A stretch of DNA of 64,000 nt, from assembly GCF_011317445.1 (NCBI RefSeq), contig NZ_JAAAPL010000002.1, positions 620,001-684,000 of the forward strand, written 5' to 3'. The DNA is from Chelativorans multitrophicus. GTDB lineage: Bacteria > Pseudomonadota > Alphaproteobacteria > Rhizobiales > Rhizobiaceae. The notes under the pieces are model-generated. The model saw only the letters and a program-made list of their open reading frames with translations, did not search any database and was not told where the DNA came from. Position numbers and translations under genes: made by a program. This document shows, piece after piece, positions 1 to 64,000 of the stretch (position 1 is the stretch's first letter; every line of letters begins with the position of its first letter).

Positions 1-783
1 GGGACGATGGCTGACGGAGGGTTCTTTCGCAGTCTCGATCTTTGCCCAGGTGAGGATCTCGAAATTTCCGTCGTGGTCTTCCGCAAGGGCCGTGCAGCTT
101 TCCACCCAGTCGCCTGCATTCATATATTGAACGCCCCTCACCTCCTCGATCGCGGCATGATGAATGTGCCCGCAGATCACCCCGTCCACCTCGGAGCGCA
201 GGGCCTCCTGCGCGAGCACTTCCTGGAAGGAGCTGATGAACTTCACCGCCTTCTTCACCTTCACCTTGGCCCAGGATGAGAAGGACCAATAGGGCTGGCC
301 GGTAGCGCGGCGGAACGCGGCCACTGCCCGGTTCACCACTATGGCTGCGTCATAGGCCCTGTCGCCCAGATAGGCGAGCCAGCGTACATTGTGGACGACG
401 GCGTCGAACTGGTCACCGTGAATGACGAGGAAGCGCCGCCCGTCCGCTCCTTCATGGATGACCCGGTCTGCTACAACGATGCCGCCGAAATGAACCCCCT
501 GGAACGGACGCAGGAATTCGTCGTGATTTCCTGCGATGTAGAAAATCTTCGTTCCTTTGCGCGCTTTGCGAAGCAGTTTCTGCACCACGTCGTTATGATC
601 TTGCGGCCAGTGCCATGAACGTTTGAGCCGCCATCCGTCGACGATGTCTCCGACAAGGTAGATCGTTTCCGCATCGTGATGGCGCAGGAAGTCGATCAGG
701 AATTTTGCCTTGGCCGGTTTGGAACCCAGATGGATATCCGACAGGAAGAGTGTCCGGTATGTGCGTTGCTTGGTCGGGAGCAT
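1..783 (-). CDS. LpxH-like metallophosphoesterase, C-terminus cut by window edge
   Basis: The reading frame starts at ATG 783 and is still open at base 1, giving 261 residues without the C-terminus. The N-terminus reads MLPTKQRTYRTLFLSDIHLG, and the calcineurin-type metal ligands follow in order: SDIHLG (D and H), GDIVDGW, GNHDE, a VIHGDQFD segment and CGHIHHA. This order and length fit the UDP-2,3-diacylglucosamine diphosphatase (LpxH) superfamily. In rhizobia such proteins often lie next to a glycosyltransferase, and that neighbour would be beyond the left edge. The precise substrate (the lipid A precursor or another phosphoester) cannot be told from the sequence. Its start lies 121 bases from the divergent SDR gene. 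Confidence 0.85.
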   Translation of the reverse strand, partial: MLPTKQRTYRTLFLSDIHLGSKPAKAKFLIDFLRHHDAETIYLVGDIVDGWRLKRSWHWPQDHNDVVQKLLRKARKGTKIFYIAGNHDEFLRPFQGVHFGGIVVADRVIHEGADGRRFLVIHGDQFDAVVHNVRWLAYLGDRAYDAAIVVNRAVAAFRRATGQPYWSFSSWAKVKVKKAVKFISSFQEVLAQEALRSEVDGVICGHIHHAAIEEVRGVQYMNAGDWVESCTALAEDHDGNFEILTWAKIETAKEPSVSHRP

Positions 784-904
784 GGGCAAGTTCTGCTATG
801 GCCTTTGCGCTCCCTATGCCCCGATTCATGTCACAGGGATGTGACGGTTGCCATGCCGGATTCGCGGGAGTAGACGATCAGGGAAAGCGAAAAGGGATGA
901 GCTG

Positions 905-1684
905 ATGGATTTGGGTATCGCCGGGAAGAACGCTATCGTATGCGCATCAAGCCGGGGGCTCGGCCGCGGTTGCGCCATGGCTCTGGCGGAAGCAGGCTGC
1001 AATCTGGTCGTCAACGGCCGCGACCCACAGAAGCTGCAGGAGACGGCGGAGGAAATTCGGGATCGGTTCGGCGTTTCGGTGACTGCGGTTGCGGCGGATG
1101 TCTCGACTCACGAGGGCCAGAAGGCGCTGCTCTCCGCATGTCCTGCGCCGGACATTCTCGTCAACAACAATGCCGGTCCGCCGCTCAAGGATTTTAGGGC
1201 GCTCACGCGGGAGGAACTCCTCAAAGGCGTGACGCAGAACATGGTTACCCCGCTGGAGCTGATCCAAGCCACCGTGACGGGAATGACCGAGCGGGGCTTC
1301 GGGCGCATCGTCAACATCACCTCGCTTTCGGTTTACATGCCGATTGCCGGCCTTGATCTCTCCTCCGGCGCGCGGGCTGGCCTTACCGCCTTTCTTGCTG
1401 GCGTTGCGCGCAACGTGGCGGGAAAAGGGGTGACGATCAACAATCTTCTGCCGGGAAAATTCGGAACCGACCGACTCCACAGCAATATCAAGAATGCTGC
1501 CGAAAAAGCCGGCCGCTCATTTGAGGAACAGGCAGAAAAGCAGGCTTCGGAGGTGCCCGCCGGCCGCTTCGGCACGCCGGAGGAGTTCGGGCAGGTCTGT
1601 GCCTTTTTGTGTTCCGTCCATGCTGGCTATCTGACCGGCCAGAATATCCGGCTCGATGGCGGCCTCTTCCCCAGCGCATTCTGA
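905..1684 (+). CDS. SDR family protein (BKR-like) with altered catalytic motif
   Basis: This is a 259-residue short-chain dehydrogenase/reductase-like protein. ATG 905 is preferred over an in-frame ATG at 848 because the Rossmann fold begins at once after 905 and an AAGGGA-type ribosome site lies just upstream. The nucleotide loop reads SSRGLGRG, a variant of TGxxxGxG, and NNNAGPP corresponds to NNAG. After the catalytic-serine region (ITSLS) the expected YxxxK is absent: the aligned stretch is LSSGARAG, so Tyr becomes Ser and Lys becomes Arg. This resembles the beta-ketoacyl-ACP-reductase-like SDR subgroup known to lack the standard tetrad. Oxidoreductase activity is therefore uncertain. It stands alone, about 250 bases upstream of the malic enzyme gene and on the same strand. 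Confidence 0.85.
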   Translation: MDLGIAGKNAIVCASSRGLGRGCAMALAEAGCNLVVNGRDPQKLQETAEEIRDRFGVSVTAVAADVSTHEGQKALLSACPAPDILVNNNAGPPLKDFRALTREELLKGVTQNMVTPLELIQATVTGMTERGFGRIVNITSLSVYMPIAGLDLSSGARAGLTAFLAGVARNVAGKGVTINNLLPGKFGTDRLHSNIKNAAEKAGRSFEEQAEKQASEVPAGRFGTPEEFGQVCAFLCSVHAGYLTGQNIRLDGGLFPSAF

Positions 1685-1932
1685 TCAAACAAGCTGGCGC
1701 GTTCGCGGCCAATCACTGTTTCGGAGAGACATTTGAAACGCTTGCGTTTTAGGAATAAGGGCGCGAAAAAGCCGGCAGTTCTTCACGGGCGGGACAGTTC
1801 GGGACGTTTCGACGGCGGGTGACGAATGCGGCTAGGCGTGAGCGGCTTGGGGGAGCAGCACCAGCATTTTGTCGCGCTGATTTGAATTTCACCATATCCG
1901 ACAATGAGGAAGGGGCGCAGCCGAAAAGGGCC

Positions 1933-4245
1933 ATGGTTGTAAAGAAAACACGTTCGGACTTGGATGAGGCTGCTCTTTTTTTTCATCGTTATCCCGTGCC
2001 GGGAAAGCTGGAAATTCAGCCGACGAAGCCCCTTGGCAACCAGCGTGACCTCGCGCTCGCCTACTCTCCGGGCGTGGCTGCGCCGTGCCTTGCGATTCAC
2101 GAAGATCCGGCAACCGCCGCCGATTATACCTCGCGGGCAAATCTGGTGGGTGTGGTATCCAATGGCACGGCCGTGCTTGGCCTTGGTGATATCGGACCGC
2201 TCGCCTCAAAGCCCGTGATGGAGGGCAAGGCAGTCCTCTTCAAAAAGTTCGCCGGCATCAATGTATTCGATATCGAGATCGATGCGCCGGATGTGGACCG
2301 CATGGTGGAGACCATCTCGGCACTGGAGCCCACCTTCGGCGGGATCAATCTGGAGGACATCAAGGCGCCCGAATGCTTTGAGGTGGAAGAGCGCCTCAAG
2401 GAGCGCATGAAAATCCCGGTTTTCCATGATGACCAGCACGGCACCGCGATCATCGTTGCGGCTGCGGTGCTCAACGGGCTGGAACTTGCCGGAAAGGATA
2501 TCGCCTCCGTCAAAATCGTCACTTCCGGCGCGGGCGCAGCGGCGCTAGCTTGCCTCAACCTGCTCGTCTCGCTCGGCGTGAAGACGGAAAATATCTGGAT
2601 CACGGACCGGCATGGTGTCGCCTATCGCGGGCGCGTTGAGGAAATGGACCGGTGGAAGGAACCCTATCTCAAGGACACTGAGGCGCGCGAGCTTGCGGAT
2701 GTCATCGATGGCGCGGATGTGTTCCTCGGCCTTTCGGCAGGCGGCGTGCTGAAGCCCGAGATGCTGAAGGGCATGGCGGAGCGGCCGCTCATCCTGGCGC
2801 TCGCCAATCCCAATCCGGAGATCATGCCGGACGTTGCGCGCAAGGCGCGCGCGGATGCGATGATTTGCACAGGGCGGTCGGATTTCCCGAACCAGGTCAA
2901 CAACGTCCTTTGCTTCCCTTATATTTTCCGGGGCGCACTCGATGTCGGCGCCACGGCGATCAATGAAGAGATGAAGCTTGCCGCAGTGCGCGCCATCGCC
3001 GCGCTCGCCCGCGAGGAGCCTTCGGATGTGGCCGCCCGCGCCTATTCAACCGAGACACCAGTCTTCGGGCCGGATTTTCTCATCCCCTCGCCTTTCGACC
3101 CGCGGCTGATCCTCAGGATCGCCCCGGCGGTGGCGAAGGCGGCCATGGAGTCGGGCGTGGCGACCCGCCCGATTGAGGAAATGGATGCCTATCTGGACCG
3201 GCTGAACCGGTTCGTCTTCCGCTCCGGGCTTGTCATGAAGCCTGTCTTCTCGACGGCTAAGCAGATCGGACGAAAGCGCGTCATCTACGCGGACGGCGAG
3301 GATGAGCGGGTGTTGCGTGCGGCCCAGGTGGTGCTGGAAGAGGGACTTGCGCAGCCGATCCTTATCGGCCGCCCGCATGTCGTGGAAATGCGTCTGAAGA
3401 GATACGGCCTCAGGATCAAGCCTGGCGTCGATTTCGAGATTATCAATCCGGAAGACGACCCGCGTTACCGAGACTATGTAGATCTCCTCATCCGGATTGC
3501 GGGTCGGCGCGGCGTGACCACGGAGGTGGCGCGCACACTCGTGCGGACCAACGCCACCGTTATCGCTGCGCTGGCCATCATGCGCGATGAGGCGGACGCG
3601 ATGATCTGCGGCCTTGAAGGCCGTTTCGAACGGCATCTTCGATATGTAGAGGCGATCATCGGCCGGCGCGAGGGCGTACAGGACCTTTCCGCGCTGTCGA
3701 TGCTCATTACACAGCAAGGCGTGGTGTTTCTTACCGATACCTATGTGACGCTCGACCCCTCTGCGGCGGAGATCGCGGAAATGACGGTTCTTGCCGCGGA
3801 GGAGATCCGCCGCTTCGGCATAGACCCCAAGGCGGCGCTTCTCTCGCATTCAGATTTCGGCTCGCGCGACTCAGCAAGCGCGATGAAAATGCGAGAGGCC
3901 GTCGGCATCTTGCACCGCATCGCGCCGGATCTCATCGCCGATGGCGAAATGCACGGAGACGCCGCACTTTCAGAGGAGCTGCGGCAGCGCGTCTATCCGC
4001 ATGCGCTGCTGAAGGGGGAGGCAAACCTGCTTGTGTTCCCCAACCTGGATGCCGCCAACATCACGCTTACGACGCTAAAGGTCATGACGGATGCGCTCCA
4101 TGTAGGGCCGATCCTGCTCGGCATGGCCCGGCCGGCTCATATCCTCACACCTTCCGTCACCTCGCGCGGCATCGTTAATATGACGGCGCTTTCCGCGGTG
4201 GAGGCTCTACAGAGCCAGAACAGACAACTGAATCTGCCAGGCTAA
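1933..4245 (+). CDS. maeB: NADP-dependent malic enzyme with C-terminal phosphotransacetylase-like domain
   Basis: At 770 residues this matches the long MaeB/Tme/Dme form of rhizobia. It decarboxylates malate to pyruvate and feeds acetyl-CoA and NAD(P)H supply. The N-terminal malic domain contains SPGVAAPC and [19 protein letters not shown]; a dinucleotide-binding segment [15 protein letters not shown] follows at about residue 195. The C-terminal third (about residues 440-760) looks like phosphate acetyltransferase ([32 protein letters not shown]), which in this family is thought regulatory rather than catalytic. The frame is open from 1819, but ATG 1933 starts the conserved [19 protein letters not shown] region and has AAAAGGG upstream. 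NAD versus NADP preference cannot be read reliably. Confidence 0.93.
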
Positions 4246-4280
4246 CACACGATTAATAACGGCCTGATACACTTCCGTTT

Positions 4281-4314
4281 ATCATCTGCGGTCCCTGGAA
4301 TGAGCCGCAGATGA
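4281..4314. terminator. Perfect 11-bp stem-loop after maeB
   Basis: ATCATCTGCGG (4281-4291) and CCGCAGATGAT (4304-4314) are perfect reverse complements around a 12-base loop, 36 bases after the maeB stop. There is no clear T-run on either side, so it may be an mRNA-stabilising or Rho-assisted 3' hairpin rather than a classical intrinsic terminator. It also sits 20 bases before the next ORF start at 4334. Confidence 0.5.
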
Positions 4315-4333
4315 TCTGTCGGCGGGGTGTGTT

Positions 4334-4693
4334 ATGCGTCTTTCAGAAAAGCGGCTTCGCGTCCAATTGCTTATCGTGGGAACAATGCTCTTTGTCGACG
4401 TCACCGGCGCGATGGGCCAGCCTGCGGGCTATGTGGTGATCGCCGGTGCCGGCCAGAAGAGTGCCGATCAGGAGAAAACCTCCTCCATTCAACCGCCTGG
4501 CGATTCTTCCTCCTTCCAGGAGATCCCGGATGCGAGCGCTGTTCCTGTGGAACAGCGGATTTTTTCCAGGGACTCTTCCGCTCGGCCCATGACGGAAGCG
4601 GAGAAGAATGTCAGGGTTGTCGGGCCAAAGTTCTTTCCCGACCCAGAAGAGGCAATAAATCTGCGAGCTCCGGCCCGGACTCGCGCCCGGTGA
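4334..4693 (+). CDS. Small putative secreted protein, unknown function
   Basis: A 119-residue protein with a basic N-terminus and a hydrophobic stretch (about residues 12-28, [20 protein letters not shown]) that could be a Sec signal peptide. A GCGGGGTG element precedes the ATG. The rest is hydrophilic and rich in Ser, Glu, Pro and Arg, with no domain I recognise. Its last 83 bases overlap the 3' end of gltX on the opposite strand, so the two messengers would be complementary there. The gene is plausible but not certain; a conserved homologue would settle it. Confidence 0.5.
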
Positions 4694-5981
4694 GTGCGAG
4701 GCGCAAGGGCCTGAAAAGTGCTTTGCCCTTGCGTCCTGTTTTCTCTTTCACCTTTTCCGTCCAACTGCGCCACGTCTCGCGGTCCCATGGCTCTGGTGGG
4801 AGTAGGTCGAAAGCCTCATTCACGAAATTGCGGTCGTCCTCGGTGAACTCCGTCGGTTCCGGGCCCTTCATGACGATATGCCACCATTCGGCTGCCTCGG
4901 AGAGCTTATCGATATTGCCGCGCACCGCATTCCAGAACGGCTCGGCTATCGATCCTTCGACCCCCATTGCCGCCAGGCGCGGAGCGGCTGCTTCGAAGGG
5001 CATTGCCTGAATGAGGGATCGGCTCAGAGCCTCCAGCTCCGCCGGATCGAATTTTGCTGAGGATTTGGAGCTGGATGCCGGTTCGAAATGGGCCGCAAGC
5101 TCTTCCATGTCGCGATAGGCTGTCACGGCCTCCGACGTGCCGATAAGCACCGCGAGCGATGCAACGGCCATCGGTTCTATACCGGCCTTCCTCAGGCTTG
5201 CAATCGAGAGAGCGCCAGTGCGCTTGGAAAGCCCCTCGCCGGTGACGGTGGTCAACAGGTTATGATGACCGAAGCACGGCGCCTTCGCGCCCAAAGCCTC
5301 AAAAAGCGCGATCTGTGCGCCGGTGTTGGTCACGTGGTCGTCACCGCGGATCACGTGGGTGATACCGAGATCGATATCGTCCACCACCGACGGCAACGTG
5401 TAGAGAAATGTCCCGTCCTCCCTGACGAGGACCGGATCCGACATCGAGGCCAGATCGACCGTCTGCGGGCCACGGATGACATCATCCCAATGGATCTCGG
5501 TGCGCCCGGTCGAAAAAGGATCGCTGTCGAAATTGGGGAGAAGGAAGCGCCAATGCGGCTTCCTGCCTTCCGCCTCATAGGCCGCCTTCTGCTCTTCGGT
5601 GAGCTTCAACGCCTCACGGCCATAGATCGGCGGCAGCCGGCGCGAGAGCCTGATCTTGCGGCGAAGCTCCAGCTCCTCCGCCGTCTCATAGCAGGGGTAA
5701 AGACGCCCCGCTTCCTTCAGCTTTTCCACCGCCTGATTGTAGAGACCAAACCGTTCGGACTGGCGAACCGTCAGGTCCGGCTTGATGCCTAGCCATGCGA
5801 GATCGATCTCTATCTGATCGGCGTATTCCCTGCGTGAGCGCTCGACATCGGTGTCGTCGAAGCGCAGCACGAAGCTTCCCCCTGCCCTTCTGGCGAACAG
5901 CCAGTTGAAGAGCGCCGTGCGTGCGTTGCCGATATGGATCTGCCCCGTCGGTGACGGCGCGAAGCGAACTGTTACAGTCAT
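4611..5981 (-). CDS. gltX: Glutamate-tRNA ligase (class I)
   Basis: A 456-residue glutamyl-tRNA synthetase that charges tRNA-Glu, and in many alphaproteobacteria the paralogue also handles tRNA-Gln. The N-terminus [20 protein letters not shown] carries the HIGH motif as HIGN (residues 16-19), followed by FDDTDVERS and the KMSKS counterpart as GLSKRTG. A C-terminal anticodon-binding domain of normal size follows. Its ATG overlaps the stop of the upstream MFS gene by four bases (ATGA), so the two are translationally coupled on the minus strand. Alphaproteobacteria usually have two gltX genes; this looks like the shorter GltX2 type, but the discriminating specificity was not tested. Confidence 0.93.
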
Positions 5982-7222
5982 GGCGCGGAGGTAGCCGACG
6001 CCTCGACCATTTGCAAGGATCGCATCTGGAGCCGCCGCGAGACAATGAGCATAAGGAGCGCGGCCCCCAGGCAGTAAAGCCCCATCGTCGCGATCTGCAG
6101 CGGATAGGATATGCCTATGTCGATAAGATATCCCGTCAGACCCGGCGCAGCGCCCGTTGCAAAAACGAGAATGGCGACGATCAGTGCCCGAACGGCTCCG
6201 AGGTGGCGGACTCCATAGATTTCAGGCCAGAGGGCGCCGAGAAGCGTGGATGAGAAACCATTCGACATGCCGAGCAGCCCCATGAAGACGAACACGCTCC
6301 ATTGAGCATCGAAAGTCGCGAGCACAAAGCATGCTATGGCCAACGGCAGGAGGAAGGCGGGCAGCATCGCCACGGCCGAGAAGCGGTCGATGAGTTGGCC
6401 GGAGATCAATGCAAATACCACTGTCATGCTTGCCGACACGGTGAAAGCCGAGGCAAAAATTTCCAGCGTCCAGCCCCTCAAGTCCACAAGATAGACCTGG
6501 TGGAACGCGATGGTGGTGCCAATAAAGCCCGGCGCCATGACGCCCAAAAGCAACAGGTAGAACAGGGGATCGCGAACCACCTCGGCGCGTGTCCAGTAAC
6601 GTCCGGTCGTAACTCGCGCCGGCGGATCGCTGGCCCTCGGTGTGCGCTCCACCGCCATTAGGGAAGATATGACAGGCAGTGCGATTAGCAGAAGGAAACC
6701 GGCCGAGATAAACCAGCCGTTACGCCAGCCGACAAGGGCGGTAAGCGTCACGAATATCAATGGAAGAATCGCCTCCCCGCCATTCAGGCCAAGCGTAGTG
6801 ATGGAAACAGCACGCCCGCGCTGGGCGGAAAACCACCGCCCCATTGCCGTGAATGCGTTCTGCGTCATCATCCCCTGCCCGAACAGCCGCAGGAGATAGA
6901 TCGTCAGGCAAAGCAGAGCCACAGAGTGAGACAACGCCATGGAGATACATGCAAGCGCTAGCATCGGGACGATGATCAGCGTCACGGTCTTTGGCGAATA
7001 GCGGTCGACGATTTGCCCGAACTTGGTCAGCGTGAATGCGCTGGCGAGGGTGGCCAGCATGTAGATCATGCCGAAGGCGCCGTGAGAGAGACCGTATTCT
7101 TGCCTGATGTGGCCAGCGGAAATGGAGATAAAGAATGTCTGGCCGAAAGAGGAAAAGAAGGTGAGCAAAAAGCCGCCGGCGAGCCAGCGGGCGTTTTCAC
7201 GAAGAAAATGGAAAAAGGACAT
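5978..7222 (-). CDS. MFS transporter
   Basis: A hydrophobic 414-residue protein with about 12 membrane segments typical of the major facilitator superfamily. The frame runs back to 7321, but [17 protein letters not shown] at 7222 is the natural start, just before the first membrane helix. An MFS signature-like loop is seen as [13 protein letters not shown] between helices 2 and 3. It ends four bases inside gltX, so they form a two-gene unit. The substrate is unknown. An ArsR-type regulator is divergent about 170 bases away and could control it as well as its own operon; that is inference from position only. Confidence 0.82.
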
Positions 7223-7361
7223 CAGCTTCTGCTTGGAGAACCGGACTGCTTGGCCCAGCCGTATACGGGCAAGACCCGCGGGAATTAAGGCAGTTGCTGC
7301 GGAGACGCAAGCCATCGCCAACCACTGTTACACAGAGTTTCCTGCACTGGCGCAACGCTGC

Positions 7362-7390
7362 TTGCGTAAAACATAAGTGCGTGCTTATAT
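7362..7390 (+). promoter_or_regulatory. Candidate sigma70 promoter with inverted-repeat operator before arsR
   Basis: TTGCGT (7362-7367), a 17-base spacer, then TTATAT (7385-7390), six bases before the arsR ATG. An inverted repeat ATAAG-N6-CTTAT (7373-7377 and 7384-7388) sits in the spacer and overlaps the -10 box, the usual place for an ArsR-family autorepressor site. With this spacing the transcript would begin at or next to the ATG. Confidence 0.5.
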
Positions 7391-7396
7391 ATTGCT

Positions 7397-7711
7397 ATGA
7401 ACGAGTCGGATGTCTTTCGTGCCCTTGCGGATCCGACCAGGCGCGCGGTCCTGGAGCGGCTGCTCGATGGCGAGAAGAACGCAAGCGAATTGCGGGAGGG
7501 ACTCGGCATCTCACAGCCAGCGGTTTCGCAGCACGTGGCGGTGCTGCGGAGCGCAGGCCTGATCGCGGAAAAGAAGAGTGGGCGGCATGTGCATTACAGC
7601 CTGGCGCCTGATGGGCTTGCGCCTGTGTTCGACTGGCTCACCCGTTACCGCTCGTTCTGGCCGGCCCGTGTCGACAGGCTGAAGACGCTTCTGAAGGAGA
7701 TGGATCAATGA
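7397..7711 (+). CDS. ArsR/SmtB-family transcriptional regulator
   Basis: A 104-residue winged-helix repressor. It shows the typical series FRALADPTRRAVLERL, an HTH segment LGISQPAVSQHVAVLRSAGL (about residues 38-57) and the wing EKKSGRHVHYSLA. There are no cysteine metal-ligand motifs of the ArsR or CadC type, so it belongs to the SdpR-like group that usually pairs with an AHSA1/SRPBCC protein. The next gene is exactly such a protein, overlapping by four bases (ATGA). No Shine-Dalgarno site is visible before the ATG, which fits the leaderless-transcript reading of the promoter. The effector is unknown. Confidence 0.88.
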   Translation: MNESDVFRALADPTRRAVLERLLDGEKNASELREGLGISQPAVSQHVAVLRSAGLIAEKKSGRHVHYSLAPDGLAPVFDWLTRYRSFWPARVDRLKTLLKEMDQ

Positions 7712-8079
7712 CGCCCATGGACGAGGTTCGAACGAAGCCGGACGAGGTGGTCGTGGAATGCGAAATGGAGACCTCGCCCGAGAAGCTGTGGCGGGCGCTC
7801 ACGGAAGAGGCGTTTCTGTCCGACTGGCTGGACGCCAGCCCATCGGACGGCGGACTGGAGGGGCCAAGCTACCGGCTCATCGAGGCGGAACCATATAGCC
7901 GCGTCAGCTATGCCTGGCATGATCCCGACCATCCCGAAGCGCCGCCGATGGTCACCATCGAGCTTAAGCGGCTGCCGGCCGGCCGCACCTGGTTTCGGCT
8001 GACGCACGGCCCGCTGGCAATCGTAAAGCCTGTCATGGCTGCGAACGCGAACAATCCGCCGCTGGCGATGGCGGTCTAA
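7708..8079 (+). CDS. SRPBCC/AHSA1-domain protein
   Basis: A 123-residue protein of the START/Bet v1-like SRPBCC superfamily, nearest to the activator-of-Hsp90-ATPase-1-like group (AHSA1). Visible family features are the opening beta-strand VVECEMETSPEKLWRALTEE, followed by LSDWL, then VTIELKRLPAGRTWFRLTHG. It is translationally coupled to the ArsR gene (ATGA overlap), a partnership seen widely in bacteria, with the SRPBCC protein presumed to bind a small hydrophobic ligand. Function in this organism is unknown. It ends about 100 bases before the ClpP gene. Confidence 0.85.
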   Translation: MTPMDEVRTKPDEVVVECEMETSPEKLWRALTEEAFLSDWLDASPSDGGLEGPSYRLIEAEPYSRVSYAWHDPDHPEAPPMVTIELKRLPAGRTWFRLTHGPLAIVKPVMAANANNPPLAMAV

Positions 8080-8088
8080 AGGGCAAAT

Positions 8089-8147
8089 AGCGAGTAGGGA
8101 TAGCGGGCGGAGTGCTTCGCCATTCTATTCGCTGCCCCCTATTCGCT
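8089..8147. repeat. Intergenic palindromic repeat
   Basis: AGCGAGTAGGG (8089-8099) and CCCTATTCGCT (8137-8147) are inverted with one mismatch, and the 9-mer CTATTCGCT occurs twice (8124-8132 and 8139-8147). From memory this style of CTACTCGCTATTCGC-like string resembles dispersed palindromic units in Mesorhizobium-type genomes; I cannot check copy number here. It lies between the SRPBCC gene and clpP. Confidence 0.4.
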
Positions 8148-8183
8148 TCCCAGTATCCAAACAAAACTCAAGGAGGTTGCGCC

Positions 8184-8810
8184 ATGCGCGACACGATGAA
8201 TCTCATCCCCATGGTCGTTGAGCAATCGGCGCGCGGAGAACGTTCCTTCGACATCTTCTCCCGGCTCCTTCGCGAGCGCATCATCTTCCTGAACGGCCAG
8301 GTGGACGACAATTCCGCCGCGCTCGTCTGCGCGCAGATGCTGCATTTGGAAGCGGAGAACCCGAAAAAGGAAATCGCTTTCTACATCAACTCGCCTGGCG
8401 GCGTGGTCTCCAGCGGCTTTGCCATCTATGACACGATGCAGTTCATCAAATGCCCCGTCGCCACGCTTTGCCTCGGCACGGCGGCATCCATGGGTTCCTT
8501 CCTGCTCATGGCGGGCGAACGCGGCATGCGTGTCGCCCTGCCCAATGCCAGCATCATCCTGCATCAGCCGCTTGGCGGCTTTCAGGGACAGGCTTCAGAC
8601 ATTGAACGCCACGCACAAAATGTCATGAGGCATAAGCGCCGCATGATCCGGCTTTACGCGGAACATTGCGGACGCGCGGAGGAAGACGTGGAACGCACGC
8701 TCGACCGCGATTTCTTCATGACTGCGGAGGACGCCCGCGAATGGGGCCTGGTCGATCACGTCTATCGCCGGCGCGCAGGAGACTTGCCGCTCATCGCGCC
8801 AAGCTCATAG
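8184..8810 (+). CDS. clpP: ATP-dependent Clp protease proteolytic subunit (ClpP paralogue)
   Basis: A 208-residue serine peptidase of the ClpP family, which forms the barrel that degrades substrates fed by a Clp ATPase. The start at 8184 follows a near-perfect AAGGAGG and gives [20 protein letters not shown], the classic ClpP N-terminus. The catalytic triad is present: Ser102 in GTAASMGS, His127 in LHQP and Asp176 in DRDFF; the Gly-rich INSPGG strand is at 69-73. No clpX or lon neighbours it, whereas the main rhizobial clpP is usually next to clpX. This is therefore probably one of the extra paralogues, with a role that cannot be inferred from sequence alone. Confidence 0.93.
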
Positions 8811-8823
8811 GCCCCTTCGCGCC

Positions 8824-9156
8824 TCAACGGGGAATCCGCAGGAAGTCGTTGTCATCGTCCCAGGGATCGAGGATGCACCTATAGCCGATGCGGCAGGATT
8901 GCGTATCGCGCGTCGATATCCAGGCATCATCGGCAACGTGTCCCACCGGACAGAAGCGTTCACCGGCGACATACCGGTCATAGGTGAAACGCCCCGTGGT
9001 GAAGACCACGGCACCGTTTTGCTGAACGAGCGCGCGGGCCTCTCCGCAGGAAAGCTGGCGCGCGTCCACGCGGCCCTGTGCTGCCGAAAAGGTCGCCGAG
9101 AACCCCAGCAGGGCCAGCGCTGCTATACCCTTACGCGCAAGTCTTGATCTTTGCAT
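8824..9156 (-). CDS. Small secreted cysteine-containing protein, unknown function
   Basis: A 110-residue protein with a clear signal peptide: basic MQRSRLARKG, hydrophobic IAALALLGFSATF and a likely cleavage after SAA near residue 26. The mature part has four cysteines (SCGEA, RFCPVG, QSCRIGYRC), suggesting disulfides in the periplasm. A GAGG element lies eight bases before the start. Short proteins with the RxxLSCxEARxLVxxxGAVV pattern are common in rhizobia, but I know no function. It converges with clpP, leaving 13 bases between stops. Confidence 0.75.
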   Translation of the reverse strand: MQRSRLARKGIAALALLGFSATFSAAQGRVDARQLSCGEARALVQQNGAVVFTTGRFTYDRYVAGERFCPVGHVADDAWISTRDTQSCRIGYRCILDPWDDDNDFLRIPR

Positions 9157-9294
9157 CGCCTGTCCTCAAACTTGTCCAAATGGCAAATCCGCTTTATCTG
9201 CCTCCCAGCAGGGCTGCTGGAATTACGCTGCAGCATCCAAAATGCGGTCACCATGGCAGGAACATGACCGCTTCACCCACACTATCGTGAAGTC

Positions 9295-10071
9295 ATGGCC
9301 GGCGAAGCAGAACCTCTTTCATCACTCGATTGTTCGGCACTGAAACCGAACAGCATAGCGATCTTCCTCGATTTCGACGGGACCCTTGCGGATATCGCCG
9401 AACGCCCGGACGAAGTTTCCGTTCCCCCAACCACGCGCGAGGCGCTCGCGCGCCTTCTGAAGAGCACCGACGGCGCAATTGCCATTATCACCGGCCGGCC
9501 GATCGAGGTCATCGATCATTTTCTGGCGCCTCTCCTCCTGCCGGTGGCCGGTGTGCATGGGATGGAGCGCAGGACCGCCGGCGGACAACATGTCGGGAGC
9601 GTAATTGATGAGGAGGAGCTTTCGGCAGTGCGCGCTAAACTGCAGGCATTCGCCGACTCGCATGAGGGGCTTCTGCTGGAGTTAAAGCACGGTTCGCTGG
9701 CTCTTCACTATCGGCAGCGACCCGACCTCGAAGCCGCCTCGATAGCAGCCGTGCACGCGGCGGCGAACGACTCAAAGGGGCTTCATCTCCTGCATGGCAA
9801 GATGGTGCTTGAGGTGAAGGGCGGGAAGGCAACGAAGGCCGATGCTCTGACCGCCTTTATGCAGGAGGACCCTTTTCGCGGACGCACACCCCTTTTTGCG
9901 GGGGATGACGTCACCGACGAGGATGCCTTCAACCAGATCGCGCATATAAACGGGTTCTCCATAAAGATCGGAGGCGGTAAAACATCTGCCCGATTTAGGG
10001 CTGATGAAGCCAGCAGTTTTCGCGAATGGCTCGAACGCCTGGCCGCGAGGTTCGAGTCCCGGGACTATTGA
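9295..10071 (+). CDS. otsB: Trehalose-6-phosphate phosphatase
   Basis: A 258-residue HAD-superfamily phosphatase that removes phosphate from trehalose 6-phosphate. Motif I is LDFDGTLAD with nucleophile Asp26 and acid Asp28; motif IV is GDDVTDED at 203-210; VAGVHGMERR and the conserved HGKMVLEVK segment belong to OtsB. It is the first gene of an otsB-GH15-otsA unit with 15 bases to the next start, so the synthase product made by otsA is dephosphorylated by its operon partner. I found no convincing general-stress promoter box upstream. Confidence 0.93.
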   Translation: MAGEAEPLSSLDCSALKPNSIAIFLDFDGTLADIAERPDEVSVPPTTREALARLLKSTDGAIAIITGRPIEVIDHFLAPLLLPVAGVHGMERRTAGGQHVGSVIDEEELSAVRAKLQAFADSHEGLLLELKHGSLALHYRQRPDLEAASIAAVHAAANDSKGLHLLHGKMVLEVKGGKATKADALTAFMQEDPFRGRTPLFAGDDVTDEDAFNQIAHINGFSIKIGGGKTSARFRADEASSFREWLERLAARFESRDY

Positions 10072-10086
10072 GGATAGAGCTATATC

Positions 10087-11868
10087 ATGACGACACTTAA
10101 TCTCGGAATTATCGGTAATTGCAGCTTTTCCGCCCTGGTCGATCCACAAGGCAGGATCGTGTGGTGTTGTCTGCCTCGTTTCGATGGAGACCCCGTCTTC
10201 AATGCGCTCCTGGCCGGCCAGGATGATCCCTCTGAGGGGCTTTTCTCGATCGCTCTCGAAGGCCTGACGGAGACGGAACAGCACTATGACAGCAATACGG
10301 CCGTGCTGGTGACGCGGCTGCATAGCGCCTCGGGCTCACTTGAGATCATCGATTGCGCACCCCGGTTTTTCTGGCGCGATCGCATTTTCCGCCCGCAGTC
10401 CCTGGTCCGCCGTATCCGCCCGCTTTCCGGGACGCCGCGCATTTCCATCCGGGTGAAGCCCACATTCTGCAATGGAACAGTGCGCCCTCAGACCACGCGA
10501 GGGTCCAATCACCTGCGCTATGTGGGGCCGGATATCACGCTGAGGCTCACCACCACTGCGCCGATCGATTACGTCCTCGATGAAACCTTTTTCACCCTTT
10601 CCGCGCCGATCGATTTCATATTCGGACCGGACGAGACGATCGAGGGTGGAGTTGCGCACACGGCACGGGATTTCGAGGAGCGTACCTCCGCTTACTGGCG
10701 CGGATGGGTAGCCAATCTCGCGCTGCCCTTCGAGTGGCAGGACGCGGTTATCCGCGCTGCCATTACGCTCAAGATGTGCACCTATGAGCCAACGGGCGCC
10801 ATCGTCGCCGCGATGACGACGAGCATTCCCGAAGCTCCCGATAGTGGCCGCAACTGGGATTATCGCTTTTGCTGGCTGCGCGACGCCTTTTTTGTGGTGC
10901 GTGCCCTGAATAGCCTGGGCACCGTGCAAACCATGGAGAATTACTTCCGGTACCTGATGGATATCGTCGCCGATGCTGATGACGGCCACTTGCAACCGGT
11001 GTTCGGCATTGGCCGCGAAAGGCAGCTAACCGAAAATATCCTTGAAAATTTTGCCGGCTATCGCGGAATGGGGCCGGTGCGGTTCGGCAACCAGGCCTTT
11101 GAGCATTACCAGCACGATGTCTATGGAAACGTCATCCTCGGCGCGGCGCAGATTTTCTTCGATCGCCGTATAGAGATGAAGCCGAATATGACACATTTCC
11201 GGCTTCTGGAGCACGCCGGAGAGCAGGCCTTTAGGCTGCACAACGAGCCCGACGCGGGGATGTGGGAACTCCGCTCACGGTCGCGCGTTCACACTTCCTC
11301 CAGTCTCATGTGCTGGGCGGCGTGCGACAGGCTGGCCCATATCGCGGCGCAATTGGGGGAGGCCGCGCGCGTGCGGTACTGGAGAGAGCGTGCAGACGAA
11401 ATCAAGGAGCGGATTCTTGCCGAATCCTGGTCGGAGAAGCGCAAGGCGTTCGTGGAGAGTTTTGGAGGCGAGACGCTCGACGCGAGCGTTCTGCTGATGG
11501 CCGAAGTGGGCTTCATTGATCCGCGCGATCCGCGCTTTGTGAGTACCGTGGACCAGCTCGAGAAAGCCCTTGCGATCGGCCCTCACATGATGCGTTACGA
11601 GGCAGCCGACGACTTCGGCAAGCCGGAAGTGGCCTTCAACATTTGCGCCTTCTGGCGGCTCGACGCCCTCGCCAGGATCGGCCGCCGCGATGAAGCGCGC
11701 GAGATTTTCGAAGCGCTGCTGAAAGCCCGCAATCCCCTCGGGATTCTTTCCGAGGATACTCACCCGGTTACAGGGGAGATGTGGGGCAATTACCCGCAGA
11801 CCTATTCGATGGTGGGTATCATCAATGGCGCCCGCCGGCTTTCCAAACCATGGGAGACAGTAGTGTGA
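10087..11868 (+). CDS. Glycoside hydrolase family 15 protein (glucoamylase/trehalase type)
   Basis: A 593-residue GH15 protein. The N-terminal beta-sandwich begins GNCSFSALVDPQGRIVWCCL, and the (alpha/alpha)6 barrel carries GRNWDYRFCWLRDAFFV, the family signature around the catalytic site. The C-terminal part has LGILSEDTHPVTGEMWGNYP. GH15 includes glucoamylases, glucodextranases and actinobacterial or archaeal trehalases. Its position between otsB and otsA, with a GTGTGA overlap into otsA, makes trehalose or a related alpha-glucoside the likely substrate, but that is inference. A GGATAGAG site precedes the ATG. No signal peptide is seen, so it should be cytoplasmic. Confidence 0.87.
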   Translation: MTTLNLGIIGNCSFSALVDPQGRIVWCCLPRFDGDPVFNALLAGQDDPSEGLFSIALEGLTETEQHYDSNTAVLVTRLHSASGSLEIIDCAPRFFWRDRIFRPQSLVRRIRPLSGTPRISIRVKPTFCNGTVRPQTTRGSNHLRYVGPDITLRLTTTAPIDYVLDETFFTLSAPIDFIFGPDETIEGGVAHTARDFEERTSAYWRGWVANLALPFEWQDAVIRAAITLKMCTYEPTGAIVAAMTTSIPEAPDSGRNWDYRFCWLRDAFFVVRALNSLGTVQTMENYFRYLMDIVADADDGHLQPVFGIGRERQLTENILENFAGYRGMGPVRFGNQAFEHYQHDVYGNVILGAAQIFFDRRIEMKPNMTHFRLLEHAGEQAFRLHNEPDAGMWELRSRSRVHTSSSLMCWAACDRLAHIAAQLGEAARVRYWRERADEIKERILAESWSEKRKAFVESFGGETLDASVLLMAEVGFIDPRDPRFVSTVDQLEKALAIGPHMMRYEAADDFGKPEVAFNICAFWRLDALARIGRRDEAREIFEALLKARNPLGILSEDTHPVTGEMWGNYPQTYSMVGIINGARRLSKPWETVV

Positions 11869-13256
11869 AAAGGCTTGTCGTCGTCTCGAACCGCGTAGCG
11901 GACCTGACAAGGACGTCCCAGGCCGGCGGGCTTGCGGTCGGCCTTGCGGATTCGCTGCGTCAGCGCGGCGGCGTATGGATGGGCTGGGACGGGCAGACGC
12001 TGAAATACGAGGAGGAGCCGGAGCCGCGCATCCGCAAGATTGGCGAGGTGACCCAGGCGACCATTCCGCTCACCGAGCAGGACTATGCGGAATACTATCT
12101 GGGCTTTGCCAACAGCGTTCTATGGCCGCTCTTTCACTACAGGCTCGATCTGGTGGAGTACAAAACGGCCTTCCTGGAAGGCTATCGGCGCGTGAATGCG
12201 AAATTCGCAAATGCGCTGGTGTCGATTCTCCGTGACGACGATCTAATCTGGATCCATGATTACCATCTTATTCCGCTCGCGGCGGAGTTGCGCGAGCGCG
12301 GCTGCAAGCAGCGTATCGGTTTTTTCCTGCACATCCCCTTCCCGCCCCCGGAAATTCTCGCCGCTGTTCCCCGCCACCGTTGGCTGGTGGAGTGCCTGCT
12401 GAAGCATGATGTGATCGGTTTTCAGACGCATACGGATCTCAACAACCTTCTGCGCTATGTCGAGGATCATCTGGGTTGTGAAATTCTGGCCGACGGGCGC
12501 ATCAGGACGCGCGAGCGCGAGGTGATCGCCGGTTTCTATCCCATCGGCATCGATGTGGATGCCTTTGTGGGCATGGCCGAGAAGCCGAATGACGAGGTGC
12601 AAATCGAAACCAAACGGCGCGAGATCCTTGGACGAAGGCAGATTATCGGCGTCGACAGGCTGGACTACACGAAAGGCTTGCCGGATCGATTGCGCGCCTT
12701 TGCCCGCCTTCTGGAGCTCTATCCGGAGATGAGGAAATCAGTCGCGCTGATGCAAATCGCCACGCCCACACGCGAAGAGGTCGAGGCCTATGTGGATATC
12801 CGCAAGGAATTGGAGGCTCTGTCCGGCGCCATCAACGGCCGCTTCGCCGATTTTAACTGGACGCCTGTGCGTTACATCCACGGCACCGTGCCGCGTGACG
12901 CGCTGGCAGCTCTCTACCGGGCGAGCCAGGTGGGCTTTGTCACGCCGCTTCGTGACGGGATGAACCTCGTCGCCAAGGAATATGTCGCCGCGCAATCCAT
13001 GGATGATCCGGGCGTGCTCGTTCTATCAAAGTTTGCAGGGGCAGCGGAGGATCTGCACGAGGCGCTGATCGTCAACCCGTATGACGTGGACGACATGGCT
13101 CGCAATCTTTGCCGCGCGCTCACAATGCCGCTGGATGAACGTCAGGAGCGCCAGAGGGCTCTTATGGAGCGCATACGAAAGCACGATTCCGCCCACTGGC
13201 TGAACTCCTTCATGGATGCGCTCGAAAAGGGCGAGACAAAAGAGGACGAGGAGTAA
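11865..13256 (+). CDS. otsA: Alpha,alpha-trehalose-phosphate synthase (UDP-forming)
   Basis: A GT20 glycosyltransferase of 463 residues that joins UDP-glucose and glucose 6-phosphate into trehalose 6-phosphate. The proposed start is GTG 11865, whose bases overlap the GH15 stop; it gives [10 protein letters not shown], the usual OtsA N-terminus, with GGGAGA upstream. Upstream in-frame ATGs at 11781 and 11850 lie inside GH15. Conserved segments are GGLAVGL (sugar-phosphate loop), [33 protein letters not shown] and [13 protein letters not shown]. Length is close to the 474 residues of E. coli OtsA. Confidence 0.93.
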
Positions 13257-13261
13257 GAGCC

Positions 13262-13447
13262 TCAATCCTTCTTTTTGTTCGGCAGCTTCTTCCGCTTGGT
13301 GTGAGCCAGTTCCTCAAGCTGCTTCTCGCTCATGGATTCTTCCATACTCTTGGAAGGGCCCTTGAGCTTGGATTTTGGCGTCTCGCCGCGCTTGGCTGAA
13401 AGGGCAGCGCCCGCCGCTTTCTGTTGCGCCTTGGATTTCGCAGGCAT
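13262..13447 (-). CDS. DUF3008 small basic stress-type protein
   Basis: A 61-residue, lysine-rich, soluble protein reading MPAKSKAQQKAAGAALSAKR at the start and ending in a KKLPNKKKD-type tail, with the SMSEKQLEELA segment typical of DUF3008. ATG 13447 is chosen because AAGGAGG lies seven bases upstream; the frame remains open to 13558. Function is unknown, but such tiny basic proteins are frequent members of alphaproteobacterial general-stress regulons, and this one is divergent from a stress-type SDR gene with paired GGAAC elements between them. The stop lies six bases from the otsA stop (convergent). Confidence 0.8.
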   Translation of the reverse strand: MPAKSKAQQKAAGAALSAKRGETPKSKLKGPSKSMEESMSEKQLEELAHTKRKKLPNKKKD

Positions 13448-13496
13448 GGTCGCCTCCTTTATAGAGCTTTCCCGAAAATCCGCCGCTCGCAGGAAA

Positions 13497-13537
13497 GTTC
13501 CGCAAAGGAGCGGAACAGGACGACCGGCCATCGTGTT
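13497..13537. promoter_or_regulatory. Divergent EcfG/RpoE2-type promoter pair
   Basis: GTTCCGC (13497-13503) and GCGGAAC (13510-13516) form a perfect inverted repeat, placing a GGAAC -35 element on each strand. On the plus strand GGAAC is followed after 19 bases by TT (13536-13537, within TGTT) in front of the SDR gene. On the minus strand GGAAC is followed after 18-19 bases by TT in front of the DUF3008 gene. The known EcfG/RpoE2 consensus is GGAAC-N18/19-TT, so both directions fit. Confidence 0.55.
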
Positions 13538-13569
13538 CCTGACAGGAATGGAAAGCACGAGGCAGGACT

Positions 13570-14421
13570 ATGAGCGAGCAAACACTTCCCAAACAGGAGC
13601 AGGAGCACCAGCCGGGCAAAGAGCATCAAATGCATCCGCGGCCGGAATTCACGCCTCGGTATCGCGGCTCGGACCGCTTGAAGGATAAAGTGGCGGTGAT
13701 TACCGGCGGAGATTCCGGCATTGGCCGCGCGACCGCCATTCTCTTTGCTCGCGAGGGAGCCAAGGTGGCTTTCCTCTATAGGGACGAACAGAAGGATGCC
13801 GAGGAAACCGAACGGCTGGTTGCCGCCGAAGGCGGCGATGTCTTCTCAATGCCAGGAGATGTCGGGGAAACCGAGACGGCTGAGCGCTTCGTCAAAGCGG
13901 TGATCGAGCGGTTCGGGAAGATCGATGTCCTCGTGAACAATGCCGCCGAGCAGCATTATCAGGAAGAGCTGACTGATATCTCAGACGAACAGCTGGAGCG
14001 CACCTATAAAACCAATATCTTCGGTATGTTCCGAATAACGCGGGCTGCCCTTCCGCACATGCAAGAGGGCTCTTCCATCATCTGCACAACCTCCGTTACC
14101 GCGTTCAAAGGACAGGATGTCCTGATGGACTACGCTTCGACCAAGGGGGCCATCCTCGCCTTTGTGCGTGCGCTATCGGGTAATCTTGCTTCGAAGGGAA
14201 TCCGCGTGAACGCGGTCGCGCCGGGTCCGATCTGGACGCCGCTCATCCCGGCATCTTTCCCCGCCGAGAAGGTCGCCAAGTTTGGCGGCAACGTGCCGCT
14301 CGGACGGCCGGGTCAGCCCAATGAAGTGGCGCCTTGCATGTTGTTCCTCGCCTGCGAGGATTCATCCTACATCACTGGCCAGACGCTGCATCCGAACGGC
14401 GGAACGCTTGTGGGCGGATAA
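13570..14421 (+). CDS. SDR oxidoreductase, general stress protein 39 / YghA-like
   Basis: A 283-residue classical SDR with a hydrophilic N-terminal extension (about 30 residues rich in Gln, Glu and His) typical of the Gsp39/YghA/YhdF group. TGGDSGIGRA is the cofactor loop, NNAAEQH corresponds to NNAG, and the catalytic tetrad is complete with Ser in CTTSV and DYASTK as YxxxK. The C-terminal GQTLHPNGG closes the substrate pocket. The physiological substrate is unknown; homologues are stress-induced aldehyde or alcohol reductases. Expression is probably controlled by the general stress sigma factor through the GGAAC element at 13512. Confidence 0.88.
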   Translation: MSEQTLPKQEQEHQPGKEHQMHPRPEFTPRYRGSDRLKDKVAVITGGDSGIGRATAILFAREGAKVAFLYRDEQKDAEETERLVAAEGGDVFSMPGDVGETETAERFVKAVIERFGKIDVLVNNAAEQHYQEELTDISDEQLERTYKTNIFGMFRITRAALPHMQEGSSIICTTSVTAFKGQDVLMDYASTKGAILAFVRALSGNLASKGIRVNAVAPGPIWTPLIPASFPAEKVAKFGGNVPLGRPGQPNEVAPCMLFLACEDSSYITGQTLHPNGGTLVGG

Positions 14422-14448
14422 GCTTCCGCCCTCTTAACGGTCCTGCTT

Positions 14449-14500
14449 CCGGTCGCTTTGCTCCCCTGAAACGGATGAGGTTCCCGGAGGCGGCGACCGG
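14449..14500. terminator. Long-loop inverted repeat between convergent genes
   Basis: CCGGTCGC (14449-14456) and GCGACCGG (14493-14500) are perfect complements with a 36-base loop, located between the convergent SDR and fadJ-like stops. There is no T-run; a terminator role is only a guess from position. Confidence 0.3.
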
Positions 14501-14502
14501 CA

Positions 14503-16623
14503 TCAAGTTTTCAGCCTCTCCCACCCCTCATCGGGCGCAAAACGCTCGCCATATTTTTCCTCAAGCTGCCGCAGCTTAGCGGTGATCTCGCTCACTCCGC
14601 GCGTGCGCGCGTAAAAAAGCGGACCGCCTCGAAACGGCGCAAAGCCGGTGCCAAAAATCATGGCGCCGTCTATTAATTCTTCTTCGTTTACAAGATTCTC
14701 GCGCAAACATCTCACAAGCGTGTTGAGCATTGGAAGGATCAACCGGTCGGCCGCTTCCGCGTCAGCGCGGGGGATCTGCGCCCCTTCCGCCGCTTTTACC
14801 TCTTCTTTTCTGATCTTGCCTTTCTCATCGTAGGAGTAGAAGCCCCGTCGGGCTTTGCGTCCCGTCTCACCCGCCTCAACCTTCTGCACGAGCCAGGACG
14901 GGATTTCGGGCATCGGATCAGGCGACTGCTCCTTCAGCATGCGCGCCACTTCGAGGCAGATATCGAGCCCGACCTGGTCTGCCAGCTCGATCGGTCCCAT
15001 GGGCATACCGAAATTGCGGGCAGCCCGGTCAATCACGTCTATCGGCACGCCTTCGTCGAACATGACGAAGGCCTCGACCAGATACGGCATGAGCGCACGA
15101 TTGACGAGGAAGCCCGGCGCGCTCTTCACAGGCGACGGCAGGCGAGAGATATCTCCGCAGAAGGCGCGCGCCCGCTGGAGCGCATCTTCGCTCGCCCCCT
15201 CATGGGCGACGATCTCAACCAGCTCCATTCGCGAGACAGGATTGAAGAAATGCAGGCCAATGAAGCGCTCCGGGAAAGGCAAGCCCTCGCTCAACGTCTT
15301 CAGCGGAATGCTGGAGGTATTCGTGGCAAGGATCGCTCCTGGTTTCATGCGCGGTGCAATCGCCTCGTAAACCCTGCGCTTCACTTCCGCCTTTTCGGCA
15401 ACCGCTTCAATGACGAGGTCGGCCTTTGCGAAACCCGTTCCATCGAAATCGGGCGTCAGACGGTCGAGCGCGTCGCGGCGCTCCAGGCTCGAATGAAGCT
15501 TTTTGTCAAACAAGGAGGACGCCCGACCAACGGCCTTCGCGATCGCCTTCGGGTCCAAGTCCGTCAGCGTCACCCGCATGCCCCGCGATGCGCACCACGC
15601 TGCGATATCGCCGCCCATGGTGCCTGCGCCGATGACGTGAACGCGCGCGATGCCGCTCTCGCCCTTGGCAAGCGACTTCAACCGCTCACGCAGGAAGAAA
15701 ACGCGGATCAGATTCTGGGACGTCTTGCCCAAGAGAAGCTCGGAGAAGGAGCGGATCTCGGCGCGCTGCATGGCCCTTGCGTCGCCGCCATGCTCTTCCC
15801 AAAGGTCGATAAGGCGATAGGGGGCGGGGTAGTGCTTCCTGGGGGCGCGCTTCTCCGCTTCGGCCCGCATTCGGCCCGCCGCGAGGCGCCGGGCAGGACC
15901 CAGGCGGAACACACTGTTCTTCCAGCCGCCGGAGGCGCGATTGAGATTTCCGGCAATGGCAGCTTTCACGGCGTCGCGCACATGCCGCTCTTCCACAATC
16001 TCGTCCACCAGGCCAAGCGCCTTCGCCTTCCTGGTGTGAACGCTGCGGCCCGTCAACATCATGGTCATCGCTTCGACCGGATCAATGAGAGAGGTAAGCC
16101 GGAACGTGCCTCCCAATCCTGGATGAAGACCCAGCAATATCTCGGGAAAACCGAAGCTCGCGCCATTGACGGCGATGCGGTATTTGCAGGCGAGCGCTAT
16201 TTCTAGGCCGCCACCCAGACAATGGCCGTGAATAACCGCAACGGTGGGCATCGCGAGAGCCGCCAGCCTATCAATGATGTCATGCGCGCGCTGGATGCGC
16301 TTCTCGACTTCCCCGGCGTCTCGAATGTCGCGAAAATCCCGGATGTCGGCACCGGCGGCAAAGCCCCCTTTCTTTGCGGAGCGAATGACGAGGCCCCGAG
16401 CGTTGAGGCTTCGAAGATCCTCCAGAACCGTATGAAGTTCCGCCATCACCGCTTCCGATAGCGTATTGGCGCTCTCGCCCGCGCGATCGAGGACGAGCCA
16501 GACGATGCCCTCCTCGTCCCTGCTGTAGCGCCAATGCGAAAGCCGGCGCATCGGCTCTCCCTCGGGGCCGAAATAGTCGTTGCGATCCTGAAGGAGCTTC
16601 CAGACCCTGCGCGAGACAGACAT
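14503..16623 (-). CDS. fadJ: Bifunctional enoyl-CoA hydratase / 3-hydroxyacyl-CoA dehydrogenase (FadJ/FadB-like)
   Basis: A 706-residue fused beta-oxidation enzyme. The crotonase domain (about residues 40-230) has GADIRDF for the oxyanion loop and the catalytic glutamates in HCLGGGLEIALACKYR and FPEILLGLHPGLGGT. The dehydrogenase half starts at VIGAGTMGGDIAAWCASRG and carries the HFFNPVSRMELVEIV histidine motif; the C-terminal helical domain ends with FGTGFAPFRGGPLFY. ATG 16623 shares its last base with the thiolase stop (TGATG), so the two subunits are translationally coupled, as expected for a trifunctional beta-oxidation complex. The gene symbol is by similarity to FadJ; FadB is possible. 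Confidence 0.9.
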   Translation of the reverse strand: MSVSRRVWKLLQDRNDYFGPEGEPMRRLSHWRYSRDEEGIVWLVLDRAGESANTLSEAVMAELHTVLEDLRSLNARGLVIRSAKKGGFAAGADIRDFRDIRDAGEVEKRIQRAHDIIDRLAALAMPTVAVIHGHCLGGGLEIALACKYRIAVNGASFGFPEILLGLHPGLGGTFRLTSLIDPVEAMTMMLTGRSVHTRKAKALGLVDEIVEERHVRDAVKAAIAGNLNRASGGWKNSVFRLGPARRLAAGRMRAEAEKRAPRKHYPAPYRLIDLWEEHGGDARAMQRAEIRSFSELLLGKTSQNLIRVFFLRERLKSLAKGESGIARVHVIGAGTMGGDIAAWCASRGMRVTLTDLDPKAIAKAVGRASSLFDKKLHSSLERRDALDRLTPDFDGTGFAKADLVIEAVAEKAEVKRRVYEAIAPRMKPGAILATNTSSIPLKTLSEGLPFPERFIGLHFFNPVSRMELVEIVAHEGASEDALQRARAFCGDISRLPSPVKSAPGFLVNRALMPYLVEAFVMFDEGVPIDVIDRAARNFGMPMGPIELADQVGLDICLEVARMLKEQSPDPMPEIPSWLVQKVEAGETGRKARRGFYSYDEKGKIRKEEVKAAEGAQIPRADAEAADRLILPMLNTLVRCLRENLVNEEELIDGAMIFGTGFAPFRGGPLFYARTRGVSEITAKLRQLEEKYGERFAPDEGWERLKT

Positions 16624-18011
16624 CAGACCACCTCCAAAAGCATGGCGCCGCCCTGCCCGCCCCCGATGCACTCGGTGGCGATGCCACGCTTCAGACCGAG
16701 CCTGCGCATGGCGTTGGCAAGATGAAGCACAATGCGGTTGCCGCTGGAGCCCACCGGGTGGCCGAGGCTGATCGCCCCGCCGTCGACATTGAGCCGGTCA
16801 CGGTCAACCGTACCGAAGGGTACGCTGAGCCCCAGCACCTCGCGGCAATATTCCTCATCCTCCCATGCGGCGAGGCAGGCGAGAATCTGAGCGGCGAAGG
16901 CCTCGTTGATTTCCCAAAGGTCGATGTCCTCGCGCGCCAGGCCACGCCGCTTTATGAGTTCGGTTGAGCAGATGGTTGGGCCCAAGCCCATGACGGATGG
17001 ATCAAGCGCGGCCCATTCGCTGTCCACGATGCGAGCGATCGGGGTGAGCCCGTATTTTTCGATCGCCTCCTCGGATGCGATCACGACCCAGCTCGCCCCA
17101 TCGGTGATCTGGGAAGAATTGCCGGGCGTCACGCGTCCGTGAGGACGTTCAAAGACAGGTTTCAACCTTGCGAGCTTCTCAATCGAGCTATCCGGCCTTA
17201 CGCCGTCGTCATGGTCGTAAAGCGTGCCGTCGGCTGCCACCGAGGCAATAACCTCGCCCTTGAGAAAACCTTCGGCCTGGGCGCGCGCGAGCCTGCGATG
17301 GCTTTCGAGCGCATAGGCATCAGCAGCCTGCCGGGTAACGCCGAAGGCATGGCCGATGATCTCCGCGGTCTGCCCCATGCTGAAATCGGTAATTGGGTCG
17401 GTTAGCCCGCGTTCGAGCCCGATGATGGGTTTCGCCATGTCCGGACGGAACGCGCCGAGCGCGGCGGCCCTGTCCCAGGCGGTCTTTGCCGTGGCGAACT
17501 GTGCGAACCAGCCGGCGGCCTTTCTGGAAAGAACGAGCGGTGCGTGGGACAGGGCTTCAGCGCCGCCAGCCAGGATCAAGTCGGCCTCGCCGCCTTCGAT
17601 CAGGCGGAAACCCGTATCGATCGACTGCATGCCCGAGCCGCAATTGATCTGCACCGTGAAGGCTCTCATCGCCTCGCCCATGCCAAGCCGAAGGGCGGCG
17701 ACGCGGGCGGGGTTCATCTCATCGGCGAGAACGTTCACGCATCCCAGGATGACAAGGTCGAACTCCTCCGGCCCGAAGGAAAGCCGGTCGAGAAGAGGCC
17801 TGCCGCATTGGACGGCAAGATCGACCGGCGTGAATGGACCCGGTTTACCTCTCGCCCTCAAAAAAGGGGTGCGGGCGCCGTCTACCAGATAGACCGGCTT
17901 CCTGCCCCTCCGCTCGTCTTTTCCTTCGGGGTTGGTCGTTGCGGCTGCAACGCGGCGGGCGGCCCGTGGCCGCACAGCCGGCTCGGTGCCTGTATTGGCT
18001 GCCTCTGACAT
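16623..18011 (-). CDS. fadI: Acetyl-CoA C-acyltransferase (thiolase, FadI-like)
   Basis: A 462-residue thiolase that completes the beta-oxidation cycle by cleaving 3-ketoacyl-CoA. The nucleophilic cysteine is in INCGSGMQSID, the histidines in NEAFA and LGHPVGSSG, and the second cysteine in CIGGGQGGAM near the end. The start ATG 18011 has AAGGGTG upstream and gives MSEAANTG followed by a 35-residue low-complexity basic leader before KPVYLVDGARTPF; the frame stays open to 18053. The protein is longer than the typical 390-residue thiolase and matches the FadI type, consistent with the coupled FadJ-like partner. Confidence 0.9.
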   Translation of the reverse strand: MSEAANTGTEPAVRPRAARRVAAATTNPEGKDERRGRKPVYLVDGARTPFLRARGKPGPFTPVDLAVQCGRPLLDRLSFGPEEFDLVILGCVNVLADEMNPARVAALRLGMGEAMRAFTVQINCGSGMQSIDTGFRLIEGGEADLILAGGAEALSHAPLVLSRKAAGWFAQFATAKTAWDRAAALGAFRPDMAKPIIGLERGLTDPITDFSMGQTAEIIGHAFGVTRQAADAYALESHRRLARAQAEGFLKGEVIASVAADGTLYDHDDGVRPDSSIEKLARLKPVFERPHGRVTPGNSSQITDGASWVVIASEEAIEKYGLTPIARIVDSEWAALDPSVMGLGPTICSTELIKRRGLAREDIDLWEINEAFAAQILACLAAWEDEEYCREVLGLSVPFGTVDRDRLNVDGGAISLGHPVGSSGNRIVLHLANAMRRLGLKRGIATECIGGGQGGAMLLEVV

Positions 18012-18207
18012 ATTCACCCTTCGATTCGATCCGGGCCGTAGCCTTCGGAACAATAGAGCCCTTTGCCGGCTTTGCCCACCGGGGTCAGGCCAAGCCTCAC
18101 AAACCTCTCATGCCGTCCTCCGCTTCCTGAGGAAAATGGCCTGTTCCAGGAAACCACTTGGCGATCCATTGGTTCGAAGGGCATTTCCGATGAAAAAGGA
18201 GAAAGAT

Positions 18208-18459
18208 ATGACGGTCGACAAAGCCCGCCAAGCGCGCAAGCCAAGCGGGTCTACGAAGCTTCGACAGACAGATCTCGCCAATGATCGAATGGGTAAAAAC
18301 AGCCTGCAAGGTGATGATCAGCTGAGCGTGCGCAATCAACGCCATGCTTCACCGGATGCACGCACTGATCCGGACGAGGTTATGGAGAGCTTCACAAAAA
18401 TGAACAAGGAAGAGCGCGCCCGCGCTGATCTTGGCAAAGGCAATAGGAGCGGCAAATGA
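18208..18459 (+). CDS. Small hydrophilic protein, unknown function
   Basis: An 83-residue charged protein (Lys/Arg/Asp rich, no hydrophobic segment) reading MTVDKARQARKPSGSTKLRQ at the start and ending with KGNRSGK. ATG 18208 is preferred because AAGGAG lies seven bases upstream; another ATG exists at 18190. The C-terminal part contains DPDEVMESFTKMNKEERARA. The stop overlaps the following start by four bases (ATGA), which supports it as a real coding frame. I do not recognise a family. It resembles low-complexity stress-type proteins of rhizobia, but this is only an impression. Confidence 0.65.
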   Translation: MTVDKARQARKPSGSTKLRQTDLANDRMGKNSLQGDDQLSVRNQRHASPDARTDPDEVMESFTKMNKEERARADLGKGNRSGK

Positions 18460-18965
18460 GAACATCACCGCTGGCCTGCGCGCTCCTGTTTTCATGCCTT
18501 CTGGTACAGCCGTCGCTCGCCCAGGCCCCGACCGGCCCCAACAATTCGCGGGGCGCTGCCGACGATGTCGATAGGGACGAGTCCCCGGTGATTGTCAGTC
18601 CCGACCGGGCTGGGGGCCAGTCACAGGAGAATCCGAACGACTTCCGCAATGAGCTTGAGAGTTTCGTCCAGGTCCGAGGCACTTGGGCGAGCGATCAGGC
18701 CGCCTGCGCTTCCGCCGAGGGGGGCAGCGGCCAAGGTCTTTATATCACCGACACGATGATCCGCTCCGAGGGAGCGACCTGCAGCGTCCGTGATGTGGAA
18801 ACAACGGGCGATACGGCGCAGGTCTATACCAGCTGCACAATCGGCGGTGAGCAAAGCGAGCGCACCTTCACGCTTCAGAAAACGGGTGCGGATACGCTCT
18901 CCGTCACCTCCCCCGTTGAGGGCGCGGAGCGCACACTCACCGTTACCCGCTGTCCCGACAAATAG
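18456..18965 (+). CDS. Putative periplasmic protein, unknown function
   Basis: A 169-residue protein with a signal peptide MRTSPLACALLFSCLLVQPS and probable cleavage after LAQA. The linker is rich in Asn, Asp and Gly; the folded part (about residues 68-167) has four cysteines (AACASAEG, TCSV, SCTIGG, RCPDK) and alternating beta-strand-like sequence, possibly a small beta-sandwich of two disulfides. It is coupled by ATGA to the upstream small gene. No catalytic motif is seen. Proteins with the GTWASDQAAC opening are common in rhizobia as uncharacterised exported proteins. Confidence 0.75.
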   Translation: MRTSPLACALLFSCLLVQPSLAQAPTGPNNSRGAADDVDRDESPVIVSPDRAGGQSQENPNDFRNELESFVQVRGTWASDQAACASAEGGSGQGLYITDTMIRSEGATCSVRDVETTGDTAQVYTSCTIGGEQSERTFTLQKTGADTLSVTSPVEGAERTLTVTRCPDK

Positions 18966-19164
18966 TGGCCTGATGGCCACGCCGGGGCAAAAAGCACGGC
19001 AGAGCCATACCTCGCCCGCTTGATGGCCTCCTGAAAATTGCGGTACTGCTAGGCTCGCTGCCATCTGCCGTCAGCTCGTTGCTGTGGCAGCACATGGTGG
19101 TGGGGCAAGCGGGGACATTGAGAGCTAGCTGGCAAGCGCAGTTTTTTGCCGGCCGGGAGGGATA

Positions 19165-21096
19165 TTGAGCAACCGCACTGCCAAGCCTTACCGGATCTCC
19201 GTTCTCGTGCGGGCGACTGTCCTTGTAGGCGCCGCGGCGATAGCCGTCCCGCCTCCGTCCGCCGCACTGGAGATTTTCGGCTTGCGCCTCTTCGAGCGCA
19301 ACACGCCGGAAGAGGAAGTCATAGGCACGCCCCAGCCCTATATGGTGGATTTCGTCGTCCAGGGTGGCGACAGGGATATCGAACGGGTGCTGCAACGCGC
19401 CTCCCGGCTTTGGGGCGACCGGGAAGAACCGGCCTCGGGCGCAGCAGGGCTTATCGCCAAGGCACGCGGAGATTACCGACGCCTTCTCAACGCGCTTTAT
19501 TCCGTGGCGCGATATGGCGGGACGATTTCAATTACCATCGACGGGCGCGAGGCAGATGATCTTCTCCCCGATGCGCAACTGGCTAGCCCAGCTTCCGTGC
19601 GTGTCGTGGTTGATCCAGGTCCCTTGTTCCACTTCGCGGATGCCCGGATAATAAACCAGGCACCTCCCGCCACCAACCGTCGCGACAGGGTTGAAAACCC
19701 GGCGGATCAGGGCTTTCGCGTCGGCGAACCAGCGCGCAGCGGAGTGATCATTGAGGCCGGCGAGCTTGCAGCCGATGCCTGGCGGCATCATGGCTATGCC
19801 AAGGCAAACGTGATCGAGCGGCGGATCGTCGCCGCCCATACGAACGACACGATCGATGCAGAGCTGACGGTGGATCCCGGACGGCATGCGGTTTTCGGGC
19901 CTGTCACCGTAAGCGGCACGGAGCGCATGGACCCCGACTTTGTCGCGCGCCAGACCGGCATCATACCTGGTGCGGAATACGATCCCGACGAGATGAAGGA
20001 GGCGCGCGACAACATCTCCAGGCTCGATGTCTTCCGTTCGGCGCGTATTCAGGAGGCGGAAACCATCGGCGCGGACGGAAGCCTGCCCATACAGGTGATC
20101 GTCCAGGAACGCCTGCCGCGGCGCTTTGGCGTCGGCGGCTCCTATTCCACCGTGGACGGATTGGGGCTGGAGGCCTTCTGGCTGCACCGAAATCTTTTCG
20201 GCCGCGCGGAACGACTGCGCATCGAAGGAAAAGTCGCCGGCATAGGTCCGACCATCGATCCCGCGGAATTGACCTATCGTGTGGGAACGACCTTCACGAA
20301 ACCCGGCATCTACTATTCGCCCAATACGGATTTCGTCGCCTCGATCTATGGCGATCGCGAGGTGCTGGACATCTACACGCGCACCGGGGTGACCGCCGAA
20401 GCGGGACTCACCCACCGCTTCACGGACCAGATCACTGGCAGGCTGCTCGCCAATGCCGCATATGCGACCTTCGATGACGATTTCGGCGAGCGCGAGTTCG
20501 TCACCGCCGGGTTTCTGGGCGGGATCGTCTACGATTCGCGGGACAATCCCGCCGACGCGACAGAGGGCATCTTCGCCGAACTGACGGTGGAGCCCTTCTA
20601 CGAGTTCAACTACGGCAACGCCGCCGCGCGCCTCACAGCCGAGGGGCGGACCTATTACAGCTTCGATGAGGACAGCCGGTTCGTTGCCGCCGGACGTCTG
20701 AAAATAGGAGCGCTCCTCGATCCCCCTCTTGCGGAGACGCCGCCCGACAAACTGTTCCTTGCAGGCGGAGGCGGTTCTGTGCGCGGCTATGCCTATCGCA
20801 GCATCGGCGTTGAAACCGCCGAGGGCACCACGGGTGGCCGCTCGCTGATCGAAGCCTCCGCGGAGCTGCGCGTCCGGGTCACGCAGTCCATCGGCCTAGT
20901 CGGGTTCGTCGACGCGGGTTACGTGGATGACAAGGCATTTCCTGATTTTTCGCAGGATCTGCGGGTCGGCGTCGGCGCTGGACTGCGCTATCTAACCGGC
21001 TTCGGACCCATCCGGCTCGACTTGGCCGTACCGCTCGACCCGCGCGGGGACGATCCGGATGTGGCCTTTTATGTCGGCATAGGACAGGCATTCTGA
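19165..21096 (+). CDS. tamA: Autotransporter assembly complex protein TamA (BamA/TamA family)
   Basis: A 643-residue outer-membrane protein that with TamB helps insert or transport envelope components. The start is TTG 19165 after GGGAGGGA, giving MSNRTAKPYR and a signal peptide (VLVRATVLVGAAAIAVPPPSAA). POTRA domains cover about residues 50-290. The 16-stranded Surface-Ag/D15 barrel begins after PRRFGVGGSYSTVDG, contains the lid-loop motif GGGGSVRGYAYRS, and ends VAFYVGIGQAF with the terminal Phe of the beta-signal. Its stop shares one base with the tamB start (TGATG), so they are coupled. Confidence 0.93.
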   Translation: MSNRTAKPYRISVLVRATVLVGAAAIAVPPPSAALEIFGLRLFERNTPEEEVIGTPQPYMVDFVVQGGDRDIERVLQRASRLWGDREEPASGAAGLIAKARGDYRRLLNALYSVARYGGTISITIDGREADDLLPDAQLASPASVRVVVDPGPLFHFADARIINQAPPATNRRDRVENPADQGFRVGEPARSGVIIEAGELAADAWRHHGYAKANVIERRIVAAHTNDTIDAELTVDPGRHAVFGPVTVSGTERMDPDFVARQTGIIPGAEYDPDEMKEARDNISRLDVFRSARIQEAETIGADGSLPIQVIVQERLPRRFGVGGSYSTVDGLGLEAFWLHRNLFGRAERLRIEGKVAGIGPTIDPAELTYRVGTTFTKPGIYYSPNTDFVASIYGDREVLDIYTRTGVTAEAGLTHRFTDQITGRLLANAAYATFDDDFGEREFVTAGFLGGIVYDSRDNPADATEGIFAELTVEPFYEFNYGNAAARLTAEGRTYYSFDEDSRFVAAGRLKIGALLDPPLAETPPDKLFLAGGGGSVRGYAYRSIGVETAEGTTGGRSLIEASAELRVRVTQSIGLVGFVDAGYVDDKAFPDFSQDLRVGVGAGLRYLTGFGPIRLDLAVPLDPRGDDPDVAFYVGIGQAF

Positions 21097-24000
21097 TGCG
21101 CTTTCTCATTGCCCTTCTCATGGCTCTCGCGATCTTGCCGGCGCTTGCGCAGGACGCGGTTCAGGATACGCCCGAGGAGGAGCGCTCGCTTTTCCTGTCC
21201 TTCATCGAAAACCGTCTGTCCACGCCTAACCGGCAGATACGGATCAGCGGCATTCAGGGTGTCCTCTCGTCGGAAGCGACCATCGGCCAGATCACCGTTG
21301 CCGACCGGCAGGGCATTTGGCTGCGGATCACCAATGCCACGATCGACTGGAGCCGCTCGACGCTGCTCCTTCGGCAGAGGCTCGAGATCTCCCGGCTGGC
21401 GGCCGAGTCGATCGAGGTTACGCGCCGGCCGCTGCCGGATGCGAATGCCCTGCCCTCGCCCGAAGCCAGGTCCTTCGCCGTTCCCGAATTGCCCATCGCC
21501 ATCAATCTCGGTCAGCTGGAAGTGGCTTCGGTGTCTTTCGGGCAGAATGTCTTCGGACTGGAGTCAAATCTCTCCGTCGCGGGCCGCTTGCGTCTGGAAG
21601 GGGGATCGCTGGACACCGCCTTGGATGTTACCCGCCTCGATGGCCCCGGCGGTCAATTGTCACTTCAGACAGTTTACGACAGTGCGGCAGATCGGCTCGA
21701 TCTTGATTTCGCCCTGACCGAGCCGCAGAACGGCGTTGTCGCCAATCTTCTCAACATCGAGGGCCGCCCGCCCCTTTCGCTCACGCTGGCCGGCTCAGGC
21801 CCGGTGGAGAATCTCGATTTGTCGATGACGATCGAGGCGTCGGGAGAGCCTGCGCTTTCCGGTACGGCTCGGTTTCGCCGGCAGCAGGAGGGGCTTGGGT
21901 TCACGGCGGATGTGGGTGGCCCCATCGCGCGGCTGGTCCCGGCGCGATTTCGCGGCTTTTTCGGCGCTGAAACCAGCCTGCAGGCGCAAGGCGTAGCCAA
22001 AAACGGCGGCGGCTTCAGACTTGATCGCCTGGATGTTGCCAGCGCTGCGCTCAGCCTTCAGGCAAGCGCAGAAACGGCGGGGGATGGGTTCCTGAACTCG
22101 CTCGCGCTCGATGCGAATATTGCCGACGCTGCCGGCTACCAGGTGCTCCTTCCCGTGAGCGGGGGAGAGACGTCTCTACGAACCGCCAGCTTGGCTGCGC
22201 GGTTCGGTGCGGCTGGAGGCGAGAACTGGAACGCCTCTCTCAATATCGAGAACCTGCACACCGGCACGTTTGCCGCCGAAAACGTGACGCTGACCATTGA
22301 AGGCATCGCGGCCGATCTTGCGACACCGGCAAACCGCCGCATCACCTATGACGGTCAAGGCGCGGTCACGGGTATCACGGCCGAGCGCGCGGATATCGCG
22401 CAGGCGCTGGGACGGGAAATCCGGCTCAACGCGGAGGGCGCATGGCAAGCCGGCGCGCCGCTTGCTATCGAAAATGCCCAGCTTTTGGGCAACGGTCTTG
22501 TCGCCACACTCTCCGGCACTTTGCTCGAATACGCCTTCCGCGGAGAGATTGGCCTGCGTGCCTCCAGCATCGCGCCATTTTCGGCGCTCGCTGACCGCAA
22601 TCTGAGCGGCGGCGTGGATCTCAGCGCCGAAGGTGAGGTTCAGCCGATCAGCGGTGCTTTCGACCTGACGCTCGACGGTACCGCAGATGAATTGCGCGTG
22701 GGCATAGAGGCGCTTGATCCCCTTCTGACCGGCCAAACGCGGCTCACAGGGCGCGTCGCGCGCAGCACGGCAGGCTTTTCGGCGGAAAATTTCCGCATTG
22801 CCAGCGATCAGATGCAGCTCACTGCGGATGGCACATTTTCCAGTGAGGCTGCCGATTTTCGCTTCGACACAACGCTGGAGAATCTCGCCACGATAACAGA
22901 GCGTGCGCAAGGGCGGCTGACCGCCAGCGGCCGTGCCTCGGGCAGCGCGGGGAATCTCAACCTCACCTTTGCCGCGCAGATACCGAACGGTCGCCTTTTG
23001 GACAAAGCGCTCGACGATGCCCGCCTCGGTTTTGACGGCACGCTCCAGGGCGAAGCTCTTACCGGACAGATCACAGGACAAGCGACACTCGAAGGCGCCC
23101 CTGCCAATCTGCGGGCGGATGTCTCCGTCGCGTCAGGCGAACGGCGCCTGAACGGCATAGATTTTTCAACGCAGGGAGCGCGGCTGACGGGAGATATCGC
23201 CCAAAATTCGGCAGGGATGCTTACCGGAGAGCTTATGCTCGATGCTTCCGATATCTCCACTGCCGCCGCCCTCTTCCTGACGGAGGCGCAAGGCGCCCTC
23301 GATGCGCATATCTCCCTCGAACCGCTGGATAATCAGCAGCACGCGAGCATCGATGCATCAGCTACACGTCTGAGACTGCCGCAATTCTCCCTGGAGAGCG
23401 GCGAGGCGGAGGCGACTATCGACGATCTTTTCGGCGTGCCGGCCGTGCAGGGCGGCCTGCAGGCAAGCGGGTTGAACGCAGCCGGGATCGACGTGAGAAC
23501 ACTATCGGCCAATGCCCAGACGAGCGGCGATGCGACCGACTTCTCGGCGCAAGCCGCTCTTACGAATGGTACGGATGTGGTTGCGCGCGGGGCCCTCGCA
23601 CCGCAGGAGGGAGGCTACCTTCTCACGCTTGCCGAAGCCTCGCTCGTCCAGGGGCCCGTTTCAGCCCGCCTCCTTCAACCCGCGCGGATTTCGGTGCGTG
23701 GCGACACATTGGCCTTCGATCCCCTGCAGCTGGACGTGGCCGGCGGACAGCTGACCGCGCAGGGCGAGATCGGACAGACGCTCAATGTTGCCCTTGGTCT
23801 CACGCGCGTGCCCTTGTCGATCGCCAACAGCATCCGGCCGGACCTTGCCTTGGGCGGCACGCTGGATGGAGAAGCGACCATTTCCGGTACGCGCCAAGAG
23901 CCTCAGGTAAATTTCAGGCTGAGCGGCCGGGACATCGCCGCTGCTGCGCTGCGCGAGGCCGGTGTCAACTCGCTTGCGGTCGAGGCAAGCGGCAGAACGC

Positions 24001-25712
24001 GCGGCGAGATTTTGAGCCTCAACGCTCAAATGACGAGCCCGAACGGCCTAAACGCCACCGTTCGAGGCGATGTGCCCCTGGCGCGCGGTCAGATGGCCGT
24101 CGACATCGACCTGCGATCTTTTCCCCTGTCACTCCTCAATGCCCGCATTCCCGGCCAGGATATCGGCGGCACGCTCACCGGTTCTGCGCGGTTAACCGGA
24201 ACTCTCGACAACCCGGCCGCTACCTTCAATGCTGAAGCAGCCGGACTTACCGCCCGCGCGCTTACCTCGGTCGGCGCAGCACCCTTGAACGCCAGGGCGT
24301 CCGGAAGGTTCGCCGGTCGTACGCTTGAACTCCAATCCTTGAGCGCGTCCGGTCCCGGCGGCCTTTCCATCTCGGGGAGCGGCCAAATCCCGCTTGCCGG
24401 CGGAGGGCTCGCGCTCAATTTGCGCGGCAGCGCGCCGCTTTCCCTTGCCAACCGGCTGCTCGCGGAGCGAGGCACGCAGTTGATGGGGACCGCAACAGCC
24501 GATCTTCGGATCGACGGCAGCATTGCCGCCCCTGCGATATCGGGAAACATCTCCACGGCCGGGGCATCGGTTGTCGATCCTGGATCGAACCTGCGCCTCG
24601 CGAACATCAATGTAGCAGCGGTTCTGTCGGGCGACACGGTTACGATCCGCTCGGCCTCGGCCGCGCTGGCGGCCGGAGGCTTGCTCTCGCTTTCCGGCAC
24701 CATCTCCACCAGCGCAGCAGCGGGTTTCCCGGCAGACCTGATGCTGCGGCTCAATGAGGCCCGCTATGCCGATGGTGAGATGGTGACGGCCACCGTTAGC
24801 GGCGGCCTGCAACTCACGGGTCCGATCACCCGCGATCCGCTCCTATCCGGCAATATTGAAGTCAGCCGCGCGGAAATTCTGGTGCCGGACGGGTTCGGCG
24901 GGAGCGCTGCATCTATCGACGTGCAGCACCTCAACCCTCCGCCGGCGGTGGAACGGACCCTCGAGAAGGCACGCGTCGCCGACGACGGCACGCCGATGCC
25001 GAGCCAGCGCCCCAGCGTTATGCGCCTCAACGTCAATATCAACGCGCCAGCACGCATCTTTGTGCGCGGGCGCGGCCTCGATGCGGAACTCGGCGGCTCC
25101 GTGCAGGTGACTGGGCCGGTGACCTCCGTCCAGCCGGTGGGCGGCTTCCGTCTGATCCGAGGCCGCCTTTCCATCCTCACGCAGCGCATAACCTTCGATG
25201 AAGGCACGGTGAGCCTCGTGGGCGACCTCGATCCGTTTCTTGATTTTGTTGCCCGGTCCGAAGGCCGCGACATAACGGTCTTCATCACCGTCCGCGGCCG
25301 TGTCTCGGAGCCTGAGGTCATCTTCTCCTCTCAACCCGAGCTACCGCAGGATGAGGTGCTGGCCCGTCTCCTCTTTGATCGTGGGGTAGATCAGCTCTCG
25401 CCCTTGCAGCTGGCGCAGCTTGCAGCCGCGGCGGCCGAGCTTGCCGGCGGGTCCGATACATCGTTTTTGGGTTCATTGCGAAGCGCCATTGGGCTCGACG
25501 AGCTCGACATCGTCACCAACGAACGCGGTAACGCTGCAGTGCGCGCCGGCCGTTATATCCAGGAGAATGTCTATGTCGGCGTGGAGGCGGGCGCGGGAGG
25601 CACGACCCGCGGAACGATAAATCTGGATATTACCGAGAATTTAAGGGTGCGCGGGGGCTTGGGAACGGGCGGGCAATCAGATCTCGGTATTTTCTACGAG
25701 CGGGATTATTAA
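21096..25712 (+). CDS. tamB: Translocation and assembly module protein TamB
   Basis: A 1538-residue AsmA-like bridging protein that spans the periplasm, working with TamA and thought to move phospholipids or help assemble outer-membrane proteins. An N-terminal hydrophobic anchor (MRFLIALLMALAILPALAQ) precedes a long beta-helical region full of short hydrophobic repeats. The C-terminal DUF490 domain (about the last 330 residues) contains RLSILTQRITFDEGTV and QENVYVGVEAGAGGTTRGT and ends GQSDLGIFYERDY. Length exceeds E. coli TamB (1259) but is usual for alphaproteobacteria. It is immediately followed by structured, G-rich non-coding DNA. Confidence 0.93.
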   Translation: MRFLIALLMALAILPALAQDAVQDTPEEERSLFLSFIENRLSTPNRQIRISGIQGVLSSEATIGQITVADRQGIWLRITNATIDWSRSTLLLRQRLEISRLAAESIEVTRRPLPDANALPSPEARSFAVPELPIAINLGQLEVASVSFGQNVFGLESNLSVAGRLRLEGGSLDTALDVTRLDGPGGQLSLQTVYDSAADRLDLDFALTEPQNGVVANLLNIEGRPPLSLTLAGSGPVENLDLSMTIEASGEPALSGTARFRRQQEGLGFTADVGGPIARLVPARFRGFFGAETSLQAQGVAKNGGGFRLDRLDVASAALSLQASAETAGDGFLNSLALDANIADAAGYQVLLPVSGGETSLRTASLAARFGAAGGENWNASLNIENLHTGTFAAENVTLTIEGIAADLATPANRRITYDGQGAVTGITAERADIAQALGREIRLNAEGAWQAGAPLAIENAQLLGNGLVATLSGTLLEYAFRGEIGLRASSIAPFSALADRNLSGGVDLSAEGEVQPISGAFDLTLDGTADELRVGIEALDPLLTGQTRLTGRVARSTAGFSAENFRIASDQMQLTADGTFSSEAADFRFDTTLENLATITERAQGRLTASGRASGSAGNLNLTFAAQIPNGRLLDKALDDARLGFDGTLQGEALTGQITGQATLEGAPANLRADVSVASGERRLNGIDFSTQGARLTGDIAQNSAGMLTGELMLDASDISTAAALFLTEAQGALDAHISLEPLDNQQHASIDASATRLRLPQFSLESGEAEATIDDLFGVPAVQGGLQASGLNAAGIDVRTLSANAQTSGDATDFSAQAALTNGTDVVARGALAPQEGGYLLTLAEASLVQGPVSARLLQPARISVRGDTLAFDPLQLDVAGGQLTAQGEIGQTLNVALGLTRVPLSIANSIRPDLALGGTLDGEATISGTRQEPQVNFRLSGRDIAAAALREAGVNSLAVEASGRTRGEILSLNAQMTSPNGLNATVRGDVPLARGQMAVDIDLRSFPLSLLNARIPGQDIGGTLTGSARLTGTLDNPAATFNAEAAGLTARALTSVGAAPLNARASGRFAGRTLELQSLSASGPGGLSISGSGQIPLAGGGLALNLRGSAPLSLANRLLAERGTQLMGTATADLRIDGSIAAPAISGNISTAGASVVDPGSNLRLANINVAAVLSGDTVTIRSASAALAAGGLLSLSGTISTSAAAGFPADLMLRLNEARYADGEMVTATVSGGLQLTGPITRDPLLSGNIEVSRAEILVPDGFGGSAASIDVQHLNPPPAVERTLEKARVADDGTPMPSQRPSVMRLNVNINAPARIFVRGRGLDAELGGSVQVTGPVTSVQPVGGFRLIRGRLSILTQRITFDEGTVSLVGDLDPFLDFVARSEGRDITVFITVRGRVSEPEVIFSSQPELPQDEVLARLLFDRGVDQLSPLQLAQLAAAAAELAGGSDTSFLGSLRSAIGLDELDIVTNERGNAAVRAGRYIQENVYVGVEAGAGGTTRGTINLDITENLRVRGGLGTGGQSDLGIFYERDY

Positions 25713-25742
25713 ACAACCCCAAGCACTTCCTGGAAACCGGAT

Positions 25743-25771
25743 AAAAAAATGCCGGCGTTTTAGCGCCGGCA
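25743..25771 (-). terminator. Intrinsic terminator in minus orientation after tamB
   Basis: TGCCGGCG (25750-25757), loop TTTTAG, CGCCGGCA (25764-25771). The seven A residues at 25743-25749 become seven T residues after the hairpin on the minus strand, so the canonical terminator faces into tamB from the right. On the plus strand no T-run follows the hairpin. No minus-strand gene immediately to the right uses it; it would stop antisense transcription into tamB. Confidence 0.6.
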
Positions 25772-25772
25772 A

Positions 25773-25818
25773 ACGGCACGCAATTGTGGGGTTGGGGGGC
25801 GGGGGGAGTGCGTGCCGT
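25773..25818. other. 10-bp hairpin with G-quadruplex-capable loop
   Basis: ACGGCACGCA (25773-25782) and TGCGTGCCGT (25809-25818) pair perfectly. The 26-base loop contains GGGG, GGGGGG and GGGGGG runs separated by TT and C, enough guanines for a four-tract G-quadruplex. It sits two bases after the preceding terminator hairpin. Confidence 0.6.
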
Positions 25819-25955
25819 CCCCCTACAAATGCCTGGACCGCGGGAAGGTTCCCAAAGTTCTAAAAAATTTATTCAGACCGCAATTTCGCAGGACAGAAGG
25901 AGGAACCGCTTGCCGGGTGGCGTGTTCGACAAGGTACCTGCGATGGAGACCTAGG

Positions 25956-26285
25956 ATGCATAGGGACACCCTGAAAATCTATCGGCTTGTACCGGACGCG
26001 GCCGAAACGGATCCCAATTGGGATCTTGCCGAACCGGCAGGCGAGGTGGTGGTTAGAGCCCGTTCGGAGGCCGACGCACGAATCCTGGCCACCGAAGCGG
26101 AGGTGGACTTTCTGGATACGCAAGCCAAGCCAGGCGACGGCGTCTCGACGAGCTTTGCTAGCGCGTTCCGCGATCAAAGGCTTTACCGCGTCGTGGAAGA
26201 CGATAGCGGCAGCTTTCCTGTTGAAGGACCTCGGCAAGTTCTAAGCGGGCTGTCGCGCCGGGATCCCATCAAGCATGGATACTGA
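25956..26285 (+). CDS. Conserved hypothetical protein
   Basis: A 109-residue soluble protein starting MHRDTLKIYRLVPDAAETDP with strand-forming segments GEVVVRARSEADARILA, FASAFRDQRLYRVVEDD and a short C-terminal tail. The frame runs open back to 25812, but ATG 25956 is the natural start. I recall similar rhizobial proteins that share the GEVVVRARSxADAR and SAFRD patterns, but none with a known role. The sequence suggests a small alpha/beta domain. It lies between tamB and a minus-strand secreted protein, with only 33 bases between the convergent stops. Confidence 0.75.
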   Translation: MHRDTLKIYRLVPDAAETDPNWDLAEPAGEVVVRARSEADARILATEAEVDFLDTQAKPGDGVSTSFASAFRDQRLYRVVEDDSGSFPVEGPRQVLSGLSRRDPIKHGY

Positions 26286-26318
26286 GATGGAGGACTGAAC
26301 GGAGTGAAAGGGGAAGGT

Positions 26319-26822
26319 TCACCGCGACACCTTCACGCGATACACTGTAGTCAACGTCTCCTCGGGAGCGAGGGGGTCGCTTAGTTTCCAGCGGATCTCC
26401 TTGTAGTCCTCAGGTCCAGCGGGAACACGCACTTCCGTCCCGTCAGGCTTTTTGATCGTCTTGCGGGCGGGCAAGGTCTGCCAGGGCTCGCCCGGCACTA
26501 ACACCTCAAAGGTGGCGTCGTCCAACACCTTGAGGGCATCAGTGGTAAAGATGGTATTGTCCGGAATAGGCCCGTTTATCACGAGGCCTGCCAAGGGCGT
26601 ATCCGAAAGATTTGTATAGGTGCCCGTATATTGAAGCACGTCACCGGGCGATGCCGTTTTTGCGGATATCAGCATCTCTTTTTTGGTTTCCGCATCGAAT
26701 TCGACGCGCTGGACGACGAGTTTAGCCTCTATCGGGCTCTGAGAAGCCTCTTGGGCAACTGCTGAAAAAGGCGCGATCGCAAATCCAGCAGCTATAAAGA
26801 AAGCTCTGATCCAATGTTTCAT
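26319..26822 (-). CDS. Secreted DUF11-like protein
   Basis: A 167-residue protein with signal peptide MKHWIRAFFIAAGFAIAP and cleavage near SAVAQEA. AAGGAGA lies just upstream of ATG 26822; the frame remains open to 26885. The mature part is a beta-sandwich of the DUF11 type, with SPGDVLQYTGTYTNLSDTPL and a C-terminal EETLTTVYRVKVS. The PGDxLQY motif recurs in the C-terminal domain of the much larger upstream gene (26973-31421), which is on the same strand, so they probably belong to one surface or secreted system. Function is unknown. Confidence 0.75.
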   Translation of the reverse strand: MKHWIRAFFIAAGFAIAPFSAVAQEASQSPIEAKLVVQRVEFDAETKKEMLISAKTASPGDVLQYTGTYTNLSDTPLAGLVINGPIPDNTIFTTDALKVLDDATFEVLVPGEPWQTLPARKTIKKPDGTEVRVPAGPEDYKEIRWKLSDPLAPEETLTTVYRVKVSR

Positions 26823-26972
26823 TTGGCTCTCCTTGGTTTCAAATGCGCGATGGTCTTTGCGGCTTTGTCCTCGCCGTATTTTCATCCGCAGAAATCGGGT
26901 GAAGGTTCACGCAGCAATCACGCTTCCTGCATTAATGGTGAAATAACAAAGCAGTGACGGGGGAACTGGTCT

Positions 26973-29900
26973 TCACTCTTCGATTTTGACGCTGAAGCGG
27001 AATTCGCCCTGGTCATAGGGCTGGACGGGGCCATTGCAGCTCCAGGCGATCCGGCCCTTGTAGCCGGGGGTCCCGCCGCTGGGGGGCGCGTCGACCTGAC
27101 AGGGCGCGCCGCTGGGGGAGCGGAAAACGCTGACCGGCGGGGAAAGGCTCGTGAAGCTGGGGGTGGCGTCCTCCACCTTCACGTCGGTGACGACCGCGCC
27201 GGCGGGATTGGTGAAGATGACCTGATATTGCAGGATGTCTCCCGGTGAGCCGTTGCTTGTTTCAAGCCAGGGGGCGTTCGGGCCGTCGGCGGTAATGTTG
27301 CGGACCCGCTTGGTGAGCGCGAGCTTGCCCGAACTGCTGACCTTCACCGTGTCGTGGTTCACGGCCGGGTCGAGCGTTGCCAGGGTGTTGCCGACCAGGG
27401 TGGTCGTGGCGGTGAGGTCGTATCGCAGTTCCGCGCCGGCGGGCGCGGCGTCCTTTGCAAAGACCCGCACGATGACGCAGACCGAGACGCCCGCGGTGAC
27501 CGCATAATCGGCCGGAGGAGGACCGCCCAGCGTGCCGTCGCAATTGGGGTCGAAGTGGAGCGTGGGATCAAAGAGCGAAGCGTCCGGCGTGCCGATGATG
27601 TTGGCCAGCGCGAAGTTCACCTCGCTGACGGTTGTGGCCCAGTATTTGTGCTTGATCAGCACCGCCTGCCCCGGCAGCACCACTTCGTCCGTGTCCTCGA
27701 GCAGGGAGGGCAGCGCGATCATGCCGAAGGTGACGCCGGTATAGTTCGTGTTGGCGGCGACCCTGAAGCGCAGCATGTCATAGGTGGGCGGGGAGAGGAC
27801 CGGGTTGGTGGTCGTGCCCGGCCGCTGGCTGACCCCGGCATGGCCGGTCAGCGGGTCGCGGTAGAGACACACCTCGCTGTCGGCCGGTACGCCGGTGAGG
27901 TTGAGGGCGAAATTGCCGGCGCCGTCGCTGACATCGCTGCCATAGGTAAGCGAGCCGCAGTCGGTGAGGCGCAGCAGCACGCCCGGCAAACCCCGCTCGC
28001 CGCCATTTTGGGCTCCGTCATAGGCCGTCCCGCCGCTGGCGCCATTGTCGAGGATGACTTGGCCGGAGACCGTGAGCCCGGTCAAGGTGTCGGCGAAGAC
28101 GCAGGAAAGATCGGCCCCGGGCTTCACATTGGCCGCCGGGATGATGAGGGTCCTGCCGTCGGTGATATAGCCGATGATCGGCAGTATCGGATTGCCGGTC
28201 TGGCCGGCGTTCAAATCCGAGCAGGCGACGCTGGCCAGCGTCCAGGCCAGGGGAACGGTCTCGACGATCTCGGTCAGGGTGTCGGCCTTGGAAAGGGCCC
28301 TGAACGGGCCGAATTGCAGTGTTTTCGGCGCCGTGGTCACCACCGTATAGCTGTCGTCGGTTGGAAAGCCGTTGGCGTTGGCGGGCGAGCCGTTGAAGGT
28401 GAAGCGGCCGATGCCGCCCTCCGTCACCTTGCCGACGCGCACCCGGGTGCGCGCATTGGTGGCGGTGCAGGTGTAGTTGTTGCCATAGACAAAGGTGTTC
28501 GCCGGCACGGTCCAGCTATAGGGCTGGCCGGCCGTGCCGGGCGGCGTCGGCGCGGCCGGAAACACCATGGCATTCGGCGTGACGCCGTTGTTGCCCGTCG
28601 TGGCGATGCATTCCAGCTTGAGCGGCTGCCAGTCCGCCACCGCCGCCTCGGTCAAGACGGTGGCGGCGGCCGTGTTGCTCAACACGACATAGGCGCTGAA
28701 GCCGGTGGTGGCGTTGATGGTCAGCGTGCCGACGCCATTGGTGCCCGTCAGCGTGAAGTTCTGGTTGAAATTCGGCGGAAGCGTCACCTTCGCATAGCGT
28801 ATCCGCGCCGCCTCATTCGTGAAGGTGCAGGTATAGTCGTTGCCGTCGACAAAGGTGTTTGCTGGAAGCGAATGCGTATAGGCGGTGCTCACAGCGCCAA
28901 GCGTCCCGGTGTTGAAGACGACGTCGTTCTGCGTCTCGCCATTGATCGACGTCTCGGCGCGGCATGCGAGAGTGAACCCTCGCCAGCCCGTGACCGGCGC
29001 TTCGCCCAGGGTGGTAATGGCTGCCACATTGGTCAGCGGCCAATAGGAACTCGCGGCTGCGGTGGCATTGATGGTCGTGGTGCCGATCCCGTTGCTGGCC
29101 GTCGCATTGACTGTAAATGCCTGGTCGATGCCAGGCGGCTGCGTTTCCTTGGCAAGCCGCACCCGGGTGCGCGCATTGGTGAAGGTGCAGGTATAATCAT
29201 TGCCGGGCACGAATGTATTAGCGGGCACGGTGGAGCTGTAGTCCGTTCCGCCCGTGCCAGGAGTCGGGTTGATGAATGCCTGACTGCCTGAAACCTCCCC
29301 GCCCCAGCCAGTATCGGCCACGCAGGCCATGCTCCTGCCGCGCCAGCCCGCCACCGCCACTTCGACCAAAACGGTGTTCACCGCCGGGTTTGTAAGCGTC
29401 TGATAGGGACTGAAGCCCGTTGTGGCATTTATCACGGTCTGAGGCAGACCGTTGGCGGCATTGATGGTGAAGTTCTGGTTGATGTTCGCCGGCTGCGTTA
29501 CCTTTGCATAGCGCACCCGCGTCCGGTCATTGGTGAAGGTGCAGGTATAGTCGTTGCCCAGCACAAAGGTGTTGGCCGGCGCGACCGAGGTGAAGGTGGA
29601 GCCTGCCGCGCTCGGCGTCTGGTTGTCGTAGACGACATTTCCCGCCACCACGCCGCTGTTGCCGGTATTGGCGACGCACCTCAGGCGCGCGCCGCGCCAG
29701 CCCGCCACCGCCTGCTCGGTAAAGGTGGTGCTTGCCGCTGGATTGGTTAGCCTTTGATAGGTGCTGAACCCGGTCGTGGCGTTGATCACCGTCTGCGGCA
29801 GCCCGTTGGCGGCGCTGATGGTGAAGTTCTGGTTCACGTTCCCCGGCACGGTTGTCTTCGCGTAGCGAATGCGCACTATTGGATCGAAGACGAGGAGGCC

Positions 29901-31421
29901 ATCCGCCGTGTCATTGGCGGTGTTGTAATCGTTGTTGGTGGTGTCGCTGTCATTGTCGGGCACGCTCCGGCCAAGCGAAACTGAGGCTGTATAAGTGCCG
30001 CCCGCTGTCGGAGAAACCACAGTCACCGGGAAGGAAAAACTGATGGAGCCTCCGACCCCTCCCGGAGACGTGGAGCCTGCCAACGGGGTTGGATTAAGGG
30101 CGCAGGTGACAATCCTGTTGCCACTGCTCCCCGTGCAGTTTGCCGGGAGTGTGCCCGCCCTCCAGCCGGTAGGGAGGGTCGTGACCAAAGTAAATCCATC
30201 ATTGCCGTCGGTGGCGCCCGGCCCCAGGTTCCTGGCCGTTACTGTGACCGGCTGCTCTTGGCCGTAAAAATTGTAAGCCGTGGATGGAGGTGTGATGGCG
30301 ACCGCTATGTCGGGAAGACCGTTCACGTTCAGCGTGCAGGAGGAGTCCTGTTCGTTGCCGAGCGTGATGCCAGTGGTACAGGTTCCGGAGGTAACATAGG
30401 TGTTCGCGGAAATGCCGCTGGGGCGCCGGCTGACCTCGGCCCGGTAATTGCCCGCGGGCAGGACATAGATCTCATATGGCGCCTGAAAGACATTGGAGTT
30501 GGCGCTGGCGGTTGCATAGGGCGTACGATTTGCACCCGACATGCCCGCGTTGTTGTTGAGTACGGTGGTCCCCTGCATGAGATTTACGAGCCAGCCGGTG
30601 GCGCCGATCTGCTTGTCCCATGCAAAATCGCTGAAGGTCAGCACTGCTGAATGCCGCGCCTGCCTCAAAGTGGCGCAATAGACATTCACGCCGTCCCAGC
30701 CCTCGCCGCCCCCCTGCAGATGGAGGCCCGAGACCAGCGTTGTGTCGTTGCGCGTGCAGAAAAGGCCGCGGAATACGTGCGCCGGTTGACCAGCCGCACT
30801 TTCGATCACTCCTACTTGGTAAGCCGAGCCGGTGGCGGTTCCGTTTACCCTCGCCCACGAATTGCTGTTCATATAAAGGGGGCGGCAGACGATATAGAGC
30901 GCGGACGTCCATGCCCATTGTCCTGACCAGTCACGGTCCCATCCGCCGAACTGTTGCGCGATCGTGTTCGCTGGACAGACCTCCCACCGAACCGTATTGG
31001 CGAAGGGGTAACTGGTCGACAGCACATCGGGAGTAGAGCCGGGACTGAGGTTCACCACGCTGACGGTCGTCCCGTCAGTAATGAGGCCGCCGCAGTAAAG
31101 GCCGATTTGAACGGTCATGCCGTGCGTACTTGCGCTAGGAGCGGACATCGATTTGTCGACGTGGTACACGCCGCGCAAGACGGTGCCGGAAGGACACTGC
31201 ATCGGGCCGGTGTTCCACGAATCCTTGTTGCTGCCGATGGTGCCCGTCGGGACCATGCCCTGCTGGATGCCTACAGTGCCGACGCCGGCCTGGGCGCGCG
31301 CCTCTTCCTGCTGCGCGAAAAGGGCAGCCATACCCGCCACCAGAAGCATGGCGAGGCTTCTCGCTCGCCGCCGCCCCATTCCTGCTGTTCCAGCCATTCT
31401 CAGCGTTCGCTCCGTTTGCAT
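26973..31421 (-). CDS. Large secreted repeat protein with DUF11 and SdrD-B-like domains
   Basis: About 1482 residues from ATG 31421 (MQTERTLRMAGTAGMGRRRA); the frame continues to 31514 and a later Met (MAGTAG) is possible. A long signal peptide LAMLLVAGMAALFAQQ ends near ARAQA. Order of parts: a Cys-containing N-terminal region (to about 370), a DUF11/CARDB-like beta-sandwich (about 370-510), five tandem repeats of about 118-120 residues (from about 517), an SdrD-B/Cna-B-like domain (LTVSGQVILDNGASG, about 1110-1230), and a C-terminal DUF11 domain with SPGDILQYQVIFTN. No LPxTG, autotransporter barrel or type I secretion tail is evident, so how it is anchored is unclear. It is the most accessory-looking protein in the window; an adhesin role is inference. 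Confidence 0.75.
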   Translation of the reverse strand: MQTERTLRMAGTAGMGRRRARSLAMLLVAGMAALFAQQEEARAQAGVGTVGIQQGMVPTGTIGSNKDSWNTGPMQCPSGTVLRGVYHVDKSMSAPSASTHGMTVQIGLYCGGLITDGTTVSVVNLSPGSTPDVLSTSYPFANTVRWEVCPANTIAQQFGGWDRDWSGQWAWTSALYIVCRPLYMNSNSWARVNGTATGSAYQVGVIESAAGQPAHVFRGLFCTRNDTTLVSGLHLQGGGEGWDGVNVYCATLRQARHSAVLTFSDFAWDKQIGATGWLVNLMQGTTVLNNNAGMSGANRTPYATASANSNVFQAPYEIYVLPAGNYRAEVSRRPSGISANTYVTSGTCTTGITLGNEQDSSCTLNVNGLPDIAVAITPPSTAYNFYGQEQPVTVTARNLGPGATDGNDGFTLVTTLPTGWRAGTLPANCTGSSGNRIVTCALNPTPLAGSTSPGGVGGSISFSFPVTVVSPTAGGTYTASVSLGRSVPDNDSDTTNNDYNTANDTADGLLVFDPIVRIRYAKTTVPGNVNQNFTISAANGLPQTVINATTGFSTYQRLTNPAASTTFTEQAVAGWRGARLRCVANTGNSGVVAGNVVYDNQTPSAAGSTFTSVAPANTFVLGNDYTCTFTNDRTRVRYAKVTQPANINQNFTINAANGLPQTVINATTGFSPYQTLTNPAVNTVLVEVAVAGWRGRSMACVADTGWGGEVSGSQAFINPTPGTGGTDYSSTVPANTFVPGNDYTCTFTNARTRVRLAKETQPPGIDQAFTVNATASNGIGTTTINATAAASSYWPLTNVAAITTLGEAPVTGWRGFTLACRAETSINGETQNDVVFNTGTLGAVSTAYTHSLPANTFVDGNDYTCTFTNEAARIRYAKVTLPPNFNQNFTLTGTNGVGTLTINATTGFSAYVVLSNTAAATVLTEAAVADWQPLKLECIATTGNNGVTPNAMVFPAAPTPPGTAGQPYSWTVPANTFVYGNNYTCTATNARTRVRVGKVTEGGIGRFTFNGSPANANGFPTDDSYTVVTTAPKTLQFGPFRALSKADTLTEIVETVPLAWTLASVACSDLNAGQTGNPILPIIGYITDGRTLIIPAANVKPGADLSCVFADTLTGLTVSGQVILDNGASGGTAYDGAQNGGERGLPGVLLRLTDCGSLTYGSDVSDGAGNFALNLTGVPADSEVCLYRDPLTGHAGVSQRPGTTTNPVLSPPTYDMLRFRVAANTNYTGVTFGMIALPSLLEDTDEVVLPGQAVLIKHKYWATTVSEVNFALANIIGTPDASLFDPTLHFDPNCDGTLGGPPPADYAVTAGVSVCVIVRVFAKDAAPAGAELRYDLTATTTLVGNTLATLDPAVNHDTVKVSSSGKLALTKRVRNITADGPNAPWLETSNGSPGDILQYQVIFTNPAGAVVTDVKVEDATPSFTSLSPPVSVFRSPSGAPCQVDAPPSGGTPGYKGRIAWSCNGPVQPYDQGEFRFSVKIEE
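28446..29873 (-). repeat. Tandem protein-coding repeats within the large secreted protein
   Basis: Units begin at the motif R(I/V)R(Y/L/V)(A/G)K and start at about 29873, 29519, 29165, 28805 and 28445 (reading leftward). Four full units have lengths of 118-120 codons. Each carries GWRG or DWQP, a cysteine pair, PANTFVxGNxYTCTxTN and INAT. The fifth unit, from 28445 leftward, is divergent. The same DNA words recur in each unit, indicating duplication. Confidence 0.8.
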
Positions 31422-31989
31422 CCTCTTTGTTTCCACCTGCCGATAGGACGGGGAGAAAGGGGATCGGCCCCAAGGCACCGATGGCATGACTGAGCGCCCC
31501 TGGACGCAGATCAACTAAGCTCCCGGCAGGCTTTCGAGGCGGCTTGGCGTTCTCCAGTCCCTGTACTCATGTGAGGGCTCACACGCCGGGATTTCCGCGG
31601 TTCAAGTTTTCGGTACATCAGTCCCGACTTGCAGGCAGTAAGCGCCACCGAGGGTGTGAAAGTAAAATAAGCCGGATGTGCTGCGGGACTCGTCCAGGAT
31701 TCGAGCTTGGCTAATTGACGTTCGGAACCGGGGAATGCCTCCCGTGCAGAGTCTCCTAGCCGCTGGCCGGCAGATGCGCTTGCATGCGAGCCCTGAAAGC
31801 TGGCACACCACCGCATCGTCCTGATATGTAAATTCAATGACTTACCCTGTCCTTCGTGCGTCCTGACGGATGCGGGACGGTCTAAGACGTGCGCAACCGT
31901 TGCAGGCGGTTGCAAACAGGGGCCGAACATCTATATTCCGCGCAGTTTTTCTCGGGCTGACGCTCAGCCTCTGATCTCAGGAGTGGTTC
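31422..31989. other. 568-bp divergent intergenic region between the repeat-protein gene and yajC
   Basis: No convincing gene. A 139-codon minus frame (31511-31930) is present but has no recognisable features. Near yajC an inverted repeat GCAACCG (31893-31899) / CGGTTGC (31907-31913) could be a regulatory site for yajC-secDF. I see no GGAAC-N17-CGTT promoter or tRNA. Confidence 0.35.
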
Positions 31990-32325
31990 ATGTTTGTAAC
32001 ACCGGCATATGCTCAAGCGGCGGCGGGAGCACCGGATATGCTGATCAGCATTCTGCCTTTTGTGCTGATCTTTGTGATTATGTATTTTCTTATTATCCGG
32101 CCGCAGCGCCAACAGATGAAGAAGCGCGCGGAAATGCTCGCCAATGTGCGTCGGGGAGATACGGTCGTCACAGGCGGCGGTCTCGTGGGCAAGGTGACCA
32201 AGGTCATCAATGACAGCGAGCTTGAGATCGATCTCGGCGGGACGAAGGTGACAGCCTTGCGCTCAATGCTGGCAGATGTACGTGTGAAGGGTGAACCGAC
32301 GGCGACCGAAAAGGCCGTTAAATAG
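31990..32325 (+). CDS. yajC: Preprotein translocase subunit YajC
   Basis: A 111-residue single-span membrane protein of the Sec-accessory SecDF-YajC complex. The membrane segment (about residues 17-37, LISILPFVLIFVIMYFLIIR) is followed by RPQRQQMKKRAEMLANVRRG and the small beta-barrel domain VVTGGGLVGKVTKV, all characteristic. AGGAG lies upstream of ATG 31990. It is followed by secDF after 65 bases containing a short GC-rich hairpin, consistent with one operon. Confidence 0.95.
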   Translation: MFVTPAYAQAAAGAPDMLISILPFVLIFVIMYFLIIRPQRQQMKKRAEMLANVRRGDTVVTGGGLVGKVTKVINDSELEIDLGGTKVTALRSMLADVRVKGEPTATEKAVK

Positions 32326-32340
32326 CCCGCTTCAAGCGGG
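32326..32340 (+). other. Short hairpin between yajC and secDF
   Basis: CCCGC-TTCAA-GCGGG (32326-32340) begins right after the yajC stop. Without a T-run it may tune the yajC to secDF expression ratio rather than end transcription. Confidence 0.35.
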
Positions 32341-32390
32341 ATTCTGGGGCTGGCCTGCATGAAAGGCCGGCCTGAACGACAAGAGACAAC

Positions 32391-34961
32391 ATGCTACATT
32401 TCTCGCGCTGGCAGACATTCTTCATCTGGCTCGTGGTGGCTCTCGGGCTGGCATATGCAGCTCCCAATGTGCTTCCGCAGTCATGGTTGAGCTCGCTGCC
32501 GAGCTGGGCTCCCACGCGCCCGATGACCCTCGGGCTGGATCTGCAGGGCGGCTCGCACATCCTTCTGCAGATCAATCGCGACCAGCTCATCAACGAGCGT
32601 TTGACAAGCACGCGAGATGAAGTGCGGCGTGTGCTGCGCGACAGCCGTATCGGCTACACCGGCCTTTCTTCATCCGGCCGTTTCGTACAAGTGCGCATTC
32701 GCGACGCAGGCGAGATCGAGGCTGCGAAGCAAGCGCTTGGAGAGTTGCTGCAACCGGTGACGGGCGGGCTGCTTGGCACCAGTTCCATTCAGGAACTGGA
32801 GATGGCTGAGCCGGAGCCCGGCCTGTTGCGGCTCACCCTTACCGACGATGGAATTCAGTATCGTCTTTCCGCCGCGCTCACGCAGTCCATCGAGGTCGTG
32901 AGCCGCCGCGTGAACGAGCTTGGCACGACTGAGCCCGTCATCCAGCGCCAGGGGGACGACCGAATCCTGGTCCAGGTTCCGGGTCTCCAGGACCCTCAGC
33001 GCCTGAAAGATATCCTGGGCACAACGGCCAAGCTTACTTTCCAGATGGTCGACCAGTCCGTGCCGGTGCAGGAGGCGATCCAGGGCCGCCCGCCCGCCGG
33101 CACGACGGTGATGTACACCCGCGACAACCCGCCCGTTCCCTTTCTCATCGAGGACCGGGTGATCGTTTCCGGCGAGAATCTCGTCGATGCCCAGACGTCC
33201 TTCGACCAACTCACGAATGAGCCGGTCGTTACGTTCCGCTTCGATACCAGGGGCGCGACGCGGTTCGGCCAGGCCACCCAGGAGAATGTCGGCAGGCTTT
33301 TCGCGATCGTTCTTGACGGGCATGTGATTTCGGCGCCGCAGATCCGCGAGCCCATCCTCGGCGGCACGGGGCAGATCGCGGGCAGCTTCACCGTCCAGAG
33401 CGCGAACGACCTTGCGGTGCTTCTGCGCGCCGGCGCCCTGCCGGCGGACCTGACCATTGTCGAGGAGCGGACCGTTGGTCCTGGACTTGGCCAGGATTCC
33501 ATCGACGCGGGCAAGATGGCGGCGATCATCGGCTCGATTCTCGTCGTCGTCTTTATGTTCGCCGCCTATGGCTTTCTTGGCCTCATCGCGAATGTGGCGC
33601 TGGTCGCCAATATCGCCCTTATTGTTGCCGTGCTCTCCGTGCTTGGCGCGACGCTGACACTGCCGGGCATTGCCGGCATCGTCCTCACGATCGGCATGGC
33701 TGTCGATTCCAACGTGCTGATTTACGAGCGCATACGCGAAGAGCGACGAGCCGGCCGCACCGTGATCCAAGCCTTCGATTCAGGTTTCCGGAAGGCGCTT
33801 GCGACGATTATCGATTCCAACATCACGACGCTGATTGCTGCCGTGGTCCTGTTCTTCCTTGGCTCCGGTCCCGTGCGCGGGTTCGCGGTGACGCTCGCCA
33901 TCGGCATCGTGACGACGGTCTTCACCGCCTTCACGCTGACCCGTTGGCTGGTTGCTGTTTGGCTGCGCCGCAGCCGCCCGAAGGAACTGCCGCGCGGCTA
34001 TATCCGCCTTGTGCCGGAAGTGACGCGCATCCCCTTCATGAAGGTGCGACTGCAGGCTTTCGCCTTCTCATTTATGCTCTGTATCGCGTCAGTAGCGCTG
34101 CTTTTCATCGTCAAGCCGAATTTCGGCATCGACTTTACCGGCGGCACGCTGATTGAGGTCCGGGCCAAGTCCGGCGAAGCCGATATCAGCGATATAAGAC
34201 AGCGGCTTTCAGCGGCGGGGATCGGCGATGCGCAGGTGCAAGGTTTCGGAACCGAAACCGATGCGCTTATCCGGATCGGCGCCGCGCCAGATTCAGGCGA
34301 GGAATCCGGCAATATCCTCGTCCGCAATGCCCAGCAGGCGGTTTCGTCGGACTACGATATCCGGCGAACGGAGGTGGTGGGCCCAACCGTCTCAGGCGAG
34401 CTGGCGTGGGCGGCGGTCATAGGTGTCCTCGCGGCCATGGCCGGAATTTTGATCTATGTCTGGATTCGTTTCGAGTGGCAGTTCGCACTCGGTGCGATCA
34501 TTGCCACCGCAAACGACATCATCCTGACGCTCGGCTTCATCACCATCACGCAGCTCCAGTTCGATCTTTCGACCGTGGCGGCGATCCTCACGATCGTCGG
34601 TTATTCGCTGAACGATACCGTCGTCATCTATGACCGTGTCCGCGAGAATCTCAGGCGCTTCAAGAAGATGCCTCTGGGGCAATTGCTGGATTTATCAGAC
34701 AACGAGATGCTGTCACGCACGGCGATGACCTCGGTCACGACGTTCCTGGCGCTTCTTGCCCTGTTTATTTTCGGCGGAGAGGTGATCCGCTCCTTCGTGG
34801 CTTCGATGCTTTTCGGTGTGTTTATCGGCACCTTCTCCTCAATCTTCGTCGCCGCGCCGATCCTCATCTTCTTCAAGCTGCGGCCGGTGAGCGGCCCGGT
34901 GGTGGACACGGAACCGGCCGCCGCCGACACCGAGGCGGCCCCACACGTTCCGTCACGCTGA
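32391..34961 (+). CDS. secDF: Protein translocase SecDF (fused SecD and SecF)
   Basis: An 856-residue fused RND-type membrane protein that uses proton motive force to assist late steps of Sec export. The SecD part starts with MLHFSRWQTFFIWLVVALGL and includes GLDLQGGSHILLQI, the large periplasmic P1 domain and GMAVDSNVLIYERIREE. The SecF part begins near FSFMLCIASVALLFIVKPNFGIDFTGGT and contains GYSLNDTVVIYDRVREN. Fusion into one chain is usual in rhizobia. Its stop overlaps the next start by one base (TGATG), so the Mth938-like gene is translationally coupled to it. Confidence 0.95.
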   Translation: MLHFSRWQTFFIWLVVALGLAYAAPNVLPQSWLSSLPSWAPTRPMTLGLDLQGGSHILLQINRDQLINERLTSTRDEVRRVLRDSRIGYTGLSSSGRFVQVRIRDAGEIEAAKQALGELLQPVTGGLLGTSSIQELEMAEPEPGLLRLTLTDDGIQYRLSAALTQSIEVVSRRVNELGTTEPVIQRQGDDRILVQVPGLQDPQRLKDILGTTAKLTFQMVDQSVPVQEAIQGRPPAGTTVMYTRDNPPVPFLIEDRVIVSGENLVDAQTSFDQLTNEPVVTFRFDTRGATRFGQATQENVGRLFAIVLDGHVISAPQIREPILGGTGQIAGSFTVQSANDLAVLLRAGALPADLTIVEERTVGPGLGQDSIDAGKMAAIIGSILVVVFMFAAYGFLGLIANVALVANIALIVAVLSVLGATLTLPGIAGIVLTIGMAVDSNVLIYERIREERRAGRTVIQAFDSGFRKALATIIDSNITTLIAAVVLFFLGSGPVRGFAVTLAIGIVTTVFTAFTLTRWLVAVWLRRSRPKELPRGYIRLVPEVTRIPFMKVRLQAFAFSFMLCIASVALLFIVKPNFGIDFTGGTLIEVRAKSGEADISDIRQRLSAAGIGDAQVQGFGTETDALIRIGAAPDSGEESGNILVRNAQQAVSSDYDIRRTEVVGPTVSGELAWAAVIGVLAAMAGILIYVWIRFEWQFALGAIIATANDIILTLGFITITQLQFDLSTVAAILTIVGYSLNDTVVIYDRVRENLRRFKKMPLGQLLDLSDNEMLSRTAMTSVTTFLALLALFIFGGEVIRSFVASMLFGVFIGTFSSIFVAAPILIFFKLRPVSGPVVDTEPAAADTEAAPHVPSR

Positions 34962-35350
34962 TGGCGGGGGGAATCGAGATACGCGCGGCCCACTTCCCTG
35001 GCCGCGCGCCGATAGATGGCTACGGCAATGGGGGCTTCCGCTTCGCGGATATGTCCCATCGCGGCTCGCTGCTCTGCCTGCCCTCCGGCATCTATGGGTG
35101 GGTGGCGAAGGATGTGGACTCGCTCGCAGAAGAGGATTTCGCGCGGCTTTTGGATGAAGCGGGCGAAATCCAGATCCTGCTTGTGGGCACCGGCCAGACG
35201 CTGAAGCCCCTGCCGCAGGGGTTGCGCCAGCGGCTGCAGGTAACGGGGATGGCAGTCGAGATCATGTCGACCGGGGCTGCCGCCCGCACCTTCAATGTAC
35301 TGCTGGCGGAAGAGAGGGCGGTAGCGGCGGCGCTGATCGCCGTCGACTAA
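34961..35350 (+). CDS. Mth938-like domain protein (bacterial homologue of NDUFAF3)
   Basis: A 129-residue protein of the Mth938-like/DUF498 family. Visible family segments are the IDGYGNGGFRF opening, GSLLCLPSGIYGW, the conserved LLVGTGQTLKPLP loop and MSTGAAARTFNVLLAEERAV. The mitochondrial relative NDUFAF3 is a complex I assembly factor. Here it is coupled to secDF (overlapping TGATG) and followed one base later by the NDUFAF6-like gene, suggesting a unit for inner-membrane protein assembly. The bacterial function is not established; the complex I link is by homology. Confidence 0.88.
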   Translation: MAGGIEIRAAHFPGRAPIDGYGNGGFRFADMSHRGSLLCLPSGIYGWVAKDVDSLAEEDFARLLDEAGEIQILLVGTGQTLKPLPQGLRQRLQVTGMAVEIMSTGAAARTFNVLLAEERAVAAALIAVD

Positions 35351-35351
35351 G

Positions 35352-36197
35352 ATGACACCCTCCGGCGCCGAAATGGCCGTACGCGTTCGCCAAGCCGATC
35401 CGGACCGCTATCTTGCCACACTCTATGCGCCCGTTGAAAAGCGTGGCGCGCTTTTCGCTCTTTATGCCTTCAATGCCGAGATCGCGGCGGTTCGTGAACG
35501 GGTGAGTCAGCCGCTCCCCGGCGAAATTCGCCTGCAATGGTGGCAGGATGCGCTGGAAAACCCGGAAGATCCGGCGGCTGCCGCGGGCCACCCCGTCGCG
35601 GCAGCCCTCCTCGATACGATCCGCGCCCACCATTTGCCTGTCGAGACGTTCCGAAACATGATCGAAGCACGGGTTTTTGACCTCTATGACGATCCGATGC
35701 CAAGCCGTACCGATCTGGAAGGCTATTGTGGCGAGACTGCCTCGGCGCTGATCCAGCTTTCGGCCCTCGTCCTTGATCCTGAGGCGGCGGGCAGCACCGC
35801 TGCGCTGGCCGGTCATGCCGGCTGCGCCCAGGCAATCGCAGGGCTTCTGAGATTGTTGCCGATCCATCGGCGCCGGGGGCAATGCTATATTCCCCACGAC
35901 CTTCTGCAGGCGGCTGGCACCACGCGCGACGGCATAATATCCGGCGAGGACCGCGCCGGTTCTGCCCGGGCCATTGCCGCGATGGTGGCGCTCGCGCGGC
36001 ATCATCTCAGCGCATTTACAAACGGGGCGGGCGAGCTGCCGGCCTCCTTGCGTCCTGCCTACCTGCCGCTGGCGCTCACCAAGGCCTATCTGGATCCTAT
36101 CGAATCGGGGGCGGTTGATCCGTTGTCTGAAAGTGCTTCACTTTCTGTTTTGCGCCGGCACTGGCTTCTTCTGAAGCATGCGATGCGCGGCTGGTAG
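35352..36197 (+). CDS. Squalene/phytoene synthase-family protein (NDUFAF6-like)
   Basis: A 281-residue all-helical protein. The family pattern is visible as RYLATLYAPVEKRGALFALYAFNAEIA and RLQWWQDAL, then GYCGETASALIQL and RRGQCYIPHDLL. True head-to-head prenyl synthases have two Asp-rich DxxxD metal sites; here the first is replaced by FNAEI and the second by LRLLPIHRRRGQCYIP, so prenyl transfer is unlikely. This fits the NDUFAF6 (C8orf38) branch. It starts one base after the stop of the NDUFAF3-like gene, an adjacency that supports a joint role in membrane complex assembly. Confidence 0.85.
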   Translation: MTPSGAEMAVRVRQADPDRYLATLYAPVEKRGALFALYAFNAEIAAVRERVSQPLPGEIRLQWWQDALENPEDPAAAAGHPVAAALLDTIRAHHLPVETFRNMIEARVFDLYDDPMPSRTDLEGYCGETASALIQLSALVLDPEAAGSTAALAGHAGCAQAIAGLLRLLPIHRRRGQCYIPHDLLQAAGTTRDGIISGEDRAGSARAIAAMVALARHHLSAFTNGAGELPASLRPAYLPLALTKAYLDPIESGAVDPLSESASLSVLRRHWLLLKHAMRGW

Positions 36198-36324
36198 AGC
36201 AACCAGCGGAGTTTAAGCCGGCCTCTTGTGCAAATCTGGCGTGCATAGACTGCAATTTCGCCACTCTTCCTTTGCTCCAATGCGGCGTTTTCATTACCGT
36301 TTTTTTGCAACGGAGAAATTGACA

Positions 36325-38082
36325 ATGACGGCGCTGACGGAGTTCAAGAACGGAAAAACCGGCTTGCGGTACGTCATCCTAGAGATGCTGACCGGTCTAA
36401 GGGCAGCATTTCTGCGCTTCCCGGTTCCATCCCTTTTTCTTGCTGCTGCTTCAATCCAGGCGGCACTGCTGATCGCCGATGTCCATCTCTTCCGCTTCGT
36501 GGCGGAATCAGAGGCGTCGGAAGTCTTTGTCGTCGGTCTCGTGGCCGGGGCGCTTGCGGCACTTGCGGCGGCCCTTTTTGGGGAGGCTCGCGGTCTTTCC
36601 GCGGTGGCGCGGATCGCGGTGGGTCTCGCCGCCGGGTTCTTTGCCGCAGCTCTGGTGTCCTTTCCGGAAACATTCCTCTCGATCGAGTGGGCACTGGTGG
36701 GCGCCTTGATCGGCCTCGTTCTCGTTGCACCATTTATCGGGCGCGGCACGAGCGGCTCATTCTGGATGTTTTCGGCGCATGCCGCCTTCGCGGCGCTCCT
36801 GGGCCTGTTGACCCTGTTGCTTTTTGCCGGCGGCATCTCGGCCATCATGGCGAGCCTCACGGTTCTCTTCGGCTTTGAAGTGCCTGACGATCTTTACGCT
36901 TATGTCTGGGCTTTCACCGGCCTTTTCGCGGCCCCTGTCTTTGCGATGGGACAGTTTCCCGACCGGTTTGACGAGCAACCCAATCAGGTGATGACCGGCT
37001 TTATGGATCGCGGCATGCGGGCGTTGGGCGATTTTATCGCCGCTCCCCTGCTTATCGTCTATGCGCTGATCCTGCACTTCTACGCCCTGAAGATCGTGGT
37101 GACAGGCGAGGTGCCTGAGGGACAGATCGGCTGGCTGGTGCTTGTCTACGGTCTTTGCATCTTCGGCGCGCTTCTGGTCATCAATCCGTTTTTCGACCAG
37201 GCCCGGACCCCGACGCGGTTTTTCCTGCGAGTCTGGCCCTTTTTCCTGCCGGTGCCGCTGGTTCTCCTGTTTTATGCGCTGGGTGTAAGGATCAGCACCT
37301 ATGGCGTGACGCCGGAACGCTACCTTCTGGGGCTTTTCGGGCTGATAACCGCGCTCATTCTGGTCATTCAACTTGTACCGCGCCTGCGGGGTGACATCCG
37401 CGTCATCGCTGGTGTCCCTGTCGCGGCGCTTATCCTCGGCGGCTTCGGGCCACAGGGGGCGGTGGGGGTTTCCATCCAAAGCCAGTCCGCCCGGTTTCTT
37501 TCCATTGTCGAGAACCCGCCGGTGGAAGGCCCGCGCCATGATGAAGCATTGGCTGCGCTGCAATTTCTGAACGGCCAGCGCGCCCTGGATCGAGTGGCGC
37601 CGGAAGGCACAGACACGTCCTACAAGGATGGCGAGGGCTATCGGGCGACCGCCTCGGCATGGGGATTGGATCCGCTGCAACCGAGCAAGGGGCCGAGGGG
37701 CTTCTCATTTGCTTCCGGGTCAGACCCCGCGGTCTTCGCCGTAACCGGTTTTGATGTCATCGCACAAAATGTCATGCTTGCCGTGGGAGCTGATGCTGCC
37801 GTTTCGATCACGCTGCCTGCGGGATCCAAGCTCGATTTTACGCTCGAGCCGGATGCCATTGTCATTGGGACGGGCGAGGAAAAAACGCGCTTTCCCGTCT
37901 CCGCGAGCGATATCGAGCAAATGGCGAGGGAGAGTGCGGCCAACGAGCCTGTCCGGCTTCCCCTGCAATCCGCCGGCCGGCAAATTCTGTTCCTGCCTTC
38001 CTACATTTATGCAGATATCGACGAATCTTCACGCCTGCAGAATCTGCAGGGCACCGTCCTGCTTCGTGCCCAGGACTGGTAA
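36325..38082 (+). CDS. DUF4153 multi-pass membrane protein
   Basis: A 585-residue integral membrane protein with about 12 hydrophobic segments in the first 410 residues followed by a soluble C-terminal domain of about 170 residues. ATG 36325 has CGGAGA upstream and gives MTALTEFKNGKTGLRYVILE. The membrane part fits DUF4153 (DRFDEQPNQ, MDRGMRALGDFIAAPLLIVYALILH). No enzymatic residues are evident and the physiological role is unknown. It converges with trmFO, leaving only six bases between stops. Confidence 0.82.
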   Translation: MTALTEFKNGKTGLRYVILEMLTGLRAAFLRFPVPSLFLAAASIQAALLIADVHLFRFVAESEASEVFVVGLVAGALAALAAALFGEARGLSAVARIAVGLAAGFFAAALVSFPETFLSIEWALVGALIGLVLVAPFIGRGTSGSFWMFSAHAAFAALLGLLTLLLFAGGISAIMASLTVLFGFEVPDDLYAYVWAFTGLFAAPVFAMGQFPDRFDEQPNQVMTGFMDRGMRALGDFIAAPLLIVYALILHFYALKIVVTGEVPEGQIGWLVLVYGLCIFGALLVINPFFDQARTPTRFFLRVWPFFLPVPLVLLFYALGVRISTYGVTPERYLLGLFGLITALILVIQLVPRLRGDIRVIAGVPVAALILGGFGPQGAVGVSIQSQSARFLSIVENPPVEGPRHDEALAALQFLNGQRALDRVAPEGTDTSYKDGEGYRATASAWGLDPLQPSKGPRGFSFASGSDPAVFAVTGFDVIAQNVMLAVGADAAVSITLPAGSKLDFTLEPDAIVIGTGEEKTRFPVSASDIEQMARESAANEPVRLPLQSAGRQILFLPSYIYADIDESSRLQNLQGTVLLRAQDW

Positions 38083-38088
38083 CAGAGT

Positions 38089-39495
38089 TTATTCGGCAGC
38101 CGCGCGGGTCGGAACACCAAGCCAGTCGCTGCAATCGGCAAGAGCCCGCGCGGTGATCGCGCGCTTCTTTGCAAGCGTCTTTTCCTTGCCGCGCAGGCGC
38201 TTCCCCTCCGGTTTCGGCAGTTCGACCGGCGGGAAAAGTCCGAAATTCACGTTCATCGGCTGGAAGGAGCGCTTGCCCGGCTCGTCCTCGGACAGGATAT
38301 GGCCGCCGGTAATGTGGCTGATGAGCGAGCCGAAGGCCGTGGTGGCCGGAGGGGGCATCATCTTCCGTCCAAGGCGTGCAGCGGCTGCAAAACGCCCGGC
38401 CATGAGTCCCATGGCCGCGCTTTCCACATAGCCCTCGCAACCGGTGATCTGGCCGGCAAAGCGCAGGCCGGGCCGTGATTTCAGCTGCAGCGTGATGTCG
38501 AGCAGGGCGGGGGAGTTGATATAGGTGTTGCGGTGCAGGCCGCCGAGCCGGGCGAACTCCGCGTTTTCCAGTCCGGGTATCATGCGGAAAATACGCACCT
38601 GCTCGGCATATTTCAGCTTCGTCTGGAAGCCGACCATATTGTAGAGCGTGCCCAGCGCATTGTCCTGCCGCAACTGCACGACGGCATAAGCCTTTTCGTC
38701 CGGCTTGTGTGCGTTTGTCAGGCCCATGGGCTTCATCGGGCCATGGCGCAGCGTCTCGGGCCCGCGCTCGGCCATTACCTCGATGGGCAAACAGCCGTCG
38801 AAATAGGGCGTTCCCTCCCACTCCTTGAAGGCGGTCTTTTCGCCGTCGAGGAGCGCCTGTACGAAAGCTTGGTACTGCTCCTTGTTCATGGGGCAGTTGA
38901 TATAATCCTTGCCGGTGCCGCCGGGGCCAGCCTTGTCATAGCGCGACTGGAACCAGCAGGTGTCCATGTCGATCGTGTCGAAATGCACGATCGGTGCGAT
39001 GGCGTCGAAGAAGGCCAGCGCCTCCGCTCCCGTCTCCTGGCGGATTGCCTCGGCGAGCGACGGCGCGGTGAGCGGGCCTGTAGCGATGATCGTCTGATCC
39101 CATTCGGAGGGCGGGAGACCGGCCACTTCCTCGCGCACCACCGTGATCAGCGGATGGCCGTGGATTGCCTGCGTCACCGCGTCCGAGAAGCCGTCTCGAT
39201 CGACCGCAAGCGCGCCGCCTGCCGGCACCTGATTGGCATCTCCCGCGCGCATGATGAGCGAACCTGCCAGGCGCATCTCCGCGTGCAGCAGTCCGACGGC
39301 GTTGGTCTGCGCATCGTCCGAGCGAAATGAGTTGGAGCAGACAAGCTCCGCCAGGCCGTCCGTCTTGTGGGCGTCGGTGCCGCGCACGGGACGCATTTCG
39401 TGGAGGATGACCGGCACGCCTGCCTCCGCCGCCTGCCAAGCCGCTTCCGAACCCGCGAGCCCGCCGCCAATGACATGAATGGGTTTTGTCGTCAT
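38089..39495 (-). CDS. trmFO: FADH2-dependent tRNA (uracil-54-C5)-methyltransferase TrmFO
   Basis: A 468-residue flavoprotein that uses methylenetetrahydrofolate to make ribothymidine at position 54 of tRNAs. The FAD-binding loop is [19 protein letters not shown] at the N-terminus; the family pattern continues with [26 protein letters not shown]. Further family segments are [35 protein letters not shown] and [23 protein letters not shown] 39495 is chosen because it begins the Rossmann motif; the frame is open to 39570. It lies just beyond the terminator of the DUF1127/stem-loop unit and probably has its own promoter in the short gap. Confidence 0.93.
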
Positions 39496-39570
39496 GCGCT
39501 GGAGATAGGCCGAACCGCGCGCCAATGCAACGCGGGAGAAAGCCTGCAAGTCTGTGTGGGGAGAATACAA

Positions 39571-39608
39571 AAAACAACACCCGCCGGGGGAGGAGGTCCG
39601 GCGGGTGT
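39571..39608 (-). terminator. Stem-loop 1: intrinsic terminator with CCTCCTCCC loop
   Basis: On the minus strand ACACCCGCCGG (39608-39598), loop ACCTCCTCCC, CCGGCGGGTGT (39587-39577), then TGTTTTTT reading down to 39569. Stem 11 bp perfect. This is the last of three loops sharing CCTCCTCCC and ends the DUF1127/small-RNA unit. Confidence 0.8.
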
Positions 39609-39687
39609 CGTTTTGATCGACCGGCGTTTCGGGAGGAGGAGAAAGCCGGCCGTTTATCCGTCGAGACGGGAGGAGGATATCTCGACG
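39577..39687 (-). ncRNA. Candidate Cuckoo/CcsR-type small RNA array (three CCUCCUCCC stem-loops)
   Basis: Three consecutive hairpins on the minus strand directly downstream of the DUF1127 stop. Loop 3 (nearest the gene): stem CGTCGAGA/TCTCGACG (39680-39687, 39659-39666). Loop 2: CCGGC/TTTC pairs with GAAA/GCCGG and one bulged base (39621-39649). Loop 1: the 11-bp terminator hairpin (39577-39608). The plus-strand word GGGAGGAGG occurs at 39668-39676, 39631-39639 and 39588-39596, always in the loop, so the RNA displays CCUCCUCCC. Known Cuckoo RNAs of Rhodobacter (CcsR1-4) have this motif in loops and lie downstream of a DUF1127 gene. Confidence 0.75.
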
Positions 39688-39702
39688 AAACTCTTAATTG
39701 TG

Positions 39703-39843
39703 CTAGACCGACTTGCGGGCCAGGTAGGGGATGTCGCTGCGGGCGATCCCAAGATCGCTGAGTTCGCGGTTGGAAAGGCGGCTCAGCTCGTTAACCGTCT
39801 GCCGGTAACGGCGCCAGTTACGATAGGTGCGCATCAGGTTCAT
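39703..39843 (-). CDS. DUF1127 small protein (46 residues)
   Basis: MNLMRTYRNWRRYRQTVNEL then SRLSNRELSDLGIARSDIPY and LARKSV: the YRQTVNELSRLSNRELxDLGIxRxDI pattern is the DUF1127 core. It is a tiny, highly basic arginine-rich protein. In Rhodobacter sphaeroides the equivalent protein (CcaF1) sits upstream of the CcsR small RNAs and behaves as an RNA-binding regulator; in rhizobia related proteins affect RNA turnover and phosphate and carbon metabolism. Here it precedes three CCUCCUCCC stem-loops on the same strand with only 15 bases between its stop and the first stem, so the RNAs would be processed from its 3' untranslated region. Confidence 0.88.
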   Translation of the reverse strand: MNLMRTYRNWRRYRQTVNELSRLSNRELSDLGIARSDIPYLARKSV

Positions 39844-39885
39844 TTTCTTGCTCGTTCGCTTGGTTCGTTCAACCTTTGTGACCCC

Positions 39886-39915
39886 TAGATAGTCTCGGCC
39901 GAGGGCGAGGGGAAG
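39886..39915 (-). promoter_or_regulatory. Candidate RpoH-like promoter for the DUF1127/stem-loop unit
   Basis: On the minus strand CTTCCC (39915-39910), 17 bases, then CTATCTA (39892-39886), 42 bases before the ATG. It resembles the RpoH pattern of CTTG near -35 and CYTAT near -10, but only CTT is kept of the -35. In Rhodobacter the CcsR unit is driven by RpoHI/RpoHII. The match here is partial. Confidence 0.3.
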
Positions 39916-40153
39916 TGCGATTGTTGCATGGCAGCATTGCAAATTGTGCATCGCACCATACATCCGCCACAGAGCCGCCAGGAAGCGGCTGGGCGCCGCC
40001 ATCTTCCTTAATGCCGAACATGCCGGGAAAGCGGCGACCCAAAGGCGAGCCCGAATGCGCCAGAGGAAAAAGCCGCCTGAAGGCAAATTTCCTTTGATAG
40101 CCGCAGCCCAGATGATATAGAACCCCGCGCTTTCGAGGGGCGCCAGCCTCGAA
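39916..40153. other. Non-coding stretch between the DUF1127 promoter and tRNA-Leu
   Basis: Together with the upstream leader this gives about 310 bases without a gene. I see no believable ORF; short frames here lack ribosome sites. A TTGCA/TGCAA inverted pair (around 39924-39942) may belong to the control of the DUF1127 unit. Confidence 0.3.
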
Positions 40154-40238
<85 letters not shown>

Positions 40239-40322
40239 GGCCACCCCTGGACACGGATTTTCGGCAGGCTGGCGGCGGGTGCCGCGGAGCCGCTGGCACG
40301 AATGAACATAAAGGTTTGATGA

Positions 40323-41741
40323 ATGCAGGTTAGCGAGATTCTCAACTCCGGTCTTAAGCGCGAGATCAAGATCACCGTGCCGGCCGAGGACATGGAAGCC
40401 CGCCTCATGGCGCGCCTGGAAGATGCCAAGAACAAGGTGCGGCTGAAGGGCTTCCGGCCTGGCAAGGTGCCGTTGCAGCACCTGCGCCGCATGTACGGCA
40501 AGTCCTTCATGGCCGAGGTCGTGAACGAGATCCTCAACGATTCCTCGCGCACCATCATCTCCGACCGCGGTGAAAAGCCTGCGATGCAGCCGGAAATCTC
40601 CATGACGGAGGACGAGAAGGTGCTCGCCGGCGCGGCTGATTTCGAATTCTCGCTTTCCTACGAGGTGATCCCGCCGATCGAAATCAAGGATCTCGCCGGT
40701 ATAAAGATCACGCGTCCGGTCTATGACGTGCCGGACGAGGAGGTGGACGAGCAGGTGAAGCGCGTTGCCGACTCCGTCCGCACCTATGAGGCGAAGAAGG
40801 GAAAAGCCGAGAAGGGCGACAAGGTCACCCTCGATTATGTCGGCAAGCTTGACGGCGAGCCATTCGACGGGGGCTCAGCCAACGACTCGGAAGTCGTGAT
40901 CGGCCACGGCCAGTTCATCCCGGGCTTCGAGGACGAGTTGATCGGCCTCAAGGCTGGCGACACGAAAACCTTCAAGATCACATTCCCGGAAACCTACGGG
41001 GCTCAGCATCTGGCTGGCAAGGAAGCTGAATTCGACGTCACCGTGAAAGAGGTGGCCGCGGCCGAGGAACTGGTGATCGACGACGAACTGGCCAAGAAGC
41101 TTGGGCTCGAGTCGGCAGAGAAGCTGCGCGAGATCATCCGCAGCCAGCTCGAGAACCAGTACGGCCAGATGACCCGCCAGAAGGCCAAGCGCCAGCTGCT
41201 CGACGCGTTGGACGAGAGTTACAAGTTCGAGGCGCCCTCCAAGCTGGTCGAGGCGGAGTTCAACAATATTTGGTCGCAGGTTACGCGCGACCTTGAGTCT
41301 GCCGGCCGTACTTTCGAAGACGAAGAGACGACCGAGGACGACGCGCGTCAGGAATATCAGCGCCTTGCCGAACGCCGTGTTCGCCTGGGCCTGGTGCTCG
41401 CGCAGATCGGCGAAGAGGCCAGTATTCAGGTTTCCGACGACGAGATGCAGCGGGCGCTCATCGAGACGATCCGCCGCTATCCCGCCCAGCAACAGCAGGA
41501 GATCTACGACTTCTATCGCCAGAACCCGCAAGCGCTGGCGTCGGTACGCGCTCCGCTCTTCGAGGAGAAGGTGGTCGATCAATTGCTTTCGCAGGTCGAT
41601 GTGACCGACCAGAAGGTCAGCCGCGACGAACTCCTGGCCGAGGATGAGGCCGAGGGGGAAGAAAAGAAGGCTGCGGGCGAGACCAAGAAGAAGGCGGCAC
41701 CTAAGAAGAAGGCCGCCAAGAAGGAAAGCGCCGCAGAATAG
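40323..41741 (+). CDS. tig: Trigger factor (ribosome-associated peptidyl-prolyl isomerase)
   Basis: A 472-residue chaperone that binds nascent chains at the ribosome exit tunnel. The ribosome-binding signature [16 protein letters not shown] is at about residues 45-60; the FKBP-like domain contains [17 protein letters not shown] and [17 protein letters not shown] (about 160-245), and a helical C-terminal domain follows. The protein ends in a Lys/Ala-rich tail ([18 protein letters not shown]), a common addition in rhizobia. A strong terminator follows the stop. Confidence 0.95.
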
Positions 41742-41757
41742 GCGTTTGCGAAAAACC

Positions 41758-41787
41758 AAAAAACCCCGGTTCGCCCCGGGGTTTTTT
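41758..41787. terminator. Bidirectional intrinsic terminator between tig and the MFS gene
   Basis: CCCCGG-TTCGCC-CCGGGG flanked by AAAAAA on the left and TTTTTT on the right (stem 12 bp if the A:T pairs are counted). It ends tig on the plus strand and the convergent MFS gene on the minus strand. Confidence 0.9.
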
Positions 41788-41804
41788 ATTTCACGATTTT
41801 CAAG

Positions 41805-43007
41805 TCATGCCGGCTGCGCCTTCAGGCGCGGCAGCGGCGGGAAGGCCAGGGCCACAGCAGCCGCGCCGAGCCCGACCATGGCCGAACCGATGAACAGCCA
41901 AGCATAGCTTTGGAACGTATCGTAGATCCAGCCGCCGGCCAGCGGCCCGAACGCCATCCCGATGCTTGAAAGCATCGTTGCCGCACCGAGTACTGTTCCC
42001 AGTATGCGCTGTCCGAAATATTCGCGGGCCAGCACGGCATAAAGGGGCATGACGCCGCCATAGACAGCGCCGAAAATCGTCGCAAGAAGATAGAATTCCT
42101 CAAGCCGGCTCACGAAAAGATAGGCGCTGATTGCGACGGCCTGTAGCGCCAGTCCGGCAACAAGTATCTGCTTCACGCCGATCCGGTCTGCCAGGACGCC
42201 GAAGAGGATCCGCCCTCCGAGACCTGCAAGCCCCTCGACGCTGTAGATGCTGACCGCCGCCATGGGGGCTATGCCGCAAACCATGGCGTAGCTCACCATA
42301 TGGAAGATTGGACCTGAATGAGCCGCGCAGCAGGCGAAGAATGTGAGACCGAGCACAACAAATTGTGGCGAGCGCAGCGCCCGTGCGACGGAAAAGCCGC
42401 CACTTTCGCCCGAGAAGCCGGAGGCGTGCGCGTCTTGAACAGAGGGCGGGGGGCGGCGAATGAGAAGGGCGGCCGGGACCAGCAGAACCCAGGCGAGAAG
42501 GCCGATGAGGAACATTGCGGTGCGCCAGTCGTAGGCAGAGATGAGCCAGCGCGCCAGCGGCGAGATCGTCATCGGCGCCACGCCCATCCCAGCGGAAACC
42601 AGCGAGACCGCAAGACTGCGATTCTTGTCGAACCACGCGGTGGTCGCGCTGATCATCGGCGCGAAAAACGCGCTTGCCGACAGGCCGACGAGGATACCGT
42701 AGGTCAGCTGGAATTCCATGAGCGAGGCTGCGCGACTGGCCAGGACCAGAGCAAGACCCAGAAGTACAGCGCCCGTCAGCACGACGATGCGCGCTCCAAA
42801 GCGATCGCTCGCCGCGCCCCAGGCGAACCCGCCGAGGCCCATGACAATGAAATTAAGTGTCATCGCGCTTGAAATGCCTGCGCGCGACCAAAGCGTTTCG
42901 GAGGCGACGGGCTCAAGGAATATCGCCAATGAGAACATCGCCCCGATCGCGACGCATCCCATCAGCGCGCCTGCACCGACAATCACCCAGCGATAAGAAT
43001 GGCTCAT
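41805..43007 (-). CDS. MFS transporter (OFA/monocarboxylate-like)
   Basis: A 400-residue, 12-helix major facilitator protein. ATG 43007 has AGGGAAA upstream and begins MSHSYRWVIVGAGALMGCVA. Loop 2-3 shows WGAASDRFGARIVV, the MFS signature; helix 1 has IGAMFSLAIFLEP as in the oxalate/formate antiporter group. No substrate-specific residue can be read. It is a single gene in the minus direction, sharing the terminator with tig. The distance to the M23 peptidase (43158) is 150 bases, so co-transcription is possible. Confidence 0.85.
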   Translation of the reverse strand: MSHSYRWVIVGAGALMGCVAIGAMFSLAIFLEPVASETLWSRAGISSAMTLNFIVMGLGGFAWGAASDRFGARIVVLTGAVLLGLALVLASRAASLMEFQLTYGILVGLSASAFFAPMISATTAWFDKNRSLAVSLVSAGMGVAPMTISPLARWLISAYDWRTAMFLIGLLAWVLLVPAALLIRRPPPSVQDAHASGFSGESGGFSVARALRSPQFVVLGLTFFACCAAHSGPIFHMVSYAMVCGIAPMAAVSIYSVEGLAGLGGRILFGVLADRIGVKQILVAGLALQAVAISAYLFVSRLEEFYLLATIFGAVYGGVMPLYAVLAREYFGQRILGTVLGAATMLSSIGMAFGPLAGGWIYDTFQSYAWLFIGSAMVGLGAAAVALAFPPLPRLKAQPA

Positions 43008-43157
43008 GTGAATTTCCCTGTGACACGCCCCATTCGCGTGCTGCACGGCGCGTCACGATCCGCGCAGCACCCTCCGAGGACGTATCACCGGGACCGGATT
43101 CGACATCGCGGCTCGCTCAGGCGAAGATTTTTTGTGCGCCTCGAACCGGGCCGGGTT

Positions 43158-44438
43158 TCAGAGCAGCTCAGCCAGATGTTGGCCAGCCTTAATAAGCTTC
43201 CGTGGATTTATGGGGCGGTGGTTCTGGCGGATCTCATAGTGGAGATGCGGCCCGGTGGAACGTCCGCTGCTGCCGACGCGACCGATGACACCGCCATTGT
43301 CGATGCGATCCCCGATCTTCACCAGCACGTTGCTCAGATGCGCGTAGCGCGTCCTGATTCCGTTGCCGTGGTCGACCTCCACCATGCGCCCGTAGCCACC
43401 GTTCCAGCCTGCCTCCACGACAATGCCGGAAGCAGCCGCGCGGACGGGCGAGCCGGGGGACGCCCGGAAATCCATGCCCGCATGATAAGCGGTTCGCCCA
43501 AGAAGCGGATCTCGGCGCATGCCGAAACTGCTTGTGACCTGAGCTCCAGGCACCGGATGAGCGATCGGTATGCGGCGGACCTTGCGCTTTAGCGCTTCAA
43601 GACGGCTAAGCGCCTCATCAAGCTCCCGCGCCTTATCCTCAAAAGGGAGCGTGGCCGAGACGGGCAAAAGCGGACCGCCGGCGTTTTTCTGATCGGGAGT
43701 TGAAATGCTGATCCCGGCTGCATCGAGGGCTTCGCCAATGGCTTCGATGGTCCGGTATGTCTCTTCGGTCAGCCTGTCGACACGCTCGACCTGATCTGAC
43801 TCAAGATTCTGAAGTGATTGATCCAGGGCCTGAAAGAGCTCGTTCGAGTTGTCGAGCGGGTTTTCCTTGCGAATAGGCCAAGGCACCTTTGGCGTCGCCA
43901 CGCTGGCAAAGGCATTGCCTGCAATGGCCACATGTTCGATGCCATTGTCCTCCTTCTTCTCCGCCGGGTTTTCTATCTGTGGGCGCGGGGTGGGCACAGG
44001 AATAGGTTTGCTTGACGCATTCAGCTGTTCCGCCCGCTCCAGGAGAGGACCAAGCCAGCTGTGGCGCTCCGTCAGCCGCTCTTGCCTGCTGAGCAGTTCC
44101 ATGATCTTGCGCTCCAGGGCCTGCTGCTCGCTGGATTGATGGGTGGCGACGCGGTTGAGTTCCGCTCGAAGTGAGGAAATTCGCTCCTCATAGGCTCGCT
44201 GCATGCGAGCTTGAAGCACCACGGGCTCGCCTTGCGTTCCCGTGCTCGGGGCGAGCAGGTAAAGAGCCAAAACGGCGCCCGCAACGGCCACCCCGGCCAA
44301 TGCCGTGGCGCACATGCGGATCATCCAAGGCTTGACAATCCAAAACCGAACATCCTGCCCGCGGGCGACAACAATGGTGAGGGGACTTAAAGGATTGTCA
44401 GGCCCGTCGAAGCGCCCATTGCCTGTCATCAGCTTCAC
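43158..44438 (-). CDS. M23 family peptidoglycan metallopeptidase, membrane-anchored
   Basis: A 426-residue protein with one N-terminal membrane span (about residues 42-67, ATALAGVAVAGAVLALYLLAP), a coiled coil (about 80-140, repeated Arg/Glu/Leu heptads ELNRVATHQSSEQQALERK) and a C-terminal LytM domain. Zn ligands are visible: HAGMDF (H and D) and HLHYEI (H). The LytM domain starts with PVPGAQVTSSFGMRRDP. Both Zn motifs are intact, so it should be an active endopeptidase, unlike NlpD or EnvC activators. Its periplasmic location makes a cell-division or elongation role plausible. Confidence 0.9.
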   Translation of the reverse strand: MKLMTGNGRFDGPDNPLSPLTIVVARGQDVRFWIVKPWMIRMCATALAGVAVAGAVLALYLLAPSTGTQGEPVVLQARMQRAYEERISSLRAELNRVATHQSSEQQALERKIMELLSRQERLTERHSWLGPLLERAEQLNASSKPIPVPTPRPQIENPAEKKEDNGIEHVAIAGNAFASVATPKVPWPIRKENPLDNSNELFQALDQSLQNLESDQVERVDRLTEETYRTIEAIGEALDAAGISISTPDQKNAGGPLLPVSATLPFEDKARELDEALSRLEALKRKVRRIPIAHPVPGAQVTSSFGMRRDPLLGRTAYHAGMDFRASPGSPVRAAASGIVVEAGWNGGYGRMVEVDHGNGIRTRYAHLSNVLVKIGDRIDNGGVIGRVGSSGRSTGPHLHYEIRQNHRPINPRKLIKAGQHLAELL

Positions 44439-44534
44439 GGATCGACTGCCTGCTGCAGATTTGCCGAGAACGCCGACTAGACAGTATTAAGGTTAACAAA
44501 TCCTTACCGCGCGGAGGCGGGGCTCCTGCTGACG

Positions 44535-45011
44535 CTATGAATCGCGGAGGGCTTTTGCCGCCTTCAGCACCGCATCCACATGCCCCTTGAGCTGAACTTT
44601 GCGCCACAGCTCCGCAATGCGGCCCTCGGCATCGAGCAGGAAGGTGCTGCGCTCCACCCCCATATATTTGCGGCCATACATGCTCTTCTCCACCCACACG
44701 CCATAATCCTGCACCACCTTTTTCTCCGGGTCAGCGACAAGGCTGATGGAGATATCGTGCTTGGCCTTGAACTTGTCGTGGCTCTTCACGGTATCGGGAG
44801 AAAGCCCGACGATGGAAATACCCAGCGCTTCGAATTCGTCCTTCCGGGCCGAGAATTCGATGGCCTGCGCCGTGCATCCCGAAGTGTCGTCCTTGGGATA
44901 GAAATAGAGAACCACCGGTTTTCCGCGCAAACTCGACAACCGAAACGTGCGGCCGCCATCCTGCGGCAGCTCAAAATCGGGAGCTATGTCTCCTTTTTCG
45001 ACGATGGCCAT
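44535..45011 (-). CDS. bcp: Thiol peroxidase of the Bcp/PrxQ family (single-cysteine form)
   Basis: A 158-residue peroxiredoxin reading DIAPDFELPQDGG and FYPKDDTSGCTAQAIEFS, with peroxidatic Cys46. E. coli-type Bcp has a resolving Cys five residues later (GCTTEACDF); here that position is Ile51 and there is no other cysteine in the protein, so it must rely on an external thiol. It detoxifies peroxides in the cytoplasm. The start at 45011 begins with MAIVEKGDIAPDF. It diverges from the YhdP-like gene. Confidence 0.92.
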   Translation of the reverse strand: MAIVEKGDIAPDFELPQDGGRTFRLSSLRGKPVVLYFYPKDDTSGCTAQAIEFSARKDEFEALGISIVGLSPDTVKSHDKFKAKHDISISLVADPEKKVVQDYGVWVEKSMYGRKYMGVERSTFLLDAEGRIAELWRKVQLKGHVDAVLKAAKALRDS

Positions 45012-45136
45012 GATCTTACCCTTCTTCCCTGATTATGCCCGCATTGAATTCTTCCAGCCTCGGAAACTTGACCTCATCCGGGCCAAGCATGCCTATAATG
45101 GTTTGAAGCGGATTCGTCGCGATCGGTCCATAAACT

Positions 45137-48100
45137 TTGACGGGAACCTTGGTGGCGCAAGAGACAGGTGAGCACGAGAAAGTGCAGTTCCGGCGGGAAG
45201 AAATAACCCCCCTGGGGAGGTTCCCTTCCGCCTGCCTGCCACCGCCCAGAGGTTGCCGCAGTCGCCGCTCGCTTTTTCGGCGCTGGCTGGTCCGTCCCGC
45301 GGCAATCATCGCCGTGTTTCTCCTCGTGGCCGGCACGGTCTTTTACGCTGTGGGCGTGGATGCCATCGGCAATGAGCGGCTGCGGCTGCAGGCCGAGCAG
45401 GCAATAGAGAGATTGGCCGGCGTGGATGTGGATGTCTCGATTGGCAGCTTACATCTTGGTCTAGGCCGGACAAGCCTCTTTGCGCTGGAGGTCCGTGACG
45501 CGGAGATCATCAGGGCTGACGACAAAAGGCCGATCGCCGAGTTCAAGACGCTGCGCTTTGGATTGCGGGCCATACCGCTGCTCAGCGGCCGGATCGAGCT
45601 TGCACGCGTGGCAATGGCTGATGCGCTTCTCACCCCCGCTGAGATGTCGGCCGGAACGGGGCCGACGCTGACGGAGTTTCTCGCGCGCCCGTCGCCCATT
45701 GGTCCCGAGGAACTGAGGACGGCGATTTTCGACGCGATCGATCGTGCATTCGAGATCACAAGGGGGGCTGGTCTCTCCAGCATTAGCCTTTCCAATGTGG
45801 GCCTTCTGGCCGGCGGCCGGACGATTCCCGGCCTTCTTCTGGAAAGTTTCGAGATCACGCGCAGCAACGACACGGATCTGGCGCTGGAGGGCGCCGCCCG
45901 GTATCGCGGGCGCGATCTTACATTTGAGGGCAGGGCCCATCGCGACCCCAATACGAACACCCTCTCAAATGTCGAATTGAAGATATCCGCACCGGAGGGG
46001 GAGGAAGCTTCCTCGACAGAGGAAGGCCTTCTGCGCTCCATAGGGGCGTTCGATCTCGCGCTTTCCGGTAAGGCCCCAGTTGGAAAGGAGAGAGGTTTCC
46101 TGCGCATCGACGTTGCCGCGGACGGCATATTGCTCGATTTCGGCGACGATGAGCTTGCTCTGGATCGCGCCTCGGTCGGAATCGCCGCGGGCGCGGACGA
46201 CGACGTTTTCTCGGTGCTTCAGGCCCAGATCCAGGCAGGCAGGACGCGCATTAATCTCCAAGGCACTTTCGGCCCGGAAACCGTGACCAGCGGTGCCGCA
46301 GGCTACCGCATGGACCTCGTCTCGCGCGATTCGGTGCTTGCGCCTGCGGATTCACCGGAGGCTCCGCTGCCCTTTGCCATGCGGCTCCAGGGACGATTCG
46401 ATCCAGCGACGATGCAGTTGACCGCTGATCCAATCGATGTGCGTTCGGCGGAGGGAGAATTGAATGCGAGCGCCGAGCTTACTCTTGCCGAGGGGAAGTC
46501 TCCCGGAATCAAGCTCAATCTTCAAGTAAGCAGCATGCCTGCCGCGCATGTGAAGCAGTTCTGGCCATGGTTTGCAGCGCCCGGCGCGCGCAATTGGACG
46601 CTGGAAAACGTCTTCGGCGGCACCGTGCGCGATAGCGGGATGACCCTTGAAGTGCCGCCGGGGCGGCTCGGCAATGGTGTGCCGCTCGGGCCGAAGGAGG
46701 TTTTCGGGCGCTTTGCCCTATCCGATACCCGCTTCAATATCGCCGGCGAGATCCCTCCGGTGCGGGACGCGGATGGATATGTCGAATTCCACGGGACGGA
46801 TGTGAAAGTCGGCCTTTCCTCGGGCCGGGTATATATGGCAAGCGGCCGGACAGTCGATGCGAAGGATGGCACCCTCACAATCGACGCATCGAAGACGCAG
46901 CGGCGCATCGGCAATCTGGAGATAAACGTGGCGGGCGAGGCGCCCGCAATATTGGAGTTCGTCTCATACAGGCCGATTGCGGCCTCGCGCTTCTACGATC
47001 TCCAGCCGGACGACCTGAAAGGCAAGATGTCGGGCCATGTAAGTGCCGAAATCCCGCTTCAGGCAGGGATCGCCTTGGATGAACTCGATTGGCGTGTGGC
47101 GCTCGACTATGAGAATCTCTCCGTCGCAAAGCCATTCGAGGGTCAACAGGTGACCGATGCCAAGGGCAGCTTGCTGGTCGAGCCCACCCACGCTGAATTT
47201 CGCGCCAGCGCCAAGCTCAATGGAATCCCCGCGGATCTGCACATCGTCGAGCCGTTCGGTCATGCGCAAGTGGAGAAGGTGCGCCATGTCGAACTTAAAA
47301 TGGATGACACTTCCCGCGAGAAACTTTTCCCCGGGCTTGGAACGTTGGTCTCCGGCCCTTTCACCCTTGTCTACGACCGCGAGAAAGACAATCGTGAGAA
47401 GGTCAGCTTGAAGCTGGACTCGGCGCGCCTCGATGTGCCCTGGATAGGATGGCGCAAGGGCGCGGGCATTCCCGCCATGGCTACGTTTCACCTGAAGCGA
47501 GATGGGCAGGCGACCGAACTCAGCGACTTCTCGCTCGTGGGGGAGAGCTTTTCGCTCGCCGGCCATATTCGCTTGAATGGGCCTCACCTGCAGGAAGCAA
47601 GTTTTCAAAAGGCGCGGTTCAACCGTGGCGACGATTTCTCCGCGACGATCAGGCGAAACGGCAATGGATATTCCGTTTCTGTAAAGGGCGCAGCCTTTGA
47701 TGCACGCGCATTGATAAAACAGGTCTTTGGCAATCGGCAGACATCGGGAGCCGGCAACGGCGACGGCGACGCCACCCCGGTGAGCGTGAAAGCCTCTCTC
47801 GCACAAGTCAGCGGGTTCGGCGGAGAGACCCTGAGCCAAGTGGAATTTACCTATGCCAGCGACGGCAGGAAGCCGGACGAGTTGACGCTTGGGGGCGCAA
47901 CCCGGTCCCACGGGGGCCTGAAGGTCAGCAAGACATCGCAGCCGGGAACAACGGGTATCCATGCCTCCTCCAGCAATGCCGGCGCCGTGTTCCGATTCCT
48001 CGATTTCTATGAGCACATGGAAGGCGGACAGCTCAGCGTTGCGTTGCAGGGCGCGAACAACGAGGCCCTGGCGGGGCAAATCGACATACGCGACTTCTGG

Positions 48101-48517
48101 ATCGTCAACGAGCCGAAGATGCGCTCGCTCGTGGCGGCGACGAAGGAGAACGGGCGCGTCGACACCACGCGCGTCTACTTTGAAAGCGGGGCGGCCGCAT
48201 TGGCAAAGGGCAGGGGGAGCCTCAATATCGCCGAGGGCGTGGTTCGCGGGCCGGTCATCGGCTCGACTTTTCAGGGCATGCTTTATGATCCCAACGACAG
48301 AATGGATCTGACCGGAACTTTTATGCCGCTTTACGGAGTCAATCGCATCTTCGGCGAACTGCCCCTGATCGGCCAGATCCTCGGCAACGGACGCGACCGC
48401 GGCCTGATCGGGATCACGTTCCGGCTAAGCGGTGCCGTCGAAAACCCCAGACTCGAGGTGAACCCGCTTTCCGCGGTCGCCCCTGGCTTCCTGCGCGAGA
48501 TCTTCGAGTTCCGCTGA
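45137..48517 (+). CDS. YhdP/AsmA-like envelope protein
   Basis: Up to 1126 residues starting at TTG 45137; in-frame TTG 45149 and GTG codons at 45152 and 45182 are alternatives with no strong ribosome site. A cytoplasmic basic segment (RRSLFRRWLVRPAA) precedes one membrane helix (AIIAVFLLVAGTVFYAVG), then a long periplasmic beta-rich chain with AsmA-type repeats (RLAGVDVDVSIGSLHL, then a DUF3971-like middle). The C-terminal end reads GVNRIFGELPLIGQILGNGR, the YhdP signature. YhdP, TamB and YdbH are thought to transport phospholipids to the outer membrane in parallel. With tamB at 21 kb, two members of that group lie in this window. Confidence 0.87.
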   Translation: MTGTLVAQETGEHEKVQFRREEITPLGRFPSACLPPPRGCRSRRSLFRRWLVRPAAIIAVFLLVAGTVFYAVGVDAIGNERLRLQAEQAIERLAGVDVDVSIGSLHLGLGRTSLFALEVRDAEIIRADDKRPIAEFKTLRFGLRAIPLLSGRIELARVAMADALLTPAEMSAGTGPTLTEFLARPSPIGPEELRTAIFDAIDRAFEITRGAGLSSISLSNVGLLAGGRTIPGLLLESFEITRSNDTDLALEGAARYRGRDLTFEGRAHRDPNTNTLSNVELKISAPEGEEASSTEEGLLRSIGAFDLALSGKAPVGKERGFLRIDVAADGILLDFGDDELALDRASVGIAAGADDDVFSVLQAQIQAGRTRINLQGTFGPETVTSGAAGYRMDLVSRDSVLAPADSPEAPLPFAMRLQGRFDPATMQLTADPIDVRSAEGELNASAELTLAEGKSPGIKLNLQVSSMPAAHVKQFWPWFAAPGARNWTLENVFGGTVRDSGMTLEVPPGRLGNGVPLGPKEVFGRFALSDTRFNIAGEIPPVRDADGYVEFHGTDVKVGLSSGRVYMASGRTVDAKDGTLTIDASKTQRRIGNLEINVAGEAPAILEFVSYRPIAASRFYDLQPDDLKGKMSGHVSAEIPLQAGIALDELDWRVALDYENLSVAKPFEGQQVTDAKGSLLVEPTHAEFRASAKLNGIPADLHIVEPFGHAQVEKVRHVELKMDDTSREKLFPGLGTLVSGPFTLVYDREKDNREKVSLKLDSARLDVPWIGWRKGAGIPAMATFHLKRDGQATELSDFSLVGESFSLAGHIRLNGPHLQEASFQKARFNRGDDFSATIRRNGNGYSVSVKGAAFDARALIKQVFGNRQTSGAGNGDGDATPVSVKASLAQVSGFGGETLSQVEFTYASDGRKPDELTLGGATRSHGGLKVSKTSQPGTTGIHASSSNAGAVFRFLDFYEHMEGGQLSVALQGANNEALAGQIDIRDFWIVNEPKMRSLVAATKENGRVDTTRVYFESGAAALAKGRGSLNIAEGVVRGPVIGSTFQGMLYDPNDRMDLTGTFMPLYGVNRIFGELPLIGQILGNGRDRGLIGITFRLSGAVENPRLEVNPLSAVAPGFLREIFEFR

Positions 48518-48534
48518 GCCGAAAGAAGACCCTA

Positions 48535-49788
48535 TCAGCGCGGGCGCAGAAGGACGTGCTTCTTGCGACCGAAGGAAAGCTTGACGACACCCTCTGCCGT
48601 AATGTCACCGGCGCCGATGGTTGCGCGGTCGTCGGTAATGGTTTCGTCATTCACACGGATCGCATTGTTGGCGATCGCGCGGCGCACCTCGCCGTTTGTC
48701 GCGGCAAGACCGGCAAGGACCACCGCGTTCAGAACACCGATGCCCGCCTCCATTTGTGCCCGCGGCACCTCGATCGTGGGCAGGCTTTCGGCAAGCGCGC
48801 CTTCCTCGAAGGTCTTGCGGGCCGTCTCCGCCGCTTCTTCCGCCGCAGCGCGCCCGTGCAACATGGCCGTCACTTCCGTGGCCAGGATCTTCTTGGCTTC
48901 GTTGATCTCAGCACCGCCGAGCTTCTCCAGACGGTCGATCTCGTCCAAAGGCAGCGTGGTGTAGAGCTTCAGGAAGCGGCCGACATCCGCATCCTCCGTG
49001 TTGCGCCAGTATTGCCAGAAGTCATAAGGGCTCAACATTGCCGGATCCAGCCAGACGGCGCCGCTCTCGGACTTGCCCATCTTGGCGCCGGACGCGGTCG
49101 TCAGCAGCGGAGAGGTAAGCGCGAAGAGCGTTGTATCCTCCATGCGCCGGCCGAGATCGATGCCGTTGACGATGTTGCCCCACTGGTCCGACCCGCCCAT
49201 CTGCAGGCGGCAGCCGTAGCGGCGCTGCAGTTCCACGAAGTCGTAGGCCTGGAGAATCATGTAGTTGAATTCCAGGAAGGAAAGCGACTGCTCCCGGTCG
49301 AGCCGGAGTTTTACCGACTCGAAGGACAGCATCCGGTTAACCGAGAAGTGGCGGCCGACATCGCGCAGGAAGGTCACGTAATTGAGATCGAGCAGCCAGT
49401 CGGCATTGTTGGCCATGATCGCATCGGTAGGGCCATCGCCGAATTTAAGATAGCGGCTGAAGGACTTCTTCATGCCGGCTAGGTTCTGCCCGATGGCTTC
49501 AGGGGTAAGCAGCTTGCGCGCTTCGTCCTTGAAAGACGGATCGCCGATCATCCCGGTGCCGCCGCCCATCAGCGCGATCGGCCTGTGCCCAGTCTGCTGG
49601 AGCCAGTGGAGCATCATGATTTGAGTGAGATGCCCGACATGGAGACTGGCGGCCGTCGGATCATACCCGATATAGCCTGTCACGGTCTCGCGCAGGAACA
49701 GCTCATCCAGGCCCGCCTCGTCGGAGATCTGGTGGATGAAGCCGCGCTCGGACAGGATGCGCAGAAAATCTGACTTGAAATCGGGCAT
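48535..49788 (-). CDS. tyrS: Tyrosine-tRNA ligase
   Basis: A 417-residue class I synthetase. The HIGH motif is HVGH (residues 50-53), the KMSKS counterpart is KMGKS in [17 protein letters not shown], and the C-terminal S4 RNA-binding domain is visible ([18 protein letters not shown]). The length matches the bacterial TyrRS group with the S4 domain. It is convergent with the YhdP-like gene, leaving only 17 bases between stops. Confidence 0.95.
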
Positions 49789-50053
49789 TGCAAAATCCCT
49801 TCGCGGGAACGGGCTGGGAAGATGACCGCGCGTTTAGCACCACTCACGCGCCGCGCACAAGCGGACCGCGAGCCAGAGAAGTCCGGGCACGCATCATAGT
49901 CCGTCGATCAAAGGGAAATGATGTAAAAAGAACGCGCTCAACTAGAGGCGCGGCAAATAATCCAAAAGTGGGTTTCCTCAACCAAACCGGTTGGGGAGCG
50001 CAACCGCCAAAGGGCAGTCCCGGTCTTGATGCCGGGCTGCCGAAAAGCACGTG

Positions 50054-50443
50054 TCAGGCGGTGGCCTTGGCCTTTTTCGCGGCGGGCTTTGCGGGAGCCT
50101 TTGCTGCGGGCTTTGCAGGAGCTTTTGCTGCTGTCTTCGCGGCAGTTTTCGGCGCGGCCTTTGCGGCGGTTTTCGGCTTGGCTGCTGCCTTTACGGAAGG
50201 CTTCGCCTTCTCCGCCGATTTTGCAGGCGCCTTGGCGGCAGCTTTGGCCGGAGTCTTCTTGGCGGCGGGGGCGATTTCCTCGATCGTTGCCGAAGCCACG
50301 TTCTTGCGAAGCGATTCAATCGCCTTTACCGCTGAGGCTTTCGCCTTGTAGCCTTCGGAACTGAACATCACCTCGCCATTGTTGGCGCGGAACCGAAAAC
50401 GCGTTTCGCCTTTCTTGTCTTTATAAAGTTCAAACTTGCTCAC
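50054..50443 (-). CDS. DUF1508 (YegP-like) domain protein with histone-H1-like Lys/Ala tail
   Basis: A 129-residue protein. GTG 50443 begins SKFELYKDKKGETRFRFRAN, which matches the YegP/DUF1508 unit, with GGGGGAAT upstream; a GTG at 50476 is the other option. The first 55 residues are the DUF1508 beta-hairpin with EGYKAKASAVKAIESLRKN. The remaining part is a low-complexity run of AAK, PAK and KPA steps rich in Lys, Ala and Pro, like histone H1 and bacterial HctA/AlgP tails, which bind DNA or RNA. No other domain. The tail may be hypervariable in length among relatives. Confidence 0.85.
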   Translation of the reverse strand: MSKFELYKDKKGETRFRFRANNGEVMFSSEGYKAKASAVKAIESLRKNVASATIEEIAPAAKKTPAKAAAKAPAKSAEKAKPSVKAAAKPKTAAKAAPKTAAKTAAKAPAKPAAKAPAKPAAKKAKATA

Positions 50444-50563
50444 TGCGGTATTCCCCCATTGGTGCTGATTCGCCACAGCCGAAGCGTCTCACGCAGTAAG
50501 CTGGCTGTCGAGCCGCAGGCGTTGTTTTTAGCATTTAAGGCTATAATTCGCTTAAGGGCGCCC

Positions 50564-51238
50564 TCATCTCAGGCGCTTTGGACGGGGCTCCGCCAATTCG
50601 CCTCTGAGGCGCCGATCGAGATATTCAGAACATTCTTCGATCAGAACATCCGAAGTATTGGAGAAGAAGTGGTTCGTATCGGGAATGATCTTCTGCGTGA
50701 TCGTTATGCCCTTCTGCGACTGCAGCTTGTCGACAAGCGTCTGAACATCGGCGGCAGGCGCAACCCGGTCGGCCGATCCGTGAATGATGAGCCCGGAGGA
50801 AGGGCAAGGGGCGAGGAAGGAGAAATCGTAGATGTTGGGCTGCGGCGCGATGGAGATAAAGCCCTCGATCTCCGGCCGGCGCATGAGAAGCTGCATGCCG
50901 ATCCAGGCGCCGAAGGAATAACCGGCCACCCAGCAGCTCTTGGAATCGGGGTGCAACGACTGCACCCAATCGAGCGCCGCAGCGGCATCCGAAAGCTCGC
51001 CGGAACCGTGATCGAACGCACCCTGGCTGCGCCCGATGCCCCGGAAATTGAAACGCAGCACCGTGAAACTGCGCTGCTGGAACATATAGAAGAGATCGTA
51101 GACGATCTTGTTGTTCATCGTGCCGCCGAATTGGGGATGCGGATGCAGGATGAGCGCGATCGGCGCGTTCTTTTCCTTCGACGGCTGGTACCTGCCTTCA
51201 AGACGACCGGCTGGACCAGTAAAAATAACCTCGGGCAT
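50564..51238 (-). CDS. Alpha/beta hydrolase (COG2945-like)
   Basis: A 224-residue hydrolase. ATG 51238 has GGTGGAG upstream and starts MPEVIFTGPAGRLEGRY; frames extend to 51349 but without a site. HPHPQFGGTMNNKIV is a conserved opening of this family, the nucleophile is in GYSFGAW, and the acid and base are likely in HGSADRVAP and DTNHFF. The LRFNFRGIGRSQGAFDHG segment is typical of family members with unknown physiological substrate. It is divergent from the suf operon across a 225-base gap that holds the iron box. Confidence 0.85.
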   Translation of the reverse strand: MPEVIFTGPAGRLEGRYQPSKEKNAPIALILHPHPQFGGTMNNKIVYDLFYMFQQRSFTVLRFNFRGIGRSQGAFDHGSGELSDAAAALDWVQSLHPDSKSCWVAGYSFGAWIGMQLLMRRPEIEGFISIAPQPNIYDFSFLAPCPSSGLIIHGSADRVAPAADVQTLVDKLQSQKGITITQKIIPDTNHFFSNTSDVLIEECSEYLDRRLRGELAEPRPKRLR

Positions 51239-51334
51239 AATTACTCCACCTAGACCCTCTGCCACACGCCGCATAGCGATTGGGCCACTTCGCGGCAGGC
51301 CTTGACGTAAGGCCGATGCCTCCATAGAAGCTAG

Positions 51335-51351
51335 TTTAGAACTGTTCAAAA
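51335..51351. promoter_or_regulatory. Candidate iron control element (Irr box) upstream of the suf operon
   Basis: TTTAGAA-CTG-TTCAAAA. The known rhizobial ICE motif is TTTAGAA-N3-TTCTAAA; 13 of 14 consensus positions match. It lies 14 bases upstream of the candidate -35 box of the suf promoter. Confidence 0.65.
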
Positions 51352-51364
51352 CTGAGCGGCCTTG

Positions 51365-51393
51365 TTGCCGCCCGTTGGCAAGCCGGGTAGATA
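51365..51393 (+). promoter_or_regulatory. Candidate sigma70 promoter of the suf operon
   Basis: TTGCCG (51365-51370), 17-base spacer, TAGATA (51388-51393), about 70 bases before the first start at 51464. A perfect palindrome CACAATTGTG (51438-51447) lies in the predicted leader. Confidence 0.45.
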
Positions 51394-51463
51394 GGACGGC
51401 CTGCCTAGGAAATTCAAGGAAATAACGCCTTCGCCGTCACAATTGTGGCAGAAGGTAACATGG

Positions 51464-52630
51464 ATGAGTATGGCCGGACAGCGCATCTATCTCGATTACA
51501 ATGCTACGGCGCCGCTCAGCGAGGCTGCTCGGCGCGCGGTGATCGATGCATTTGACGCGGCGAATCCCTCCTCCGTGCATGCTGAAGGCAGGGCGGCGCG
51601 GCAGATGGTGGAGGCCGCTCGGCGCGACGTGGCGGCGCTGGTGAATGGAAAGGCGGCGCATGTGGTCTTCACCTCGGGCGCGACCGAGGCGGCGGCCATG
51701 CTCCTCTCCCCCGACTGGACCATGGGCCGGGCACCCCTCACTTTCTCGCGGCTTTATGTGAGTGCGACCGACCATCCTTGCGTGCTTTCCGGCGGCCGCT
51801 TTGCCGCGGAGACGGTGGAGAAGATACCGGTAGGATCGGACGGGATCATTGATCTTGGCGCGCTTGAGCGCGCGCTGGCCGCTCATAACGGGACGGAGGG
51901 CCTGCCTCTGGTCGCCAGTCATGTGGCGAACAACGAGACCGGCGTGATCCAGCCGATCGAGGAAATCGGTGCGGTGGTGAAGAGGGCGGGTGGAGTCCCG
52001 ATCTTCGACGCCGTCCAGGCGGCAGGACGCATTCCTCTCGATTTATCGGCAGGATATGCCGACTTCTTCATTCTTTCCTCGCATAAGATCGGCGGGCCGA
52101 AGGGCGTGGGCGCGGTTGTGGGCGCGTCCGACCTGATGATGCCCCGCCCCCTGGTGACAGGAGGAGGGCAGGAGAAGGGCCACCGCGCCGGAACGGAAAA
52201 TGTGGCTGCCATCGCGGGTTTCGGTGCGGCCGCCCGCGAAGCGGCGGCGGCCGTTTCCGCCATGGATGGCGTTTGCGCGAAGCGCAGCCGCATCGAGGCA
52301 ATCCTTCGGTCTGTGTTGCCTGATGCGGTGATCTACTGCGAAAAGGTGCGGCGCCTGCCCAACACTGTCTTCTTTTCCATTCCGGGCATGAAGGCGGAGA
52401 CGGCGCAGATTGCCTTCGATCTTGCTGGAATCGCAGTTTCGGCAGGTTCGGCGTGCTCGTCGGGCAAGGTCGGACCGAGCCAGGTGTTGCAAGCGATGGG
52501 CTTCGGCGATCAGGCCGGCGCACTTCGTGTTTCGATCGGCGTTCAGACGACGGATGCGGAAATAGAGGCTTTTGCAGAGGCGCTCGAAAAAATTGTTGCG
52601 AAACGCAAGATGGCGACCGCAGCAGCTTGA
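51464..52630 (+). CDS. Cysteine desulfurase (NifS/IscS type) of the suf operon
   Basis: A 388-residue PLP enzyme that removes sulfur from cysteine for Fe-S clusters. ATG 51464 has AGAAGG upstream; ATG 51470 is possible. RIYLDYNATAPL opens the fold; the PLP lysine is Lys208 in SSHKIGGPKG, and the sulfur-carrying cysteine is Cys331 in SACSSGK, the class I long-loop motif of NifS/IscS. It is the first gene of the suf cluster, and a second, SufS-type desulfurase lies at the other end, an arrangement typical of rhizobial suf operons (sometimes called sufS2 and sufS1). Confidence 0.92.
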   Translation: MSMAGQRIYLDYNATAPLSEAARRAVIDAFDAANPSSVHAEGRAARQMVEAARRDVAALVNGKAAHVVFTSGATEAAAMLLSPDWTMGRAPLTFSRLYVSATDHPCVLSGGRFAAETVEKIPVGSDGIIDLGALERALAAHNGTEGLPLVASHVANNETGVIQPIEEIGAVVKRAGGVPIFDAVQAAGRIPLDLSAGYADFFILSSHKIGGPKGVGAVVGASDLMMPRPLVTGGGQEKGHRAGTENVAAIAGFGAAAREAAAAVSAMDGVCAKRSRIEAILRSVLPDAVIYCEKVRRLPNTVFFSIPGMKAETAQIAFDLAGIAVSAGSACSSGKVGPSQVLQAMGFGDQAGALRVSIGVQTTDAEIEAFAEALEKIVAKRKMATAAA

Positions 52631-52642
52631 ATAATTTGGAGC

Positions 52643-52661
52643 TTTTTCTGCAAAAGAAAAA
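52643..52661. repeat. AT-rich inverted repeat between the desulfurase gene and sufB
   Basis: TTTTTCT (52643-52649), GCAAA, AGAAAAA (52655-52661): a perfect 7-bp inverted repeat in an otherwise AT-rich stretch, 12 bases after the stop. It could be a regulator site or a weak 3' hairpin. Confidence 0.3.
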
Positions 52662-52751
52662 TGGAGTAAATGGCACATATTTTCTGGCCGCATGGGTGAA
52701 TTCGATGGGTGCGCTTCCTAAATAGGGGGCATGCCACAATGTAGGGTAACT

Positions 52752-52770
52752 GCCGGACCTTGAATCCGGC
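52752..52770 (+). promoter_or_regulatory. Stem-loop in the sufB leader
   Basis: GCCGGA (52752-52757), loop CCTTGAA, TCCGGC (52765-52770), 17 bases before the sufB ATG and directly upstream of its GGAGAG ribosome site. It could affect sufB translation or mark an internal processing point. Confidence 0.35.
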
Positions 52771-52787
52771 GTGATGGAGAGACGCTG

Positions 52788-54299
52788 ATGCCTGCAGTGC
52801 AGGAGACGATCGATCAGGTCCGGTTGATCGATGTGGACCAGTACAAATACGGATTCGAGACGCTCATCGAGAGCGACAAGGCCCCCAAGGGGCTCAATGA
52901 GGATATCGTCCGGCTGATTTCCGCCAAGAAGGGCGAACCGGAGTGGATGACCGAATGGCGCCTCAACGCGTTTCGCCGCTGGCTCACAATGGAAGAGCCG
53001 AGCTGGGCGCGCGTCAGCTATCCGAAGATCGACTTCCAGGACATCCATTATTATGCGGCGCCCAAGACCCAGGCTGGGCCGACCTCGCTGGACGAGGTGG
53101 ATCCGGAGCTGCTGCGCACCTATGAAAAGCTCGGCATTCCGTTGAAGGAGCAGGAAATCCTGGCGGGCGTGCGAAAGCCGGCCGAGGGCGAGGACGCGGG
53201 CGATAACGTCTACGCCTCGGGCCGCGTGGCGGTGGACGCCGTTTTCGATTCCGTCTCGGTGGTGACCACCTTCAAGAAGGAACTCGCGAAGGCGGGCGTC
53301 ATCTTCTGCTCGATCTCGGAGGCCATCCGCGAGCATCCGGAACTCGTGCGCAAATATCTGGGCTCGGTCGTTCCGCCCACGGACAATTTCTACGCGACGC
53401 TCAACTCGGCGGTCTTTACGGACGGTTCCTTCGTCTATGTGCCCAAGGGCGTACGCTGCCCGATGGAGCTTTCCACCTATTTCCGCATCAACGAGAAGAA
53501 TACGGGCCAGTTCGAGCGCACGCTGATCATCGCCGACGAGGGCGCGTATGTCTCCTATCTGGAGGGCTGCACCGCACCGCAGCGCGACGAGAACCAGCTG
53601 CATGCGGCGGTGGTGGAGCTTGTGGCGCTCGACGATGCCGAAATCAAATACTCGACGGTGCAAAACTGGTATCCGGGCGATAAGCAAGGCAAAGGCGGCA
53701 TCTACAACTTTGTCACCAAACGTGGCGATTGCCGGGGCAAGAACTCCAAGATCTCCTGGACCCAGGTCGAGACCGGCTCGGCCATCACCTGGAAATATCC
53801 GTCCTGCCTGCTGCGCGGCGAAGGTTCACGCGGCGAGTTTTATTCGATCGCGGTCTCAAACGGGCATCAGCAGATCGATTCCGGCACGAAGATGATACAT
53901 CTCGGCAAGAACACATCGAGCCGCATCATCTCCAAGGGCATTTCGGCGGGTAACTCGAACAACACCTATCGCGGCCAGGTTTCCGTGCACCGCAAGGCGG
54001 AGAACGCGCGCAATTTCACGAATTGCGATTCGCTGCTCATCGGCAATGACTGCGGCGCCCACACCGTGCCCTATATCGAGGCGAAGAACTCCACCGCCCA
54101 GATCGAGCACGAGGCGACCACGTCGAAGATTTCCGATGATCAGAAGTTTTATGTGATGCAGCGCGGCATCCCCGAGGAGGAGGCGATTGCGCTGATCGTC
54201 AATGGTTTCGTGAAGGATGTCATCCAGGAATTGCCGATGGAGTTCGCCGTCGAGGCGCAGAAGCTGATCGGCATTTCGCTTGAAGGTTCGGTCGGCTGA
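52788..54299 (+). CDS. sufB: Fe-S cluster assembly scaffold SufB
   Basis: A 503-residue subunit of the SufBC2D scaffold on which [4Fe-4S] clusters are built. Family segments are [50 protein letters not shown] and the C-terminal [20 protein letters not shown] with the conserved His and Glu residues. GGAGAG lies upstream of ATG 52788. A long 157-base gap from the desulfurase gene contains two small hairpins. It is directly followed by sufC. Confidence 0.96.
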
Positions 54300-54329
54300 G
54301 TGGGCCGCAGACAGTTTGGGATAGGAATT

Positions 54330-55085
54330 ATGCTTGAGATCAAGAACCTGCATGCCCGCATCGCCGAAGACGGCACAGAGATCCTGCGCGGGGTGAACCT
54401 TGCCGTGAAACCGGGCGAAGTGGCTGCCATCATGGGCCCGAACGGCTCCGGCAAATCCACGCTTTCCTATGTGCTCGCCGGCCGGGACGACTATGAGGTG
54501 ACCGAGGGCGATATTCTCTTCAAGGGGCAATCCATTCTGGAGATGGACCCGGCCGAGCGCGCCGCCACGGGCATTTTCCTCGCTTTCCAATATCCGATGG
54601 AGATACCGGGCGTGGCCACCATGGAGTTCCTGAAGGTGGCCATGAATGCCCAGCGCAGGGCGCGCGGCGAGGAGGAGCTGAAGATCCCCGAGCTTCTGAA
54701 GCGCGTGCGCACGGCCGCGCAAGAGCTCGACATGGACATGAACATGCTGAAGCGCCCGCTCAATGTAGGTTTTTCCGGCGGTGAGAAGAAGCGCGCGGAG
54801 ATCCTGCAGATGAAGCTCCTGGAGCCTTCTCTCTGCGTGCTGGACGAGACCGATTCAGGGCTCGACATCGATGCGCTCAAGATTGTGGCAGAAGGCGTCA
54901 ACGCGCTGCGCTCGCCCGATCGCACCATCGTCGTGATCACGCACTATCAGCGCCTGCTCGACTATATCGTGCCCGATTCCGTGCATGTGCTTTATAAGGG
55001 CCAGGTTGTGAAGTCCGGTGAAAAGGAATTGGCGCAGGAGCTGGAGAAGAACGGCTATGCCGGGCTGATCGGCGAGGCGGCCTGA
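54330..55085 (+). CDS. sufC: Fe-S cluster assembly ATPase SufC
   Basis: A 251-residue ABC-type ATPase with Walker A GPNGSGKST (36-44), signature SGGEKKRAEI and Walker B CVLDETDSGLDIDAL. It drives rearrangement of SufB-SufD. ATG 54330 is preferred (TAGGAA upstream; MLEIKNLHARI is the usual start) over ATG-like codons from 54300. It lies 30 bases after sufB and 8 bases before sufD, consistent with the operon. Confidence 0.96.
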   Translation: MLEIKNLHARIAEDGTEILRGVNLAVKPGEVAAIMGPNGSGKSTLSYVLAGRDDYEVTEGDILFKGQSILEMDPAERAATGIFLAFQYPMEIPGVATMEFLKVAMNAQRRARGEEELKIPELLKRVRTAAQELDMDMNMLKRPLNVGFSGGEKKRAEILQMKLLEPSLCVLDETDSGLDIDALKIVAEGVNALRSPDRTIVVITHYQRLLDYIVPDSVHVLYKGQVVKSGEKELAQELEKNGYAGLIGEAA

Positions 55086-55093
55086 GGGCAGAG

Positions 55094-56362
55094 ATGATGA
55101 ATTTGCAGGTTCAGGTAAGACATACCGCCGCCGAGGAGGCGCTGCTTTCGGCCTATTCGGAGCGCGCCGCCAGCCTTCCCGGAGACGAGCGGACCGCAGA
55201 GAAGCGCGAGCAGGCGGTTGAGATCCTCAAAAAAGGCCTGCCCAATCGTCGGGTGGAAGCCTGGCACTATACGGATCTGCGCCGGCTCCTTTCCACGGTG
55301 CCGGCATTTGAGGCGGCTACCCATTTGGAGCAGCGCGAGCCCCTTCTGCCGGGCTCGGTTGTCCTGCCGGTTCTGAACGGCATTGCCAAGCCGATGCAAG
55401 AGCTGAGCGACGTGTCGGTTGCGACGGTGACGAATGAGCTCACCGACGGCAGCCTCGCGGCGCGGCTGGCGCTCGCGGGGACCGACGACGCCATAGGCGC
55501 GATCAACGCCGCCTTCGTGACGGATGGTTTCGCGCTCGACATCCCGGCCGATGCCGCGCTGGGGCATCCTATCGAGCTCCAGAACGTTCAGGCAGGCGGC
55601 CAGGTGCACACGCGTTTCGCAGTGCGCGCGGGCGAGCGCGCCAAGGCGACGATCGTGGAGCGCCAGCTTGGCGATGGCGCGGCGCTGGTCTCCTCCGTAA
55701 GTCATCTGGACGTGGGCGATGGCGCCGAGGTTGTTTACCTGATCATTCAGGAGCAGCCAGACGATGCCCGCCATCTCGGCCAGATTTATGTGAAGATCGG
55801 CAAGGACGCGAAGCTGACTTTGTTCGTGATGAACACCGGCGGCAAGCTGGTGCGCCAGGAGCTGCGGATTATCGCGGAAGGCGAGGGCTCGGAGTTCCGC
55901 CTGCGCGGCGTCAATCTGCTTGCGGGCGACACGCATTGCGACGTGACAATGATACTCGACCACGCCGCGCCGCACACGGTCTCCACGGAAACCATCCGCA
56001 ATGTGGTGACGGGTAAGGCGGAAGGCGCGTTCCAGGGGCAGATTCGCGTGGCGCGCGACGCGCAGAAAACCGACGCCAAAATGGCCTGCAATACGCTGCT
56101 CCTGTCGGACGAGGGCGGATTTTCCTCCAAGCCCGAGCTTGAGATTTTCGCCGATGACGTGGCCTGCGGCCACGGCGCGACTGTGACGGAAATCGAGCCT
56201 GCGCATCTCTTCTACCTCATGGCGCGCGGCATCGACGAGAAAACGGCGCGCGGGCTTCTGGTCAAGGCTTTCGTGGCCGAGGTGATCGAGGAGCTGGAAG
56301 ACGAGCAGGTCGTCGAAGTGCTCGAAGGCAAGCTCGACGCGTGGTTTGCCGCGCACGGGTGA
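55094..56362 (+). CDS. sufD: Fe-S cluster assembly protein SufD
   Basis: A 422-residue partner of SufB and SufC. Family segments are RVEAWHYTDLRRLL, the beta-helix with VYLIIQEQPDDARHLG, and the C-terminal DDVACGHGATVTEIEPAHLFYLMARGIDE with its conserved His. ATG 55094 and ATG 55097 are adjacent candidates behind GGGCAGAG. A 125-base gap to sufS carries only short palindromes. Confidence 0.94.
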   Translation: MMNLQVQVRHTAAEEALLSAYSERAASLPGDERTAEKREQAVEILKKGLPNRRVEAWHYTDLRRLLSTVPAFEAATHLEQREPLLPGSVVLPVLNGIAKPMQELSDVSVATVTNELTDGSLAARLALAGTDDAIGAINAAFVTDGFALDIPADAALGHPIELQNVQAGGQVHTRFAVRAGERAKATIVERQLGDGAALVSSVSHLDVGDGAEVVYLIIQEQPDDARHLGQIYVKIGKDAKLTLFVMNTGGKLVRQELRIIAEGEGSEFRLRGVNLLAGDTHCDVTMILDHAAPHTVSTETIRNVVTGKAEGAFQGQIRVARDAQKTDAKMACNTLLLSDEGGFSSKPELEIFADDVACGHGATVTEIEPAHLFYLMARGIDEKTARGLLVKAFVAEVIEELEDEQVVEVLEGKLDAWFAAHG

Positions 56363-56487
56363 GGCAGACACTCCAACCGCCTTGTTTCGCGCGGCACCTC
56401 TTTCCCCTTGAGGGAATGGAAATCGCGGTAGCGAAGCCGAACGGGCGAGGGAGCGCTTGCAGCGCTGAACGCTGAAGCGGATCGGAT

Positions 56488-57729
56488 ATGGATCAGAAAC
56501 TCGAAAACAACATCTATGACGTCGAGGCGATCCGCCGGGATTTCCCGATCCTAGCGCGCGAGGTCTACGGCAAACCGCTCGTCTATCTCGACAACGCCGC
56601 TTCTGCCCAGAAACCGCAGGCGGTGATCGATGCGGTCACGCAGGCCTATTCCAACGAATATGCCAATGTGCATCGCGGGCTTCACTTCCTCTCCAACGCA
56701 GCCACGGACGCCTATGAGAAGGCACGCGAGACGGTAAGGCGGTTCCTTAACGCCGGAAGCGCGGAGGAGATCGTCTTCACGAAATCCGCCACGGAAGCCA
56801 TCAACACCGTCGCCTATGGCTATGCCATGCCGCGGATCGGGGAGGGCGATGAGATCGTGGTCTCCATCATGGAGCACCATTCCAACATCGTGCCCTGGCA
56901 TTTTCTGCGCGAACGGAAGGGTGCCAAGCTCGTCTGGGCGCCGGTGGCCGACGACGGCAGCTTTCACATCGACGAATTCGAGAAATGCCTGACGGAGCGG
57001 ACGAAGCTCGTCGCCATCACGCATATGTCGAATATGCTGGGCACGGTGACGCCCGTGGCCGACATCGTGCGAATCGCGCATGAACGGGGCATTCCCGTGC
57101 TGGTGGACGGGAGCCAGGGGGCCGTGCACCAGCCGGTCGATGTCAGGGCTCTCGATTGCGATTTTTATATCTGCACCGGGCACAAGCTCTACGGGCCGTC
57201 AGGCATCGGCGTTCTCTATGGCAAGCGTGAGAAGCTTCAGGAGATGCGCCCCTTCCAGGGCGGCGGCGAGATGATCGAGGACGTCTCGGTTGACAACGTC
57301 ACCTATAACGATCCGCCGCATCGCTTCGAGGCCGGCACGCCGCCCATCGTGCAGGCGATCGGGCTTGGAGCCGCGCTCGACTACATGGAGGCGATCGGCC
57401 GCGAGAAGATCGCCGCCCACGAGGCGGAAATTTCGAAATATGCGCATGAGCGGCTTGGCCAGATCAATTCGCTGCGCGTTTTCGGCACCGCGCCAGGCAA
57501 GGGGGCAATTCTCTCCTTCGAGCTTGCCGGACTCCATGCCCATGACGTGGCGATGGTGATCGACCGCTCCGGTGTTGCCGTACGCGCCGGTACGCATTGT
57601 GCCCAGCCGCTGCTCAAGCGTTTCGGCGTGACCTCGACATGCCGCGCCTCATTCGCCATGTATAATACGAAAGCCGAGGTGGATGCCTTGGCCGAGGCGC
57701 TCGACAAGGCGCGCAAATTCTTCGGGTGA
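56488..57729 (+). CDS. sufS: Cysteine desulfurase SufS
   Basis: A 413-residue group II desulfurase. The PLP lysine is Lys233 in CTGHKLYGPSGIG, and the reactive Cys371 is in RAGTHCAQPLLKRFG, the short-loop motif of SufS that normally needs SufE or SufU to accept sulfur. Neither sufE nor sufU is seen in this window, so the acceptor must be encoded elsewhere. YLDNAASAQKP opens the protein. Four bases separate its stop from the sufT start. Confidence 0.95.
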   Translation: MDQKLENNIYDVEAIRRDFPILAREVYGKPLVYLDNAASAQKPQAVIDAVTQAYSNEYANVHRGLHFLSNAATDAYEKARETVRRFLNAGSAEEIVFTKSATEAINTVAYGYAMPRIGEGDEIVVSIMEHHSNIVPWHFLRERKGAKLVWAPVADDGSFHIDEFEKCLTERTKLVAITHMSNMLGTVTPVADIVRIAHERGIPVLVDGSQGAVHQPVDVRALDCDFYICTGHKLYGPSGIGVLYGKREKLQEMRPFQGGGEMIEDVSVDNVTYNDPPHRFEAGTPPIVQAIGLGAALDYMEAIGREKIAAHEAEISKYAHERLGQINSLRVFGTAPGKGAILSFELAGLHAHDVAMVIDRSGVAVRAGTHCAQPLLKRFGVTSTCRASFAMYNTKAEVDALAEALDKARKFFG

Positions 57730-57733
57730 AAAT

Positions 57734-58129
57734 ATGAGCGAAGCCGAAAACAAGCCGGAAACCGGCGAAAGGGAAAAGGCTGCGGACGCAGTATTCACTT
57801 CGTCGGCCATTCCGCAGGAAGAATTGGCGCGCATGACGGATGACATCATCGGTGCGCTGAAGACGGTTTATGATCCGGAAATCCCGGCAGACATCTACGA
57901 ACTCGGCCTGATCTATAAGATCGACATCGAGGACGACCGCTCGGTGAAGATCGATATGACACTGACGGCACCCGGCTGCCCCGTTGCGGGCGAGATGCCC
58001 GGCTGGGTGGAAAACGCCGTAAGTGCGGTGGAAGGTGTCGGCAATGTCGAGGTCAGCATGGTGTTCGATCCGCCCTGGACGCCCGACCGCATGTCGGAAG
58101 AGGCGCAGGTGGCGCTAGGGTGGTATTGA
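57734..58129 (+). CDS. sufT: SUF system DUF59/MIP18-family protein SufT
   Basis: A 131-residue protein of the MIP18 (DUF59) family that helps Fe-S delivery. The core is ALKTVYDPEIPADIYELGLI with the conserved DPE, followed by LTAPGCPVAGEMP (reactive Cys) and VSMVFDPPWTPDRMSEEA. The ATG 57734 lies four bases after the sufS stop; its acidic leader (about 35 residues) precedes the domain. It is coupled in the suf operon and followed after 91 bases by the A-type carrier gene. Confidence 0.93.
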   Translation: MSEAENKPETGEREKAADAVFTSSAIPQEELARMTDDIIGALKTVYDPEIPADIYELGLIYKIDIEDDRSVKIDMTLTAPGCPVAGEMPGWVENAVSAVEGVGNVEVSMVFDPPWTPDRMSEEAQVALGWY

Positions 58130-58220
58130 GGGCGGCGGCGCTTGCAACGTACCGCTTTCCGGACCATTTTAGAATGAGAACCTTCCGCGAGCCTTGAACT
58201 CGCCGTGAACGGAGAAACAG

Positions 58221-58607
58221 ATGGGTCGATTTCAGGTGATGACGATGACCGACGCCGCGGCTGCTCGTGTGCGCGAAATCGTCGAGACGCGCGAGGGCGC
58301 GCACGGCATCCGCGTGGGCATCAAGAAGGGCGGCTGTGCCGGAATGGAATATACGATCGATCTGGTCACCGAGCCCAACCCGAAGGACGACCATATCGAG
58401 CGAGATGGCGTTCATGTTTATGTGGCGCCGGAAGCGGCTCTTTTCTTGCTCGGCACCGAAATGGATTTCGAGGTGACGCGGATCCGGACGGGCTTCGTCT
58501 TCAACAATCCCAACCAGAGCTCCGCCTGCGGCTGCGGCGAATCGGTCGAATTGAAGCCTGCCGATCTGAAGGCATTAGCCGAGGCAAGGGAAACGGGCGC
58601 GGCCTGA
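58221..58607 (+). CDS. sufA: A-type Fe-S carrier SufA/IscA family
   Basis: A 128-residue HesB/IscA protein that carries Fe-S clusters to target apoproteins. The three conserved cysteines are Cys39 in KKGGCAGMEY, and Cys103 and Cys105 in SSACGCGES. The opening VMTMTDAAAARVREI fits SufA. The start ATG 58221 follows GGAGAAAC. It closes the suf operon; a structured intergenic repeat follows rather than a simple terminator. Confidence 0.94.
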   Translation: MGRFQVMTMTDAAAARVREIVETREGAHGIRVGIKKGGCAGMEYTIDLVTEPNPKDDHIERDGVHVYVAPEAALFLLGTEMDFEVTRIRTGFVFNNPNQSSACGCGESVELKPADLKALAEARETGAA

Positions 58608-58630
58608 GGCCAGGCTTTTCAAGCTGCTAA

Positions 58631-58817
58631 TACCCCCTCTCTTGCGTTTTCCATGCACTTGCTCGGGGCAAGCCCACTCGCAAGTACAGGAAAACGCTTT
58701 TTCCCCCGCCAAGGGGGGATAGGGTGCTTGCGCCCTCGCCGTCAATTGTCTTCGTGGCGGTTGGCAACGAGTCCCCAACGGCTAAGTGTTAGAAATCGCA
58801 AGAGAGGGGGTGCTAAT
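58631..58817. repeat. Structured intergenic element with 15-bp terminal inverted repeats
   Basis: ACCCCCTCTCTTGCG (58632-58646) and CGCAAGAGAGGGGGT (58797-58811) are perfect inverted repeats 150 bases apart; TGCTAAT flanks both outer sides in direct orientation (58625-58631 and 58811-58817). Inside, GCGTTTTCC (58644-58652) pairs with GGAAAACGC (58690-58698), and a CCCCC-GCCAA-GGGGG hairpin (58703-58717) follows. It fits a miniature or RIME-like palindromic repeat of rhizobia; copy number unknown. Confidence 0.6.
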
Positions 58818-58829
58818 CAATAGTTCTCC

Positions 58830-59327
58830 TCACTTCACCCACATGCCTGTCCTCTTGTGCCAGTCGGCGATGGATTCTGCCGGATAGAGATCGAAGGTAA
58901 CGTCACCTTCCCGAATATCCGGCTCAACCCAGTTGGCCTTGTATTTGAGCATGAGGTGCACGCGGCTGGGCGGCAGGGGAAGATCCGTGTCGATGGCCGA
59001 GGCAAAGGGATGCACAAGCTCCGGCCAGGTGGGATCGTAGAGCCAGAGGGCCGACCCGCATTCCCGGCAGAACCGGCGCTCGCCGGTGGAAATTTCGCAA
59101 TGCGGGCGCTCGTCGTCCTCGATCTCAGCCCGGTAGAGCCCCAGATGCTTCTCCCCCTCGATTGCAAGGGTCGAGGAATCCGCCCCAAGATTGATTGCAA
59201 ATCCCCCGCCGCCCTGCTGCTTGCGACAGATTGAGCAATAGCAGAGCTGATAGGGGACCGGCGTGTGGCTTTGCACCGAGAATTTCACTGCGCCGCATCG
59301 GCACGAGCCTTTCAGAAGCATGGGCAT
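58830..59327 (-). CDS. GFA-family Zn protein (glutathione-dependent formaldehyde-activating-like)
   Basis: A 165-residue Zn-binding protein of the Gfa/CENP-V superfamily. Zn-ligand cysteines occur as SCRCGAVKF (9 and 11), LCYCSICRK (29, 31 and 34) and RRFCRECGSALWLYDP. ATG 59327 has CGGAG upstream; an upstream Met at 59348 is less likely. Family members include glutathione-dependent formaldehyde-activating enzymes, but many are uncharacterised, so a formaldehyde role is not certain. It is divergent from the TfoX-N gene. Confidence 0.88.
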   Translation of the reverse strand: MPMLLKGSCRCGAVKFSVQSHTPVPYQLCYCSICRKQQGGGGFAINLGADSSTLAIEGEKHLGLYRAEIEDDERPHCEISTGERRFCRECGSALWLYDPTWPELVHPFASAIDTDLPLPPSRVHLMLKYKANWVEPDIREGDVTFDLYPAESIADWHKRTGMWVK

Positions 59328-59438
59328 GGCTAGACTCCGGACAAGCACGACGGCCTAAACTAAGAGCCTAGACGGGATCTGTCAGCAGAATCGCAGCCAG
59401 CTCCTGACAAGGATGGCGGAAGCTGCCATGGTGCTCCG

Positions 59439-59762
59439 ATGACCGAAGACGATATCCGTGATCTTTTCGCAGGCCTTGGCCCGGTCAGCATCCGGCGCAT
59501 GTTCGGCGGCAAGGGCATCTATTATGACGGCTTGATTATCGCTGTGGAACTTCGCGGCGAACTGATGCTGAAGGGCGACGAACTGAGCGCGCCTGACCTC
59601 GAAACCGCGAGGGCGCGGCAATGGACCTATGTCGGCTCGCGGCACGGAAAGACGGTCTCAATGCCGTACTGGTCGGTACCCGACGGCGCGTTTGACGATC
59701 CTGACGAATTCACCGCATGGGCGCGCAGGGCTTACGAGGCAGCGCTGCGGGCGCAGAAGTAG
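59439..59762 (+). CDS. TfoX N-terminal domain protein
   Basis: A 107-residue protein matching the TfoX/Sxy N-terminal domain: SIRRMFGGKGIYYDGLIIAV near the start, ELMLKGDE, and a C-terminal helix DPDEFTAWARRAYEAAL. It lacks the TfoX C-terminal domain, so it is a stand-alone single-domain member. In Gammaproteobacteria TfoX promotes competence gene expression; in rhizobia such stand-alone domains have no known role. It ends 24 bases before the stop of the convergent helicase gene. Confidence 0.82.
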   Translation: MTEDDIRDLFAGLGPVSIRRMFGGKGIYYDGLIIAVELRGELMLKGDELSAPDLETARARQWTYVGSRHGKTVSMPYWSVPDGAFDDPDEFTAWARRAYEAALRAQK

Positions 59763-59785
59763 CGGTCTCCGGCCGATGGCAGGAC

Positions 59786-61252
59786 TCAAACCTTGCCTGG
59801 CACCTTCATGAAATCAGGGATGTCGTCGCCGAAGCCCAGCGTCTCCGTTTCGCGCTCGGGCCGTTCCCGACGGCGCCCGCGCTGCTCTTCATTGGTGCTG
59901 CGGATCATGTCCTTGCGCTCACGCCTGCGGTCTTCCCGCCTGGGGGCCGGTTTCTCGGAAGGACTGACGGCCTCTTCGACGGGCTCCTCCGCTCGCCGGC
60001 TTTTCCCTTGGTCGCGCTTTTTTCCGCCGCGTTCGGCGCGGCCGCCGCGCCGGGGCTTTTCATCCGCTTCGTCCTCGACGGTGAGGGTGGAAAGATCACC
60101 GTCGAGCCACTCGATGTCCTGACCGATCAGCTTCTCTATTCCATCGACATATTTCCGGTCCGCGCGGGTGACGATGGTAAACGCCTTGCCGGAACGGCCG
60201 GCGCGGCCGGTGCGGCCGATGCGGTGCACATAGTCTTCCGAGTGGGTGGGTACGTCAAAATTGAAGACGTGGCTCACATCAGGGATATCGAGGCCGCGCG
60301 CGGCAACGTCGGAAGCGACGAGGAGCTTGAGCTTACCTTTGCGGAAGTTCTCCAGCATCATCATGCGCGCGCGCTGGTCCATATCGCCGTGCAGCGCACC
60401 GGCGTCGAATTCGTGGCGGACCAGCGAACGGAAGAGGGTAGCCACTTCCGTCTTTCGATTGCAGAAAATGATCGCGTTCTTAAGCTCGTCGCCTTCGGCG
60501 CGGATCAAATCGCGCAGCTTTTCCCGCTTTGCCCAGGGCTTCGAGCCGGATTTCACCAGGCGCTGGGTGATATTGACCGCGGTCGAAGCGGGTTTTGACA
60601 CCTCGACGCGCACCGGCCCCTGGAGGAACTGTTCGGTTAGCTTGGTAATTTCGGGCGGCATGGTGGCCGAGAAAAACAACGTCTGCCGCGTGAAGGGGAT
60701 GAGCTTGCAGATGCGCTCGATATCCGGGATGAAGCCCATATCGAGCATGCGGTCGGCTTCGTCGATGACAAGGATCTCCACCCCCGTCAGAAGCAGCTTG
60801 CCGCGCTCGTGATGATCGAGCAGGCGCCCTGGGGTGGCGATGAGCACGTCGGCACCGCGTTCCAGCTTCTTTTCCTGCTCGTCGAACGAGACGCCGCCAA
60901 TGAGCAGCGCGATGTTCAGCCGGTGGTTCTTGCCGTATTTGACAAAATTCTCCTCCACCTGGGCGGCGAGCTCTCGCGTCGGCTCCAGGATCAGCGTGCG
61001 CGGCATGCGCGCGCGGGCCCTGCCGCGCTCCAGCCGCGTGAGCATGGGCAGGACGAAGGAGGCGGTCTTGCCCGTACCGGTCTGGGCGATGCCCAGAACA
61101 TCCTTGCCCTGGAGGGCATGGGGAATGGCGCCTGCCTGGATGGGCGTGGGCACCGTGTATCCCGCATCTCCGACAGCAGCCAAAACCTTGGGCGAAAGGC
61201 CTAGGTCGGAGAACGTCACGGTTTCCTGGGCGGTTTCCTGTAAATCTGACAC
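59786..61252 (-). CDS. DEAD-box ATP-dependent RNA helicase (RhlE-like)
   Basis: A 488-residue superfamily 2 helicase with all nine motifs visible: Q motif FSDLGLSPKVL to TPIQ, AQTGTGKT (56-63), PTRELA, GG, TPGR, DEAD (164-167), SAT (195-197) and HRIGRTGRAGRSG. The C-terminal tail after residue 380 is basic and Arg/Glu-rich (RGGRAERGGKKRDQGKSRRA), the RNA-binding type of the RhlE group. It may help ribosome biogenesis or RNA decay in cold or stress. The stop lies near the convergent TfoX-N gene. Confidence 0.92.
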   Translation of the reverse strand: MSDLQETAQETVTFSDLGLSPKVLAAVGDAGYTVPTPIQAGAIPHALQGKDVLGIAQTGTGKTASFVLPMLTRLERGRARARMPRTLILEPTRELAAQVEENFVKYGKNHRLNIALLIGGVSFDEQEKKLERGADVLIATPGRLLDHHERGKLLLTGVEILVIDEADRMLDMGFIPDIERICKLIPFTRQTLFFSATMPPEITKLTEQFLQGPVRVEVSKPASTAVNITQRLVKSGSKPWAKREKLRDLIRAEGDELKNAIIFCNRKTEVATLFRSLVRHEFDAGALHGDMDQRARMMMLENFRKGKLKLLVASDVAARGLDIPDVSHVFNFDVPTHSEDYVHRIGRTGRAGRSGKAFTIVTRADRKYVDGIEKLIGQDIEWLDGDLSTLTVEDEADEKPRRGGRAERGGKKRDQGKSRRAEEPVEEAVSPSEKPAPRREDRRRERKDMIRSTNEEQRGRRRERPERETETLGFGDDIPDFMKVPGKV

Positions 61253-61411
61253 GTGATGAATGTCTTTGCTATGCTTAGCGTCGCGGCGCGCAGTTTTCCG
61301 GCCGTCATGACCTGTGATCGGGGCCTAAGGTGTGGTGCGGCCGATGTCAACAACAAGTATTGCACCGCAGGCGCTGTTTTTCGCCGCGTCCCTTCATACG
61401 GCAAGAATTGG

Positions 61412-62188
61412 CTAGTAGCGGAATTGTTCCGACAGGATGCGCTCATTCCACGAATGGCTGGCATCGAAAAGGATCGTCGCGGTCATATCAAGGGATTCCT
61501 GCACCGTTACCTTACGAACGGACTTGATTTCCGTATGATCGGCCACTGCGTTGACCGGCCGCTTTTCGGGTTCAAGTATTGTGAGCTCCACATTCGACTT
61601 GTTGGGCAGAAGCGCCCCCCGCCAACGTCTCGGGCGAAACGGGCTCACGGGCGTCAGGGCCAGAAGAGGCGCATCGAGTGGCAGGATCGGGCCATGCGCC
61701 GAGAGATTATAGGCTGTCGAACCCGCCGGGGTCGCAACCATGATCCCGTCACAGATAAGCTCCTCCAGCCGCACGTTGCCGTCTATGGCGATGCGGATCT
61801 TTGCAGCCTGATAGGATTGACGCAGAAGCGATACCTCATTGATGGCAAGAGCCCGGAAAATCTCCCCGTTTTGATCGATCGCCGTCATTTCCAGCGGGCG
61901 AACGGTTTCCGCGATGGCCTCGGCGATGCGTTCATGCAGGCCATCTTCACGGTACTCGTTCATAAGGAAACCGACCGTGCCGCGGTTCATGCCATAGATC
62001 TTCTTGCCGGTGCCCATGGTCTCGCGCAATGTCTTCAACATGAAGCCATCGCCCCCAAGCGCGACAATCACATCGGCGTCCTCCGGCCTCTCCTGCCCAT
62101 AAAGGGCGGAAAGCGTCGCGGCGGCCGTGGTCGCGTCTTCGGTCTCGGCCGAAACGAAGGCAAGGGCTAGCGAGGAGAGCTTGTTCAT
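61412..62188 (-). CDS. nadK: NAD kinase
   Basis: A 258-residue ATP-NAD kinase that makes NADP. GGDGFML (45-51) is the conserved GGDG phosphate-binding site, and [22 protein letters not shown] the second conserved motif; NEVSLLRQ corresponds to the NE/D motif. ATG 62188 gives [16 protein letters not shown]; the frame extends to 62215 without a visible ribosome site. It is separated from the downstream helicase by 159 bases and sits beside the tRNA-Lys gene on the same strand. Confidence 0.93.
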
Positions 62189-62273
62189 CCAAGTTCGCGT
62201 CCCGTTCTGGGGCATGGCCCACGGGTGGTAGCACGCTCACGAGGCGGTGCAAAGCGGCTGAGAGAAGAGCTTT

Positions 62274-62349
62274 TGGTGAGCGCGCAGGGATTCGAACCCT
62301 GGACCTACTGATTAAAAGTCAGTTGCTCTACCGGCTGAGCTACGCGCTC
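62274..62349 (-). tRNA. tRNA-Lys (anticodon UUU)
   Basis: Read on the minus strand: acceptor GAGCGCG (62349-62343) pairs with CGCGCTC (62284-62278), discriminator A, encoded CCA at 62276-62274. The anticodon loop CTTTTAA gives UUU, decoding AAR lysine codons. The T-loop GGTTCGAATCC is canonical. Length 76. Confidence 0.95.
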
Positions 62350-62561
62350 GCACGTGGCAGGAAATGCCGCCCGCGAATTGCGGCGGAACATAGTGGGGCC
62401 TATGCGGCCGGTCAACCGGAAAAGCCGAGATGTTTATAACAATAAAAGCCCAAGGCGCGCCCTCGGGAACGGGGGCCTGCCTGCGGCGCAATGCCACGAG
62501 ATGGTGATTGGAGCTTGGCCGGCCATCCCGCTATATCGTGGCGACCAAAGAGGTTGAGCGG

Positions 62562-63299
62562 ATGGCGATCGATATCGGCTATACGAGCGCGTTTGCGGCG
62601 GGAGCGCTTTCGTTCCTGTCGCCATGCGTGCTGCCGCTCGTGCCGCCGTATCTGTGCTATATGGCGGGCGTGACGGTGGAGGATTTTCGCCGGCCGGAAG
62701 GTGCCGCGGCGGCCAGATTGCCGCTTTTGGCAGCGGCACTCACCTTCGTGCTCGGATTTTCAACCGTGTTCGTCGCGCTTGGCGCCGGCGCCTCCACCAT
62801 TGGAGGATTTTTGCGCGCCTGGCAACAGGAACTCGCCATTGCCGCGGGGATCGTGATCATCCTCATGGGGCTCAACTTCCTGGGAATCCTCCGGATACCG
62901 CTCCTTTCGCGGGAAGCACGGCTTCACATGGAAGCAAAGCCGGCCAATATCGGCGCCGCCTATCTCATGGGGCTTGCCTTCGCCTTCGGCTGGACGCCCT
63001 GCATCGGGCCGGTGCTCGGGCCAATCCTCACGCTTGCCGGCGGAAGGGAGACCGTGGGCGAGGGGGCCTTGATGCTCGCCGTCTACTCCGCCGGGCTCGG
63101 CATTCCCTTCATCGTGGCGGCCTTGTTCTCGGATGCCTTCATGCGCTTCCTGCAACGCTTCCGCATGCATCTTGGCAGGGTAGAAAAGGCAATCGGCGGC
63201 CTCTTGGTGCTTGCGGGCGTTCTGTTCCTCACGGGCGGCATGCAGAACATGGCCTTCTGGTTGCTCGAAACTTTCCCGACGCTCGGAACGCTCGGCTGA
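62562..63299 (+). CDS. ccdA: Cytochrome c biogenesis protein CcdA (DsbD-like transmembrane electron carrier)
   Basis: A 245-residue protein with six membrane helices that carries reducing equivalents across the inner membrane for cytochrome c maturation. The conserved redox cysteines are in [12 protein letters not shown] (helix 1) and [13 protein letters not shown] (helix 4). ATG 62562 has AGAGG upstream and gives [14 protein letters not shown]; the frame is open from 62508. There is no thioredoxin or ccm gene next to it. It is followed, after 70 bases, by glmU on the same strand. Confidence 0.93.
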
Positions 63300-63369
63300 A
63301 GCCATTTTGCGCCGGGCGCGGTGGAGTGATAGAGATCGTTCCCAATTGCCGATTCAACGGATATCTCGC

Positions 63370-64000
63370 ATGACCAACCGCACCTGTCTCGCCGTCATTC
63401 TCGCCGCTGGCGAGGGAACCCGCATGAAGAGCACGCTTCCTAAGGTGCTGCACAAGATCGGCGGACTGGAAATGGTGGGCCATGTCATGAACGCCGCATC
63501 CTCCGCTGGCGCGGACGCGCTGGCGCTGGTCGTGGGCAATGGCGCGGAGCAGGTGCGCGCGTTCGCTGAAAAGCAAACCGCCGACCGTCGGGATATATTT
63601 GTCCAAGAGGAGCGGCTTGGCACCGCCCATGCGGTTCTCGCCGCGCGAGAGGCGATGTCCCGTGGCTATGACGACGTGCTCGTCGTCTTTGGCGATCATC
63701 CGCTGCTTGATCCATCGGTTCTCCTCAGCGCGCGTGAAAAGCTCGCCGAAGGCGCGGCGGTGGCCGTGCTCGGCTTCCGCCCGCCGGTTCCGACCGGCTA
63801 CGGGCGCCTGATCGAGAAGGAAGGGCGGCTCGTCGCAATCCGCGAGGAGAAGGACTGCTCCGAAGAGGAGAGGAAGATCACCTTCTGCAACAGCGGTGTG
63901 ATGGCGATTGCCGGCAAGCACGCGCTCGCCCTGATCGATCAGGTAAAGAACGAGAATGCCAAGGGCGAATATTATCTCACCGATATCGTTGAGATCGCCA
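63370..64000 (+). CDS. glmU: Bifunctional GlmU, N-terminal part (C-terminus beyond the window)
   Basis: Open from ATG 63370 to the right edge: 210 codons of the uridylyltransferase domain. [11 protein letters not shown] (11-21) is the nucleotide-binding signature, then [27 protein letters not shown] (catalytic Asp), [10 protein letters not shown] and [13 protein letters not shown]. GlmU makes UDP-GlcNAc for peptidoglycan and lipid A. No strong ribosome site is visible before the ATG. The acetyltransferase domain, beta-helix LbH, lies outside. Confidence 0.94.

What the first reader, a model, noticed from the sequence alone, without database searches (positions are those of the whole stretch)
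39577..39687. Cuckoo/CcsR-like small-RNA array downstream of a DUF1127 gene, with three CCUCCUCCC loops
Seen directly: three consecutive hairpins on the minus strand, each with the same 9-mer in the loop (CCTCCTCCC; plus-strand GGGAGGAGG at 39588, 39631 and 39668), while the stems differ in sequence. The last hairpin has an 11-bp perfect stem and six T residues. The DUF1127 gene starts 156 bases upstream of the first stem. Established knowledge: Rhodobacter sphaeroides CcsR1-4 (Cuckoo RNAs) carry this loop motif and are co-transcribed with a DUF1127 gene (ccaF1), under heat/oxidative sigma factors. Inference: CCUCC equals the anti-Shine-Dalgarno sequence of 16S rRNA, so the RNAs may bind ribosome sites of target messengers. 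Conserved loops on unrelated stems point to selection on the loop. Here three loops form one processed 3' end rather than four two-hairpin RNAs, a variation worth describing.
Basis: partly seen in the sequence, partly recalled or inferred. Interest (0 to 1): 0.88.

Follow-up and report, generated by a model that had tools for sequence, protein, structure and literature searches.

The report
Three-loop regulatory RNA behind DUF1127 gene
The three look-alike hairpins are a known type of bacterial small regulatory RNA (alpha-r14, the NfeR1 type) that here appears to be made as the tail of a small-protein gene, and the conserved switch upstream suggests that one regulator turns on both the protein and the RNA.

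Summary
In detail: three minus-strand hairpins (39689-39571) carry identical CCTCCTCCC loops just behind a 46-aa DUF1127 gene. They form an Rfam ar14 RNA (90 bits; cut-off 58.8): the published alpha-r14/NfeR1 family, whose standard form is three such hairpins. So the "variation" is the family norm, and DUF1127 plus cuckoo RNA is published as the CIN1 locus. Comparison adds: (1) 16 of 16 genus genomes keep DUF1127-ar14; stems covary, loops hold. (2) DUF1127 has upstream a near-copy of the published VtlR/LsrB site, exactly 32 nt before a sigma70-like -10 in 16 of 16. (3) ar14 RNAs behind DUF1127 have no such site of their own (0 of 35 unnamed, 0 of 34 named), while 22 of 27 stand-alone genus copies do. 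(4) In Sinorhizobium meliloti the same trmFO-linked locus holds an ar14 with the published NfeR1 promoter marks. Best reading: a VtlR/LsrB-switched DUF1127 mRNA whose 3' UTR is an anti-Shine-Dalgarno RNA, silencing mainly uptake-transporter mRNAs. Expression and binding are untested.

The parts
39924..39942 (-). dyad TTGCA-N9-TGCAA containing CAATGCTGCCATGCA (39925-39939): predicted VtlR/LsrB (LysR-type) site
   Evidence: 1 mismatch to the published VtlR motif CAATGCAGCCATGCA (motif seen in a passage of PMC12595884); the only exact hit to CAATGCNGCCATGCA in the own genome; a version with 1-4 mismatches stands before the linked DUF1127 in 16 of 16 genus genomes
39910..39915 (-). -35-like CTTCCC
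   Evidence: read from sequence; CTTC or CTTT 9 nt after the site in 14 of 16 genus genomes
39887..39892 (-). -10-like CTATCT; predicted start about 39880
   Evidence: read from sequence; [CT]TAT[CTG]T exactly 32 nt after the site in 16 of 16 genus genomes; the start site is inference
39703..39843 (-). DUF1127 gene, 46 aa
   Evidence: Pfam PF06568, 65.2 bits, cut-off 23.3
39572..39695 (-). ar14 (alpha-r14/NfeR1-type) RNA in the predicted 3' UTR of DUF1127
   Evidence: Rfam RF02344, 90 bits, gathering 58.8, model 1-123 of 123
39657..39689 (-). hairpin 1, loop CCTCCTCCC at 39668-39676
39618..39652 (-). hairpin 2, loop CCTCCTCCC at 39631-39639
39571..39614 (-). hairpin 3 with terminator form, loop CCTCCTCCC at 39588-39596, then T run
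38089..39495 (-). trmFO, downstream neighbour; conserved landmark of the locus
   Evidence: NCBIfam NF003739 and TIGR00137; TrmFO found within 74 of 80 named loci and 14 of 15 genus loci searched
40154..40238 (+). tRNA-Leu, upstream neighbour, opposite strand

Best explanation
The locus is a two-output operon. A LysR-type regulator of the VtlR/LsrB kind binds the dyad at 39924-39942 and recruits RNA polymerase to the sigma70-like promoter; transcription from about 39880 to 39572 makes a roughly 310-nt RNA that encodes the 46-aa DUF1127 protein and ends in an ar14 RNA. The ar14 part acts, after processing or as the 3' UTR, as a trans-acting anti-Shine-Dalgarno RNA: any of its three CCUCCUCCC loops pairs with extended GGGAGGAG ribosome sites and blocks translation, above all of uptake-transporter mRNAs. 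Shown by sequence here: family membership, covariation, conserved linkage, conserved promoter architecture, absence of a second site before the linked RNA. Inferred: regulator identity, co-transcription, processing, targets. Taken from papers on relatives: anti-SD silencing by NfeR1, LsrB activation of nfeR1, VtlR activation of a small DUF1127 gene.
For: Rfam ar14 at 90 bits. DUF1127-ar14 linkage, same strand, 33-49 nt from the end of the Pfam match to the RNA, in 16 of 16 genus genomes. Covariation: 95.4% of cells paired, 131 cells with change on both sides against 31.4 in shuffles, 0 of 500. Site upstream of DUF1127: 15 of 16 linked genus genes within 3 mismatches of the published motif, against 0 of 14 unlinked genus genes whose upstream DNA was held; exact published consensus GCAT-N3-TG-N3-T on either strand 60-130 nt before DUF1127 in 63 of 80 named loci against 26 of 4000 shuffles. 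Fixed 32-nt spacing to the -10 in 16 of 16. Own site (consensus or dyad) 25-75 nt before the RNA: linked copies 0 of 16 genus, 0 of 19 family, 0 of 34 named; stand-alone genus copies 22 of 27 after setting aside 10 weak two-hairpin hits (22 of 37 with them); in the named loci with ar14 5' of DUF1127, the nearer ar14 33 of 35. The genome has trxB, a LysR-type gene and an ar15 (AbcR) RNA in that order, with an exact GCAT-N3-TG-N3-T 46 nt before the ar15 RNA. GGGAGGAG-N3-10-ATG: 36 sites against 10 for the reversed control; 9 of 22 ORFs are uptake-transporter parts against 1 of 13 for a control ribosome site (Fisher one-sided p 0.039).
Against: No RNA or binding data for this organism. The window's own site misses the exact consensus GCAT-N3-TG-N3-T by one base, as do 5 more of the 16 genus members. 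The dyad also fits TGC-N11-GCA, a form ascribed to NtrC in PMC10746234. Beyond the genus the site is less tied to the RNA: within 3 mismatches in 20 of 31 linked and 5 of 29 unlinked family genes, and the looser dyad is as common before unlinked (20 of 29) as before linked (21 of 31) family genes, so the site follows the short DUF1127 gene rather than the RNA. Stand-alone ar14 outside the genus often lack the site: 10 of 38 in the family set have it, and only 1 of 33 of the farther ar14 in the named two-ar14 loci. 11 of 80 named relatives keep DUF1127, 10 of the 11 with the dyad, but show no ar14 over the cut-off. The target test is small; its control pattern is itself little enriched (25 sites against 12 reversed).
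Confidence: 0.7

Rival explanations
1. The RNA is an independent transcript, like NfeR1, with its own promoter inside the DUF1127 gene; the DUF1127 neighbour is incidental.
For: NfeR1 has its own promoter (PMC10746234 passages); the genome's C9 copy (L002) has a dyad 43 nt before the RNA. A plain sigma70 promoter inside the gene was not searched for.
Against: No site 25-75 nt before the linked RNA in 0 of 16, 0 of 19 and 0 of 34 cases, while a site stands before DUF1127 in 16 of 16.
Confidence: 0.15
2. A CcsR1-4-type locus: stress-sigma (RpoH) promoter, with RNase E and the DUF1127 protein maturing the RNAs, as for ccaF1-CcsR in Rhodobacter.
For: Same gene order and loop; a CcsR-like locus (DUF1127 gene followed by eight loops) exists in the class (L331). 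Processing by the DUF1127 protein could still be shared.
Against: One RNA of three hairpins, not several of two; a VtlR-type site and CTTCCC-N17-CTATCT upstream, which L331 lacks. RNA binding by the 46-aa protein is untested, and DUF1127 proteins of Agrobacterium and Salmonella were described as protein-binding (PMC12501420 passages).
Confidence: 0.12
3. The upstream dyad is bound by NtrC or another dimeric regulator rather than VtlR/LsrB.
For: TGCA-N9-TGCA is contained in TGC-N11-GCA, and NtrC represses nfeR1 from such a site (PMC10746234 passages).
Against: The published VtlR motif comes from promoters of the same gene kinds (small DUF1127 genes, abcR); in the S. meliloti locus the TGC-N11-GCA element (L213 982-998) is separate from the exact VtlR consensus (1036-1048).
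Confidence: 0.15
4. Only a transcription terminator and 3' stabiliser for the DUF1127 mRNA; the loops have no trans role.
For: Hairpin 3 with its T run has terminator form, and ar14 lies at the end of the unit.
Against: A terminator needs one stem, not three; loop columns are near-invariant while the stems drift with compensation. The DUF1127 leader has no GGAGG to pair with in cis.
Confidence: 0.07

Closest known systems
alpha-r14 / NfeR1 (Rfam RF02344 ar14)
   Same: Three hairpins with identical CCUCCUCCC loops and hypervariable stems, full-length model match (family description in passages of PMC10746234 and PMC7143759). In S. meliloti 4H41 the same DUF1127-trmFO locus holds an ar14 with the published NfeR1 marks TGCA-N6-GCAT and TGC-N11-GCA upstream.
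   Different: NfeR1 is a stand-alone transcript with its own site, by my inference 5' of DUF1127; here the RNA is 3' of DUF1127 with no site of its own.
CcsR1-4 with ccaF1 (Rhodobacter cuckoo RNAs; CIN1 locus)
   Same: DUF1127 gene directly upstream and RNAs in its 3' UTR (PMC10253847, PMC8625941 passages); shared loop motif (recalled, and seen in the CcsR-like locus L331).
   Different: Four RNAs and an RpoHI/RpoHII promoter there (PMC10253847); one three-loop RNA and a VtlR-type site here. CcaF1 has 71 aa, the protein here 46.
AbcR1/AbcR2 (ar15)
   Same: Anti-SD RNAs with transporter targets; AbcR1 activated by VtlR/LsrB (PMC8844928 and PMC7486931 passages; PMC7486931 also reports no LsrB effect on the S. 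meliloti AbcRs).
   Different: Separate Rfam family; the genome has one ar15 elsewhere, next to the LysR-type gene.
VtlR-activated small DUF1127-type gene atu1667 (Agrobacterium)
   Same: Small gene directly bound and activated by VtlR (PMC7486931 section 9); its product is called a small hypothetical protein orthologous to BAB1_0914, which other papers class as DUF1127.
   Different: That paper has no mention of NfeR1 or DUF1127 (counts 0) and none of 'ar14'; I did not look at the atu1667 3' UTR itself.

Membership tests
ar14 / alpha-r14 (RF02344) | Covariance-model score over the curated cut-off | tested here: met
   90 bits against 58.8, positions 1-123
ar14 / alpha-r14 (RF02344) | Three hairpins, each with CCUCCUCCC unpaired, stems variable | tested here: met
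ar14 / alpha-r14 (RF02344) | LsrB-type site directly upstream of the RNA (a trait of NfeR1, not of the Rfam model) | tested here: not met
ar14 / alpha-r14 (RF02344) | Silences mRNAs by pairing with ribosome sites | not testable with these tools
   Only target prediction: 9 of 22 against 1 of 13 uptake transporters
Cuckoo RNA family / CIN1 locus | 2-4 hairpins with conserved loop, no sequence conservation in helices | tested here: met
   definition from passages of PMC4504443
Cuckoo RNA family / CIN1 locus | Short DUF1127 gene associated with the RNA | tested here: met
   16 of 16 genus genomes
CcsR1-4 / ccaF1 | Several RNAs behind one DUF1127 gene, two hairpins each (two hairpins: from the finding and L331) | tested here: not met
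   One RNA with three hairpins; contrast L331
CcsR1-4 / ccaF1 | RpoH-type promoter | tested here: inconclusive
   CTTCCC-N17-CTATCT with a VtlR-type site; looked at by eye, no RpoH model and no expression data
CcsR1-4 / ccaF1 | RNase E and DUF1127-dependent maturation | not testable with these tools
   needs RNA data
VtlR/LsrB regulon | Published site GCAT-N3-TG-N3-T / CAATGCAGCCATGCA before the gene | tested here: inconclusive
   One mismatch in the window by either form; exact GCAT form in 10 of 16 genus and 63 of 80 named loci
VtlR/LsrB regulon | Regulator gene at trxB-lysR-abcR | tested here: met
   TrxB over the NCBIfam cut-off, a LysR-type protein (best model E 5e-47, none over its cut-off) and ar15 in this order on C8; identified by neighbours, not by comparison with VtlR itself

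The most novel reading that the evidence does not exclude
VtlR/LsrB is a master switch of anti-Shine-Dalgarno RNAs: besides AbcR and NfeR1 it drives, unseen, ar14 RNAs hidden in the 3' UTRs of its small DUF1127 target genes. Within one conserved trmFO-linked locus, evolution has wired the same RNA either as a free gene with its own site (Sinorhizobium, Shinella) or as the tail of the DUF1127 mRNA (this genus, Brucella/Ochrobactrum group, Aurantimonas), so loss of the regulator also removes a transporter-silencing RNA that studies of the protein alone would miss.
Probability: 0.4. Interest if true: 0.7.

Novelty: new member of a known kind. Interest (0 to 1): 0.45.

Why it matters
The RNA itself is a known type. 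LsrB with NfeR1, and VtlR with small DUF1127 genes, are each in print; what I did not find in the papers I could read is that the two meet in one transcription unit. If true, deleting a DUF1127 reading frame is not the same as deleting its 3' UTR, and part of what VtlR/LsrB does that abcR and DUF1127 proteins do not account for could come from a hidden RNA. The prediction can be tested in every genus that has this locus.

Tried and rejected
Genome-wide search for CAATGCNGCCATGCA with 2 mismatches as a regulon finder: 101 hits against 11 reversed; by eye many look like GC-rich coding matches, so it was not used beyond the single exact hit. TTGCA-N9-TGCAA over the genus: 42 sites in 14 of 16 genomes (each listed twice), 9 of them at ar14 or DUF1127 loci by my reading; the other sites were not annotated. 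The dyad alone was a poor test for stand-alone ar14 outside the genus (4 of 38 family, 8 of 68 named); adding the published consensus showed that the nearer of two ar14 has it (33 of 35) and the farther does not (1 of 33). I first read the promoter of the CcsR-like locus L331 as RpoH-like; a recount gave CTTG-N23-CCTATAT, too wide for that, so this contrast was dropped and the CcsR rival raised from 0.10 to 0.12. A claim that three loops are new was dropped on reading PMC10746234. Cis pairing with the DUF1127 ribosome site was rejected because the predicted leader has no GGAGG.

Reading limits: the papers on cuckoo RNAs, CcaF1 and Agrobacterium DUF1127 genes (PMC4615179, PMC8034643, PMC7585064) were not held, and Robledo 2017 was seen only as a citation, so 'not in print' cannot be claimed; the listings (25 of 35 shown) show no paper joining VtlR/LsrB, DUF1127 and ar14/NfeR1. 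Of the papers used I saw passages only (PMC10746234, PMC7143759, PMC10253847, PMC4504443, PMC5596092, PMC12595884, PMC12501420, PMC11975290, PMC8844928, PMC8625941), abstract and passages (PMC12218461), or sections 9, 10 and part 1 of 14 plus abstract and passages (PMC7486931).

Rows dropped or limited: family tables list 150 rows each and more exist, so linkage in 43 of 56 genomes with listed ar14 rows (61 searched; 35 of 56 within 150 nt) is not a full count; of 64 genus DUF1127 rows 30 had upstream DNA held (16 linked, 14 unlinked), of the family rows 60; of 42 genus ar14 rows not linked, 37 were held at the time. 30 of 36 GGGAGGAG sites were fetched, of which 7 had no ORF of 60 aa and one was a duplicate, leaving 22; 25 control sites gave 13 ORFs. 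The linked ar14 row of G047 is out of register and was kept.

Full report
1. Observation. The minus strand folds into three hairpins with the 9-mer in each loop, far more stable than shuffled sequence (z -7.5). The gene upstream is a 46-aa DUF1127 gene, ATG 39843, stop codon ending at 39703. The next gene downstream is trmFO; a tRNA-Leu and the trigger-factor gene lie upstream on the other strand.

2. Identity. Rfam calls 39572-39695 (minus) ar14, RF02344, at 90 bits against a cut-off of 58.8. This is the alpha-r14 family of NfeR1, described as three hairpins, each with the identical CCUCCUCCC anti-Shine-Dalgarno motif and with very different stems (PMC10746234 passages; PMC7143759 passages). 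[quoted passage not shown] So both the RNA and its neighbour gene are in print as types. The papers that defined the cuckoo family and CcaF1 were not held.

3. Conservation. Each of the 16 genus genomes has one ar14 row within 150 nt on the 3' side of a DUF1127 match, same strand, 33-49 nt from the end of the Pfam match (58 ar14 rows, 64 DUF1127 rows). In the family sample 43 of 56 genomes with listed ar14 rows have one within 1000 nt 3' of DUF1127, 35 of 56 within 150 nt; 61 genomes were searched and both lists are cut at 150 rows. On 34 distinct linked RNAs, 95.4% of cells are paired (shuffles 84.0%), 25 of 31 pairs show a change on both sides, and 131 cells are compensatory against 31.4 in shuffles, 0 of 500; sliding the partner by 1-3 columns drops pairing to 29-46%. 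The invariant columns are mainly those of the loops. In a class-wide sample drawn outside the family, 0 of 189 other genomes pass the cut-off and 8 of 189 have weak hits; that search used stricter filters and held only two genomes of the same order among those listed.

4. Promoter. Upstream of DUF1127 the window reads TTGCAATGCTGCCATGCAA (39942-39924), with 14 of 15 bases of the VtlR motif CAATGCAGCCATGCA reported for Brucella (PMC12595884 passage). It holds the only exact hit to CAATGCNGCCATGCA in the own genome. In all 16 genus genomes a version with 1-4 mismatches stands before the linked DUF1127 gene, exactly 32 nt before a -10-like [CT]TAT[CTG]T, with CTTC or CTTT 9 nt after the site in 14. 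Within 3 mismatches it is found before 15 of 16 linked and 0 of 14 unlinked genus genes (14 of 48 unlinked could be examined), 20 of 31 linked and 5 of 29 unlinked family genes; composition shuffles reach this in about 0.4%. The looser dyad TGCA-N9-TGCA (one mismatch) does not separate linked from unlinked family genes (21 of 31 and 20 of 29) and occurs before 2 of 14 unlinked genus genes. So the site follows the short DUF1127 gene, and linkage to the RNA is confounded with that. The published consensus GCAT-N3-TG-N3-T (PMC7486931 section 14) lies 60-130 nt before the gene in 63 of 80 named relatives against 26 of 4000 shuffles, and in 10 of 16 genus members; the window itself misses it by one base.

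5. One switch or two. Counting the exact consensus or the dyad 25-75 nt before the RNA, ar14 RNAs directly 3' of DUF1127 have no such site: 0 of 16 (genus), 0 of 19 (family), 0 of 34 (named). Stand-alone genus copies have it in 22 of 27 cases once 10 weak two-hairpin hits are set aside (22 of 37 with them; shuffles 39 of 1350). In the named loci with ar14 5' of DUF1127, the nearer ar14 has it in 33 of 35 cases and the farther in 1 of 33; in the family set of other ar14 it is 10 of 38. So linked copies seem to depend on the DUF1127 promoter, while not every stand-alone copy has the site. The regulator is probably present: trxB, a LysR-type gene and an ar15/AbcR RNA lie in that order on contig C8, as described for vtlR (PMC7486931 passage), with an exact consensus site 46 nt before the ar15 RNA. 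The own stand-alone copy on C9 (L002) has TTGCACGGCTGCTATGCAA 43 nt before it.

6. Positional orthology with NfeR1. TrmFO is a neighbour in 74 of the 80. In S. meliloti 4H41 (L213) the order is ar14, ar14, DUF1127, with trmFO in the same 3-kb locus; before the second ar14 lie TGCA-N6-GCAT at -71 to -58 and TGC-N11-GCA at -115 to -99 counted from the Rfam match, within a base or two of the places published for the LsrB and NtrC elements of nfeR1, plus an exact VtlR consensus at -61 to -49 (PMC10746234 passages). The published CTTAGAC-N17-CTATAT was not found there exactly. I infer that this RNA is NfeR1 and that the window's RNA is its positional counterpart with a different wiring.

7. Contrast with CcsR. 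A genome of another family in the class (L331) has a longer DUF1127 gene followed by eight loops, seven CCTCCTCC and one CTCCTCCC, mostly in pairs, which looks like a CcsR1-4 locus. It has no exact VtlR consensus or dyad in about 250 nt upstream (best motif match 4 mismatches). Its promoter type is open: CTTG stands 23 nt before CCTATAT, too far for the RpoH-like reading that I first gave it. So gene order and loop are shared, RNA architecture and upstream site differ.

8. Targets. NfeR1 silences transporter and ntrB mRNAs by pairing at ribosome sites (PMC10746234 passages). In the own genome GGGAGGAG-N3-10-ATG occurs 36 times against 10 for the reversed pattern. Of 22 distinct ORFs of at least 60 aa among 30 fetched sites, 9 are uptake-transporter parts by Pfam (L276, L285, L286, L289, L290, L295, L296, L298, L304). 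With a control ribosome site (GAAAGGAG; 25 sites against 12 reversed) it is 1 of 13 (L308); Fisher one-sided p 0.039. This is weak support in the expected direction.

9. Verdict. The finding is a real, conserved small RNA of a known family in a known gene neighbourhood. The useful addition is the regulator: sequence evidence that DUF1127 and its ar14 tail form one VtlR/LsrB-type unit, and that the locus is the counterpart of the nfeR1 locus. In the VtlR papers that I saw in part (PMC7486931, PMC12595884) I met no such RNA behind the DUF1127 genes, and the listings of five searches show no paper joining these; key papers were unread, so priority is open. Interest 0.45 for what is shown, 0.7 for the bold reading.

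Noticed in passing
L005 1501-1617 (own genome C1:1366782-1366898) and L076-L079, L082, L083, L175-L177 (L080 similar): A two-hairpin RNA with CCTCC(TCC) loops lies 17-56 nt behind a phasin-like frame in 10 genus genomes (an eleventh has the RNA without the frame being found); ar14 scores are only 31-49 bits. Only the L005 frame was tested: Phasin_2, PF09361; the others are alike at the C-terminus. A second anti-Shine-Dalgarno-type 3' UTR.
   Followed up: partly
L331 (G097:C1), DUF1127-like frame about 1028-1246, loops about 1264-1640 on the reversed strand: A CcsR1-4-like locus outside the family: DUF1127 gene followed by eight CTCC-type loops, mostly in pairs, without the VtlR-type site.
   Followed up: partly
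L003 1501-1618 and L004 1501-1621 (own C13 and C11): Two more ar14-like copies in the own genome share AATTGTGCATTGCAATATC just upstream, a different element from the VtlR-type dyad; L003 lacks CCTCCTCC in its middle hairpin.
   Followed up: no
L066 / L021 (G001:C1:402900-403540): Three ar14 RNAs in tandem, about 260 nt apart; two of them have a box-like TGCA-N9-TGCA 38 nt upstream.
   Followed up: no
L325 (own C9:734528): A sigma-70-family gene that looks like rpoH (name from recall; Pfam Sigma70_r2 and r4) has the control ribosome site GAAAGGAG, not the ar14-complementary one.
   Followed up: no
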